Shown: in pieces, positions 1 to 35,072 of the stretch
Position numbering within the stretch: the stretch's first letter is position 1
Layout of the letters: every line of letters begins with the position of its first letter
The notes under the pieces: model-generated
Told to the model about the DNA's origin: nothing
The model's input: only the letters and a program-made list of their open reading frames with translations
The model's database searches: none
Translations under genes and position numbers: made by a program
Assembly: GCA_944325075.1 (NCBI GenBank)
Contig: CALUYU010000023.1
Location: forward strand, 1-35,072
DNA: 35,072 bases
DNA from: Candidatus Gastranaerophilales bacterium
Lineage (GTDB): Bacteria > Cyanobacteriota > Vampirovibrionia > Gastranaerophilales > Gastranaerophilaceae
Direction: 5' to 3'

Positions 1-428
1 TTTTAGCCAAAGAAAAAAGTAGGTTGCAAGGGGGGAAAATATAATTTCAATGTTGGGGTAGAAACCCCAACCTACATTATCTAAAAACAATTCGTTATAA
101 GCCCTTAAAGGATAAATCAAATCTCATGACTCATAGTGCTTTCTTTTTTGCTTACTTTTTCTTTAGCAGAAAGAAAAAGTAAGTTGGGCTTTCAAACCAA
201 CATTTGTTTTTTGTGTGCAGTTGGCTGAATATTTTTAACGGCGGCTAGATCCTGAAATACTCTGCGAGCACCCTCCCTTGTAAGCCTCCTTTACGTCGGC
301 AACAAGAGGAGCTGCAAGTTTAGGATGACAGTTGGTTGTTTTTTGATTTTCATTATTTTTGTTGGGGTAGAACCCCCTACCTACTTTATTTAACAAAATC
401 CGCCTCTTGGATTATTCGGTGAAAGGCA
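1..428. repeat. Repeat-filled intergenic region (palindromic repeats)
   Basis: I see no intact gene here. Hairpin repeats of the GTAGGTTGGGG/CCCCAAC family lie at about 51-76, 182-203 (variant) and 361-386. A longer repeat at about 244-330 runs from GATCCTGAAA to TTTAGGATGACA and matches 20585-20675. A third repeat, AAAGGATAAATCAA followed by ACTCATAGTGCTTTCT, lies at about 104-149 and recurs at 20786-20826 and partly at 12813-12836. Read on the minus strand, 244-330 encodes a peptide like the leader of pseudopilin B (CHPxLAAPLVAD, then EAYKGGCSQSISGS), but it meets a TAA just afterwards. This copy therefore looks like a decayed leader or a plain non-coding repeat. Confidence 0.7.
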
Positions 429-1310
429 TCAGCGCCCTATTGTGTGCCACATTTCTACAAAACTCATTTCATTATCATGGGTTTTATTTGGATGAACATC
501 CTTTAGTGCACTAATAAGCGCCGGCACAGAATACCCCCAATCATGTTTTTTATAAATAGGAAGATAGTACTTCTCAATTAAATCAATATAAAACTCAGGA
601 GAATGCTTCTTTAAATAACCTATAATTAACTCAAGCGGCAAATTCCCGCCCCCACGCCCCATACCATATACTGTTCCGTCTACACAGTATGCGCCGCAAT
701 CAATAGCAGCAAGAGTATTGGCAAAAGCCATTTGCAGATTATTATGAGTATGCAGGCTTATATTTTCAAACCCGAGATCTTTAAACTTGTTATAATACTC
801 CGGGATATCTTTCGGGAAAAGAACACCATAACTGTCAGCAAAACATACAGATGTTAAAATGCACTTTCTGCCCCACTTTGCAAGTATATCAAAATGCTCT
901 CGTGAAATTTGAGGTATATTCATAATATTAAGAAAAACTTCATACCCCTTATCATAAAGTTCTTCAGATATATGAATCCCTAACTCCAATTCCGAAACAT
1001 GGCAAGCCACCCGCACTCCATCTACCAAAGATCGTTCAGCCATAGGAAATAAAGACGGATCATATTCAAGATCATTAACCATAACAAACAGCTTGATATC
1101 AGTATTTTTACGTTCAACCAATGGTTCAATATCTTTGTCAAGAATACAATTATATTTTGTTTTGCCGTTTTTATTTCTATAACCGGCCTCGAAATAATCT
1201 ATCCCACTTTTTTGGGCCGCAATAAAAGTCTGCACAAAACATTCATCTGAAAATGTCCACTCATTTGCGTAACCGCCGTCTCTTATTGTACAATCCAGAA
1301 TTTTTACCAT
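429..1310 (-). CDS. DRE-TIM metallolyase (HMGL/4-hydroxy-2-oxovalerate aldolase-like)
   Basis: This 293-residue protein belongs to the DRE-TIM (HMG-CoA lyase/aldolase) superfamily of divalent-metal TIM barrels that make or break C-C bonds next to a carbonyl. The N-terminal LDCTIRDGGY carries the Arg-Asp pair that binds substrate enolate and metal. HTHNN near residue 190 supplies the two metal-binding histidines, and GMGRGGGNLPLE follows. The length fits a lone catalytic domain without the extra domains of isopropylmalate or citramalate synthase. Substrate cannot be read from sequence; relatives occur in aromatic degradation and in surface-sugar clusters. It follows ffh on the same strand with a gap of about 6 bases, so the two are probably cotranscribed. 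No strong Shine-Dalgarno is visible before the ATG. Confidence 0.8.
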   Translation of the reverse strand: MVKILDCTIRDGGYANEWTFSDECFVQTFIAAQKSGIDYFEAGYRNKNGKTKYNCILDKDIEPLVERKNTDIKLFVMVNDLEYDPSLFPMAERSLVDGVRVACHVSELELGIHISEELYDKGYEVFLNIMNIPQISREHFDILAKWGRKCILTSVCFADSYGVLFPKDIPEYYNKFKDLGFENISLHTHNNLQMAFANTLAAIDCGAYCVDGTVYGMGRGGGNLPLELIIGYLKKHSPEFYIDLIEKYYLPIYKKHDWGYSVPALISALKDVHPNKTHDNEMSFVEMWHTIGR

Positions 1311-1316
1311 AAGACA

Positions 1317-2720
1317 CTACTTAAATTTTCTCATCATTGACATAGCTTTTTTCATTGCATGCCTGCCCTGCTTACTATGAGGGTTTAATTCATTCCCATT
1401 GCGTCCCATATTTTGAAACATGCCCTTTAAGCCCGACATTCCACGCATCATAGCCCGCATTTGGTTAAATTGCTTAATAAACAAATTAACCTCCTGAAGG
1501 CTCATGCCGCAGCCTTTAGAAATTCTTTTCTTGCGGCTTGTATCAATTAAGTCAGGATTATTACGCTCTTCAGGCGTCATGCTTTGGATAAAAACTTCCA
1601 TCTTTTTAAACTGCTTTTCACTTTCATGAGTAAGCTTATCTCTATCATCACGGCCAATATTTAAGCCCGGAATCATAGATAAAATATTTCCCATAGAACC
1701 AAGCATTTGCATTTGTTTTTGCATTTTTAAGAAATCATTGAAGGAAAAATTATCCTTACTCATCTTCTCTTCAAGTTCTCTTGCCTGTTTTTCGTCAAAT
1801 ACTTCCTGAGCGCGTTCAACAAGTGAGACAATATCCCCCATACCAAGAATTCTTGTAGCCATTCGTTCCGGATAAAAATCTTCAAGTGCATTAAGCTTTT
1901 CACCAGTACCGGTTAATTTTATAGGTTTACCGGTACAATAAACCACACTTAAAGCAGCTCCACCGCGTGAATCGCCATCCAATTTGGTAAGAACAAGACC
2001 GGTCAGCCCCAACTGAGCATCAAAATTTTCTGCAACATTAACGGCTTCCTGACCAGTCATTGCATCGATAACAAGAAGTTTTTCCTGAGGGCTGAAAATA
2101 CGGTCAATCAGCAGAAGTTCGGCCATCATATCTACATCTATTTGCAGACGCCCTGCCGTATCAAGAATAACAACATTGAAAGATTTCTCTTTAGCATACC
2201 CGATAGAAGATCTTACTATAGCCTGCACATCGTTTGAATCAGGTAAAGTGAATACCTCAACCCCAATTTCATTTCCAAGAGTCTGAAGTTGTTTAATAGC
2301 AGCCGGCCGGTAAACGTCACAAGCAACAAGCAAAGGCCGCTTGCCCTCATTTTTTAACTTAACAGCAAGTTTTGCTGAAGAAGTAGTTTTTCCGGCTCCT
2401 TGCAGTCCAAGCATCATAATTACAGAAGGATTTTGGGATAAATCCAACGGTTTTAACTCTTTTCCCAATAGTTCAACAAGTTCGTCATTAACAATTTTTA
2501 CAAGCTGCTGGGCAGGATTAACTCCTTCAATAATATTTTCACCCTCAGCTTTATCTTTAACCGCAGAAATAAAAGCTTTTACAACCCTTAAATTAACATC
2601 CGCCTCAAGAAGAGCCCGGCGTATTTCACGCATAGCATCCTGCATATTTTCCTGCGTAAGCTCGCTACTGCCGGTTTTTCTTATAATATTTTGTAACTTT
2701 TCACTCAAACTGTCGAACAT
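1317..2720 (-). CDS. ffh: Signal recognition particle protein Ffh (SRP54)
   Basis: Ffh is the GTPase and signal-peptide-binding subunit of the signal recognition particle. With 4.5S RNA it delivers ribosome-nascent chains to FtsY and SecYEG at the inner membrane. The 467 residues show the N domain (about 1-95), the NG GTPase with P-loop GLQGAGKTT near residue 104, DTAGRLQ near 190 and TKLDGDSRGGA near 245, and a Met-rich M domain from about 325 to the end (MQKQMQMLGSMGN, MRAMMRGM, MSMMRKFK). Length is normal. The ATG lies in very AT-rich DNA with no clear Shine-Dalgarno and a TTATTA-like -10 close upstream, so a very short leader is possible. It is followed by the aldolase-like gene. Confidence 0.97.
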   Translation of the reverse strand: MFDSLSEKLQNIIRKTGSSELTQENMQDAMREIRRALLEADVNLRVVKAFISAVKDKAEGENIIEGVNPAQQLVKIVNDELVELLGKELKPLDLSQNPSVIMMLGLQGAGKTTSSAKLAVKLKNEGKRPLLVACDVYRPAAIKQLQTLGNEIGVEVFTLPDSNDVQAIVRSSIGYAKEKSFNVVILDTAGRLQIDVDMMAELLLIDRIFSPQEKLLVIDAMTGQEAVNVAENFDAQLGLTGLVLTKLDGDSRGGAALSVVYCTGKPIKLTGTGEKLNALEDFYPERMATRILGMGDIVSLVERAQEVFDEKQARELEEKMSKDNFSFNDFLKMQKQMQMLGSMGNILSMIPGLNIGRDDRDKLTHESEKQFKKMEVFIQSMTPEERNNPDLIDTSRKKRISKGCGMSLQEVNLFIKQFNQMRAMMRGMSGLKGMFQNMGRNGNELNPHSKQGRHAMKKAMSMMRKFK

Positions 2721-2756
2721 ATGTTAATAATAACACAAAAAAACAAAAACAACCGG

Positions 2757-3083
2757 TTAACTTACCATATCAACCTGATCATCTAAAGAATCGTCGTCAT
2801 CATCATCTTTCACGGAATAGGAACTGTCATTGGAATGTAATGAGTTATAATATCTTGAATCCTCAATACTTTCTTTTATCCAGGAATAAAAAAATATCCC
2901 GACGAGCTTAAAATATCCGAAAATATTACCTTCGCCCTTTTTATGAACATAGTCTTCAGCAGCTAAATAGTCATCATCACCGTAATCAATGCCAAATCCA
3001 AAATTAATATTATTAGCTGCCCTATTCTGAAAATGATTAACACGATTATTATATGAATTTATTTGTACTGACTGTAACTTCAT
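2757..3083 (-). CDS. Small acidic-tailed protein of unknown function
   Basis: I do not recognise this 108-residue protein. The first 25 residues are Asn/Gln-rich, followed by INFGFG (26-31), a short motif that loosely resembles the ISFLG and LYFTG motifs near the N-termini of two other proteins here (21772 and 23790). A hydrophobic stretch GYFKLVGIFFYSWI lies around 56-70. The tail is strongly acidic, with a run of six Asp encoded by a GAT/GAC trinucleotide run near 2790-2805. A good Shine-Dalgarno (AAGAGG/AAAGG) precedes the ATG. It is divergent from dtd and upstream of ffh on the same strand, with 36 bases between. It could be a membrane-associated or exported lineage-specific protein, but function is unknown. 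Confidence 0.65.
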   Translation of the reverse strand: MKLQSVQINSYNNRVNHFQNRAANNINFGFGIDYGDDDYLAAEDYVHKKGEGNIFGYFKLVGIFFYSWIKESIEDSRYYNSLHSNDSSYSVKDDDDDDSLDDQVDMVS

Positions 3084-3192
3084 AATCCTTTACCTCTTAT
3101 TATTTGATTGCATTATAGTTCGTGAAAAAATTTTTATGCTAAAAATTTTCATTATTTTTTACATAAATTTACAAAAATAATAAATTTTATGT

Positions 3193-3198
3193 TAAAAT
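3193..3198 (+). promoter_or_regulatory. Probable -10 box giving a near-leaderless dtd mRNA
   Basis: TAAAAT ends seven bases before the dtd ATG at 3206, so transcription would start at or next to the start codon. No properly spaced Shine-Dalgarno exists (AGGA abuts the ATG). The -35 region is not clear. Confidence 0.4.
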
Positions 3199-3205
3199 AT
3201 AGGAC

Positions 3206-3643
3206 ATGAAAGCATTAATTCAAAGGGTAAAACACGCGTCAGTCACAATAAATTCGGAACTATATTCCAAAATAGGAAACGGACTTCTGGTTCTTCTTGG
3301 GGTGGAAAAAGGCGATAGTGAAGAAAATGCAAAAAATTTAGCAAAAAAGCTCTCCTCTCTCAGAATTTTTGAAGACGAAAATGAAAAAATGAACAAATCC
3401 ATACTTGATGTAAAAGGTGAAATGCTTGTTGTTTCACAATTTACATTATGCGGAGACTGCAAAAAAGGTACCCGCCCAAGTTTTGATCGTTCTGCCCCGC
3501 CGGAAATTGCAGAAGACTTGTACCAAAAGTTTATCTCTTACGTTAAAGCCGAAAATATCCCTGTTAAAACCGGAAAATTCCGTGCAATGATGGATGTAGA
3601 ACTTTTAAATAACGGGCCTGTAACATTTTTGATAGAAAAATAA
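3206..3643 (+). CDS. dtd: D-aminoacyl-tRNA deacylase
   Basis: Dtd hydrolyses D-aminoacyl-tRNAs (and Gly-tRNA-Ala) so that D-amino acids are not used by the ribosome. It acts in the cytosol as a homodimer with active sites at the interface. The 145-residue length is exact for the family. The diagnostic SQFTL lies near residues 77-81, GTRPSF near 87, and the C-terminal NGPVT carries the Gly-cisPro chirality filter. The N-terminal MKALIQRVKHASV is typical. It is divergent from the small gene at 2757 and stands alone before the promoter of the next operon. Confidence 0.97.
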   Translation: MKALIQRVKHASVTINSELYSKIGNGLLVLLGVEKGDSEENAKNLAKKLSSLRIFEDENEKMNKSILDVKGEMLVVSQFTLCGDCKKGTRPSFDRSAPPEIAEDLYQKFISYVKAENIPVKTGKFRAMMDVELLNNGPVTFLIEK

Positions 3644-3653
3644 TTTTAACCTC

Positions 3654-3681
3654 TTGATTATTTTAACATTTATGTTATAAT
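3654..3681 (+). promoter_or_regulatory. Sigma-70-type promoter for the 3802-rimM-trmD operon
   Basis: TTGATT at 3654-3659 and TATAAT at 3676-3681 are separated by 16 bases. The predicted start near 3688 gives a 5' leader of about 114 bases before the ATG at 3802. That leader is very AT-rich and I see no known riboswitch in it. Confidence 0.65.
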
Positions 3682-3801
3682 TAAATATGTAAAGATATAT
3701 CATAGTTGTAAATTTACTTGAGGATTAATTATTAATTTTAAATTTAAAAACAGTTGTACTTTAGTTTATGAGATTATTTTTTAATTAAGAGGCTTTTAAA
3801 T

Positions 3802-4869
3802 ATGTATGTAAACAAATGCGTCAAGTGCGGTCGAGAATTTGAGACAAAAAACCCCAAAAGAGTTATTTGTCCGGATTGCTTATACCCGGATAAGAAAATG
3901 ATGATCAATGCACCTTCAGATGAGGGTTCGGCAGCCGCATCATCACTGTCGGAACAACCGGAGGTGTCTGCCCCTCAACAAGAACAGCTTGGAGGCTACA
4001 GCACAGAAAATCAGCCTCAGTTTTATAACAGTTATAGCGCAGGAGAAGGCCGTCCGAGACCAACACGTTCATATAACCAAAACAGCGGATATAATTCAGG
4101 TCGTCAAGGCGGTTATTCAAGACGTGATAACCAAAACAGCTCATACAATAGAGGAAATTATTCCAACCGTCAACAAAGTGGTTATCCAAGACGCGATAAT
4201 CAAGGAGGCTACAACCGGAGCGGATATCAAAACAGACCTCAGCAAGGAGGTTATAACCGGAACAGACGACCTCAGCAAGGAGGTTATAACCGCAACGGGT
4301 TTGGCAATAAACGTCCTATGAATAAAAATAAAGCCCCAAAACAACTTCTTGTAAGTAAAGAACAATTGGAACAAATTGAATTGCTGTACAAGGCAATGCT
4401 GCCACTTCCAAATCCGGACGCACATGAAGTTATCGGTGAAAAAATCGGTTTGGAACCAAGAAAAGTATTTTTCGGGATTAACCTTGTAAGACAGAAAATG
4501 ATGCTGCCTAAACTTCCGTTCCCGAAACGGAAATTGGCAATTACTCCGGATCAACTTTTTGCAATTAAAAACTTATATGAACCATTGCTGCCGCTGCCTC
4601 CGATTGGCTGCCACAAAATAATTGCTGCACAGTTAAAAATGGACGAATGGAGAGTTCATGTAGGTATCGGATTAATTCGCTCACAAATGGGATTGCAGCG
4701 TTGGAACCAGGAAAGAGACGATATTCCTGAAGAATTTAAAACAAAAAAAGAAGCTGAGCCGGTGGCAGTAACATCAGAAAGCACATCTGAGGAAACAGCT
4801 GCCCAGACTGAAGAAAAACCTAAACGCGGCAGAAAACCTAAGAAAACAGAAGAACCGGTTGAAGAATAA
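3802..4869 (+). CDS. Zinc-ribbon protein with RGG/YGG-like low-complexity region and twin C-terminal repeats
   Basis: This 355-residue protein heads the rimM-trmD operon. Residues 1-30 form a zinc ribbon (CVKCGREF then CPDC). Residues about 65-170 are low complexity, rich in Gly, Tyr, Asn, Arg and Gln with repeated GGYNR/GYPRRD units like RGG/YGG RNA-binding domains. Two imperfect repeats of about 60 residues follow: LLVSKEQLEQIELLYKAMLP (about 182) and LAITPDQLFAIKNLYEPLLP (about 247), each then xIGxxxVxxGIxLIRxxM-like. The acidic tail ends with RGRKPKK, an AT-hook-like motif. Its operon position is where many bacteria place a small KH-domain RNA-binding protein, so a ribosome or tRNA-related RNA-binding role is plausible but inferred. 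A Shine-Dalgarno (AAGAGG) precedes the ATG. Stop and rimM start are one base apart. Confidence 0.85.
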   Translation: MYVNKCVKCGREFETKNPKRVICPDCLYPDKKMMINAPSDEGSAAASSLSEQPEVSAPQQEQLGGYSTENQPQFYNSYSAGEGRPRPTRSYNQNSGYNSGRQGGYSRRDNQNSSYNRGNYSNRQQSGYPRRDNQGGYNRSGYQNRPQQGGYNRNRRPQQGGYNRNGFGNKRPMNKNKAPKQLLVSKEQLEQIELLYKAMLPLPNPDAHEVIGEKIGLEPRKVFFGINLVRQKMMLPKLPFPKRKLAITPDQLFAIKNLYEPLLPLPPIGCHKIIAAQLKMDEWRVHVGIGLIRSQMGLQRWNQERDDIPEEFKTKKEAEPVAVTSESTSEETAAQTEEKPKRGRKPKKTEEPVEE

Positions 4870-4870
4870 T

Positions 4871-5383
4871 ATGGAGAAGTATATTTCCATCGGGAAAATC
4901 ATAAACTTTCACGGTATTAAAGGAGAAGCCAAAGTTGGTTTTACTAAAGGCCAGGAGGATTTCGTTCTTGGACTAAAAGAGGTTTATGTTAAATCTGGTG
5001 CTGAATACAAAACTTTAGAAATTCAAAATGTAAGATTCCATAAAAATTTTGCAATCATTAAGTTTAAGGGAATAGATTCTATCAATGATTTAATGGAATA
5101 TAAAGGTACGCTTTTATTTGTAGAAGAAAGCTACATCCGCGATAACCTTGAAGAAGATGAGTTTCTCATTGATGAGTTGGTTGGTCTAAGTTTATTTGAT
5201 GAAAACGGGAATAAACTTGGATTTGTAATCGGGGTTTCAAACAACGGAGCCAGCGATCTTTTGTCAGTAAAAACAAATTCAAAGAAAATTTGTTTAGTGC
5301 CCTTTGTTCAGGCAATTATTAAAAAAGTTGATATAAATGACAAACGGATTATCATAAATAACCTTGAAGGATTGTTGGAATGA
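4871..5383 (+). CDS. rimM: Ribosome maturation factor RimM
   Basis: RimM binds ribosomal protein S19 and assists maturation of the 30S head. The N-terminal domain opens with ISIGKIINFHGIKGEAKV, and the C-terminal PRC-barrel half contains DELVGLSLFDENGNKLGFV and ends with LVPFVQAIIKKVDINDKRI. About 170 residues is standard. I choose the ATG at 4871 because the family begins at this position; an in-frame TTG at 4859 would add only MKNN inside the previous gene. The gene overlaps trmD by four bases (ATGA), so the two are translationally coupled. Confidence 0.95.
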   Translation: MEKYISIGKIINFHGIKGEAKVGFTKGQEDFVLGLKEVYVKSGAEYKTLEIQNVRFHKNFAIIKFKGIDSINDLMEYKGTLLFVEESYIRDNLEEDEFLIDELVGLSLFDENGNKLGFVIGVSNNGASDLLSVKTNSKKICLVPFVQAIIKKVDINDKRIIINNLEGLLE

Positions 5384-6078
5384 TTTTTGATGTAATAACT
5401 TTATTCCCTGAAATGGTAGAGAATTATTTTAGTTACAGCATACTTAAGCGTGCGGTAGAAGCGGGAATAATACATGTTAATACAACAAATCCACGGGATT
5501 TTACGGAAAATAAACACAAAAAAGTTGACGATATGCCATACGGGGGTGGAGCCGGAATGGTTCTAATGCCTCAGCCGTATGTGGATGCATATGAGAGTGT
5601 TCCAAAACTTGAAAACACGTTAACAATAATGCTTTCCCCTCAAGGAGAACCGCTTACGGATAAAATTGTAAATAAGCTTAGCCAATACAATCAACTGATT
5701 ATGCTCTGCGGGCATTATGAAGGATTTGATGAAAGGATAAGGGAAATAATTAAGCCCAAAGAAATTTCAATCGGGGATTTTGTCCTAACCGGCGGAGAAC
5801 TTCCGGCGCTATGCCTGATTGATGCAGTAAGCCGTAAAATTGAAGGTACATTGGGAAAAATAGAATCGGCAGATGAGGATAGCTTTTCAAACGGACTCCT
5901 TGAATATCCTCACTACACACGGCCAAGAGAATATCGGGGGCTGAAGGTTCCCGAGGTATTGCTCAACGGGAATCATAAAGAAATAAATGAATTCAGACTG
6001 AAAAAATCAATTGAACGCACCCAAGCTAAGCGGCCGGACTTATATGAAAAATATTTAAACAGCAAAAAAGGTAGTTAG
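5380..6078 (+). CDS. trmD: tRNA (guanine37-N1)-methyltransferase
   Basis: TrmD transfers a methyl group from S-adenosylmethionine to N1 of G37 in tRNAs with G36, which prevents +1 frameshifting. It is a SPOUT trefoil-knot homodimer. Visible signatures are MPYGGGAGMVLMPQP (about 51-65), LCGHYEGFDERI (about 108-119), SIGDFVLTGGELP (about 129-141) and EYPHYTRP (about 172). The 232-residue length is typical. It overlaps the end of rimM by ATGA. The usual downstream rplS is absent here; a convergent TSCPD gene follows instead. Confidence 0.97.
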   Translation: MIFDVITLFPEMVENYFSYSILKRAVEAGIIHVNTTNPRDFTENKHKKVDDMPYGGGAGMVLMPQPYVDAYESVPKLENTLTIMLSPQGEPLTDKIVNKLSQYNQLIMLCGHYEGFDERIREIIKPKEISIGDFVLTGGELPALCLIDAVSRKIEGTLGKIESADEDSFSNGLLEYPHYTRPREYRGLKVPEVLLNGNHKEINEFRLKKSIERTQAKRPDLYEKYLNSKKGS

Positions 6079-6097
6079 GTTATAGAATAATAACCTT
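6077..6097. terminator. Weak stem-loop between trmD and the convergent TSCPD gene
   Basis: AGGTTAT and ATAACCT form a 7-bp stem just after the trmD stop. The T-rich tract is short, so termination here is uncertain. Confidence 0.35.
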
Positions 6098-6128
6098 TAT
6101 CACTACAAAATTAAGGTCAAAGAATAGA

Positions 6129-6395
6129 TTACGAAGCCGGAGTTGAAGCTTTATAAGAAATCAAACACTTTGCAAGCTGGTCAGGGCAGCTTGTAGATTT
6201 ACCGCCGCATGGAATGCCCTGAAACTTTTCAATAACATCATCAATCTTCATCCCTTTGACAAGATTTCTTATTCCAAGCAAATTTCCCGGACATCCGCCG
6301 AGAAAGTCCACATCTTCAATTACATCATTATTAAGTTTAATTTGCATCATCTTACAGCAAACACCCTGAGGGCTGTATTGCAAAACTTCCGTCAT
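6129..6395 (-). CDS. TSCPD-domain protein (TIGR03905-like)
   Basis: This 88-residue cysteine-rich protein matches the small TSCPD family, recognised by GIPCGGKSTSCPDQLAKCL near the C-terminus and LGGCPGN in the middle. Two further Cys occur in QGVCCKMMQ. TSCPD domains are also found at the C-terminus of some ribonucleotide reductases, and the cysteine pattern suggests metal or redox chemistry. The role of the stand-alone form is unknown. I place the start at 6395 because AAGGAGA lies at good spacing upstream; a longer frame from 6440 has no such signal and would run toward the divergent crcB promoter. Confidence 0.85.
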   Translation of the reverse strand: MTEVLQYSPQGVCCKMMQIKLNNDVIEDVDFLGGCPGNLLGIRNLVKGMKIDDVIEKFQGIPCGGKSTSCPDQLAKCLISYKASTPAS

Positions 6396-6479
6396 AATAA
6401 TTCTCCTTGGGTAAAGTAATTCATATAGATTATAACACAAATTCTTCTGATTAATCAGAACTTTAGAGGAAGTTTATGA

Positions 6480-6485
6480 TATAAT
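6480..6485 (+). promoter_or_regulatory. -10 box for crcB
   Basis: TATAAT lies 27 bases upstream of the preferred crcB ATG (6513). No good -35 is apparent and no fluoride riboswitch is recognisable in the short leader. Confidence 0.45.
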
Positions 6486-6512
6486 TTTCCTAAAAGCAAT
6501 ATGGGAATAAAT

Positions 6513-6887
6513 ATGTTAAATATAATTTCAATATTTATTGGAGGGGGCTGCGGAGCAGTTTTAAGGTATTTAACCGGTATTATATTTTTGAAAACTCTGC
6601 ACGCAAGCCTGCCATTTGCAACATTTACGGTAAATATTGCAGGAGGATTTCTCATTGGATTTCTTTACATATTATTTATTGATAAACCAGAAATTAATAC
6701 CGCAATGAAACTGGCATTAACAACAGGTCTATGCGGCGGGCTGACAACATTCAGTACGTTTTCTCTTGAAATATTTGACATGATTAATAATCATCAGTAT
6801 ACACAGGCATTTACTTATGCCCTATTAAGTGTTATTATATCATTAGTTGCAGTAGGATTAGGAGCATATTGTGCAAAATATTTTTAA
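6513..6887 (+). CDS. crcB: Fluoride ion channel/exporter CrcB (Fluc)
   Basis: CrcB/Fluc proteins are small dual-topology membrane proteins that dimerise into fluoride channels and lower cytosolic fluoride. The family signatures are GGGCGAVLRYL in the first helix, FTVNIAGGFLIGFL in the second and GLCGGLTTFSTFS in the third, with a fourth helix at the end. I prefer the ATG at 6513 because MLNIISIFIGGGCG lines up with the usual family N-terminus; an ATG at 6501 adds MGIN. The stop lies 14 bases inside the next gene's frame (GTG 6871), which suggests translational coupling. Confidence 0.93.
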   Translation: MLNIISIFIGGGCGAVLRYLTGIIFLKTLHASLPFATFTVNIAGGFLIGFLYILFIDKPEINTAMKLALTTGLCGGLTTFSTFSLEIFDMINNHQYTQAFTYALLSVIISLVAVGLGAYCAKYF

Positions 6888-7719
6888 ATTTGATAAACTT
6901 AATTTCCTTACAGCCGGAATGCCTTTAAGAACAGGAAAGGGAAGTTATCCGGAAGCGTTCGATATCATAGAAGAGATGGGACTTGACGGGCTGGAACTGG
7001 AATTTGTCCACGGGGTTAGAATGAATCCCGAAACAAGGGAAAAAGTTAAGACTATCCGTGCCGAAAAAAATCTTGTATTAACTGCACATGCTCCGTTTTA
7101 CATAAATCTTAATTCAAAAGAAGAAGACAAGGTAGAAGCAAGCGCTGCAAGAATAGTAGAAACTGCAGCCGTTGCAGGAGAAGTCGGGGCATTCAGCATA
7201 ACATTCCATGCTGCATATTATATGGGAAAAGATAAAGATACCGTGTTTAACCAGGTTAAAACACAGATTGTAAATATAAATAAAATTATTGCAAAGGAAA
7301 ATATAAACCTCTGGATAAGGCCCGAAACAACCGGGAAACCAACCCAATGGGGTGATTTAGATGAAATAATTAATCTATCCAAAGAATTTGAAAATGTACT
7401 TCCTTGCATAGATTTTTCGCATCTTCATGCCAGAAGCGCCGGTGAATACAACACTTATAATGAATTCTCACAAATCTTTGAAAAACTTGGAAAAAAATTA
7501 GGAGATTATGCAATAAATAATTTTCACGGGCACTTAGCAGGTATAGATTACGGGGCTAAGGGAGAAAAGAAACATCTGAACCTTGAGGAATCCGATATGA
7601 ACTACAAAGACCTTCTTAAGGTTATGAAAGAATTTGGAGTAAAAGGCGCCTTAGTGTGCGAAAGTCCTAACATTGAAAACGATGCCGCACTGCTTAAACA
7701 ATATTACCAAACCCTATAA
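6871..7719 (+). CDS. Endonuclease IV-like TIM-barrel protein (AP endonuclease family 2)
   Basis: This 282-residue protein has the metal-ligand layout of endonuclease IV/xylose-isomerase-like TIM barrels: AHAPFYINL (about 75), FHAAYYMG (about 113), RPETTGK (about 152), DFSHLHA (about 183), a late His pair in HGHLAGIDYGAKGEKKHLNL, and CESPNIENDA near the end. Endonuclease IV cuts the phosphodiester bond 5' to abasic sites using three metal ions. The related archaeal-type deoxyribonuclease IV fits best, though a sugar isomerase role cannot be excluded. The start is a GTG overlapping crcB by 17 bases; the family pattern LNFLTAGMPL soon after supports it. Confidence 0.82.
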   Translation: MQNIFKFDKLNFLTAGMPLRTGKGSYPEAFDIIEEMGLDGLELEFVHGVRMNPETREKVKTIRAEKNLVLTAHAPFYINLNSKEEDKVEASAARIVETAAVAGEVGAFSITFHAAYYMGKDKDTVFNQVKTQIVNINKIIAKENINLWIRPETTGKPTQWGDLDEIINLSKEFENVLPCIDFSHLHARSAGEYNTYNEFSQIFEKLGKKLGDYAINNFHGHLAGIDYGAKGEKKHLNLEESDMNYKDLLKVMKEFGVKGALVCESPNIENDAALLKQYYQTL

Positions 7720-7810
7720 ATTATGCACAACTACCTCAAATATTTGCAAGTAAGCCAGAGTTTAAAGGCCTTGAATTGCTAAGTTTAACACTTAATTAAA
7801 GAAAATATAT

Positions 7811-7844
7811 AAAAGTGCCGTAAAGGAATTTATGGTACTTTTTT
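7811..7844 (+). terminator. Intrinsic terminator after the endonuclease IV-like gene
   Basis: AAAAGTGCCGTAAA and TTTATGGTACTTTT form a G-U-containing stem with a GGAA loop, followed by T's. It also sits just before the next gene's Shine-Dalgarno. Confidence 0.65.
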
Positions 7845-7865
7845 AGTGAATAAAGAGGCATAACT

Positions 7866-8234
7866 ATGTTTAATTCAGTGAACAATCCGTTCGGTAGAAT
7901 GGTACAATCCTCCACTTCTTCCGACACTAACGGGCGTCAGCAGCAGCATGAACAACAACCGCAGCAGGAAAGGAAACTTCTTGAAGAAGAAGAAAAGGAT
8001 GAAGTAAGATTAGGCGGAATGCCCCTGCTTACAGAAGATGAAGTACTATCAATGGTACGCACTTATATTGCAAACTTAAAGGCCGAATACGAAAATAATG
8101 AAAAAGCATTGAAAAAAGCAGACAAATGGTTAGAAAAGTTTGATGTAAAAAAATTTATGAAAAGGAACCCGACACTTACCTGCTCGGATTTCTATATGAT
8201 TATGTATATGGAAACCGATTCAATAAGAAGTTAA
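7866..8234 (+). CDS. Small Gln-rich/charged protein of unknown function
   Basis: I do not recognise this 122-residue protein. Residues about 17-38 are Ser/Gln/His/Glu-rich and look disordered, followed by an acidic-basic stretch (LLEEEEKDEVR). The C-terminal two thirds are predicted helical (LTEDEVLSMVRTYIANLKAEYENNEKALKKADKWLEKFDVKKFM). There is no signal peptide or membrane segment. An AAAGAGG Shine-Dalgarno precedes the ATG, and the gene is framed by terminators, so it is a single-gene unit. Confidence 0.65.
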   Translation: MFNSVNNPFGRMVQSSTSSDTNGRQQQHEQQPQQERKLLEEEEKDEVRLGGMPLLTEDEVLSMVRTYIANLKAEYENNEKALKKADKWLEKFDVKKFMKRNPTLTCSDFYMIMYMETDSIRS

Positions 8235-8241
8235 ATAATAA

Positions 8242-8275
8242 AAAAGCAGACCGGACAGAATACGGATCTGCTTTT
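8242..8275. terminator. Bidirectional terminator between the 7866 gene and thrS
   Basis: AAAAGCAGACCGG and CGGATCTGCTTTT form an imperfect GC-containing stem, with A's on one side and T's on the other. It would end the plus-strand unit at 8234 and the minus-strand thrS transcript. Confidence 0.7.
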
Positions 8276-8298
8276 ATCTTTAATTTATAAAATTGTAA

Positions 8299-10092
8299 CT
8301 ATGATTTAGCAAAAGACTCTGAACTTTTTTGCTCAATCTCGTTTTTAATTTTACTAATAAATTCATCCACTTCAAAAGTGCCTATTTGTCCAATGCCGCG
8401 TGCACGAACAGCAACTGAACCGGACTCAATTTCCTTATCACCAATAACACATACATAAGGAATTTTCTTATCCTGGAGGCTTTCTCTTATTTTGTAGTTC
8501 ATGCTTTCGGATCTATCATCCAAATGAGCTCTTATGCCTGCATCGCGCATTTTTTTATAAACGATTTCAGCATAGTCAGTGTGTTTGTCGTTGCTGATCG
8601 GAACAATAGCCACCTGAGTAGGAGCAAGCCAGGTTGGGAATGCACCGGCATAATGCTCAATTAAAATTCCGTGGAATCTTTCCATTGAACCGAATATTAC
8701 ACGGTGAAGCATTACAGGAGTTTTCATCTGTCCGTCTTTATCCTGATACTTGATATCAAATCTTGCAGGAAGATTAAAGTCCAACTGAATTGTTGCACAC
8801 TGCCAAGTTCTGCCAATAGCATCCTTAACTTTAAAATCAATTTTTGGACCGTAAAAAGCTCCATCGCCCTCATTAATTTCATAACTCATACCGCGGCGAT
8901 CCATAGCCTCTTTCAGGCCAGCCTCAGCCCTATCCCAGTTTTCAATTTCACCAACATAGCTTTCAGGCCTTGTCGAAAGTTCAACCTCGAATTTCATGTT
9001 GAAAATTGCCATTGTATCAGCGACAAAATCTATAATTTCATTGATTTCGTCAACAAGCTGTTCCGGTGTACAGAATATATGGGCATCATCCTGGGTAAAC
9101 CCTTGAACTCTTGTTAACCCCGATAAAGCCCCAGATTTTTCTTTTCTGTATACAGTCCCAAGTTCAGCCATTCTAAGAGGCAGTGAACGGTATGAATATC
9201 TGTTAGCCTGATATATTAATATGTGGAACGGACAATTCATCGGTTTCAAAATAAACTGATCATCCGACTCCTCATCTTTTTGGATAAAGAACATGTTATC
9301 TTTGTAATGATCAGCATGCCCTGAGATTTCCCATAATTTAGACTTTGCAATATGAGGAGTATTTACTATTACGTAACCGCGTTTTCTGTGTTCGGTTCTC
9401 CAGTAATTTTCAATTTCTTCTCTTACAACAGCAAGATTTGGATGCCACAATACAAGGCCACCACCTAGTTCTTCTCTGGTAGAGAATAAATCAAGTTTTG
9501 AACCAAGCTTTCTGTGATCACGTTTTTCAGCCTCTTCAAGGAAATGAAGATAATCTGCCAAATCCTCTTTTGTCCAAAATACGGTTGCATAAATTCTCTG
9601 AAGCATTTTGTTCTTCTCATTTCCGCGCCAGTAAGCGCCGGCAACCTTCAATAACTTCAATGCATTGCCCTTGATATAAGAAGTATTCGGAATATGCGGT
9701 CCGGCACAGAGATCATTGAATAAAACATTTCCGTCTTTATCCTTTGTTAAATATAAAGTTGGATTGTCATTTCTGTGCTCTTCAAGCAGTTCAGCCTTAT
9801 AAATTTCGCCTTCTTTTTTGAATTCGGCAATTTTGGCGTCAACATCTTTAACTTCATATCTTTCAAACGTAAGATTTTGTTTAATGATATTTTTCATTTC
9901 TTCTTCGATTTTTACCAGGTCGTCCTCAGTAAAAGCATGCCCGTCCGTAAGATCAAAATCATAATAGAAGCCGGTGTCCGTTGCCGGTCCGATAGCCAAC
10001 TTTGCTGACGGAAACAGCTTTTGAACAGCCTGAGCCATAATGTGAGATGTTGAGTGCCTAAGCACATGAAGTGTTTCGTTGTTCTTTTCCAT
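8299..10092 (-). CDS. thrS: Threonyl-tRNA synthetase (lacks TGS domain)
   Basis: ThrRS charges tRNA-Thr and edits Ser-tRNA-Thr. The 597 residues begin directly with the editing-domain motif HVLRHSTSHIMAQA (about 9-22). The N-terminal TGS domain of about 60 residues present in E. coli ThrRS is missing. The class II catalytic core is intact: motif 2 GTVYRKEKSG, Zn ligands in MNCPFH, TQDDAH and MLHRVIFGS, motif 3 GSMERF, then the anticodon-binding domain (APTQVAIVPI to the end). Absence of TGS is, as I recall, also seen in cyanobacterial ThrRS, which fits the inferred affiliation. AAAGGATGAAAGG precedes the ATG. A promoter-terminator unit lies upstream (10276-10450) and may control it. Confidence 0.97.
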   Translation of the reverse strand: MEKNNETLHVLRHSTSHIMAQAVQKLFPSAKLAIGPATDTGFYYDFDLTDGHAFTEDDLVKIEEEMKNIIKQNLTFERYEVKDVDAKIAEFKKEGEIYKAELLEEHRNDNPTLYLTKDKDGNVLFNDLCAGPHIPNTSYIKGNALKLLKVAGAYWRGNEKNKMLQRIYATVFWTKEDLADYLHFLEEAEKRDHRKLGSKLDLFSTREELGGGLVLWHPNLAVVREEIENYWRTEHRKRGYVIVNTPHIAKSKLWEISGHADHYKDNMFFIQKDEESDDQFILKPMNCPFHILIYQANRYSYRSLPLRMAELGTVYRKEKSGALSGLTRVQGFTQDDAHIFCTPEQLVDEINEIIDFVADTMAIFNMKFEVELSTRPESYVGEIENWDRAEAGLKEAMDRRGMSYEINEGDGAFYGPKIDFKVKDAIGRTWQCATIQLDFNLPARFDIKYQDKDGQMKTPVMLHRVIFGSMERFHGILIEHYAGAFPTWLAPTQVAIVPISNDKHTDYAEIVYKKMRDAGIRAHLDDRSESMNYKIRESLQDKKIPYVCVIGDKEIESGSVAVRARGIGQIGTFEVDEFISKIKNEIEQKSSESFAKS

Positions 10093-10275
10093 TCTAATCC
10101 TTTCATCCTTTTGGGTTATTTTTGGTAAATATTTGCTTAAATAACAACACTTAGATAAGCATTTACCCCCGGGGTGGATCCCCCTAACTAACTACAAGTA
10201 AATATATAGCACTTAATAACTTTAAAGACAAGCAGAATAATTTATAATTGTAGAAACAACACTAATTTATAAGAT
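10093..10275 (-). other. thrS proximal 5' region with a degenerate hairpin repeat
   Basis: Between thrS and the upstream terminator there are about 180 bases. At about 10170-10195 a GGGGGATCCACCCC hairpin, preceded on the minus strand by TAGTTAGTTAG, resembles a decayed copy of the window's GTAGGTTGGGG repeat. It is not a T-box antiterminator sequence. TTTAAA with TATATA about 12 bases further on the minus strand (about 10200-10225) is a weak internal promoter candidate for thrS. Confidence 0.4.
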
Positions 10276-10303
10276 AAAAAAAACCACTCATTGCTGAGTG
10301 GGT
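10276..10303 (-). terminator. Intrinsic terminator upstream of thrS
   Basis: On the minus strand CCACTCA, loop GCAA and TGAGTGG are followed by eight T's. This is one of the clearest terminators in the window, and it lies between a promoter and thrS rather than after a gene. Confidence 0.8.
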
Positions 10304-10415
10304 CGTTTTCTGCATCCTAATGGTCTCTTTTAGTGTTTATTATTTAGGAGTTTATATGTTTTTGGGGTTAATGAATCTATTTATATTTAGTGTTTCGACT
10401 ACACTTAAATCTTAT
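10276..10415 (-). ncRNA. Candidate small RNA or attenuated thrS leader
   Basis: On the minus strand a good promoter (TTGACA at 10450-10445, 17 bases, AATAAT at 10427-10422) is followed about 140 bases later by a clear intrinsic terminator. No open frame with a Shine-Dalgarno fills the interval. Internal pairing is visible: AGTGT...ACACT near the 5' end and TCCTAA...TTAGGA enclosing the middle. It is either a free-standing small RNA or a premature-termination leader of thrS, which starts about 185 bases downstream. I cannot match it to 6S, SRP or tmRNA. Confidence 0.45.
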
Positions 10416-10421
10416 GTAATT

Positions 10422-10450
10422 ATTATTGCATAGAAGATTTTAAATGTCAA
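10422..10450 (-). promoter_or_regulatory. Sigma-70-type promoter of the thrS-upstream transcript
   Basis: TTGACA and AATAAT with a 17-base spacer on the minus strand; predicted start near 10415. Confidence 0.55.
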
Positions 10451-10593
10451 CAAAATGTTTTCGTTAAATATCATATCTTGTGAAAACGCTTATATAGTGT
10501 AGATTTTACACTTTACAAAACTTAATATTTGGGTTTTGTGAGTTAAATTTTAGGGCATGTAATAATAAGAAAGCACGGAAATAAAATGTTAAC

Positions 10594-10661
10594 TTATGTA
10601 AATTCCCTGGGTTTACATAAAGCAATTTTTTAGAACTTATATACTTTATATATATAAGTTC
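10594..10661 (+). promoter_or_regulatory. Two successive inverted repeats upstream of the 10686 operon
   Basis: TTATGTAAA/TTTACATAA (10594-10620, nine-bp arms around TTCCCTGGG) and GAACTTATATA/TATATAAGTTC (10633-10661, eleven-bp arms) lie directly upstream of the Shine-Dalgarno of the small gene at 10686. The first could be an operator. The second would be a hairpin in the 5' leader or a second operator. No known motif is recognised. Confidence 0.45.
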
Positions 10662-10685
10662 AATAATAGGAGCACAAGGATCATC

Positions 10686-10979
10686 ATGTCATCAAACAGC
10701 CCAATAAACGCAATCTCAAAAGTACCGCGTGGTTTAATAGCTTCGACTGACGTTTCAAAAGCATACGTAAGCGGATCAATTGAACTGACACATTTTGATG
10801 CCAGAGCTAACAGCATGACAAATATTGCCAATAAAGTTAATGAGGCAATGGGACTTTCGAGCGGCACAGACGGAATCCAAAAAAATTATAATCTGGCAGA
10901 GGACTATAACAACGGCGGTATGTCCAGATTTTTCACTTACAACGCTCCGGGGAATGTAACATTCTTTTCAATAGCTTAG
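10686..10979 (+). CDS. Small protein of unknown function
   Basis: I do not recognise this 97-residue protein. It is polar, without signal peptide or membrane span. FDARANSMTNIANKVNEAMGL (about 37-57) could form an amphipathic helix of the kind seen in secreted or self-assembling small proteins. AAGGA precedes the ATG by five bases. A second small gene begins 13 bases after the stop with its own Shine-Dalgarno, so they form an operon. The upstream region holds two strong inverted repeats, which suggests regulated expression. Confidence 0.65.
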   Translation: MSSNSPINAISKVPRGLIASTDVSKAYVSGSIELTHFDARANSMTNIANKVNEAMGLSSGTDGIQKNYNLAEDYNNGGMSRFFTYNAPGNVTFFSIA

Positions 10980-10992
10980 GAGAAGAGCAAAA

Positions 10993-11232
10993 ATGCAACT
11001 GAACGGCATAAATTTACAACCTAAAATCGGAACTGATTTCATCGCTCAATACGGCGAGGGAAATAGTACTGTTGCAGCCTCAACAATGGCACATGCTTAT
11101 AATCCGTCCGGTCAGTTTTACAACACAGATAGAGTTACGCAAAATACAAATCCGGAGAAAATTGCTGAAAATATTGCAAAATATGAAACGGCTCAAGGGA
11201 ACTATATGAAACAATTTCACGGAATCAAATAA
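10993..11232 (+). CDS. Small protein of unknown function
   Basis: This 79-residue polar protein has no recognisable family, signal peptide or membrane segment. Its composition (Asn, Gln, Thr, Gly) and predicted C-terminal helix (PEKIAENIAKYETAQGNYMKQF) resemble its upstream neighbour, so the two may act together. GGAGAAG lies before the ATG at good spacing. A short frame with a homopolymer G tract begins 68 bases downstream. Confidence 0.65.
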   Translation: MQLNGINLQPKIGTDFIAQYGEGNSTVAASTMAHAYNPSGQFYNTDRVTQNTNPEKIAENIAKYETAQGNYMKQFHGIK

Positions 11233-11300
11233 GATTTCTTGAATTGCATGGAACAATAATATATAATCAAAGTAGAAATAGGTATTAATAAGAGGTATAA

Positions 11301-11354
11301 ATGCAAAACCCAATCATAGCGCGATTTTCCCCGAGGGGGGGGGGGGCAGACTAA
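11301..11354 (+). pseudogene. Short frame with a 12-G tract; candidate phase-off gene start
   Basis: A Shine-Dalgarno-like AAGAGG precedes an ATG at 11301, giving MQNPIIARFSPRGGGGAD and then a stop. The G codons are a pure run of 12 G at 11335-11346. The N-terminal pattern M-x4-IAR-x3-RGG matches the minus-strand start at 12740 (MGKLSIARHTGRG), which is also followed by a G-rich tract. One G fewer would open a frame to about 11566 that includes a hydrophobic segment (FLSFWLFISFIFFLLP). One G more would open it to about 11411. It may be a phase-variable gene in the off state, a decayed remnant, or an assembly error in the homopolymer. Confidence 0.4.
11335..11346 (+). repeat. Homopolymer tract of 12 G
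   Basis: A pure run of G in an otherwise AT-rich region, positioned 34 bases after a potential start codon. Tracts of this length are prone to slipped-strand mispairing. Confidence 0.9.
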
Positions 11355-11548
11355 CTGCTTTTTCCACGACTGGCAAGGCTTTTCGGCCGATACCATCTTC
11401 TATTTTTTTTTAAGTTTTTGGTTATTTATATCTTTTATATTTTTTCTATTACCAATATCTAATTGCGATAATTTCAGAAACTCATTTTGTTTCAGGCGAA
11501 ATTATATGCTTTCGCAGATTTGTTGTGCTTGTTTTAAAGGAGGTTTTT

Positions 11549-11653
11549 ATGAATATTGGGGGTAGAAATAAAAATATAAACCCTTTTTTATATGTTTTGT
11601 GTTTATGGAATATAATGACATATATTGAAAAAAAGGCGTTAAAAATAGTATAA
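11549..11653 (+). CDS. Possible 34-residue peptide upstream of pseudopilin A
   Basis: A very strong Shine-Dalgarno (AAAGGAGG, 11536-11543) stands at ideal distance from an ATG at 11549. The frame encodes a 34-residue peptide with a hydrophobic middle (NPFLYVLCLWNIM) and a basic end (EKKALKIV), stopping 19 bases before the pseudopilin A start. It could be a small membrane peptide, a translational leader, or the relic of a decayed gene. Confidence 0.4.
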   Translation: MNIGGRNKNINPFLYVLCLWNIMTYIEKKALKIV

Positions 11654-11672
11654 TATAAATAATGGAGGATTT

Positions 11673-12488
11673 ATGAATAAGTTATTAAATATGCTTAATT
11701 TAACTAACATCAATCATTTTAATGTTACCAATATTCCCATTGCTTCACACGCAACGACGTATCACGTAAGAGAGGACTTAGCTCCGAAAGCCGCTTTTAC
11801 TCTTGCTGAAGTTCTTATAACCTTGGGGATTATTGGTGTGATCGCTGCAATGACATTGCCGACATTGATTGCAAAATATCAGAAGAAAGTAACTGTTGTT
11901 AAGCTGCAAAAAGCCTACACAACTTTAGCTCAGGCCGTTGAAAAGTCTAAAAGCAAATACGGTGATATTTCAGGATGGGATTATACTTACGGTAATGATG
12001 TAAATAGCGATACACAAAAAGAGATGTTTACCAAATTTGTACATACATATATTACTCCAAACTTGTTAATCAGTGAAGATTGCGGGTACAAAAATGAAAA
12101 AAACTGCAAAAATCCTAAGGTTTGCTCATCATCAAATAGTTCTTTCTGTGTAGATATTGCAGACGGCTACTACTTTATTACACCTGAAGCAAGATACTCT
12201 ATAAGCCAGGATAATAATGCCGGAACTTCTATAAACAGATTTGGGGTTAAGATAGATATAAATGGGAATGAAGGGCCGAATTTATTTGGAAGAGATGTAT
12301 TTTACGGCTTTATTGAACCAACAAGAAACAGATTTGAATTTATTGGAGCAGAATTGCTGTTCTCACGCGAACACATGATAACGGATACAAGCGCCTGGGG
12401 ATGCAACAAGGCATCAAATTACAAAATGTATTGCGGAGCAATAATTCAAATAGACGGCTGGCAAATTAAAGACGACTACCCGTGGTAG
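11673..12488 (+). CDS. Prepilin-type pseudopilin-like protein (locus A)
   Basis: This 271-residue protein carries a type IV pilin/type II secretion prepilin signal: FTLAEVLITLGIIG begins at residue 42, with Glu at mature position 5 and a long hydrophobic helix. The leader is unusually long (41 residues against the usual 6-25), and its end (ASHATTYHVREDLAPKA) resembles the leaders of loci B and C. The mature body has several Cys (CGYKNEKNCKNPKVC, WGCNKASNYKMYCG), probably disulfide-bonded outside the cell, and ends with DGWQIKDDYPW. Pseudopilins are processed by PilD-like peptidase and assembled at the inner membrane. GGAGG precedes the ATG. No pilus assembly genes lie nearby. An orphan leader frame lies tail-to-tail downstream. 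Confidence 0.88.
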   Translation: MNKLLNMLNLTNINHFNVTNIPIASHATTYHVREDLAPKAAFTLAEVLITLGIIGVIAAMTLPTLIAKYQKKVTVVKLQKAYTTLAQAVEKSKSKYGDISGWDYTYGNDVNSDTQKEMFTKFVHTYITPNLLISEDCGYKNEKNCKNPKVCSSSNSSFCVDIADGYYFITPEARYSISQDNNAGTSINRFGVKIDINGNEGPNLFGRDVFYGFIEPTRNRFEFIGAELLFSREHMITDTSAWGCNKASNYKMYCGAIIQIDGWQIKDDYPW

Positions 12489-12740
12489 CGGGGTGCCACA
12501 GGCACCAGCCTACCACGAGTAGTCGCTAAGTGAGATGCAACAGCTTTTTGTAGGTTGGGGTTTCTACCCCAACAATATTTTAATGTTGGGCTGAAAGCCC
12601 AACCTACTTTATCTAATACTTCTTTTCCTGCTACAGAAAACTTTAATTTTGAGAAAGATAATTTTAAGCAAAACCCTTGTCTCCCTTGAGGTTTCTTACA
12701 CCCCCCTCCCCGTATGCCTTGCTATACTTAACTTTCCCAT
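12476..12740 (-). pseudogene. Orphan pseudopilin leader, frame-disrupted at a G-rich tract
   Basis: An ATG at 12740 has AAAGGAGG seven bases upstream and a promoter further up. It reads MGKLSIARHTGRGV and stops at TAA just after a G4-A-G6 tract. One base fewer in the tract continues in frame to 12476: PQGRQGF, FSKLKFSV, KEVLDKVGWAFSPTL, WGRNPNLQKA, SHLATTRGRLVP. These segments match the in-frame leaders of pseudopilins B (KEVLDKVGWAFSPTL, RNPNLQKA) and C (PQGREGF, KSKFSV). Here no FTLAEV domain follows; the frame ends antisense to the 3' end of pseudopilin A. It therefore looks like a leader cassette lacking its pilin. The palindrome pair at 12549-12607 lies inside it. Confidence 0.55.
12549..12607. 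repeat. Double palindrome GTAGGTTGGGG...CCCCAAC / GTTGGGC...GCCCAAC
   Basis: Two hairpins back to back (TGTAGGTTGGGGTTTCTACC with its partner, then GTTGGGCTGAAAGCCCAAC and CTAC). The same 59-base unit occurs at 20473-20531 with two or three differences, and single hairpins of the family occur at 51-76, 361-386, 34793-34817 and 34937-34962. Confidence 0.85.
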
Positions 12741-12935
12741 ATATCTACCTCCTTTTTCTTTTATTATACATTATTTTTCTTATTTTTCAAGTCTTGTTTT
12801 TGTATTTTAAATTCCACGACTAATAGTGCTTTCTTTTTGTGTATGAGGGAGGCACTGAAAGACCCACATTGACTTTCATTAATATTTTCATGAGAAGCAA
12901 ACAGTTAATAAAATTTGCAAAAAATAGAAAATAAA
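12741..12935. other. AT-rich intergenic region with repeat fragments
   Basis: Besides the orphan-leader promoter, this stretch holds a partial copy (12813-12836, ACTAATAGTGCTTTCTTTTT) of the ACTCATAGTGCTTTCT repeat also found at 104-149 and 20786-20826. I see no gene after it. Confidence 0.55.
12763..12790 (-). promoter_or_regulatory. Promoter of the orphan leader
   Basis: On the minus strand TTGAAA (12790-12785), 16 bases, then TATAAT (12768-12763), followed by AAAGGAGG at 12755-12748 and the ATG at 12740. All parts of a gene start are in place. Confidence 0.6.
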
Positions 12936-13574
12936 CTATAATAAATGTTCACCATGCAGGTCAGTACCGCCGGTTTTAATCAGGTTATATTTATCGGCTA
13001 ATTTTTCAATAGAACAAGCTGATCTAAATTTAATAATTCCTCTGTGCCTTTTGTAAGGATAATAAACTTCCAAGCCGTCAAGTCCATATGAAATAAGTTT
13101 TTGAACAAATTTATCCATATTTAACGCCCAGCAACATGCCGGATGGGCAAGAACAGCAATTCCTCCTGCATTATGAATAGCCTTTATAAGCTTTTTTATA
13201 TCCCGGCCGGCAAAAATTCTAACAATATCCCACTCTGTTTCCCTTTTTGACTTGGCGTAAAAAGGCTTAAGCTCGTTATTATAAACATCTATGCCATACG
13301 CAAGAAGATGCATAAATACATACCCACACCAAACATCAAATTCCACAGCCGGAATTACAATATCATTCGACATGATATCAGTGTTTAAATATGCCCCGAC
13401 AGTATTATGATCCGATACAGCAATATTTTTATAATTCTTATTCAACGCCTGCTTTATAATACTTTCCGGATCTGCCAATCCATCGGAAAATTTTGTGTGA
13501 ATATGTAAATTAACTAAATTATTTAAATAATCATCCTTTGTAAATGATTTTATTATATCTTTGTAATTTTTCAT
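12936..13574 (-). CDS. PHP-domain metal-dependent phosphoesterase
   Basis: PHP (polymerase and histidinol phosphatase) domains hydrolyse phosphate esters with a cluster of two or three metals. This 212-residue protein shows all four motifs: HIHTKFSDG near the N-terminus, SDHNT, AHPACC, and the terminal GGTDLHG. Small stand-alone PHP proteins include nucleoside 3',5'-bisphosphate and RNA 5'-end phosphatases (RNase AM/YciV-like), but the substrate here is not decidable. I choose the ATG at 13574 because a longer frame (13643) would overlap the divergent gene and read through its promoter. No strong Shine-Dalgarno is present. Confidence 0.85.
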   Translation of the reverse strand: MKNYKDIIKSFTKDDYLNNLVNLHIHTKFSDGLADPESIIKQALNKNYKNIAVSDHNTVGAYLNTDIMSNDIVIPAVEFDVWCGYVFMHLLAYGIDVYNNELKPFYAKSKRETEWDIVRIFAGRDIKKLIKAIHNAGGIAVLAHPACCWALNMDKFVQKLISYGLDGLEVYYPYKRHRGIIKFRSACSIEKLADKYNLIKTGGTDLHGEHLL

Positions 13575-13637
13575 TGTTTTTTTAAGTATATTTGTATAAA
13601 ATAAATATATCATAAAATCCAAAAAAGCGGAGAGAAT

Positions 13638-14615
13638 ATGCAAAAAATAAAAGTTGAAAATAATTTTGTATGGATAATACTTGCAGCAATCAGAATATAT
13701 AGCGCAAACTTTTTAAAATTTTGCGGCTATATGTTTTTTCCGGTTCTTGGCCAAATTTTGGGGATATTGTTAATTTTCTGTCTGGCCGGTTTATATACTG
13801 TATATTTGCCAGAACTGGCTGAAAAATATCCTGCATTTCGGGATTTTTCAACGATAATTCTTTGTATAATAGGAATAATTGTTCCGGGATTACTCATATT
13901 TATGAAAGCGTTTTGGGATTATCTGGTCGCATACGGGGCGTTAAACTCTGTTACGGAAGGTTTTCTTACTACGGAGAAAATATATGATTTCCCTGCACAC
14001 AAAGCAACCGTTACTCAATATTCAATAAAATTTATAGGATTGTGGCTGCTTTATTCCATATTCTGGATTGTCGCTTTAAATCCATTTTTCTGGGTGATAG
14101 GAGCCGTATTATTTATTTACTTTATATTAATTTTCCAGGTCTTTTCGTTTGAACCGGAAACATCCGTAAGCGGCTGTTTTAAAAGAAGTTTCCAATTAAT
14201 AAGGGGGAATGTATTCAGAACACTACTAATTATGCTAGTGATAGGAACATTTACTCATGTACTGTTTGTACAAGGATTTTCAGTGTTTTTCGATTTCACA
14301 AAACTAACCCAGGTTTTAAGTGAATTATTCCAGGAAACTCTTGTAGGATATATACCAATAGATGCAATAAATGACAGGATGTTATCTGTAAATCCTTCTT
14401 TTGATATGATTACGCCGCTAAAGGTTGCAAATTTTCTGGTCTATCAAATAGTGGCGTTTATCGTAATAGGCTTTACACTCCCTTTGAGAAGTATAACATG
14501 GGCCTTATGGTATAAAGCTTTAAGTGAGGAAAAACCTATCAGAGGAACTAAACGGGTTACAAGAAAACTTGACCCTGAAATTATTAACAGAGCTAATAGA
14601 AAATACCAGGATTAA
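13638..14615 (+). CDS. Polytopic membrane protein of unknown function
   Basis: This 325-residue protein has about six hydrophobic segments (around residues 30-55, 70-92, 128-175 as two, 193-215 and 265-290). The arrangement resembles DUF-type membrane domains with a conserved ETSVSGCFKRSFQLIRGN loop before a helix, a feature shared with glycerophosphodiester phosphodiesterase membrane domains and DUF975-like proteins. The C-terminal tail is basic (GTKRVTRKLDPEIINRANRKY). GGAGAG precedes the ATG. It appears to begin a short operon with the zinc-ribbon protein and rph (gaps of 17 and 5 bases). Function unknown. Confidence 0.7.
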   Translation: MQKIKVENNFVWIILAAIRIYSANFLKFCGYMFFPVLGQILGILLIFCLAGLYTVYLPELAEKYPAFRDFSTIILCIIGIIVPGLLIFMKAFWDYLVAYGALNSVTEGFLTTEKIYDFPAHKATVTQYSIKFIGLWLLYSIFWIVALNPFFWVIGAVLFIYFILIFQVFSFEPETSVSGCFKRSFQLIRGNVFRTLLIMLVIGTFTHVLFVQGFSVFFDFTKLTQVLSELFQETLVGYIPIDAINDRMLSVNPSFDMITPLKVANFLVYQIVAFIVIGFTLPLRSITWALWYKALSEEKPIRGTKRVTRKLDPEIINRANRKYQD

Positions 14616-14632
14616 CTTTATTGGAGTATATA

Positions 14633-14857
14633 ATGTTTATCTGTAAAAACTGCAAGTCGGTTGATAAATTTGAACTAATGTTTTCTCCGGAATACCAAGG
14701 ACCAAGAAGATATGAACAAACATATAATAAAAAAAATGAACTTCAAATATCAGTAGACGGTTATACATTTATACCGGATTTGCAGTTTATGAACGAGCAC
14801 GCTGTATGCCGGTATTGCGGACAAATATATATGTGGGATTACGATTATAAGGAATAA
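14633..14857 (+). CDS. Small zinc-ribbon protein
   Basis: This 74-residue protein has two CxxC pairs, CKNC near the N-terminus and CRYCG near the C-terminus, spaced as in a zinc ribbon that spans the whole chain. The rest is polar and aromatic (YQGPRRYEQTYNKKNE, MWDYDYKE). I use the ATG at 14633, which has GGAG six bases upstream; an in-frame TTG at 14621 overlaps that site. It lies five bases before rph, so a role in RNA metabolism is possible but only by association. Confidence 0.72.
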   Translation: MFICKNCKSVDKFELMFSPEYQGPRRYEQTYNKKNELQISVDGYTFIPDLQFMNEHAVCRYCGQIYMWDYDYKE

Positions 14858-14862
14858 AAATA

Positions 14863-15564
14863 ATGAGAAAAGATCGAAAAAATGATGAGTTAAGAAAAAT
14901 AAAATTTACTAAAAATTTCACTAAACACGCGGCCGGCTCAGTTCTTGTTGAATTCGGGGACACAAAAGTTATAACAACAGCCTCTATAGAAGAAGGAAAG
15001 CCTAAATGGATGGATAAAAATGATCCAAGAGGTTGGTTAACCGCAGAATATTCACTATTGCCATCATCGACAAATACCCGATGCCAAAGAGAAAGAACCA
15101 AAATTTCCGGACGAACCCAGGAAATTCAAAGACTAATCGGACGCAGCTTAAGAGCTTGTTTTGATCTGACCAAAATTTCGGACTTAACAATAACCATTGA
15201 CGCGGATGTTATTCAGGCTGACGGAGGAACCAGAACAGCCAGCATATGCGGAGGGTTTATCGCACTCAAACTTGCAGTTGACAAGCTTCTTGAAGACGGT
15301 ATTATAAAAGAAAACCCTATAATTGAGCCAATTGCTGCTGTTTCTGCTGGAATAATCAATGATGAAGTAAGGCTTGATCTTAATTATGAAGAAGATTCCC
15401 ATGCCAGAGTCGACAGCAATATTGTACTTACCAAAAGCGGAAAAATTATAGAATTTCAAACTACTGCAGAGGGTGAACCGTATGAATATCAACAAATGCT
15501 CAATATTTTTGATACTGCCAAAAAGGGAATTGATCAAATTATTGAAATGTATGATATGATTTAG
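14863..15564 (+). CDS. rph: Ribonuclease PH
   Basis: RNase PH is a phosphorolytic 3'-5' exoribonuclease that trims tRNA 3' ends to near CCA, releasing nucleoside diphosphates. It forms a hexamer ring. The 233 residues show the typical features: GSVLVEFGDTKVITTASIEE (about 25-44), GWLTAEYSLLPSSTNTR (about 57-73), SGRTQEIQRLIGRSLRA (about 81-97), DADVIQADGGTRTASI (about 113-128) and HARVDSNIVLT near 180. Length is slightly short of the usual 237-245 residues. AAGGA precedes the ATG. Confidence 0.96.
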   Translation: MRKDRKNDELRKIKFTKNFTKHAAGSVLVEFGDTKVITTASIEEGKPKWMDKNDPRGWLTAEYSLLPSSTNTRCQRERTKISGRTQEIQRLIGRSLRACFDLTKISDLTITIDADVIQADGGTRTASICGGFIALKLAVDKLLEDGIIKENPIIEPIAAVSAGIINDEVRLDLNYEEDSHARVDSNIVLTKSGKIIEFQTTAEGEPYEYQQMLNIFDTAKKGIDQIIEMYDMI

Positions 15565-15604
15565 TATAATAAAATCATATCCGCAAAAAAAGAAAGGAGA
15601 ATAT

Positions 15605-15946
15605 ATGAAAAAGTTATTGATCTCATCTATGGTGTTTACAGTTATGCTTACGCCGGCAGCCATTGCCGCAACTTCCGATACCGGCACAACTTACACAGAA
15701 AAATTTATACAAAAACATACACAAAAATTAGTTGATACTGAAAAGAAACTCCAGGAACAACAAAAAGCTAACCAGGAAGCCGCTGAAGCTAAACGCCAGG
15801 CAAATCAGGAAGCTTGGGAACAGAAAAAACAAGAGTGGAAAGACCAGCAGGAACAAAAACAAGCTGAAAATGAGAAAAATAAACAAGAACTTCAGCAAAA
15901 AATTCAAAAGAAAAAACAAGCTTGGAAAGATTTGATATCTGAATAA
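15605..15946 (+). CDS. Secreted Gln/Lys-rich coiled-coil protein
   Basis: This 113-residue protein has a signal peptide (MKKLLISSMVFTVMLTPAAIAA, cleavage near 22), then an almost continuous charged helix rich in Lys, Gln, Glu and Ala with heptad-like spacing, ending with KKKQAWKDLISE. It is probably a periplasmic coiled coil. It is not of a family I can name. AAAGGAG precedes the ATG. Its downstream neighbour has the same plan (signal peptide, K/Q/A-rich helix, WKEL near the end), so the two are likely tandem paralogs. Confidence 0.72.
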   Translation: MKKLLISSMVFTVMLTPAAIAATSDTGTTYTEKFIQKHTQKLVDTEKKLQEQQKANQEAAEAKRQANQEAWEQKKQEWKDQQEQKQAENEKNKQELQQKIQKKKQAWKDLISE

Positions 15947-15958
15947 GGAGTCTGAATA

Positions 15959-16284
15959 ATGAAAAAACGTTAGTATTGTTAATGACCGCTGCAATAATGT
16001 CTTCTGGCACTGTTCTTGCAGCAAATACGCAGGAAGGCCCGGTTACAAGGTGGTTGAACAAAACCACATCAAAAATTTCTAAAACAGAGCAATCAAGCTA
16101 TCAAAAAGCTCAGGAGAAAAAACAAAAGGCTGAAGCAAAGAAAAAGAAAGCCCAGGCTAAAAAGGCTGCAAAAGAAAAAAAATTGGCAGCTAAAAAAGCT
16201 GAAAACCAGAAAAAACAAGCTCAGAAGAAAAAACAAGTGGAAACTAAAAAGAAACAATGGAAAGAACTATTTACTTTTGATTAA
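15959..16284 (+). pseudogene. Secreted Lys-rich coiled-coil paralog, frameshifted in a poly-A run
   Basis: AGGAG (15946-15950) stands eight bases before an ATG at 15959, but ATG-AAA-AAA-CGT-TAG stops at codon 5. With seven A's instead of six, the frame would continue as a proper signal peptide (MKKTLVLLMTAAIMSS, then GTVLAAN) into a Lys/Ala/Gln-rich coiled coil ending KKQWKELFTFD. The open part runs from about 15976 to 16284, and its first in-frame start (TTG) lacks a Shine-Dalgarno. It may be a recent pseudogene, a gene rescued by slippage on the A run, or a sequencing error. It is paralogous to the gene at 15605. Confidence 0.7.
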
Positions 16285-16313
16285 TATCATAATAATTCTT
16301 AATAACAATAAAC

Positions 16314-16344
16314 AAAAAGATCGGAGATACATCTCCGATCTTTT
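16314..16344. terminator. Bidirectional terminator between coiled-coil and Spy-like genes
   Basis: AGATCGGAGAT and ATCTCCGATCT form a perfect 11-bp stem with a two-base loop, flanked by A's on the left and T's on the right. It serves the convergent units ending at 16284 and 16376. Confidence 0.85.
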
Positions 16345-16375
16345 GATTTATTGAAAGAATAGTGAATAAACAATA

Positions 16376-16939
16376 TTATTTTTCTTCCATAGGTGGTTTT
16401 GGGCCTTCAAAATCAGGGCCTTGAGGAGGCATTTTTATGAACTGTTTTTTATGGTTTTTCTCAAATTGTTTACGGCCCTCTTCTTTCATTTTTTTCAATT
16501 CTTTTAACTGTTTAGCAGTCAAAATTGATTCAAATTCTTTCATATTTTTTATTTGTATATCACGAGCTTCTTTTTTAAGCGCACGAATTTCTTTTCTTAA
16601 TTGAACAATTTGTTCTGCCTGAGCTTCAGGAGCTAGTTTTGAACGTTTAACAGCATTAATCTCTTCTTTTTTCAACTCTATTTTTTCCATTACAGGTTTA
16701 ATTTCTTCAAATCCTTTTTGGTGAATTTGTTTTGCCTGTTCTTTTTGTGTATCAGTTAATTTTAAACGTTTTTCAAACTCTATGCTCTTGCGATTTTTAG
16801 GAGGATGCTGCATTTTATTGCATGGTTTTTCAATCTTTTGCTCGTCAGTTGCAGCTGTCTGAGTGGCTGTATCTGCCGCAAATACCTGAGAAGACATTGT
16901 TAATGCCAATATTCCTGCTAAAATTAAAACTTTTTTCAT
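16376..16939 (-). CDS. Spy/CpxP-like periplasmic protein (LTxxQ motifs)
   Basis: This 187-residue protein has a signal peptide (MKKVLILAGILALTMSSQVFA, cleavage near 21) and an all-helical mature part with two LTxxQ motifs (LTDTQ near 72 and LTAKQ near 138), the mark of Spy/CpxP-type periplasmic chaperones and of metal sensors such as CnrX and ZraP. PCNKMQHPP near the mature N-terminus and the Met/Pro-rich tail (KMPPQGPDFEGPKPPMEEK) could bind metal. It begins 20 bases after the sigma-factor stop with AAAGG before its ATG, so it belongs to the anti-sigma/sigma operon. It may be the signal receiver or the effector of that system. Confidence 0.82.
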   Translation of the reverse strand: MKKVLILAGILALTMSSQVFAADTATQTAATDEQKIEKPCNKMQHPPKNRKSIEFEKRLKLTDTQKEQAKQIHQKGFEEIKPVMEKIELKKEEINAVKRSKLAPEAQAEQIVQLRKEIRALKKEARDIQIKNMKEFESILTAKQLKELKKMKEEGRKQFEKNHKKQFIKMPPQGPDFEGPKPPMEEK

Positions 16940-16959
16940 GTTTCCGATCCTTTCTTTGT

Positions 16960-17457
16960 TTATAGTAAATCTTCAAGATCTACTGCTAATTGTTTTTTTG
17001 CATTGTAAAGCCTTGATTTGATAGTACCAACGGGACATTTTAGCTTCTTAGCACATTCCTCATAGGTATATCCGTAAACTTCACAATATATAATCACCTC
17101 TCTGAACTTTGGTTTTAGGCGATTGACAGCTTTTGTGATACGTTCCTGTCTGTCATTTCTGATAACTTTAAGCTCCGGAGTTTCTTTATTATCTTTAACG
17201 ACATCAAGTGCTGTATCATCTTCATCCAAAAGCTTTTCGTGTTTTTTTGCTGAAGACTTTAAGTAGTCCTTGGAGACATTTCTCGCAATTGTACCTATCC
17301 AGCTTTTAAGGTTACCTCTTTCTTGATATTTATCAGCATTCTTCCATACCTTTAAATATACTTCCTGCTCCAGATCCTCATTTGATTCTCCGGACACTAA
17401 CCTTATTATCTTTTTCACATGTTCTTTGTTTGCTTCTATAATTTGTTTTAAATCCAT
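16960..17457 (-). CDS. ECF-type RNA polymerase sigma factor
   Basis: This 165-residue protein contains region 2 (DLEQEVYLKVWKNADKYQERGNLKSWIGTIARN, about 29-62) and region 4 with a helix-turn-helix (YTYEECAKKLKCPVGTIKSRLYNAKKQL, about 130-158). Its size fits group 4 (extracytoplasmic function) sigma factors. The ATG shares its first base with the last base of the upstream anti-sigma stop (TAATG), so translation is coupled. Such factors stay bound to their membrane anti-sigma until an envelope signal arrives. Its own target promoter cannot be established from this window. Confidence 0.92.
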   Translation of the reverse strand: MDLKQIIEANKEHVKKIIRLVSGESNEDLEQEVYLKVWKNADKYQERGNLKSWIGTIARNVSKDYLKSSAKKHEKLLDEDDTALDVVKDNKETPELKVIRNDRQERITKAVNRLKPKFREVIIYCEVYGYTYEECAKKLKCPVGTIKSRLYNAKKQLAVDLEDLL

Positions 17458-17801
17458 TAATTCACCATAATCAGGCCGTACGAGTCTACCGGGAACCCAT
17501 AATCTTCTACCGATAAAGTCTGCCCATATAATAATGTATCACGAATATCAGTATTCAGATTTATAATTCCCAAAGTTGATACGCAAAATATAAGAACAAA
17601 AGACGCACAAGCCAACTTTAATTGTGAAACCATACGCCTCTTTTTCTTTAACTGAGGTGCTACTTCCTGTATTAATTCAGAGACTCTTTTCATTTTTTCA
17701 TGCTCTGCTGTACAGTCTTCGCAATCCGCAATGTGTGACAAAAATTCTTTTTCATCACCAAAAATAAATAAACCTTCGTATTTTTTACATTTATCTTTCA
17801 T
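17457..17801 (-). CDS. Membrane anti-sigma factor with zinc-binding (ZAS-like) domain
   Basis: This 114-residue protein shows the HxxxCxxC motif (HIADCEDC, about 25-32) with an upstream conserved Cys (DKCKKYEG), as in zinc-associated anti-sigma domains. One transmembrane helix follows (LACASFVLIFCVSTLGII, about 69-86) and a short outer tail of about 28 residues. It should hold the sigma factor encoded next on the same mRNA. I place the start at 17801, where AGAGG sits eight bases upstream; a longer frame from 17837 would run through a TATAAT box at 17825-17820 on the minus strand. Confidence 0.85.
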   Translation of the reverse strand: MKDKCKKYEGLFIFGDEKEFLSHIADCEDCTAEHEKMKRVSELIQEVAPQLKKKRRMVSQLKLACASFVLIFCVSTLGIINLNTDIRDTLLYGQTLSVEDYGFPVDSYGLIMVN

Positions 17802-17819
17802 TGTTTTAACCTCTATATC

Positions 17820-17825
17820 ATTATA
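17820..17825 (-). promoter_or_regulatory. -10 box of the anti-sigma/sigma/Spy-like operon
   Basis: TATAAT on the minus strand ends 18 bases before the anti-sigma ATG. The predicted start falls at the edge of the Shine-Dalgarno, giving a very short leader. No -35 of good quality is seen, so an ECF-type -35 is possible. Confidence 0.4.
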
Positions 17826-17955
17826 ACGAAAAACCATGTAAAATTGTTCATTTTATTTTTGTATTTTATTTTTTTTGTAATACAATAGAAAAAAATTTGT
17901 AATATTTTTATACAATGTAGCAATTATTTATATTTACTAATTTTATATAGTCGAA

Positions 17956-18519
17956 ATGGGAAACGTCACACAAAACATAAAACCGTGGGCGCAAAAACTT
18001 GAAAATTTTTGCATAAAACTCGGAAAAAATAATAAAGCAACATATCCGGTAATGGCAATAGCATTTGTAAAAGGGATATGTCGTCCTGCATTTACAATGA
18101 TGGACAAGACGGAAAAACCTGATACAAAAAAATACACAGCTTTACGTGAAGGGTTAACTGAACTTATAGCAATTCCAACATACCTTGTATGCGGAGAAGC
18201 CTCAGCCTGGATTGCCAAGAAACTTATAAAAGATCCAGTGGAATCAGCTAAAGCCTCAAAAAATCTTATGTTTATCGGAGTTTGCGGAGCTGCTCTGTTT
18301 GCAATTCCGGCGTTATGTTCCGTGGCGATTAACCCTATTGTAAAAAAGTTTCTAAAAGAAAAAAAAGAAAAAGAATTAGCTGCCCGTCCAGAGGAAAAAC
18401 ATAACAGTGTATTGCAATTTAAACCGGTATTAATACCATTCAATGGCACAAAACGACCTCTTAATACCCCGTACAATAACACATCCGCCAGAATTGGAAT
18501 GAAAGTAGGTGGCGTATGA
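17956..18519 (+). CDS. Membrane protein of unknown function (paralog pair, first member)
   Basis: This 187-residue protein is not of a family I can name. KGICRPAFTMMDKTEKPDTKKYTALREGLTE (about 36-66) aligns with KAIGRPGFILIDNNISTDTKKYAAAKEFLYQ in the next gene, so the two are diverged paralogs. Two hydrophobic segments follow (about 68-85 and 108-130), then a Lys/Glu-rich stretch and a polar tail. It overlaps the next gene by four bases (ATGA), which argues that the two products are made together and may form a complex. No Shine-Dalgarno is visible before the ATG; TTGTAA and TACAAT-like boxes lie upstream in the AT-rich gap. Confidence 0.72.
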   Translation: MGNVTQNIKPWAQKLENFCIKLGKNNKATYPVMAIAFVKGICRPAFTMMDKTEKPDTKKYTALREGLTELIAIPTYLVCGEASAWIAKKLIKDPVESAKASKNLMFIGVCGAALFAIPALCSVAINPIVKKFLKEKKEKELAARPEEKHNSVLQFKPVLIPFNGTKRPLNTPYNNTSARIGMKVGGV

Positions 18520-19145
18520 TTAACCCAATCACAAGCTTTATAACTTCAAACCCTCTTTCTACTATTGCGCAAAGTACAAGTACATCTGTAACAATCGAAA
18601 CAACCATGAAGGCAATAGGTCGTCCTGGCTTTATATTAATAGATAACAATATCTCCACAGACACAAAAAAATATGCGGCCGCCAAAGAATTTTTATATCA
18701 GGCAACCTGTCTTCTTCTGTATGCAACAATTGTTGTACCTTTATTTAAAAACGGAGCATTTAAGCTTGCCCCTAAAATCTTTAAACACAGAGCAGAAGAA
18801 TTTTCTCAATTTGCGAACCCAAAACAATTTGCAGAATACAGAAAATATGCAAAACTTCCATATGAAGACCGCGTAAACAATACTAAAATTGATAAAGTCT
18901 TACCGCCTAAACTTGCGAAATATCTGCATACCGCAAAAGAAACTCCGGAACAGTATGACACAATTAAAGGAACAATTGAAGCCGGAAGCCTTTTAGGATC
19001 CGTAATAGGACTCGCAATATTAGCACCTCAGGTAAGCCATGCTATTATCCATCCGGCGTTGAGACTTATTGGCATGGAAGAACCTAAAAAACATCACTCA
19101 TCTAATGAGAAAATTTCTGAAAAACAAATTAATATCACAGTGTAA
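18516..19145 (+). CDS. Membrane protein of unknown function (paralog pair, second member)
   Basis: This 209-residue protein shares the GRPxFxxxD...DTKKYxAxxE block (about 33-60) with its upstream partner. A hydrophobic segment (QATCLLLYATIVVPLF, about 61-76) follows, then a charged middle of about 90 residues, and a second segment (GSLLGSVIGLAILAPQVSHAII, about 160-181). The C-terminal tail is His/Lys-rich. Its ATG overlaps the previous stop. The plan of conserved block plus two membrane segments is the same in both proteins; the middle region is unique to this one. Function unknown. Confidence 0.72.
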   Translation: MINPITSFITSNPLSTIAQSTSTSVTIETTMKAIGRPGFILIDNNISTDTKKYAAAKEFLYQATCLLLYATIVVPLFKNGAFKLAPKIFKHRAEEFSQFANPKQFAEYRKYAKLPYEDRVNNTKIDKVLPPKLAKYLHTAKETPEQYDTIKGTIEAGSLLGSVIGLAILAPQVSHAIIHPALRLIGMEEPKKHHSSNEKISEKQINITV

Positions 19146-19167
19146 TTAAAACGGAGTTGCTTAGTTT

Positions 19168-19743
19168 ATGAATTCCATAAATATCAGAAAAATAGTAAAT
19201 TTAATGGGGAAACACAGTATTTTAGAGGTTAAACCGAGAAAAGAACTGCCCAAATATTTAATATACTTTAACAGATGGACCAGTAATTATACTCTGGTCA
19301 ACTCAGAAACCGGCAAGTCATTAGGTAAAATGTGTGCAAGACCGGAGGCAATATATGATAATACTTATTATCCGGCGAACCACCCATATTCCTCTTTCTA
19401 TATATCCTCCCTCTGGGTCGATCCCAAACACAGAAGAGAAGGGGTTGGCAAGGCCCTGATAAATCTTGCCAAAGTAGAAAGTTTTCGCCGCGGAGGAGAC
19501 GGAAGGGTTCATCTGATTGCGCAGAAACTTAACGATCAGGAATCAAAACCGCCTCAAATATTTTACAGAAAGCAGGGGTTTACATCTCAGTATAAATGGC
19601 AAATTGCAACAATTGACCGATGCATAATGAACAATGAAGAACTACCCAAAAACATGCGATGGATAACCCCAATGTTTCTTCCTATCAAAAAGATATGCGA
19701 GTATTGCAATATTTTTCGAAATAAAAAATATAATATTAATTAG
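19168..19743 (+). CDS. GNAT-family N-acetyltransferase
   Basis: This 191-residue protein has the GNAT fold signature. ISSLWVDPKHRREGVGKALINLAK (about 75-98) contains the acetyl-CoA pyrophosphate-binding R/Q-x-x-G-x-G/A loop as RREGVGKA, and FYRKQGF (about 131-137) is the typical motif B end. The substrate is unknown. GGAG lies before the ATG, 22 bases after the paralog pair, so it probably belongs to that operon. Its stop overlaps by four bases the stop of the convergent pseudopilin B. Confidence 0.85.
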   Translation: MNSINIRKIVNLMGKHSILEVKPRKELPKYLIYFNRWTSNYTLVNSETGKSLGKMCARPEAIYDNTYYPANHPYSSFYISSLWVDPKHRREGVGKALINLAKVESFRRGGDGRVHLIAQKLNDQESKPPQIFYRKQGFTSQYKWQIATIDRCIMNNEELPKNMRWITPMFLPIKKICEYCNIFRNKKYNIN

Positions 19744-20768
19744 AGATTATAAGGATAGTCATCCTTAAATTCCCAGTTATCTAAAATAATAAGACCTGAA
19801 CAATAATAAGGATTACTTTTGCACTGTTCCAGGTGATAACTTCGAGGTCTCGTATATTCGTTTATATTATAATAAGGTGAAAAACACCTATTTTTTACAT
19901 ATGCATTTCCTGCGTTACAAAATAAAAAGACAAATTGATCTATACCCATTGTATTTGGCTGATTAGAACCATTCACGTCAAAAAGAATATCTATACAACT
20001 ACCAGCCTTTGCGGCCATGAAAGATCCATCTGCAAATTTAATTCCGGGAACAGAAGATAATACTGTAGAAGATGTTTTCCAAGAAAAATCATCTGTTATT
20101 TCACCCTTTACATAAGGTGCAATATATTTTACAATAAAAGTTTTTGCACTATTAGTACTTTCTGCGATAGAGTCGTTTAATTCTTCTTCTGATCCGTCAA
20201 CTATAATTTGAACTTTATCATAATCCCAATAACCGCAAGCTCCATAATCAAGTTCTGCCATCTTTATCGCCTGATTCATTATTGAGTAGAATTTTTTTAA
20301 CCTTGCTGTAGTTGTTGATTCCGTAGTATTGGTCAAAAGTGCAGGCAAAGTCATTGCAGCCACTACTCCGATTATGCCAAGGGTTATTAGAACTTCTGCT
20401 AACGTAAATGCGGGAACTAAGGCCCCTCTTACATGACGCGTCGCTTTCCGAGATGTATAAGAAATAGCTTTTTGTAGGTTGGGGTTTCTACCCCAACAAC
20501 ATTTTAATGTTGGGCTGAAAGCCCAACCTACTTTATCTAATACCTCTTTCCCTGATACAGTGCAGATTGTCGCACATTTTTGACGGTGGCTAGATCCTGA
20601 AATACTCTGCGAGCACCCTCCCTTGTAAGCCTCCTTTTCGTCGGCAACAAGAGGAGCTGCGAGTTCAGGATGACATGGTAAATTTTTATTTACCTTTTCC
20701 ATATGCATCCCACACAGCGACGCGTTATAGGGAAGTCCCTCAGGGACAAACCCCAACCTACATCTCAA
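19740..20768 (-). CDS. Prepilin-type pseudopilin-like protein with repeat-encoded leader (locus B)
   Basis: The prepilin signal FTLAEVLITLGIIG starts at 20408, followed by a conserved hydrophobic helix and a variable body with Cys residues (CGYWDYD, CIDILFDVNG, CFSPYYN, YCSG). The end is DNWEFKDDYPYNL, matching loci A and C. The frame is open for 120 residues before the signal. The only in-frame starts are a TTG at 20768 (a TGA lies just upstream) and ATGs at 20708 and 20702. This leader reads through the long repeat (20585-20675) as CHPELAAPLVADEKEAYKGG and through the double palindrome (20473-20531) as WAFSPTL...WGRNPNL. Parallel leader peptides occur in locus C and in the orphan at 12476-12740. 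The true start is uncertain. Confidence 0.8.
   Translation of the reverse strand: MRCRLGFVPEGLPYNASLCGMHMEKVNKNLPCHPELAAPLVADEKEAYKGGCSQSISGSSHRQKCATICTVSGKEVLDKVGWAFSPTLKCCWGRNPNLQKAISYTSRKATRHVRGALVPAFTLAEVLITLGIIGVVAAMTLPALLTNTTESTTTARLKKFYSIMNQAIKMAELDYGACGYWDYDKVQIIVDGSEEELNDSIAESTNSAKTFIVKYIAPYVKGEITDDFSWKTSSTVLSSVPGIKFADGSFMAAKAGSCIDILFDVNGSNQPNTMGIDQFVFLFCNAGNAYVKNRCFSPYYNINEYTRPRSYHLEQCKSNPYYCSGLIILDNWEFKDDYPYNL
20473..20531. repeat. Double palindrome, second full copy
   Basis: Nearly identical to 12549-12607. The flanks are also alike (AGCTTTTTGTAGG before, CTTTATCTAATAC after). It lies inside the open frame upstream of the pseudopilin B signal. Confidence 0.85.
20585..20675. repeat. 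Long GATCCTGAAA...TCAGGATGACA repeat
   Basis: The ends form the inverted pair AGATCCTGAA/TTCAGGAT. About 60 bases in the loop carry further partial pairing (GAGGAGC, GCTCG). It matches 244-330 with only a few differences. A short version without the loop insert lies at 34856-34890 beside pseudopilin C. Confidence 0.85.
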
Positions 20769-20848
20769 ACCTACAACTTTAAGTCATTAAAGGATAAATC
20801 AAGGCGCACGACTCATAGTGCTTTCTACCCCAAAAATAATTTCAGTCG

Positions 20849-20854
20849 TATAAT
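20849..20854 (+). promoter_or_regulatory. -10 box for the 20881 gene
   Basis: TATAAT 26 bases upstream of the first ATG, just outside the repeat block. No -35 match. Confidence 0.35.
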
Positions 20855-20880
20855 ATTTTCTGTCGTGTAAAAAATAAAAA

Positions 20881-21642
20881 ATGTTCAATCAAATGAATGA
20901 CACATTTTATCCCCTAATATATTATTATGAATACAATATGAGAAATTTTATCAGAGAAATAAGTAAAAAAATTCTGGCTAAACGAAAAGAAAAAGCTCTT
21001 AAAATTTTAAAGGAAAGCGGTACAACTTTTTCAAATCAGACCGGAAAAACAATAATTTCTTCAACTGAAACAGTAAAACTTAATTCTAAAACATTACAAA
21101 TAGTTGAAGAGGTAAAAGAGGCCGTCAAAAATATAAACAAAACAAGCAATAATAATCCGGAAAAACTGATTGACTACATCAGAGCAGAAGGGACAAGGGT
21201 TTATAAACTGCATAATGCAAGCAAAATTTTAGAAAAAATCAATGAACACACCGGATTTCTTTGTGAAATGCAAGGAATAAAAGGGTTATATGTAAATATT
21301 ATTACCGGAACGGGTTTAAGTCTCAATTCTAAACCACTATTTATTATAAGCAGCAATAAAAAAACAGACTATTATGCGCTGCTAAGAGAGTTTTATTTAT
21401 GGTATTCAATGAAAAAATCTCTTCCGGGTTTTGAGTTTAAGACCCAGGAAAAATTCAAAAAATACATAAGGAATATGAATAATCCCGATATAAAACAACT
21501 CTCATATGGAGATATGCTCTCTATACAAGAAGCCATAAACAGAGATAAAGAAGCTAATGAATTTGTAATGGACATAATAAGAGAAAAAGAAGGCAGTGCA
21601 CAGATTCTTGGGAATATTCAAAAAGGCGGGGCAAATATTTAA
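20881..21642 (+). CDS. Protein of unknown function
   Basis: I do not recognise this 253-residue protein. It has no signal peptide or clear membrane span. A basic N-terminal helix (REISKKILAKRKEKALKILKE, about 23-43) is followed by a polar helix-rich part. KILEKINEHTGFLCEMQGIKGLYVNIITGTGLS (about 119-151) may be an alpha/beta domain, followed by ALLREFYLWYSM and a helical C-terminus. The first ATG lies about 20 bases after a predicted transcription start (TATAAT at 20849-20854) with no Shine-Dalgarno. An internal ATG at 20938 (MRNFIREISKK) is the alternative start. Confidence 0.65.
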   Translation: MFNQMNDTFYPLIYYYEYNMRNFIREISKKILAKRKEKALKILKESGTTFSNQTGKTIISSTETVKLNSKTLQIVEEVKEAVKNINKTSNNNPEKLIDYIRAEGTRVYKLHNASKILEKINEHTGFLCEMQGIKGLYVNIITGTGLSLNSKPLFIISSNKKTDYYALLREFYLWYSMKKSLPGFEFKTQEKFKKYIRNMNNPDIKQLSYGDMLSIQEAINRDKEANEFVMDIIREKEGSAQILGNIQKGGANI

Positions 21643-21771
21643 CTGTGAGTTTTATAAGACTTAACGCTTCTTTACAATTTAGCAAAAAAAAAATTTTTCA
21701 AGTATTATATAGATAAATTTTCCTGTTATTATAATAATTATTATTTAAATAAATAGGGGTAAAGTATTCTA

Positions 21772-23769
21772 ATGAAAATTAGTACAGTCTCGTTTATAAA
21801 CAACATAGCAAGTATAAATAACATTACAAAAAAACAAAACAGATATTACACTAACCCGCTTGAAAATGACAGTTTCCAACGATCAAGCACTATCCCTAAG
21901 TATCAAACAATATCATTTTTAGGTCAAAAAGTATACATAGTTGACGGCGGTATACACGCATCACATATGGAACATTTTTCAAAAGCAGTAAACCCTGACT
22001 CGGAAATTTACACATATAATGTTGAAACAAATCCCGCAAATGCCGATATAAAACAGTTAAAAAGTTTAGAACAACAGCTACAGCAGCTATATAATGATAC
22101 TAACGGGAATGCTGATAATGATTATATAGCAATTCCTGCATTGGCAAGTTTTCCGCTGCTCAACCTTAAAGATCAAATTAAAAGCGTAACAGGAAAAGAT
22201 ATTTACCTTACCCCGCAAAATGTGAAAGAGCACAAAAATGATATACTGGAATTTTTAAAAGCTATATACGAAAATCCTGATAAATACAGACAGTATATCA
22301 ACTATCTGGATCCGATGAAACAAGGTGTTGAATATACCTATGGAGTAATTAGAGAAATCAACAAGTTCCCGTCGGAAAGAATATATATCCCGGCCGGACA
22401 TCCAAATGATGCCTCAATAAAATGGCTTGCAAAACAAAGAAATTTAAAACCGGAATTATACAATTATATTGCAACCGGAATTGATACAGATAATGTAGTT
22501 CAATCTATAAGGCAAGAGCTTAAAGAAAAAAATTGGTATGACTTTAATCTTTTAACCCTGTCAAATTCAAAAGTTGTAAACCTTAAAGATCCATCAGGGC
22601 AAAAAGATTATATATTTGCGGCTTACGACGGAACTCCGACAAATAGTGAACGTGGTGTGTATAACCTATCACCGGTCAGAGAAAACGGCATAATCAAAGG
22701 TTACAGTTTTACTGATACAAAAACCAACGAATACCCTTATGACGAATTCCCGCTAAATAAAAAGGTAGAAAATATATCAAAATTTGTAGGTTTAAATATT
22801 GATGATGTTCTCGTTGACAGCGATGAGGCTTTAGATTTTCTTGTTGCACCTACAGACCCTAAATATAAAAACAAATTATTCCGTATAGAAGATGTTTTTC
22901 CGGAAAAAGAAATTAAAGAAAATAAATTAAGATTACGAGGGGATTACGTAGATTCAAGCCTGAAATTGTTCTTCAGAAAAAACAGTAATAATGAAATAAT
23001 TTTCCCTCAATGCGACTGTGAGGGCAGCGGAAAGCCAAGTATTCATACAATGTGGGGCAGTTGTTTCTCAATATTTAACGCAATAGCTAAAGATATAAAA
23101 TTCCAGGAAAAATTTGACAATATTATTATAACATCCGGCCAGCAGCTTAAGGATTACGAGACACTGATATATCAGACTAAAGATATTAATAAGCTTACAA
23201 AACTACTTTCTCTGCAAAAGAAATATTGCAAAGAACATATAATGCCGGAATATAAAAGTAATATTCCAGTGACTTATATCAAGCTTGGCAATGCAATTTT
23301 AACACAGTATGATAACATGATAGAAGCAGAAAAATGCTACAACATTGCAATAAATATGCTCTCTAAACGACTAATTAATCATTTGGGAGAAATTAATAAA
23401 CCTCTTGATCAAATCAAAAAAGAGGCAATATCATATAAAGAAGTTCAAAACTCAATATACCGCTATAATTTAGAAAAGCAAAAATATGACAAAATGAGTT
23501 TTATCGAAAAACTAATAGCTCCAGAGCCTCTTGTTCCGGATAAACAAAATGAAGATTTCAAAGATTCATATATCTGTTATAATAATATGAGAGTTATCGC
23601 AAACACATTTGGTAAATTAGCAAAGATCTGTGAGAGAAAAAATATTCCGAGTTCGGAACAAAACTGTTTAAAAGCCCAGCAATCAATGCTCAATATAGAT
23701 AACAAAACAATACGAATAATACAAAGACGATCTGACAATAATATTTTTATGGATGATATATTTTATTAA
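21772..23769 (+). CDS. Large protein of unknown function with N-terminal ISFLG motif and TPR-like region
   Basis: I cannot assign this 665-residue protein. The first 45 residues are Asn/Ser/Thr-rich and low in structure, ending at ISFLG (47-51), where a folded domain seems to begin (QKVYIVDGGIHASHMEHFSKAV). The middle contains YIPAGHPNDASIKWLAKQR and a Cys-rich segment, QCDCEGSGKPSIHTMWGSC (about 421-439), that might hold a metal or an active-site Cys. The last third is helical, with one TPR-like unit (TYIKLGNAILTQYDNMIEAEKCYNIAINML, about 502-531). There is no signal peptide or membrane span. The amidohydrolase begins 20 bases downstream and has a similar motif near its N-terminus, so they likely work together. 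Confidence 0.72.
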   Translation: MKISTVSFINNIASINNITKKQNRYYTNPLENDSFQRSSTIPKYQTISFLGQKVYIVDGGIHASHMEHFSKAVNPDSEIYTYNVETNPANADIKQLKSLEQQLQQLYNDTNGNADNDYIAIPALASFPLLNLKDQIKSVTGKDIYLTPQNVKEHKNDILEFLKAIYENPDKYRQYINYLDPMKQGVEYTYGVIREINKFPSERIYIPAGHPNDASIKWLAKQRNLKPELYNYIATGIDTDNVVQSIRQELKEKNWYDFNLLTLSNSKVVNLKDPSGQKDYIFAAYDGTPTNSERGVYNLSPVRENGIIKGYSFTDTKTNEYPYDEFPLNKKVENISKFVGLNIDDVLVDSDEALDFLVAPTDPKYKNKLFRIEDVFPEKEIKENKLRLRGDYVDSSLKLFFRKNSNNEIIFPQCDCEGSGKPSIHTMWGSCFSIFNAIAKDIKFQEKFDNIIITSGQQLKDYETLIYQTKDINKLTKLLSLQKKYCKEHIMPEYKSNIPVTYIKLGNAILTQYDNMIEAEKCYNIAINMLSKRLINHLGEINKPLDQIKKEAISYKEVQNSIYRYNLEKQKYDKMSFIEKLIAPEPLVPDKQNEDFKDSYICYNNMRVIANTFGKLAKICERKNIPSSEQNCLKAQQSMLNIDNKTIRIIQRRSDNNIFMDDIFY

Positions 23770-23789
23770 ATAAACATTAAGGAGAAAAT

Positions 23790-24905
23790 ATGCGGGTGGC
23801 AAGAATATCAGGTCCGTTATATTTTACGGGCGGAAAAACAAAATATAACATAGATTCCCATGTGCATTCAGGGAAATGGGGACCGGAAAATGCCCGCTAT
23901 ACAATTAATGATATACTTGAAATTTCGGAAAAACCTCTGGAACTTAATATTGGCGGAGAACAAGAAACCAATATTATAAAGTATAACTTTGTAACAAATT
24001 TGGATGCGCTAAATTTAGAAAACGGGAAACCTATAAAGGATGAACTTAACGGGAATTTAGATTTACTAAAAGAAGCCGCAGGCAAAGATAACATTAAACT
24101 ATTAGCTGTATGCCAGCCCGGGTATGGCTCGGCAGAGAATATTGAAAAACTTCTCAGCGAAAATCCGGGGAAATTTATAGGATTAAAGTTTCATCCCGAA
24201 ACATTACCAATTGCGGCGAATGATCCAAAAGTAGAACCATACATGGAAATTGCAAAAAAATACCACTTGCCATGTCTGTTCCATAGCGGACTCAGCGGTT
24301 CAAATTCGTGCCCAAGAAAAATTTATGAAATAGCTAAAAAATTCCCGGATGTTCCGGTTATTCTTGCACACCTTGGGGCTGGAACTGATCACAAGGATGC
24401 CATAAATGTAATGGTAGAATCAATAAACAAAAATGATGCCCTTTTATATTGCGATACATCCTGGGTTGATCACAAAGACCCTAACGGCCCCGCGCTAAAA
24501 GAACTTATAGAAAAACTTTCAAATACAATCCAGGGAGATAAAACCGACCGTATACTCTTTGGTACGGATATGCCGCTTGGAGAATTTGGAGCTCCGGGAC
24601 ATAAAATTAAAAACTTTTACTCAATAAATATGGAAAATGTTAAAAATGGTTTGAAAAAGAATTTTGGTCAGCAAGCAGATGAGCTGATTGAAAAAATATT
24701 TTATAAAAATGCAGAGACATTGTATAATCTTTCAAGCAACAACACACCTCCTAAAAAAAGTTTTTTTAATATAATAGCAAAGAACAAAGTAATAACAGGC
24801 ATAGGTATATTCTGTACAGGTGTGGGAAGTATTTTTTACGCTAAAAACAAAAGTAATAAATCTTCTTCAAACTCCGATACAAATGAAAAACTTAAAACAG
24901 CTTAA
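23790..24905 (+). CDS. Amidohydrolase-2-type metal-dependent hydrolase with C-terminal membrane anchor
   Basis: This 371-residue protein has the amidohydrolase TIM-barrel pattern: DSHVHSG (HxH, about 22-28), FHPE (about 141), LFHSG (about 169), AHLG (about 197) and FGTDMP (about 259), the metal ligands of the PF04909-like family. A short tail adds a predicted transmembrane helix (VITGIGIFCTGVGSIFYAK, about 334-352) and a Ser/Asn-rich end, which is unusual for this family. LYFTG at residues 10-14 resembles the ISFLG motif of the upstream partner. AAGGAG precedes the ATG. The substrate is unknown. The 3' end overlaps the convergent permease by 14 bases. Confidence 0.85.
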   Translation: MRVARISGPLYFTGGKTKYNIDSHVHSGKWGPENARYTINDILEISEKPLELNIGGEQETNIIKYNFVTNLDALNLENGKPIKDELNGNLDLLKEAAGKDNIKLLAVCQPGYGSAENIEKLLSENPGKFIGLKFHPETLPIAANDPKVEPYMEIAKKYHLPCLFHSGLSGSNSCPRKIYEIAKKFPDVPVILAHLGAGTDHKDAINVMVESINKNDALLYCDTSWVDHKDPNGPALKELIEKLSNTIQGDKTDRILFGTDMPLGEFGAPGHKIKNFYSINMENVKNGLKKNFGQQADELIEKIFYKNAETLYNLSSNNTPPKKSFFNIIAKNKVITGIGIFCTGVGSIFYAKNKSNKSSSNSDTNEKLKTA

Positions 24906-25791
24906 ACATCTGAAGAATTTCACCGCATAGAATACTAACGAATAAAAGAATACCAATAATTTTAAAATTATCTTTCATTGCATTTGTTCTAAGCAAAACC
25001 AGAAGTCCAAGCCCTGCATTTGACATTAAACCGGCAATTGCGGCCCCGAAACTTATTGTACCTTTCATCAGCATAACAGTAATTGCAAGAGACACGGCAC
25101 AATTCGGGATTAAACCTAAAAATGCCGTAATAATCGGCTGAATAACTTTGTACAGCAAAAAGCCGTTCTGATAAAAATCAGTTATTTTATTCTCATCTAT
25201 AAAGAAATTCAAGATAAGAGTTATAACCAAAATAAATAGAAAAATATTTAACGTATGTTTCAGAGGATGAATTATAAGTTCTTTTTTATCTTTTGACAAG
25301 ACATCATGCTTACAGCAGCCATCCTCAATTTTTTCCTGAATCTCTGCAGAATCAGTATTACCGCGCAGGTCCGACTTAAATATCCAATCAATAAGATAAC
25401 CTGCCGGGATTGCTATCGCCAGTTTGACCAAAATAATCGGAAGGATAAACTTATATTGTCCGGGATTCGCAAGCAGAACCGGAATAGCCTCATCAGATGT
25501 GGCTAGATAAATAGCAATGAGCGTTCCCTTTGTAACGAATTTTCGAACATAAAGGGTACTTGCAATAACAGAAAAACCGCATTGCGGAATAATTGCAATA
25601 ATACTTCCGATAAACGGCCCGCTTTTTTGAGTCGAAAGCATAAACTTTCTTATTTTATCAGCAAAATAAAATTCAAAAAGTTCGATTATAACAAAAACCA
25701 CGAACAGAAAAGGAACGAGAGCCAAACTATCTGCAATCGCATCAGCAATCCATTCTGTTATACCTATATTTTCTAAAAATTCACTAATCAT
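24892..25791 (-). CDS. Putative heavy-metal exporter permease (ArsP_2-like, 10-TM)
   Basis: This 299-residue protein has about eight to ten hydrophobic segments in two halves around a soluble loop. Each half carries a matching motif: IIPQCGFSVIASTLYVRKFVTKG with LATSDEAIPVLLA in the first, and LIPNCAVSLAITVMLMKGTISFG with LMSNAGLGLLVLLR in the second. This inverted-repeat layout fits the putative 10-TM heavy-metal exporter family (ArsP_2, PF11449-like). GCCKHD in the central loop may bind metal. I use the ATG at 25791, which has GAGGG close upstream. It is divergent from the alcohol dehydrogenase and lies in a block of metal and aldehyde stress genes. Confidence 0.8.
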   Translation of the reverse strand: MISEFLENIGITEWIADAIADSLALVPFLFVVFVIIELFEFYFADKIRKFMLSTQKSGPFIGSIIAIIPQCGFSVIASTLYVRKFVTKGTLIAIYLATSDEAIPVLLANPGQYKFILPIILVKLAIAIPAGYLIDWIFKSDLRGNTDSAEIQEKIEDGCCKHDVLSKDKKELIIHPLKHTLNIFLFILVITLILNFFIDENKITDFYQNGFLLYKVIQPIITAFLGLIPNCAVSLAITVMLMKGTISFGAAIAGLMSNAGLGLLVLLRTNAMKDNFKIIGILLFVSILCGEILQMFKLF

Positions 25792-25892
25792 ATTTCCCTC
25801 ACACATCTATAATATAATATAATATAATAAAAAAATTTATTGAAAAATATTAAAAATTATGATAGCTTTATAAAAAAGAAAGAGAAATACAA

Positions 25893-26927
25893 ATGAAAGC
25901 TTTAATCTGGCATACTAACGGACAAACAGAGTTAATAAATAAAGAAGAGCCTAAAATTACATATCCGCACGAGGCCATAATTAAAGTAACAATGTCATCA
26001 ATCTGCACAAGTGACATTCATATTATAAAAGGGTATGTTCCAAGAGCTGTTCCCGAAACAGTACTTGGTCATGAATTTGTTGGGGAAATAACAGAGCTTG
26101 GAAGTGCAGTTACAAATTTAAAAATAGGTGATCGTGTTGCAGTGAACTGTGAAACCTTTTGCGGCGAATGCTTTTTTTGCCGTCGGGGATACGTAAATAA
26201 CTGTATAAATGGCGGCTGGGAATTAGGCTGCAAAATTGACGGCGGACATGCTCAATATTGTAAAATTCCATATGCCTCAACCGGATTAACAAAAATTCCG
26301 GATGAATTATCTTATGAAAAAGCACTTTTTACAGGAGACATTTTATCAAGCGGATATTGGTCGGCGGAATTGTGTGAGATACAGCCGGATTATACTGTTG
26401 CTGTAATCGGGGCAGGACCGGTTGGATTATGCGCAATGCAGTCGGCAAAACTTCTTGGAGCAAAACAAATAATCGCAATTGATATAAATGAGTTCAGGCT
26501 TAACACTGCAATAAAAAATAATCTTGCAGATGTTGTCATTAATCCTGAAAAAAACGACATTGAACAATACATAAAATCTTTAACAGAAGGAAGAGGGGCT
26601 GATGCTGTTATAGAAGCGGCAGGCGGCACAGATACCTTTCAAACAGCCTGGAAAATAGCAAGATCAAATGCAATAGTTGCCGTTCCTGCAATGTATGAAT
26701 CCCCGCAAATATTACCGCTGCCTGATATGTATGGTAAAAATTTAACCTTCAAAACCGGCGGAGTTGATGCAAACAAATGTAAAAAACTTCTGGATTTAAT
26801 TTTAGCAAACAAATTAAACACAGATTTTTTAATCACACATAAGTTTTCTTTTAAAAATATCCGGGATGCATACTCTATGTTTGAACAAAAGTCTGATAAT
26901 TGTCTGAAAATTGCAATAAGTTATTAA
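25893..26927 (+). CDS. Zinc-dependent medium-chain alcohol dehydrogenase
   Basis: This 344-residue MDR enzyme has the catalytic zinc ligands Cys38 (SSICTSDIH) and His60-Glu61 (GHEFVGE). The structural-zinc lobe CGECFFCRRGYVNNC is near 94-108, and the NAD(P)-binding GAGPVGL near 173. CTSDIH and GADAVIEAAGG resemble secondary-alcohol and butanediol/threonine dehydrogenases. It interconverts an alcohol with an aldehyde or ketone; the exact substrate is unknown. AAAGAG precedes the ATG. It is divergent from the metal permease and convergent with the CsoR/FrmR-like gene (13-base gap), next to an aldehyde dehydrogenase, so aldehyde handling is a reasonable context reading. Confidence 0.92.
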   Translation: MKALIWHTNGQTELINKEEPKITYPHEAIIKVTMSSICTSDIHIIKGYVPRAVPETVLGHEFVGEITELGSAVTNLKIGDRVAVNCETFCGECFFCRRGYVNNCINGGWELGCKIDGGHAQYCKIPYASTGLTKIPDELSYEKALFTGDILSSGYWSAELCEIQPDYTVAVIGAGPVGLCAMQSAKLLGAKQIIAIDINEFRLNTAIKNNLADVVINPEKNDIEQYIKSLTEGRGADAVIEAAGGTDTFQTAWKIARSNAIVAVPAMYESPQILPLPDMYGKNLTFKTGGVDANKCKKLLDLILANKLNTDFLITHKFSFKNIRDAYSMFEQKSDNCLKIAISY

Positions 26928-26940
26928 AAACGTAAGTTAA

Positions 26941-27213
26941 TTATTTTATAAGTTTACTGATTTCATTAATAATTTCGGACAAATTTTTTTCATTTTCTTC
27001 ATTATCTTGCTCAGCATACATTTCCTGCACACAATTTGTAAAATGCAATTTGAGAAATTCAATATTAATTTTCTTAAGAGCGGCCTGAGCGGCAAGAAGC
27101 TGTGTACTAATTTCCAAATAAGGACGGTTCTCCTCGTACATTTTTATAACACCATCCAATACTCCTCGGGCTATCTTTATTCGTCTTATTAACTTAGGTT
27201 TTCCAGCTTGCAT
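26941..27213 (-). CDS. CsoR/FrmR-family repressor lacking the first ligand cysteine
   Basis: This 90-residue all-helical protein matches the CsoR/RcnR/FrmR (DUF156) repressors, which are tetramers that sense copper, nickel, persulfide or formaldehyde. RRIKIARGVLDGVIKMYEENR is the first long helix, and LLAAQAALKKINIEFLKLHFTNCV the second, with His57 and Cys61 in the HxxxC positions. The usual Cys at the start of helix 2 (as in DRYCID) is Tyr32 here (NRPYLEIS). The canonical trigonal Cu(I) site and the FrmR formaldehyde-reactive Cys are therefore both incomplete. GAGGG precedes the ATG. It is divergent from the aldehyde dehydrogenase, its likeliest target. Confidence 0.88.
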   Translation of the reverse strand: MQAGKPKLIRRIKIARGVLDGVIKMYEENRPYLEISTQLLAAQAALKKINIEFLKLHFTNCVQEMYAEQDNEENEKNLSEIINEISKLIK

Positions 27214-27399
27214 TATAAACCCTCATTAAAACTTTTATCTATTTTTATATTATTATAAAAATGATATAACGTCCATATATTAATTAGAGGATAAAATTTA
27301 TAAATAAAAATATTATAAGTCTATTACCTTAAAGACGGAATAATACTAGTTATCTGTTGAATTGAGATAAATAAATAGAAAGTGTTTAATAAACGTATT

Positions 27400-28782
27400 A
27401 TGATGAACGAAATATTAAATAACATAAAAAATTTTTACAACACAAATCAAACTAAACAAACAGATTTTAGAATTAATCAGTTAAAAAAATTGAAAAATGC
27501 AATAAAAAAATTTGAACCGGAAATTGTTCAAGCGTTGAGGGACGATTTAAGAAAACCCGACTTTGAAATATATACAACAGAATTATATACAATATTGCAT
27601 GAAACAGACTTTGCAATAAAACATTTAAAGCACTGGGCAAAACCGGAAAGAGCCGGTTTACCAATACATTTAAGACCAGCCAAAGGACGTGTTGTTAAAG
27701 AACCATATGGAATCGTATTAATTATCGTTCCTTTCAATTACCCTTTCCAATTAACATTTGTTCCTCTGGTTGGAGCAATTGCCGCCGGAAATTGTTGTGT
27801 AATACGGCCGTCGGCCAGAACTCCTAATTGTGCAAACATTATATACAAAATTATAAATGAAACTTTTAGCTCGGATTATATTAACTGCATACTTCCAAAA
27901 GAAATTTCTTCAGAAGATTTGCTAAAAGAAAAATATGATTATATATTTTTTACCGGAAGCACAAATACCGGCAAAATCATTGCAGAAACTGCTGCAAAAA
28001 CATTAACACCATATACCCTTGAACTTGGCGGAAAAAGTCCGGTAATAGTTGATAAAACTGCGAATATTTCATTTACGGCGAAAAAAATTGCCTGGGGAAA
28101 ATTTTTAAACTGCGGCCAAACCTGCATTGCTCCGGATTATATTCTGGTAAATTCAGAAATCAAAGAAGAATTAATATCTGAAATTATTCTTTCAATAAAA
28201 GAGTTCTATGGAGTAATTCCTCAGGAAAGCAAGGATTATGGAAGAATAATAGACGACAGAGCTTTTGCAAAATTACAGGAATTAATTAATAAAGAAAATC
28301 AAAAAATAATTTACGGCGGCAGCACTGATGAGTGTGGTCTTTTTATAGAACCGACCATTTTAGATATTCGCACATATGATACACCCGCTATGGAAGAAGA
28401 AATCTTTGGCCCGATTTTGCCAATTCTTTCATATGAGGATATTAATGAAGTTATTATAAGACTTAAAGAAAAACCTAAACCGCTTGGACTTTATTTATTT
28501 ACTCAAGATAAAGCACTTGAAAAACGAATTATAAAAGAACTTTCCTTTGGAGGCGGTGCCGTTAATGATATAATAAACCATGCAGTAAGCCCGGCAATGC
28601 CATTTGGAGGAATTGGTCATTCAGGCACAGGCCAATACCATGGGAAATACTCATTTGATACATTCTCACATTTAAAAAGTATATTAATAAGAAGAAATAC
28701 AATAGAATTATTATCTCTTTATCCGCCTTACAAATTCGAAATCCTCCAAAAATTAAGAGAGCAATTAAAACTAAAAAATTAA
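27400..28782 (+). CDS. Aldehyde dehydrogenase (class 3/fatty-aldehyde type)
   Basis: This enzyme of about 460 residues oxidises an aldehyde to the acid with NAD(P)+. The nucleophilic Cys is in NCGQTCIAPDY (about 240), the general base Glu in LELGGKSP (about 207), the cofactor loop in FFTGSTNTGK, and the end has MPFGGIGHSGTGQYHGKYSF. The short N-terminus and the conserved TELY and PFNYPFQL segments fit the ALDH3 group, which also acts on medium- and long-chain aldehydes. The start is uncertain: ATGs at 27400 and 27403 and a GTG at 27382 all lack a good Shine-Dalgarno. It is divergent from the CsoR/FrmR-like repressor and ends at a shared terminator. Confidence 0.93.
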   Translation: MMNEILNNIKNFYNTNQTKQTDFRINQLKKLKNAIKKFEPEIVQALRDDLRKPDFEIYTTELYTILHETDFAIKHLKHWAKPERAGLPIHLRPAKGRVVKEPYGIVLIIVPFNYPFQLTFVPLVGAIAAGNCCVIRPSARTPNCANIIYKIINETFSSDYINCILPKEISSEDLLKEKYDYIFFTGSTNTGKIIAETAAKTLTPYTLELGGKSPVIVDKTANISFTAKKIAWGKFLNCGQTCIAPDYILVNSEIKEELISEIILSIKEFYGVIPQESKDYGRIIDDRAFAKLQELINKENQKIIYGGSTDECGLFIEPTILDIRTYDTPAMEEEIFGPILPILSYEDINEVIIRLKEKPKPLGLYLFTQDKALEKRIIKELSFGGGAVNDIINHAVSPAMPFGGIGHSGTGQYHGKYSFDTFSHLKSILIRRNTIELLSLYPPYKFEILQKLREQLKLKN

Positions 28783-28793
28783 TACTACATAAG

Positions 28794-28824
28794 AAAACCG
28801 GTTTGAAATTCTCAAACCGGTTTT
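28794..28824. terminator. Bidirectional terminator between aldehyde dehydrogenase and the ArsR-type gene
   Basis: AAAACCGGTTTGA and TCAAACCGGTTTT form a perfect 13-bp stem around AATTC. Confidence 0.88.
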
Positions 28825-28854
28825 ATGCCTATAAAAAAATAATTAAGCAACAGA

Positions 28855-29205
28855 TTATTCACCTATATGCTCAAGCGCCTTTTCCAAAATACTTTTTACA
28901 TGATGATCATCTAACGCATAATAAACATTCTTCCCAATTTTTTTAGAACGAACGAGTTTTGCAGTTCGTAATACTTTTAATTGGTGAGAAACAGCAGACT
29001 TAGTCATATCAAGCAAAACTGCCAAATCGCCAACACACATCTCACTTTCCTCTAACGCCCAAAGAAGTTGGATTCTCGTACTGTCACCCATTACCTTAAA
29101 AAAATCAGACAATTCATATAATAATCTTGTCTCCGGCATATTAGGCCTTACTCTGTTTACAATATCAATATTTGTTGCCTCGCAATCAGAACGTCTGCTG
29201 TCCAT
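28855..29205 (-). CDS. SmtB/ArsR-family zinc-type metal-sensing repressor
   Basis: This 116-residue winged-helix protein represses metal-efflux genes until Zn, Cd or Pb binds. The HTH is LAVLLDMTKSAVSHQLKVLR (about 59-78), preceded by ESEMCVGDLA, which has one Cys of the alpha-3 site. At the C-terminus Asp100-x-His102-x10-His113-x2-Glu116 exactly matches the alpha-5 zinc site of SmtB/CzrA. It is divergent from the P-type ATPase, and two strong palindromes lie between them. AAAGGAG precedes the ATG. Zn is the likeliest inducer, inferred from the intact alpha-5 site. Confidence 0.94.
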   Translation of the reverse strand: MDSRRSDCEATNIDIVNRVRPNMPETRLLYELSDFFKVMGDSTRIQLLWALEESEMCVGDLAVLLDMTKSAVSHQLKVLRTAKLVRSKKIGKNVYYALDDHHVKSILEKALEHIGE

Positions 29206-29232
29206 ATATTACAACTCCTTTATTTATATTAT

Positions 29233-29262
29233 AACATAGGTGAATAGTTATTCAACTATGTT
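29233..29262. promoter_or_regulatory. Operator palindrome over the ArsR-type gene promoter
   Basis: A 30-bp nearly perfect palindrome, AACATAG-x-TGAATA-GT-TATTCA-x-CTATGTT, of SmtB/CadC type. It abuts a minus-strand TATAAT (about 29233-29228), so bound repressor would shut off its own gene. Confidence 0.75.
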
Positions 29263-29290
29263 AAGTTTGTAAAATTTGTCGACATAAGAC

Positions 29291-29320
29291 TTGACAATTG
29301 AATAGTTGTTCAATTATAAT
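29291..29320 (+). promoter_or_regulatory. Metal-regulated promoter and operator of the P-type ATPase
   Basis: TTGACA at 29291-29296 and TATAAT at 29315-29320 are 18 bases apart. The palindrome AATTGAATAGTTGTTCAATT (29296-29315) fills the spacer and shares the TGAATAGTTxTTCA core with the operator at 29233, so both genes are probably controlled by the same repressor. Confidence 0.78.
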
Positions 29321-29356
29321 ATTAATAGAGAAATACTAATTAAGAGGAATAAAAAT

Positions 29357-31243
29357 ATGTGTGAACACGAACACGATCAAACTCATCACCACCATCACGA
29401 AAAATCTCCATTATTAAAAATTATATTATCAATTATTATATTTACGGCTGTAATGATAATACAGCCGTCAGAACCGGTTAAATTCATTGTGTTCCTGGCT
29501 GCATACTTAATTGCCGGAGGAGATATTGTATTAAAGGCATTAAAAAATATCTTTAAAGGAAAAGTTTTTGATGAAAACTTTCTAATGAGTATCGCAACAA
29601 TCGGTGCATTTGGAATAAAAGAATATCCAGAAGCTGTAATGGTAATGATTTTATATCAATTAGGCGAATACTTCCAAGATAAAGCCGTTGAAAAATCCCG
29701 TGCCTCAATTTCAGCATTAATGGACATAAGACCGGACTATGCAAATATTGAACAGGGTGAAGAAATTGTAAAAGTTTCACCTGAAAAAATAAAAATAGGT
29801 GATGTAATTTTAGTTAAAACCGGAGAAAAAATTCCTCTTGACGGTATAATAATTGACGGAAAAGCCTCTATAGATACATCAGCGCTGACCGGAGAATCAA
29901 TTCCACGTGAAGTAAAATGCGGTGATAAGGCAATAAGCGGCTGTATAAATACAAACGGCATACTAAGAATAAAAGTAGAAAAAGAATTTGGGGACTCAAC
30001 TGTTTCCAAAATACTTGAACTGGTCGAACATGCCGGAAACAAAAAAGCAAAAACTGAAAATTTCATCACAAGATTTGCCAAAATATACACTCCTTTAGTT
30101 GTTCTAGGTGCATTATTATTAGCAATGATTCCTCCGTTATTAACCGGAACAAGTTTTTGGATATGGTTTGAAAGGGCTCTGACTTTTCTGGTAATATCTT
30201 GTCCTTGTGCACTTGTAATATCAGTACCTCTGGGATTTTTTGCGGGAATAGGCGGTGCCTCAAAAGCCGGAGTACTTATAAAGGGCAGCTGCTATCTTGA
30301 GGCACTTTCAAAACCTTATGCAATCGCATTTGACAAAACCGGGACTCTTACTAAAGGCTCATTTGAAGTTCAAAATGTTTGTGCCCGGGAAGGAGTTACA
30401 AATGATGAAGTTTTAACAAATGCGGCCATTTGTGAAACTTATTCAAGTCATCCAATAGCCTTATCCATAAAGAAAGCAACCGGCAAAAAGCTTGCAGATG
30501 ACACCACGTTAAACATAGTTGAAATCTCCGGGAAAGGAATAAAGGCAAATTATCATAACAGTGTTATTCTAACCGGGAACCACAAACTTATGGAGCAATT
30601 TTCCATAGACTGTGAAATAGTCGATGAACCGGGAACAGTTGTATATGTTGCCAAAAACGAAAAGTATCTTGGATATATAATCATTGCAGATCAGGTAAAA
30701 GAAGATTCTGCAAATGCAATAAGCAAATTAAAAAGACTAAACATAAAAACAGTAATGCTTACCGGAGACAATAACACAAGTGCAATCGCAATAAATAATC
30801 AATTAGGACTTGATAAAATATATTCAGAATTACTTCCTTCAGATAAAGTAGATAAAGTTGAAGAGTTATTGAAAGAGAAACCTGAAGGAAAGACCATAAT
30901 ATTTGTTGGAGACGGTATAAACGATGCTCCGGTATTAACTCGCTCGGATGTAGGAATAGCTATGGGAGCACTTGGTTCTGACGCAGCAATAGAAGCAGCA
31001 GATGTCGTTATAATGGATGATAAACCATCCAAAATCCCAACAGCTATAGAAATTGCAAGGAAAACACTCGTTATTGTAAAACAAAATATAATTTTTGCGA
31101 TAGGCATAAAAGTAATATTTTTAATACTTGGAGCAATAGGATTAATGACAATGTGGGGGGCTGTATTTGCAGATGTTGGAGTAACATTCATTGCAGTATT
31201 AAATTCACTTAGAGCTCTTAATATTAAAAACAAAACATTGTAG
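29357..31243 (+). CDS. Zn2+/Cd2+/Pb2+-exporting P1B-type ATPase
   Basis: This 628-residue ATP-driven pump exports divalent soft metals across the inner membrane. It has TGES (about 177), the metal-site helix SCPCALV (about 281), phosphorylation site DKTGTLTKG (about 325), SSHP (about 364) and GDGINDAP (about 518). Instead of an N-terminal HMA domain with CxxC, it starts with a short His/Glu-rich stretch (CEHEHDQTHHHHHE). CPC plus the SmtB-type regulator points to Zn/Cd rather than Cu. I take the ATG at 29357 because AAGAGGAA lies upstream; an extension from 29306 would read through the promoter. Confidence 0.94.
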   Translation: MCEHEHDQTHHHHHEKSPLLKIILSIIIFTAVMIIQPSEPVKFIVFLAAYLIAGGDIVLKALKNIFKGKVFDENFLMSIATIGAFGIKEYPEAVMVMILYQLGEYFQDKAVEKSRASISALMDIRPDYANIEQGEEIVKVSPEKIKIGDVILVKTGEKIPLDGIIIDGKASIDTSALTGESIPREVKCGDKAISGCINTNGILRIKVEKEFGDSTVSKILELVEHAGNKKAKTENFITRFAKIYTPLVVLGALLLAMIPPLLTGTSFWIWFERALTFLVISCPCALVISVPLGFFAGIGGASKAGVLIKGSCYLEALSKPYAIAFDKTGTLTKGSFEVQNVCAREGVTNDEVLTNAAICETYSSHPIALSIKKATGKKLADDTTLNIVEISGKGIKANYHNSVILTGNHKLMEQFSIDCEIVDEPGTVVYVAKNEKYLGYIIIADQVKEDSANAISKLKRLNIKTVMLTGDNNTSAIAINNQLGLDKIYSELLPSDKVDKVEELLKEKPEGKTIIFVGDGINDAPVLTRSDVGIAMGALGSDAAIEAADVVIMDDKPSKIPTAIEIARKTLVIVKQNIIFAIGIKVIFLILGAIGLMTMWGAVFADVGVTFIAVLNSLRALNIKNKTL

Positions 31244-31360
31244 ATATTTAAAAATAATTACTTTAATAACATTTTTGATAGGTAAAGTACTATTTAGAAT
31301 TAACATAAATAATCACTAAATAAACCTATCTTACCAGAACACATAAAACTATTATGAATA

Positions 31361-31390
31361 AAAAAAGAGTCGTTAAAGCGACTCTTTTTT
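31361..31390. terminator. Strong bidirectional terminator
   Basis: AAAAAAGAGTCG and CGACTCTTTTTT form a perfect stem around TTAAAG. It lies about 120 bases after the ATPase gene and directly next to a partial tRNA copy. Confidence 0.85.
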
Positions 31391-31392
31391 AA

Positions 31393-31411
31393 ATTTACCC
31401 GAGATGCGATT
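31393..31411 (-). repeat. Partial duplicate of the tRNA-Arg 3' end
   Basis: ATTTACCCGAGATGCGATT is identical to 31602-31620, which is the 3' end of the tRNA gene and its flank. The two copies are direct repeats 209 bases apart, as at tRNA attachment sites. No integrase is present in the window. Confidence 0.8.
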
Positions 31412-31570
31412 GTCTTGGATTTCCTCCACGCTCGAATAGTTTCGCTATTGAACCTGCGGTTCAACTTCGCTCAATATTCTCGCTATCCGGACTAACTCGT
31501 TTCACTCGTGTAGTCCGTACGGAAATCCGCTCGAACGCAAAGAGCGTTCTCCTCGCTATCACACATAAAA
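31412..31570. other. Hairpin-rich segment between the tRNA 3'-end copies
   Basis: This stretch is unlike its AT-rich surroundings and contains several small inverted repeats: TAGTTTCGCTA, TTGAACCTGCGGTTCAA, GGACTA...TAGTCC and AACGCAAAGAGCGTT. The motif AGCGA recurs on the minus strand. No open frame with a start signal was found. Confidence 0.5.
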
Positions 31571-31602
31571 TAAGACAGGATAACAAAAGTCATCCTGTCT
31601 TA
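31571..31602 (-). terminator. Terminator of tRNA-Arg
   Basis: AAGACAGGAT and ATCCTGTCTT form a 10-bp stem just beyond the tRNA 3' end on the minus strand, followed by TTTTAT. Confidence 0.8.
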
Positions 31603-31604
31603 TT

Positions 31605-31678
<74 letters not shown>

Positions 31679-31884
31679 GGATCCAGAGGGCGTCTACAGA
31701 CGTTTGGTTTCTTGGGGTATCTGTATATTCCCTCCGTTTTTTATCTTATCATAAACATTTTTTTTCGCAACCTATTTATTTTTTTTATTTGTTTAATTTT
31801 TGTAAATTTTTCTACTGCGTTAGCAATTTTCTTTATCCAAATTACTTTATATTTGTAGAATGTAGTGTATTGAAAAGGTTAGTT

Positions 31885-32538
31885 ATGGGTATTTCTACAG
31901 CATTACTAGATGTTTGCATTCCAAGCGGAATCTTTTGTTACAGAAATTACAAAAAGGCCGAAAATGGCGAAAAAGCCAGAAGCACCGTTGCGTTTGCGCA
32001 GGGGGCAAAAATTGTCGACGCATTTACAAGATATAATGATACTACTATTAATACAACAAACAAGGCCTTAAGCATATTTAACAACTATGCTAAAAAATAT
32101 AAAGCTGTAGATTATGCAGGAAAAGCCGTGAACTGGGCGACTCATAACGTCAACCCATTAATATGTATCGCCAGCGGGGTTAAGGTTCTCACGGCGGACG
32201 ATAAAACAAGAACCGGTATTAGCGAAACAGGAGCGCTGGCAGGAATGTTCCTTGGAGAAGGTCTTATCAAACATTTTATGCCGGATTACATTAATGAAAA
32301 AAATGTTTCAAGACTCGCCAACAAGTTTAAAAATAAAAACTTCTTAAAAGGGATTTGCGAAACGCTATTGAAATCAGGAAACAGCAGTAAAGCAGCCTCA
32401 ATTGCTAAAGGACTACTTTTCGTTTGCGGATCGATAACTTCTTACAATATAGGAAAGAAAATCGGAAATAATTACGCTGATAGAATTTGTACCGATCTAG
32501 GGCTTGAACATCACGAAAAAATCAATCAAAAGGTTTAG
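31885..32538 (+). CDS. Protein of unknown function
   Basis: I do not recognise this 217-residue protein. It is helical, rich in Ala, Lys, Gly and Asn, with moderately hydrophobic helices around 105-120 (NPLICIASGVKVL), 130-150 (ETGALAGMFLGEGLIKHF) and 182-200 (AKGLLFVCGSITSYNIGKKIG), perhaps membrane-associated. Its style resembles the paralog pair at 17956-19145, but no clear alignment is seen. I place the start at 31885 because a longer frame from 31651 would overlap the tRNA gene. A weak AAAAGG lies upstream. Confidence 0.68.
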   Translation: MGISTALLDVCIPSGIFCYRNYKKAENGEKARSTVAFAQGAKIVDAFTRYNDTTINTTNKALSIFNNYAKKYKAVDYAGKAVNWATHNVNPLICIASGVKVLTADDKTRTGISETGALAGMFLGEGLIKHFMPDYINEKNVSRLANKFKNKNFLKGICETLLKSGNSSKAASIAKGLLFVCGSITSYNIGKKIGNNYADRICTDLGLEHHEKINQKV

Positions 32539-32559
32539 ACAACTCAACTAAAATTATGC

Positions 32560-32565
32560 TATAAT
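32560..32565 (+). promoter_or_regulatory. -10 box giving a near-leaderless SpoIID-like mRNA
   Basis: TATAAT ends nine bases before the ATG at 32575, so the transcript would start within about three bases of the start codon. No Shine-Dalgarno is present. Confidence 0.5.
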
Positions 32566-32574
32566 TTAATTGTA

Positions 32575-33450
32575 ATGAAAAAGGTTGTTTTATTTTCTAC
32601 AATTTTTTTATTAGCAATTATTAACTCAAATCCTTGTTATGCTATTAAAATAGGCCTTATAACAAATGCCTCAAGTATAGGCGTTGGCTCTTCCAATGCA
32701 ACATCTATAATTGACGCAAATACTAATAAAACTGTCTGTAAGCTTGAAGCAATGAAAGGATATGAGATTATCCCGTACAAAAACACAATGGCAATAAGGC
32801 TTAACGGTAAATTTTATCAAATTTATTCTGATAATATTGTAATTAAGCCGGCAGCAGGCGGATATATTAGTGCTAAAAAGAAATGGTATCGCGGGTTCCT
32901 GATGATACAAAACCGCGGTCAAAAATTAACAGTTATAAACAATGTTGACTTAGAAAATTATATAAAAGGTGTTGTTCCGTCTGAAATGCCTTCAAGTTGG
33001 GAACTTGAAGCCCTTAAAGCTCAGGCAATTGCTGCAAGAAGTTATGCTCTGGCAAATCTTGGGAAACGCGCAAGTTTAGGATTTGATCTTAAAGATACTC
33101 CGGAAGATCAGGCTTATGGCGGGGCGTCAGCTGAAACAGTTAAGACTAATTCAGCTGTAGATGAGACTAGCGGACTTGTCTTAACTTATAATTATAAAGT
33201 TGTCCCTGCTTATTATTCTGCATCCGCGGGCGGTCAGACAATTAACGCTAGTAAGGTTTGGGGGAATGATCTCCCTTTCATCAGATCCGTTCCTTCTTAT
33301 GATGGGAATATTAAAAAGAACGGACATGGTATCGGCATGTCTCAGCATGGGGCAAATAATCTTGCAAAACAAGGATATAATGCATATCAAATATTACAAT
33401 ATTTTTACAAAAATATCAAATTTGCAAGAGCAAATGAAGCATCTGTTTAA
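32575..33450 (+). CDS. SpoIID/LytB-domain secreted cell-wall protein
   Basis: SpoIID-family proteins act on septal peptidoglycan; SpoIID itself is a lytic transglycosylase specific for denuded glycan, and LytB-type members activate amidases. This 291-residue protein has a signal peptide (MKKVVLFSTIFLLAIINSNPCYA, about 1-23). The hallmark domain runs from DLENYIKGVVPSEMPSSWELEALKAQAIAARSYAL (Glu in PSEMP is the catalytic-type residue) through YYSASAGGQT to GHGIGMSQHGANNLAKQGY. These domains also occur in non-sporulating bacteria including cyanobacteria, so no sporulation is implied. Confidence 0.9.
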   Translation: MKKVVLFSTIFLLAIINSNPCYAIKIGLITNASSIGVGSSNATSIIDANTNKTVCKLEAMKGYEIIPYKNTMAIRLNGKFYQIYSDNIVIKPAAGGYISAKKKWYRGFLMIQNRGQKLTVINNVDLENYIKGVVPSEMPSSWELEALKAQAIAARSYALANLGKRASLGFDLKDTPEDQAYGGASAETVKTNSAVDETSGLVLTYNYKVVPAYYSASAGGQTINASKVWGNDLPFIRSVPSYDGNIKKNGHGIGMSQHGANNLAKQGYNAYQILQYFYKNIKFARANEASV

Positions 33451-33610
33451 TCAGTATTTGAAATTAGCATTCATAAATAGTAAATTTTTATAGACTTTCA
33501 GACAGTAGTCAAGTCATTAAATTTGTGGTATAGCAAGCTTTTCAGGCATTTTATAGCCGTTGATTTATGATATAACTTGAAAATTTATAAAAAAAATCCC
33601 CAAAACCCTC

Positions 33611-33638
33611 TTGCAAAAAGCAAATAAAATGGTATAAT
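33611..33638 (+). promoter_or_regulatory. Promoter of the HU gene
   Basis: TTGCAA at 33611-33616 and TATAAT at 33633-33638 have a 16-base spacer. The predicted leader is about 70 bases and ends with a perfect AAGGAGG at 33704-33710. Confidence 0.7.
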
Positions 33639-33716
33639 GAATTTGTCGAAGAAATTAGCATGCGGAAAAGAAGATGGTTTTGTATCCGTTTGCACAAAGG
33701 AAGAAGGAGGTTCATA

Positions 33717-33989
33717 ATGAACAAAGAAGAATTGGTAAAAGAAGTATCTAAAAAAGCTAAAGTTTCTCAAAAAGCTACAGCTGATGTTATCGCTGCAACT
33801 TTAGAAACTATTCAAAAAACTGTTTCTAAAGGTAAAAAAGTAACTTTAGTTGGTTTCGGAACTTTTGAAGCAAGAAAAAGAGCTGCTAGAACTGGTAGAA
33901 ACCCTCAAACTGGCGCTACTTTGAAAATTGCTGCAAAAACAGTTCCTGCTTTCTCAGCTGGTAAAAAATTCAAAGAACTTGTTAAATAA
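33717..33989 (+). CDS. HU-family DNA-binding protein
   Basis: HU is a small dimeric nucleoid protein that bends DNA. The 90-residue length is exact for the family, with MNKEELVKEVSKKAKVSQKATADVI at the start, VTLVGFGTFEARKRAARTGRNPQTG (beta arms with the RNP motif) in the middle, and VPAFSAGKKFKELVK at the end. I use the ATG at 33717 because AAGGAGG stands six bases upstream; a frame from 33660 adds a basic non-HU extension through the leader. Codon use is biased to A/T-ending codons, as expected for a highly expressed gene. Confidence 0.97.
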   Translation: MNKEELVKEVSKKAKVSQKATADVIAATLETIQKTVSKGKKVTLVGFGTFEARKRAARTGRNPQTGATLKIAAKTVPAFSAGKKFKELVK

Positions 33990-34003
33990 GTTCATTTACA
34001 GTT

Positions 34004-34047
34004 ACAAAAAGGCCTCTGTTTATTTTATAAACGGAGGCCTTTTGTTT
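34004..34047. terminator. Terminator between HU and pseudopilin C
   Basis: AAAAGGCCTCTGTTTA and TAAACGGAGGCCTTTT form a long stem with one G-U pair around TTTTA. Confidence 0.88.
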
Positions 34048-34063
34048 AAGAGAATATTTTTAT

Positions 34064-35032
34064 TTACCACGGATAATCGTCTTTAATCTTCCAGCCGTCA
34101 CGGATAAGCTTAGAAAAACAATATTCTCCAATCGTTGAACATTCTTCCTCTATCTCATCATTTGACTTTTCATATCCGTCAGCTAAAACTCCCTTTTTAG
34201 TCACCTGCATATAAAACGTATCCTTACCATTTTGGTTAGGTCGATTTGCCCCGTTTATATCAACCATAATACGAAAATCATCAATTATTGGTTCTAAAGT
34301 TCCATCTTCTAAAGTCCCTCCGCCTCGACGCACAGACATAGCAAGCACAAATCCGTCTGTTGTAATAAAAGTCCTTCTATATCCAGATGAGACAACGTTA
34401 AATGTACTCATAATTCCATTTGGCATTTGGAAAGGAGTAGGACTTCTATATCCGCATTCCTGGTAAGTATTACATGTTTTTGCCACCTTAAAATACGGTT
34501 TCCAGTATTTCTCAAAATAAGTATCAGGATCACTATGGTCTACATCCCAATACTCAAATTCTCCGTTATCTACTTCTGAAAGCTTAAATGCTTGATTTAA
34601 TACAGTATATACTTTTTGTATTTTTGAAATTGTTTCCTTCTTTTGGTAATTAGCAATTAAAGTCGGCAAAGTCATAGCAGCAACAACTCCGATTATGCCT
34701 AGGGTTATTAGAACCTCCGCCAACGTAAACGCGGGGACTAAGTCCCCTCTTACATGACGCGTCGCTTTCCAAGATGCATAAGAAATAGCTTTTGTAGGTT
34801 GGGCTTTCAGCCCAACATTAGATTTTTGAGCACAGATGGTCGAAAATTTTTGTCGGTGGTAAGATCCTGAAACGAGTTCAGGATGACATAGAGAATTTTT
34901 TATCAACCTTTTCTCTATACGGCCAACACAGCGCAATGTAGGTTGGGGGTTCACCCCAACATAATCTTTATTTACGTCTGATACAGAAAACTTTGATTTG
35001 GTGAAAAATTTGAAGAAAGGTATTTTTGACAA
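34064..35032 (-). CDS. Prepilin-type pseudopilin-like protein, 5' end possibly beyond window (locus C)
   Basis: The prepilin signal FTLAEVLITLGIIG starts at 34729 and is followed by a variable body with the Cys motifs KTCNTYQECGY and CSTIGEYC, ending DGWKIKDDYPW as in locus A. Upstream the frame stays open without a stop to the window edge. Its first listed start is a TTG at 35032, but in-frame coding-like sequence continues beyond it (PQGREGF, matching PQGRQGF of the orphan at 12476-12740) up to a 12-C tract at 35061-35072. The leader reads through palindromes as CHPELVSGS (34856-34890) and VGLKAQPTK (34793-34817). KATRHVRGDLVPAF is shared with locus B. The true start probably lies beyond the window. 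Confidence 0.82.
   Translation of the reverse strand: MSKIPFFKFFTKSKFSVSDVNKDYVGVNPQPTLRCVGRIEKRLIKNSLCHPELVSGSYHRQKFSTICAQKSNVGLKAQPTKAISYASWKATRHVRGDLVPAFTLAEVLITLGIIGVVAAMTLPTLIANYQKKETISKIQKVYTVLNQAFKLSEVDNGEFEYWDVDHSDPDTYFEKYWKPYFKVAKTCNTYQECGYRSPTPFQMPNGIMSTFNVVSSGYRRTFITTDGFVLAMSVRRGGGTLEDGTLEPIIDDFRIMVDINGANRPNQNGKDTFYMQVTKKGVLADGYEKSNDEIEEECSTIGEYCFSKLIRDGWKIKDDYPW
34793..34962. repeat. Cluster of three short palindromic repeats in the pseudopilin C leader
   Basis: GTAGGTTGGGC/GCCCAAC hairpin (34793-34817), short GATCCTGAA/TTCAGGATGAC hairpin (34856-34890) and GTAGGTTGGGGG/CACCCCAAC hairpin (34937-34962). All three belong to families found at 1-428, 12549-12607 and 20473-20675. Confidence 0.82.
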
Positions 35033-35060
35033 AAACCCTTCTCTCCCTTGAGGTTCGTTA

Positions 35061-35072
35061 CCCCCCCCCCCC
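35061..35072 (-). repeat. 12-C tract at window end (G tract on the coding strand of locus C)
   Basis: A pure run of C ends the window. On the minus strand it is a G tract immediately before GTAACGAACCTCAAGGGAG, the same relative position as the G-rich tract before the orphan leader (12700-12711). Its real length is unknown because the window stops here. Confidence 0.85.

Follow-up and report, generated by a model that had tools for sequence, protein, structure and literature searches.

A clade-specific protein family of Gastranaerophilales with a zinc ribbon, an Arg/Tyr-rich disordered region and two predicted homeodomain-like repeats

The window, as we call the whole 35,072-nucleotide stretch of DNA that was analysed, is an entire contig (C23) of a 2.26 Mb genome that is 99.99% complete, and at positions 3802-4869 it encodes a member of a real, unnamed, clade-specific protein family of unusual make-up. 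Our preferred reading, to which we give a probability of about 45%, is that this is an RNA-binding housekeeping protein that serves its clade as a stand-in for RRM and KH proteins. The analysis directly establishes the architecture of the protein, the kept composition of its disordered region, the extreme conservation of its core, a predicted HTH fold and, in a hand-picked set of genomes, a distribution complementary to that of RRM and KH proteins.

Gastranaerophilales are largely uncultured gut bacteria. NCBI taxonomy places the order Candidatus Gastranaerophilales within Candidatus Melainabacteria, and we take the class name in GTDB to be Vampirovibrionia. Those relatives that carry a name are Candidatus Gastranaerophilales, Candidatus Scatousia being one of them. 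The window protein had no Pfam or NCBIfam model at cut-off and no row at all in PHROGs, plasmid and phage searches gave no match to it, and among the literature matches listed there was nothing on it.

Architecture of the gene and its product

We annotated the following features in and around the gene:

3206-3643, + strand: dtd (D-Tyr-tRNA deacylase), the upstream neighbour, by profile match
3654-3681, + strand: putative extended -10 sigma70-like promoter, TTGATT-16-TATAAT with TG before the -10 (10/12 consensus matches)
3787-3792, + strand: putative ribosome-binding site AAGAGG, read by eye and kept before the ATG in the upstream alignment of relatives
3802-4869, + strand: protein gene, 355 aa, ATG start, coding for zinc ribbon, disordered R/Y/G/N/Q region, two homeodomain-like HTH repeats and charged tail (ORF translation and relatives)
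3802-3900, + strand: N-terminal C4 zinc ribbon, aa 1-33, with invariant FETKNPKR (alignment and predicted structure)
3901-4344, + strand: disordered linker, aa 34-181, with a low-complexity GGYNR/GYPRRD stretch at about aa 66-178 (pLDDT and composition)
4354-4515, + strand: repeat 1, aa 185-238, three-helix homeodomain-like HTH (self-alignment and predicted structure)
4525-4533, + strand: KRK basic arm preceding repeat 2, aa 242-244 (K 100%, R 100%, K 91% in 102 distinct cores)
4543-4704, + strand: repeat 2, aa 248-301, three-helix homeodomain-like HTH (self-alignment and predicted structure)
4816-4845, + strand: KPKRGRKPKK, AT-hook-like motif of the charged C-terminal tail, residues 339-348 (sequence)
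4871-5383, + strand: rimM, with its start ATG at 4871, 1 nt past the stop codon of the preceding gene (TIGR02273, 135 bits)
5380-6078, + strand: trmD, overlapping the end of rimM (TIGR00088, 326 bits)

Given the promoter-like site upstream and the closely following rimM and trmD, the gene is probably the first of its operon. A similar promoter pattern occurs in 17 of 25 aligned upstream regions, a count made with a regular expression that does not pick up the site in the window itself. Across 3600-6200, where we looked for an RNA leader of a conserved kind, Rfam gave no match up to E 1. We also observed a second Shine-Dalgarno-like element, GAGGAnnAAT, at 3720-3729 in the 5' leader, some 75-80 nt before the start codon; it recurs by eye in many relatives and is a possible regulatory site.

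The ribbon cysteines are spaced C6-x2-C9-x13-C23-x2-C26, and among 16 aligned copies 16 of the 33 columns are invariant, all four Cys included. The AlphaFold model gives this part block-mean pLDDT values of 94, 93 and 89. The two CxxC knuckles, the C4 pattern and the confident predicted fold agree with the zinc ribbon described in the earlier sequence-only reading, in which the four invariant Cys would bind zinc. Pfam ribbon rows fell below cut-off, neither zf_Tbcl (PF13451) nor zf_Tbcl_2 (PF23477) gave a row at E <= 1 for the window protein, and a search by sequence for relatives of the ribbon among solved structures found none that was significant (best row RecO, E 0.018).

Nearly all of residues 36-174 have a pLDDT below 50 in the AlphaFold model. 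Residues 66-178 (113 aa) are 71% G/R/Y/N/Q, and among all closed ORFs of at least 80 aa in the window the richest 100-aa stretch in these residues is the one in this protein, at 0.76, the runner-up reaching 0.38. The window copy holds four GGY/GGF, four [YF]NR, two RRD and no RGG triplets; the roughly 100 residues of GGYNR/GYPRRD low complexity reported earlier are there, and the "RGG" label attached to them is a loose one, the protein having none of the repeated RGG triplets of an RGG box. For a wider view we used 116 distinct full-length proteins from loci L001-L030, L053-L132 and L134-L158, leaving out copies without a complete ribbon-to-stop frame. RGG/GGR has a median of 1 and a maximum of 12 per copy and is absent from 50 of the 116. 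Linker length ranges from 85 to 234 aa, and the sequence turns over while the composition is retained, with an R/(R+K) of 0.82, about 10% Tyr plus Phe, no Trp and a net charge of +8 to +22. The preference for Arg over Lys, the aromatic content and the charge agree with the earlier statement that such a composition is typical of RNA-binding, phase-separating regions. At the DNA level, the linker-coding part contains a repeat at 4235-4296 with a 96% match.

Low-complexity sequence of this kind could also belong to an ordinary protein without a shared function, for example an adhesin-like or aggregating filler. The one NCBIfam row for the window protein, a weak, low-complexity match to agg_sub_LPXTH (E 0.13), would fit such a filler, but we consider it very improbable for a protein that is near-universal, nearly always present in a single occurrence and under strong purifying selection.

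An AT-hook has an RGRP core with basic flanks and binds the AT-rich minor groove, and the KPKRGRKPKK motif of the charged tail presumably resembles one. The stretch reads KRGRKPKK in the window copy and KRGRPKK in L156 and L157, and a loose AT-hook-like pattern of our own making is found in 85 of the 116 tails. The AT-hook-like tail of the earlier reading points to DNA, which counts against a role in RNA binding.

Fold and conservation of the repeat core

The two repeats align over 54 columns without a gap and with 18 identities, and their BLOSUM62 score of 88 compares with 21.3 +/- 4.1 for shuffled sequences, none of 2000 shuffles scoring as high, so the twin repeats noticed earlier are well founded. 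Both lie in a core of 131 residues (aa 182-312), for which AlphaFold predicts helices at 186-199, 207-215 and 219-232 and at 249-262, 270-278 and 282-296. A further model, built on a deeper alignment of the core, agrees (mean pLDDT 82, block means 69-94), and its pTM of 0.56 leaves the mutual orientation of the repeats uncertain. By numbering, the KRK arm would correspond to the N-terminal arm of a homeodomain.

HTHs of the homeodomain-like kind mostly bind DNA, and the main rival to our reading is that the protein is a DNA-binding nucleoid or transcription protein, whose two HTHs would hold duplex DNA in the manner of DUX4 or POU proteins, whose KRK arm and AT-hook-like tail would add minor-groove contacts and whose Arg/Tyr region would recruit or condense factors. 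Because of the fold and the tail this stays a strong rival, and we regard it as a distinct possibility. The Homeodomain profile PF00046 matches 35 of 39 cores at E <= 1, the best in L151 with 28.1 bits (E 1.8e-6) at a cut-off of 22.9 bits; the window lies below this cut-off, with 20.8 bits for the core and 17.0 for the full protein. DUX4 double homeodomains fill the first four Foldseek rows with E-values of 0.045-0.092, and no row falls below 0.001; the VIA rows are led by homeodomains with a Z of 6.1 and an rmsd of 2.6-3.0 over 58-59 residues, and at a Z under 8 the likeness may be no more than a common arrangement. For single homeodomains the superposition is at roughly 2.4-3.1 A. RNA-bound HTHs appear in the structure search as single weak rows only (SelB-SECIS, ranks 5 and 22). 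The almost invariant KRK arm and the AT-hook-like tails also suit a DNA-binding protein. That structure prediction of the repeats, which had been proposed as a check, returns an HTH of a mostly DNA-binding class, with matches led by DNA-bound homeodomains, weighs against RNA, and it goes halfway towards the outcome named in advance as refuting the RNA idea, a match to a known DNA-binding fold unrelated to RNA.

The recognition helix, however, argues against DNA. The homeodomain signature is, in the numbering that we assume, W48-F49-x-N51-x-R53 in helix 3, and in the cores listed the PF00046 match ends at profile positions 45-46, short of this motif. Aligned to PROTODERMAL FACTOR 2, the protein has G for W, I for F and L for N, with the R kept, and at these sites in repeats 1 and 2, respectively, the 102 cores have G in 97 and 88%, I in 98 and 100%, L in 100 and 91% and R in 100 and 100%. 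By its defining motif the protein falls outside the homeodomain family, and from the models its repeats are best called homeodomain-like, acting perhaps as a tandem homeodomain. A PF00046 search of whole genomes also does little for DNA binding, with 0 of 23 genomes over cut-off, rows at E <= 1 in 14 of the 23 and likewise in 10 of 14 control genomes, the family's own gene among the rows in G020 and G079 only, and another ORF (G036:C75) scoring as high; this control is weak both ways because its first look missed G117, whose core scores 28.1 bits. By sequence, no relative of known structure was significant, the four rows of a PDB profile search being two homeobox proteins (E 0.14 and 1) and two eIF3 subunit M, and a search of a viral fold library gave no E below 0.001. 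Binding to DNA, if that is what the protein does, would make it a tandem homeodomain-like protein nearly universal in an entire bacterial clade.

The core is exactly 131 residues long in 116 of 116 proteins, 38 of its 131 columns are invariant in a 39-sequence alignment, and every one of the 102 distinct cores has the same K and R in the arm and, in repeat 2, the same Y, H, K, Q, W, R, H and R. The identity of the core to the window copy is higher than the corresponding figure for Ffh in all 10 genomes compared, in comparisons that used two different aligners: 94 v 79% in G017, 89 v 78% in G020, 87 v 73% in G016, 78 v 61% in G039, 76 v 59% in G045, 78 v 59% in G036, 63 v 56% in G057, 70 v 60% in G094, 69 v 59% in G107 and 58 v 43% in G062. 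In four pairs, dN is 0.003-0.035 for the core, against 0.060-0.193 for RimM and 0.061-0.133 for TrmD. The pS of the core (0.36-0.69) is the lowest each time, against 0.56-0.79 in RimM and TrmD with three pairs near saturation, which hints at high expression. Conservation above that of Ffh and a dN below that of RimM and TrmD are what a fixed, universal partner would lead one to expect.

Such a partner might be met through protein-protein contacts, if the protein is a subunit-like companion of the ribosome or RNA polymerase whose folded parts dock on the universal machine and whose disordered region alone touches nucleic acids. The conservation above Ffh, the constant core length and the low pS are in keeping with this, as may be the hydrophobic residues that lie on two faces of helix 3. 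We nevertheless judge it improbable, given that an Arg-rich linker and a basic arm are traits of nucleic-acid binders and that the partner itself is a surmise.

Occurrence, KH and RRM proteins, and gene neighbourhood

The gene was found in 49 of 57 near genomes (49 of 56 within the order), in 209 of 289 genomes of a class-wide sample and in 131 of 292 genomes of a phylum-wide sample, where all 131 lie within its own class and the sampled Cyanobacteria outside that class gave no match. In the class-wide sample it is present in 192 of 193 order members (membership being taken from listing order), the remaining 17 bearers belong to families f9, f14 and f15, and no match was seen in the sampled families f8 and f10-f13 among those listed. 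Bearers there have a single match, except G023 and G318 with two. The order members without a match are, in the near-genome sample, G010 (90% complete) and G046, G047, G049, G051, G052 and G054 (five at 80-88% complete, one at 66%), and in the class-wide sample G301 alone (94% complete). A zinc-ribbon search of G301 and G010 was empty too (best E 0.3), and their lack of the gene reflects either loss or an assembly gap. On 20 genomes without the core, a zinc-ribbon profile found weak look-alikes only and no true copy. Second loci that code only for the ribbon and linker half, either split assemblies or paralogues, occur at G023:C29:66029-66562 and G043:C18:23172-23675.

The strongest sign that the protein should be grouped with RNA-binding proteins is its complementary distribution with RRM and KH proteins, which is suggestive. 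The KhpA/KhpB profile PF13083 is over cut-off in 5 of 48 genomes, all of them among the 16 non-bearers (f8, f13) and none among the 32 bearers, which is in keeping with the KH link drawn in the sequence-only reading. RRM (PF00076) is found in 9 of 20 genomes, the window's own not among them. In 12 bearers searched for both families, KhpA/B is present in none and RRM in two (G057, G062); in eight non-bearers searched for both, KhpA/B is present in four, RRM in seven and at least one of them in all eight. Because these 20 genomes were picked by hand from across the families, the pattern rests on few independent events, the independent units being families, seven with the protein and five without. 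The window protein itself has no KH row at E <= 1 and no RRM row in Pfam. We considered whether a KhpB was hidden in the weak PF13083 rows, and the four that we read by eye were RNase Y (L032), ribosomal protein S3 (L177 and L179) and PNPase (L185).

Complementarity with RRM and KH proteins would be unexpected for a DNA-binding protein, and together with the linker composition and the translation neighbours it is the reason why we prefer RNA to DNA. Two points of the distribution count against RNA: G057 and G062 carry both the gene and an RRM protein, and some members of the order are without the gene.

Among close relatives, rimM and trmD come after the gene, in its own orientation, at all 80 loci, and dtd lies upstream at 65 of the 80. 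In seven other families (f3, f4, f6, f7, f9, f14, f15), RimM was found within 7.5-11 kb of the gene in 0 of 17 loci with eight RimM queries that recover RimM in 14 of 14 positive loci; the f2 and f5 loci, near contig ends, were left out of this survey. In each of the 7 genomes checked there, rimM sits 1.1 Mb away or on a different contig. The earlier association with rimM-trmD holds for the close relatives and was not found in the other families surveyed. Elsewhere the neighbours are dtd directly upstream (L188 in f7, L194 in f4), infC-rpmI-rplT (L192), yebC (L191), gyrB (L193) and gatB (L204), infC, rplT and gyrB being named by eye; each of the nine loci from f9 and f15 has divergent sdaA-type genes beside the gene, which Pfam identifies as serine dehydratase in L200, and a glucokinase-like gene is also among the neighbours outside the window's family, partly by eye. 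Same-strand neighbours with a role in translation (rimM-trmD, dtd, infC-rpmI-rplT, yebC, gatB) thus recur in several families, and gyrB, the glucokinase-like gene and the sdaA genes tell against RNA.

In many bacteria khpA lies near rpsP, rimM and trmD, and the gene had been described as taking an operon place often held by a KH protein. In the one sister-family (f3) locus tested by profile, L211, the gene directly before rimM is ylqD (PF11068, 88 bits), and ylqD-like ORFs precede rimM by eye in L205 and L217. In 5 of 5 loci looked at, khpA is beside rpsP and not beside rimM; the window genome's own rpsP, on contig C1, has no adjacent khpA or rimM. Replacement of a KH gene within the same operon is weakened by these arrangements, and we regard the KH-place reading as weak. 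The dtd-gene pairs away from rimM in L188 and L194 suggest that in the window's family the gene came later to its place ahead of rimM-trmD, which ylqD had occupied.

Proposed function and related proteins

In our RNA-binding reading, the ribbon, the two homeodomain-like HTHs and the KRK arm would contact one and the same conserved, structured partner in a fixed way, for which rRNA, ribosome-bound mRNA or another structured RNA are candidates; a single conserved partner for all three parts would explain the extreme conservation. To these the disordered region, rich in Arg, Tyr and Gly, would bring multivalent RNA contacts of low specificity, and it might also cause condensation locally. The protein would then do, in Gastranaerophilales, the job done elsewhere in the class by RRM-type glycine-rich Rbp proteins and KhpA/KhpB. 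RNA over DNA, the partner, condensation and functional replacement are what we infer. If the protein is the main RNA-binding protein of Gastranaerophilales, it would give a first handle on their post-transcriptional control. A bolder form is that the RRM and KH global RNA-binding proteins were replaced in this clade by a home-made RNP protein, a tandem homeodomain-like module joined to a FUS-like Arg/Tyr sticker region, that organises mRNA or ribosomes in condensates, which we think unlikely.

FUS/hnRNP-type regions are rich in RGG and Tyr. The family's linker is similarly rich in Arg, Tyr and Gly, net positive and poor in hydrophobic residues, but it is bacterial, has few or no RGG triplets and is only a candidate for condensation. 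If the protein is the main RNA-binding protein of its order, its linker would be a bacterial instance of the Arg/Tyr-rich disorder that evolved in the RNA granule proteins of eukaryotes. DUX4-type double homeodomains share the two predicted three-helix bundles and the basic arm, whereas the window protein is bacterial, has neither W48 nor N51 and adds a zinc ribbon and a disordered region. The zf_Tbcl and zf_Tbcl_2 proteins likewise join a small zinc ribbon to an Arg/Gly-rich linker, with a different motif and no HTH. Small zinc-ribbon proteins with an Arg-rich linker are found within the order: one (L193:4432-4740; zf_Tbcl and zf_Tbcl_2 by Pfam) directly adjoins the gene, and another (L239:1249-1611) looks similar to it by eye.

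KhpA/KhpB resemble the window protein in proposed role and differ in having the KH domain that it lacks. The Rbp1-class cyanobacterial RRM proteins likewise combine a folded nucleic-acid-binding part with a glycine-rich disordered part (PMC9333190), and their genome distribution is complementary to that of the window family in the genomes checked; unlike them, the window protein has no RRM, carries a zinc ribbon and two HTHs and has its Arg/Tyr-rich linker in mid-protein. Cyanobacteria need an RRM protein that has a glycine-rich tail for their cold adaptation (PMC9333190), and PMC12475003 connects RRM proteins with the localisation of mRNA.

In three KhpA-bearing genomes of f8 and f13 without the window family, we noted proteins of 340-400 aa (L229:925-2004, L231:916-2115, L232:1129-2151) that have an HTH at the N terminus, which Pfam assigns to MerR in L231 and L232, disordered-looking stretches and a central CxxC..FExxNPKxRxCxxC ribbon that resembles the window ribbon (E 0.01-0.05); they may be a distant analogue of the family.

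Elsewhere in the window, three pilin-like ORFs (11673-12488, 19740-20768 and 34064-35032) have the motif AFTLAEVLITLGIIG in common, and the latter two are extended in frame at the N terminus by long segments that include similar stretches (CHPEL.., KAISY.S.KATRHVRG.LVP). Two adjacent K/Q/E/A-rich ORFs at 15605-15946 and 15976-16284 probably form coiled coils and have, by eye, N-terminal signal-like segments.

Follow-up and report, generated by a model that had tools for sequence, protein, structure and literature searches.

A putative poly-G phase-variation switch in the leader of type IV pilin-like genes of a Candidatus Gastranaerophilales bacterium

Introduction

The best-known cases of phase variation at homopolymers come from pathogens, among them Neisseria, Campylobacter and Haemophilus. 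In Neisseria, silent pilS copies act as donors for the recombination that varies pilE, and the pilE G4 (G-quadruplex) serves this recombination. The Rickettsia palindromic elements are small palindromic repeats that are inserted in reading frames and read through as protein. The phase-variable genes of Neisseria include homopolymeric contingency loci in surface genes (PMC5084427). Poly-G tracts of the Campylobacter phasome are mostly 9-10 in length and mostly located within ORFs, with 5-81 switchable genes per strain (PMC6321876). The sortase-dependent pilus of Bifidobacterium breve is controlled by slippage at an intragenic G tract, and mixtures of tract lengths were measured by maximum depth sequencing (PMC9187656).

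The locus described here (locus C) lies at the end of the window, that is, the whole 35,072-nt stretch analysed, which is contig C23 of a Candidatus Gastranaerophilales genome (G000; 2.26 Mb, 107 contigs). As in B. breve, a G tract is tied to pilus genes in a gut commensal (PMC9187656), whereas B. breve has sortase pili, with two clusters in UCC2003, and here type IV pilin-like genes number dozens per genome, and their tract lies in a leader 5' of the site of prepilin cleavage. The large number of poly-G-switchable candidate genes in one genome resembles Campylobacter, in which varied gene families are concerned, whereas most tracts here serve pilins behind repeated start cassettes. Pilin diversity within one genome recalls Neisseria, but in place of the pilE/pilS arrangement there are many separately promoted pilin genes with a tract in each. 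In-frame reading of palindromic modules is common to Rickettsia and this genome, and here the modules belong to a stretch that prepilin processing is expected to remove. A literature search restricted to open-access articles retrieved no description of poly-G phase variation in Gastranaerophilales or Melainabacteria. Poly-G phase variation itself is already known; the putative pilin-leader switch in Gastranaerophilales appears to be new to the open-access literature searched.

Results

Structure of locus C

Read directly on the minus strand, the contig starts with G12 (35072-35061), followed by T at 35060 and an AAC codon from 35059 (reading from the contig end, NEPQGREGFLSK...). The codons 3' of the tract, AAC GAA CCT CAA GGG AGA GAA GGG TTT TTG, encode NEPQGREGFL. 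The original prediction had described a 12-base homopolymer at the window edge; the run is present, but 12 is a lower bound, the contig terminating within it. Runs of nine G's are expected 0.04 times by chance in the 35,072-nt window, and two tracts were observed, at 11335-11346 (plus strand) and 35061-35072 (minus strand). The latter, a putative slippage switch of at least 12 G's, is matched by about 70 genome copies of the tract followed by TAACGAACCT.

The locus C frame covers 34064-35071 (minus strand) and terminates at the stop codon at 34064-34066. From the tract to the pilin F at 34729 (FTLAEVLITLGIIG), 109 codons and an Ala codon are all open, which bears out the earlier claim that the frame has no stop from the pilin back to the terminal poly-G. 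When the leader was scanned in frame, neither a stop nor an ATG was found, and TTG is the sole in-frame start listed for this ORF. The leader (NEPQGREGF...VPA, 34730-35059, minus strand) contains short palindromic repeat modules in the pilin frame, namely I4 (34939-34963, minus strand; GTTGGGGT...CCCAAC, read as YVGVNPQPT), I6 (34864-34884, minus strand; TCCTGAAC...TTCAGGA, read as HPELVSGS) and I5 (34798-34816, minus strand; GTTGGGCT...AGCCCAAC, read as NVGLKAQPT). The pilin and HU-like genes converge on an inverted repeat read directly at 34008-34043 (AAAGGCCTC...GAGGCCTTTT), probably their shared terminator.

The mature type IV pilin-like protein (34064-34729, minus strand; 221 aa) ends with DGWKIKDDYPW. 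Its processing site, A^FTLAEVLITLGIIGVVAAM, has F+1, E5 and a hydrophobic stretch, and F1 to V6, including E5, are invariant in 16 sequences. The PF07963 score was 21.3 bits, above the cut-off, in the genome search and 17.6 against a cut-off of 21.2 in the whole-protein scan; TIGR02532 scored 14.9 against a cut-off of 16.3, and the GspG-like match had an E value of 3.6e-5. The predicted structure of the mature protein (pLDDT 78) consists of an N-terminal helix at 3-55 (53 residues) followed by antiparallel strands. With this model, Foldseek gave no significant fold match, and VIA-align returned PAK pilin (Z 4.0 over 116 residues) and FimA (Z 3.7) amid weak unrelated matches. The source genome contains 150 scored N_methyl matches and one prepilin peptidase domain (PF01478, G000:C20:11276-11671, 38.2 bits, above the cut-off). 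At G000:C3:14204-26261, a series of N_methyl matches shares one strand and has no G tracts; it is perhaps a constant pilus operon.

The start cassette in the source genome

Cassettes were counted by pattern and family searches of the genome. The pattern G(10-15)-TAACGAACCTCAAGGG gave about 70 copies, and 70 loci were retrieved (family A). The 5' side was analysed in the 57 copies that retain sequence upstream of the tract; their architecture is TTGAAAA-(about 16)-TATAATAAAAGAAAAAGGAGGTAAACACATGGAAAAGTCAAGTATAGCACGGCATAC and then the tract, with a sigma70-like promoter in 52 of 53 copies tested. A Shine-Dalgarno (SD) sequence and an ATG precede the tract, and the distance from ATG to tract is 29 nt in 56 of the 57. 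The original prediction had proposed to look for SD-ATG-x4-IAR-x3-RGG 5' of the tract; the start was found in the 57 paralogues, but RGG was absent.

Tract lengths in these copies were 13 (n=34), 12 (n=11), 14 (n=7), 11 (n=2), 15 (n=2) and 10 (n=1). Because of the 29-nt spacing, 12 G's (0 mod 3) represent the ON state, in which the ATG is joined in frame to NEPQGREGF and the pilin; with 13 G's, TAA lies directly 3' of the tract, and 11 or 14 G's lead into the third frame. As assembled, 12 copies are ON, 39 are +1 and 6 are +2. A homopolymer within the 5' part of an ORF, framed in one of three lengths, was thereby recognized on the paralogues, the window copy being without its 5' side.

Tracts of at least 10 G's number 129 in the source genome. 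Of the 111 pilin hits on contigs C1-C53, 69 had a same-strand tract within 850 nt upstream (control, 6). A search of viral contigs with the exact cassette patterns gave no match. Certain tract lengths close to contig ends may be sequencing artefacts, candidates being the end of C38 (G18-A17) and the oddly G-rich tracts of L040 and L062. One further locus (L196, G000:C11:5820-5880) differs from the pilin tracts in having facing G and C runs of 12-13 that form an inverted repeat round a short stretch.

Frame and sequence of the leaders

The frame was examined in the 48 copies that have a pilin motif no more than 700 nt from the tract. The motif was in the NEPQG frame in 44 of the 48 (binomial p 4e-17, ignoring relatedness), and this frame was uninterrupted between tract and pilin in 42, compared with none of the 48 in each of the other two frames. 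Stops numbered 34 in the leader frame and 354 and 314 in the others. Nineteen of the 44 in-frame leaders, including that of locus C, are without any ATG, and in-frame ATGs 3' of the tract, where there are any, mostly lack an SD sequence. The earlier claim of a translated leader with a contingency tract is well supported by the 57 SD-ATG copies, the fixed spacing, the promoter and the openness of the leader frame.

The leaders carry palindromic repeat modules in frame (e.g. VGVKPQPT and HPELVSGS) and range from 45 to 182 codons, so they are not one invariant sequence. Identity is 96% across the first 24 bases of the leader and has a median of 32% among the pilin bodies behind the cassette. In the first 45 leader bases, no excess of third-position substitutions was found (0.155, 0.084 and 0.086 by codon position); since this excess is absent, the substitutions give no amino-acid-level proof of translation, and the test leaves a functional leader peptide unsupported. 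Pairwise gap lengths in the leader DNA alignment showed no enrichment of multiples of three (0.35); the mosaics make this alignment too noisy, and the comparison of tract frame and pilin frame was relied on in its place. Across the leaders, openness and frame are conserved and the amino acids are not. These patterns would fit a leader segment in which selection keeps only openness and frame, as would be expected if prepilin peptidase removes the leader.

Position of contig ends

Contig ends lie within 350 bp of 40 of 69 cassette copies (expected 2.3), but within 15 bp of the tract in only 8, most breaks being 20-320 bp away on either side. The suggestion that assembly stopped because tract length is mixed is not supported in that form, as the breaks are spread over the repeat. 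Because the repeat is common to dozens of loci, a contig end at the tract is not evidence of mixed length; to judge from the sequence, the multi-copy repeat explains the breaks, and mixed tract length may add to them. Contig C102 has a complete 5' half and then ends inside the tract, which is the matching kind of end for C23. No pairing of the two contigs is claimed, several other 3' halves likewise starting in a tract.

Other cassette-related features in the window

An orphan cassette copy (12640-12752, minus strand) has no pilin behind it. Its leader (about 12659-12740, minus strand) consists of an SD sequence, ATGGGAAAGTTAAGTATAGCAAGGCATAC with the ATG at 12740, the interrupted tract GGGGAGGGGGGTG (about 12711-12699, minus strand) and then TAAGAAACCTCAAGGGAGACAAGGG (PQGRQGF). 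The original prediction placed this PQGRQGF at the same distance from a G tract as in locus C; the spacing does match, but the orphan tract is broken.

A family C relative of the cassette (11302-11565, plus strand) has the ATG at 11302 (MQNPIIARFSPR), G12 at 11335-11346 and a small ORF, and is assembled in the +1 state (MQNPIIARFSPRGGGGAD stop). A pilin of 271 aa with its own ATG (11673-12488, plus strand) lies 3' of this leader. Another pilin (19740-20768, minus strand) shares leader modules with locus C and has no ATG-tract cassette before it, which suggests a decapitated copy or silent donor. This gene and L061 have a mosaic leader or post-tract block without an ATG cassette in front; copies of this type could be silent donors or decayed copies, or genes with a different start.

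Further leader families and other genera

The family B leader of the source genome, MLKFNHSANFPD-Gn-KLHLKPLSHGHYGKF, continues into pilins as an open frame. The family C leader, MQNPIIARFSLI-Gn-QTKGLNPY..., usually belongs to an ORF of 60-70 aa, which in several copies ends with ...IIKGGIL (...KGGIL) and a stop codon that overlaps the ATG with which the following ORF starts (GGAGGTATTTTATGA), for example in the window (11302-11673) and in L194, L198, L203 and L223. This overlap suggests that the switch takes a translationally coupled form in family C. A DNA core before the tract (CAATCATAG) is common to families B and C (L190-L226) and is read in different frames (NHS vs II), a difference compatible with tract length compensating for upstream indels.

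Tracts of at least 10 G's were found in 217 of 288 genomes across the family, with a maximum of 176 in one genome. A sample of 88 distinct tracts was drawn from 18 genomes representing 14 genera. In 41 of them a pilin follows within 700 nt on the strand that bears the G's (controls, 0, 0 and 8), and 36 of these 41 have an SD sequence and a start 12-48 nt upstream of the tract. The phases of 30 such genes in other genera were 6 ON, 14 and 10. The leaders differ between genera, and the recurring feature is the placement of the tract behind the start. Over half of the sampled other-genus tracts (L158-L187, L237-L296) have no pilin within 700 nt and belong to other genes or small ORFs. The tracts of genome G033 lie mostly on one strand per contig (all plus in C2 and C4, all minus in C5-C7), as if co-oriented with replication.

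Tract-length differences between copies and species

Tract lengths were compared among paralogues and among orthologues between lineages, with one genome per species. The near-identical copies L022 and L023, with 1 flank mismatch, have tracts of 12 and 13. Seven loci of the sister genome CALUYR01 (G009, Candidatus Gastranaerophilales bacterium) share upstream flanks with the source genome, and tract length differs in four of these seven syntenic pairs (12/14, 12/13, 13/12 and 14/11). Tract-length variation was accordingly found in both near-identical copies and orthologues. In the pair L136 and L009, the upstream flank is 98.9% identical between the two species while the leader and pilin are different, and the remaining syntenic flanks of this species pair are 81-92% identical. 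This pattern suggests recent transfer or exchange at the cassette.

Discussion

The 5' end of the type IV pilin gene at locus C is quite probably an ON/OFF switch of the poly-G contingency (phase-variation) type, as judged from sequence comparison of its paralogues. The promoter, SD sequence and ATG would initiate a short N-terminal leader with the G tract about ten codons in; past the tract, about 110 leader codons and then the pilin would follow. With the frame set by (29 + n), complete prepilin would be produced at n = 12 (or 9 or 15), translation would stop at the TAA after the tract at n = 13, and at n = 11 or 14 it would come to a stop in a different frame. Within a population, slippage of the DNA at the tract would flip the state. 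Prepilin peptidase would cut the translated leader before F+1, and because the leader would be removed there, its sequence could be nearly free while the frame stays open. About 60-70 such genes per genome, mostly OFF, would let cells show shifting subsets of a large pilin repertoire, and the displayed pili may function in gut attachment or evasion.

The distribution of OFF phases counts against such a switch, because equal OFF phases would not predict the skew to +1 over +2 seen in the source genome (39:6 in family A, 11:2 in B and 14:1 in C). It would be expected if +1 were a fixed state and programmed slippage of RNA polymerase or the ribosome yielded a little full-length prepilin with no genomic switching: +1 prevails in all three families (39/57, 11/13 and 14/15) despite their differing tract and upstream lengths, and TAA stands immediately 3' of the tract. 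We nevertheless consider programmed slippage improbable, as the 57 family A copies include 12 in the zero frame and 6 in +2, lengths vary among close paralogues and orthologues, and other genera show all phases (6/14/10). The G run, which is G-quadruplex-capable, and the near-identical 5' end could instead move pilin bodies and leaders by recombination, tract length being secondary. The contrast between the 24 conserved leader bases (96%) and the pilin bodies (median 32%), the mosaics of shared modules, the decapitated copies (19740-20768) and the syntenic locus with a 98.9% identical upstream flank and divergent leader and pilin all speak for exchange, yet the tract is fixed 29 nt after the ATG in 56 of 57 copies and sets the reading frame, and unrelated leaders in other genera keep its position after the start, which recombination alone would not need. 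As the primary role of the tract, recombination is thus unlikely.

If the tract and PQGR block were a non-coding dispersed repeat standing before pilins by chance, with the pilins starting at internal TTG or GTG codons, substitutions free of third-position bias and palindromic repeats in the leader would be natural. Frame conservation in 44 of 48 copies, openness in 42 against none in either alternative, the fixed spacing of SD and ATG, and the scarcity of SD sequences at in-frame post-tract ATGs make this highly improbable. It is still harder to credit that the contig-end poly-G is the dark-cycle G of two-colour sequencing chemistry: some contig-end tracts do look artefactual (C38, G18-A17), but both flanks are joined through the tract in 57 copies, and the independent MAG CALUYR01 shares tract, flanks and lengths. 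For the cassette family as a whole, these spanned tracts and CALUYR01 refute such an artefact.

Returning to the contingency switch, a wider reading, which we offer tentatively and regard as possible rather than probable, is that Gastranaerophilales maintain a genome-scale switchable pilin repertoire, in which a promoter-ATG-G-tract cassette, homogenised or spread among loci, stands in front of dozens of divergent pilins, slippage selects among them and recombination between the modular leaders exchanges the bodies that follow the switch. In this non-photosynthetic cyanobacterial lineage of animal guts, some species appear to have genomes with more than 100 poly-G tracts, many of which precede type IV pilins. 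If this is true, the switch repertoire would account for fragmented assemblies and would offer a natural case of a long protein segment selected for frame openness alone. Existing metagenomes could supply per-read tract lengths. Such a repertoire would also point to strong immune, phage or niche pressure on the pili of a poorly known gut commensal.
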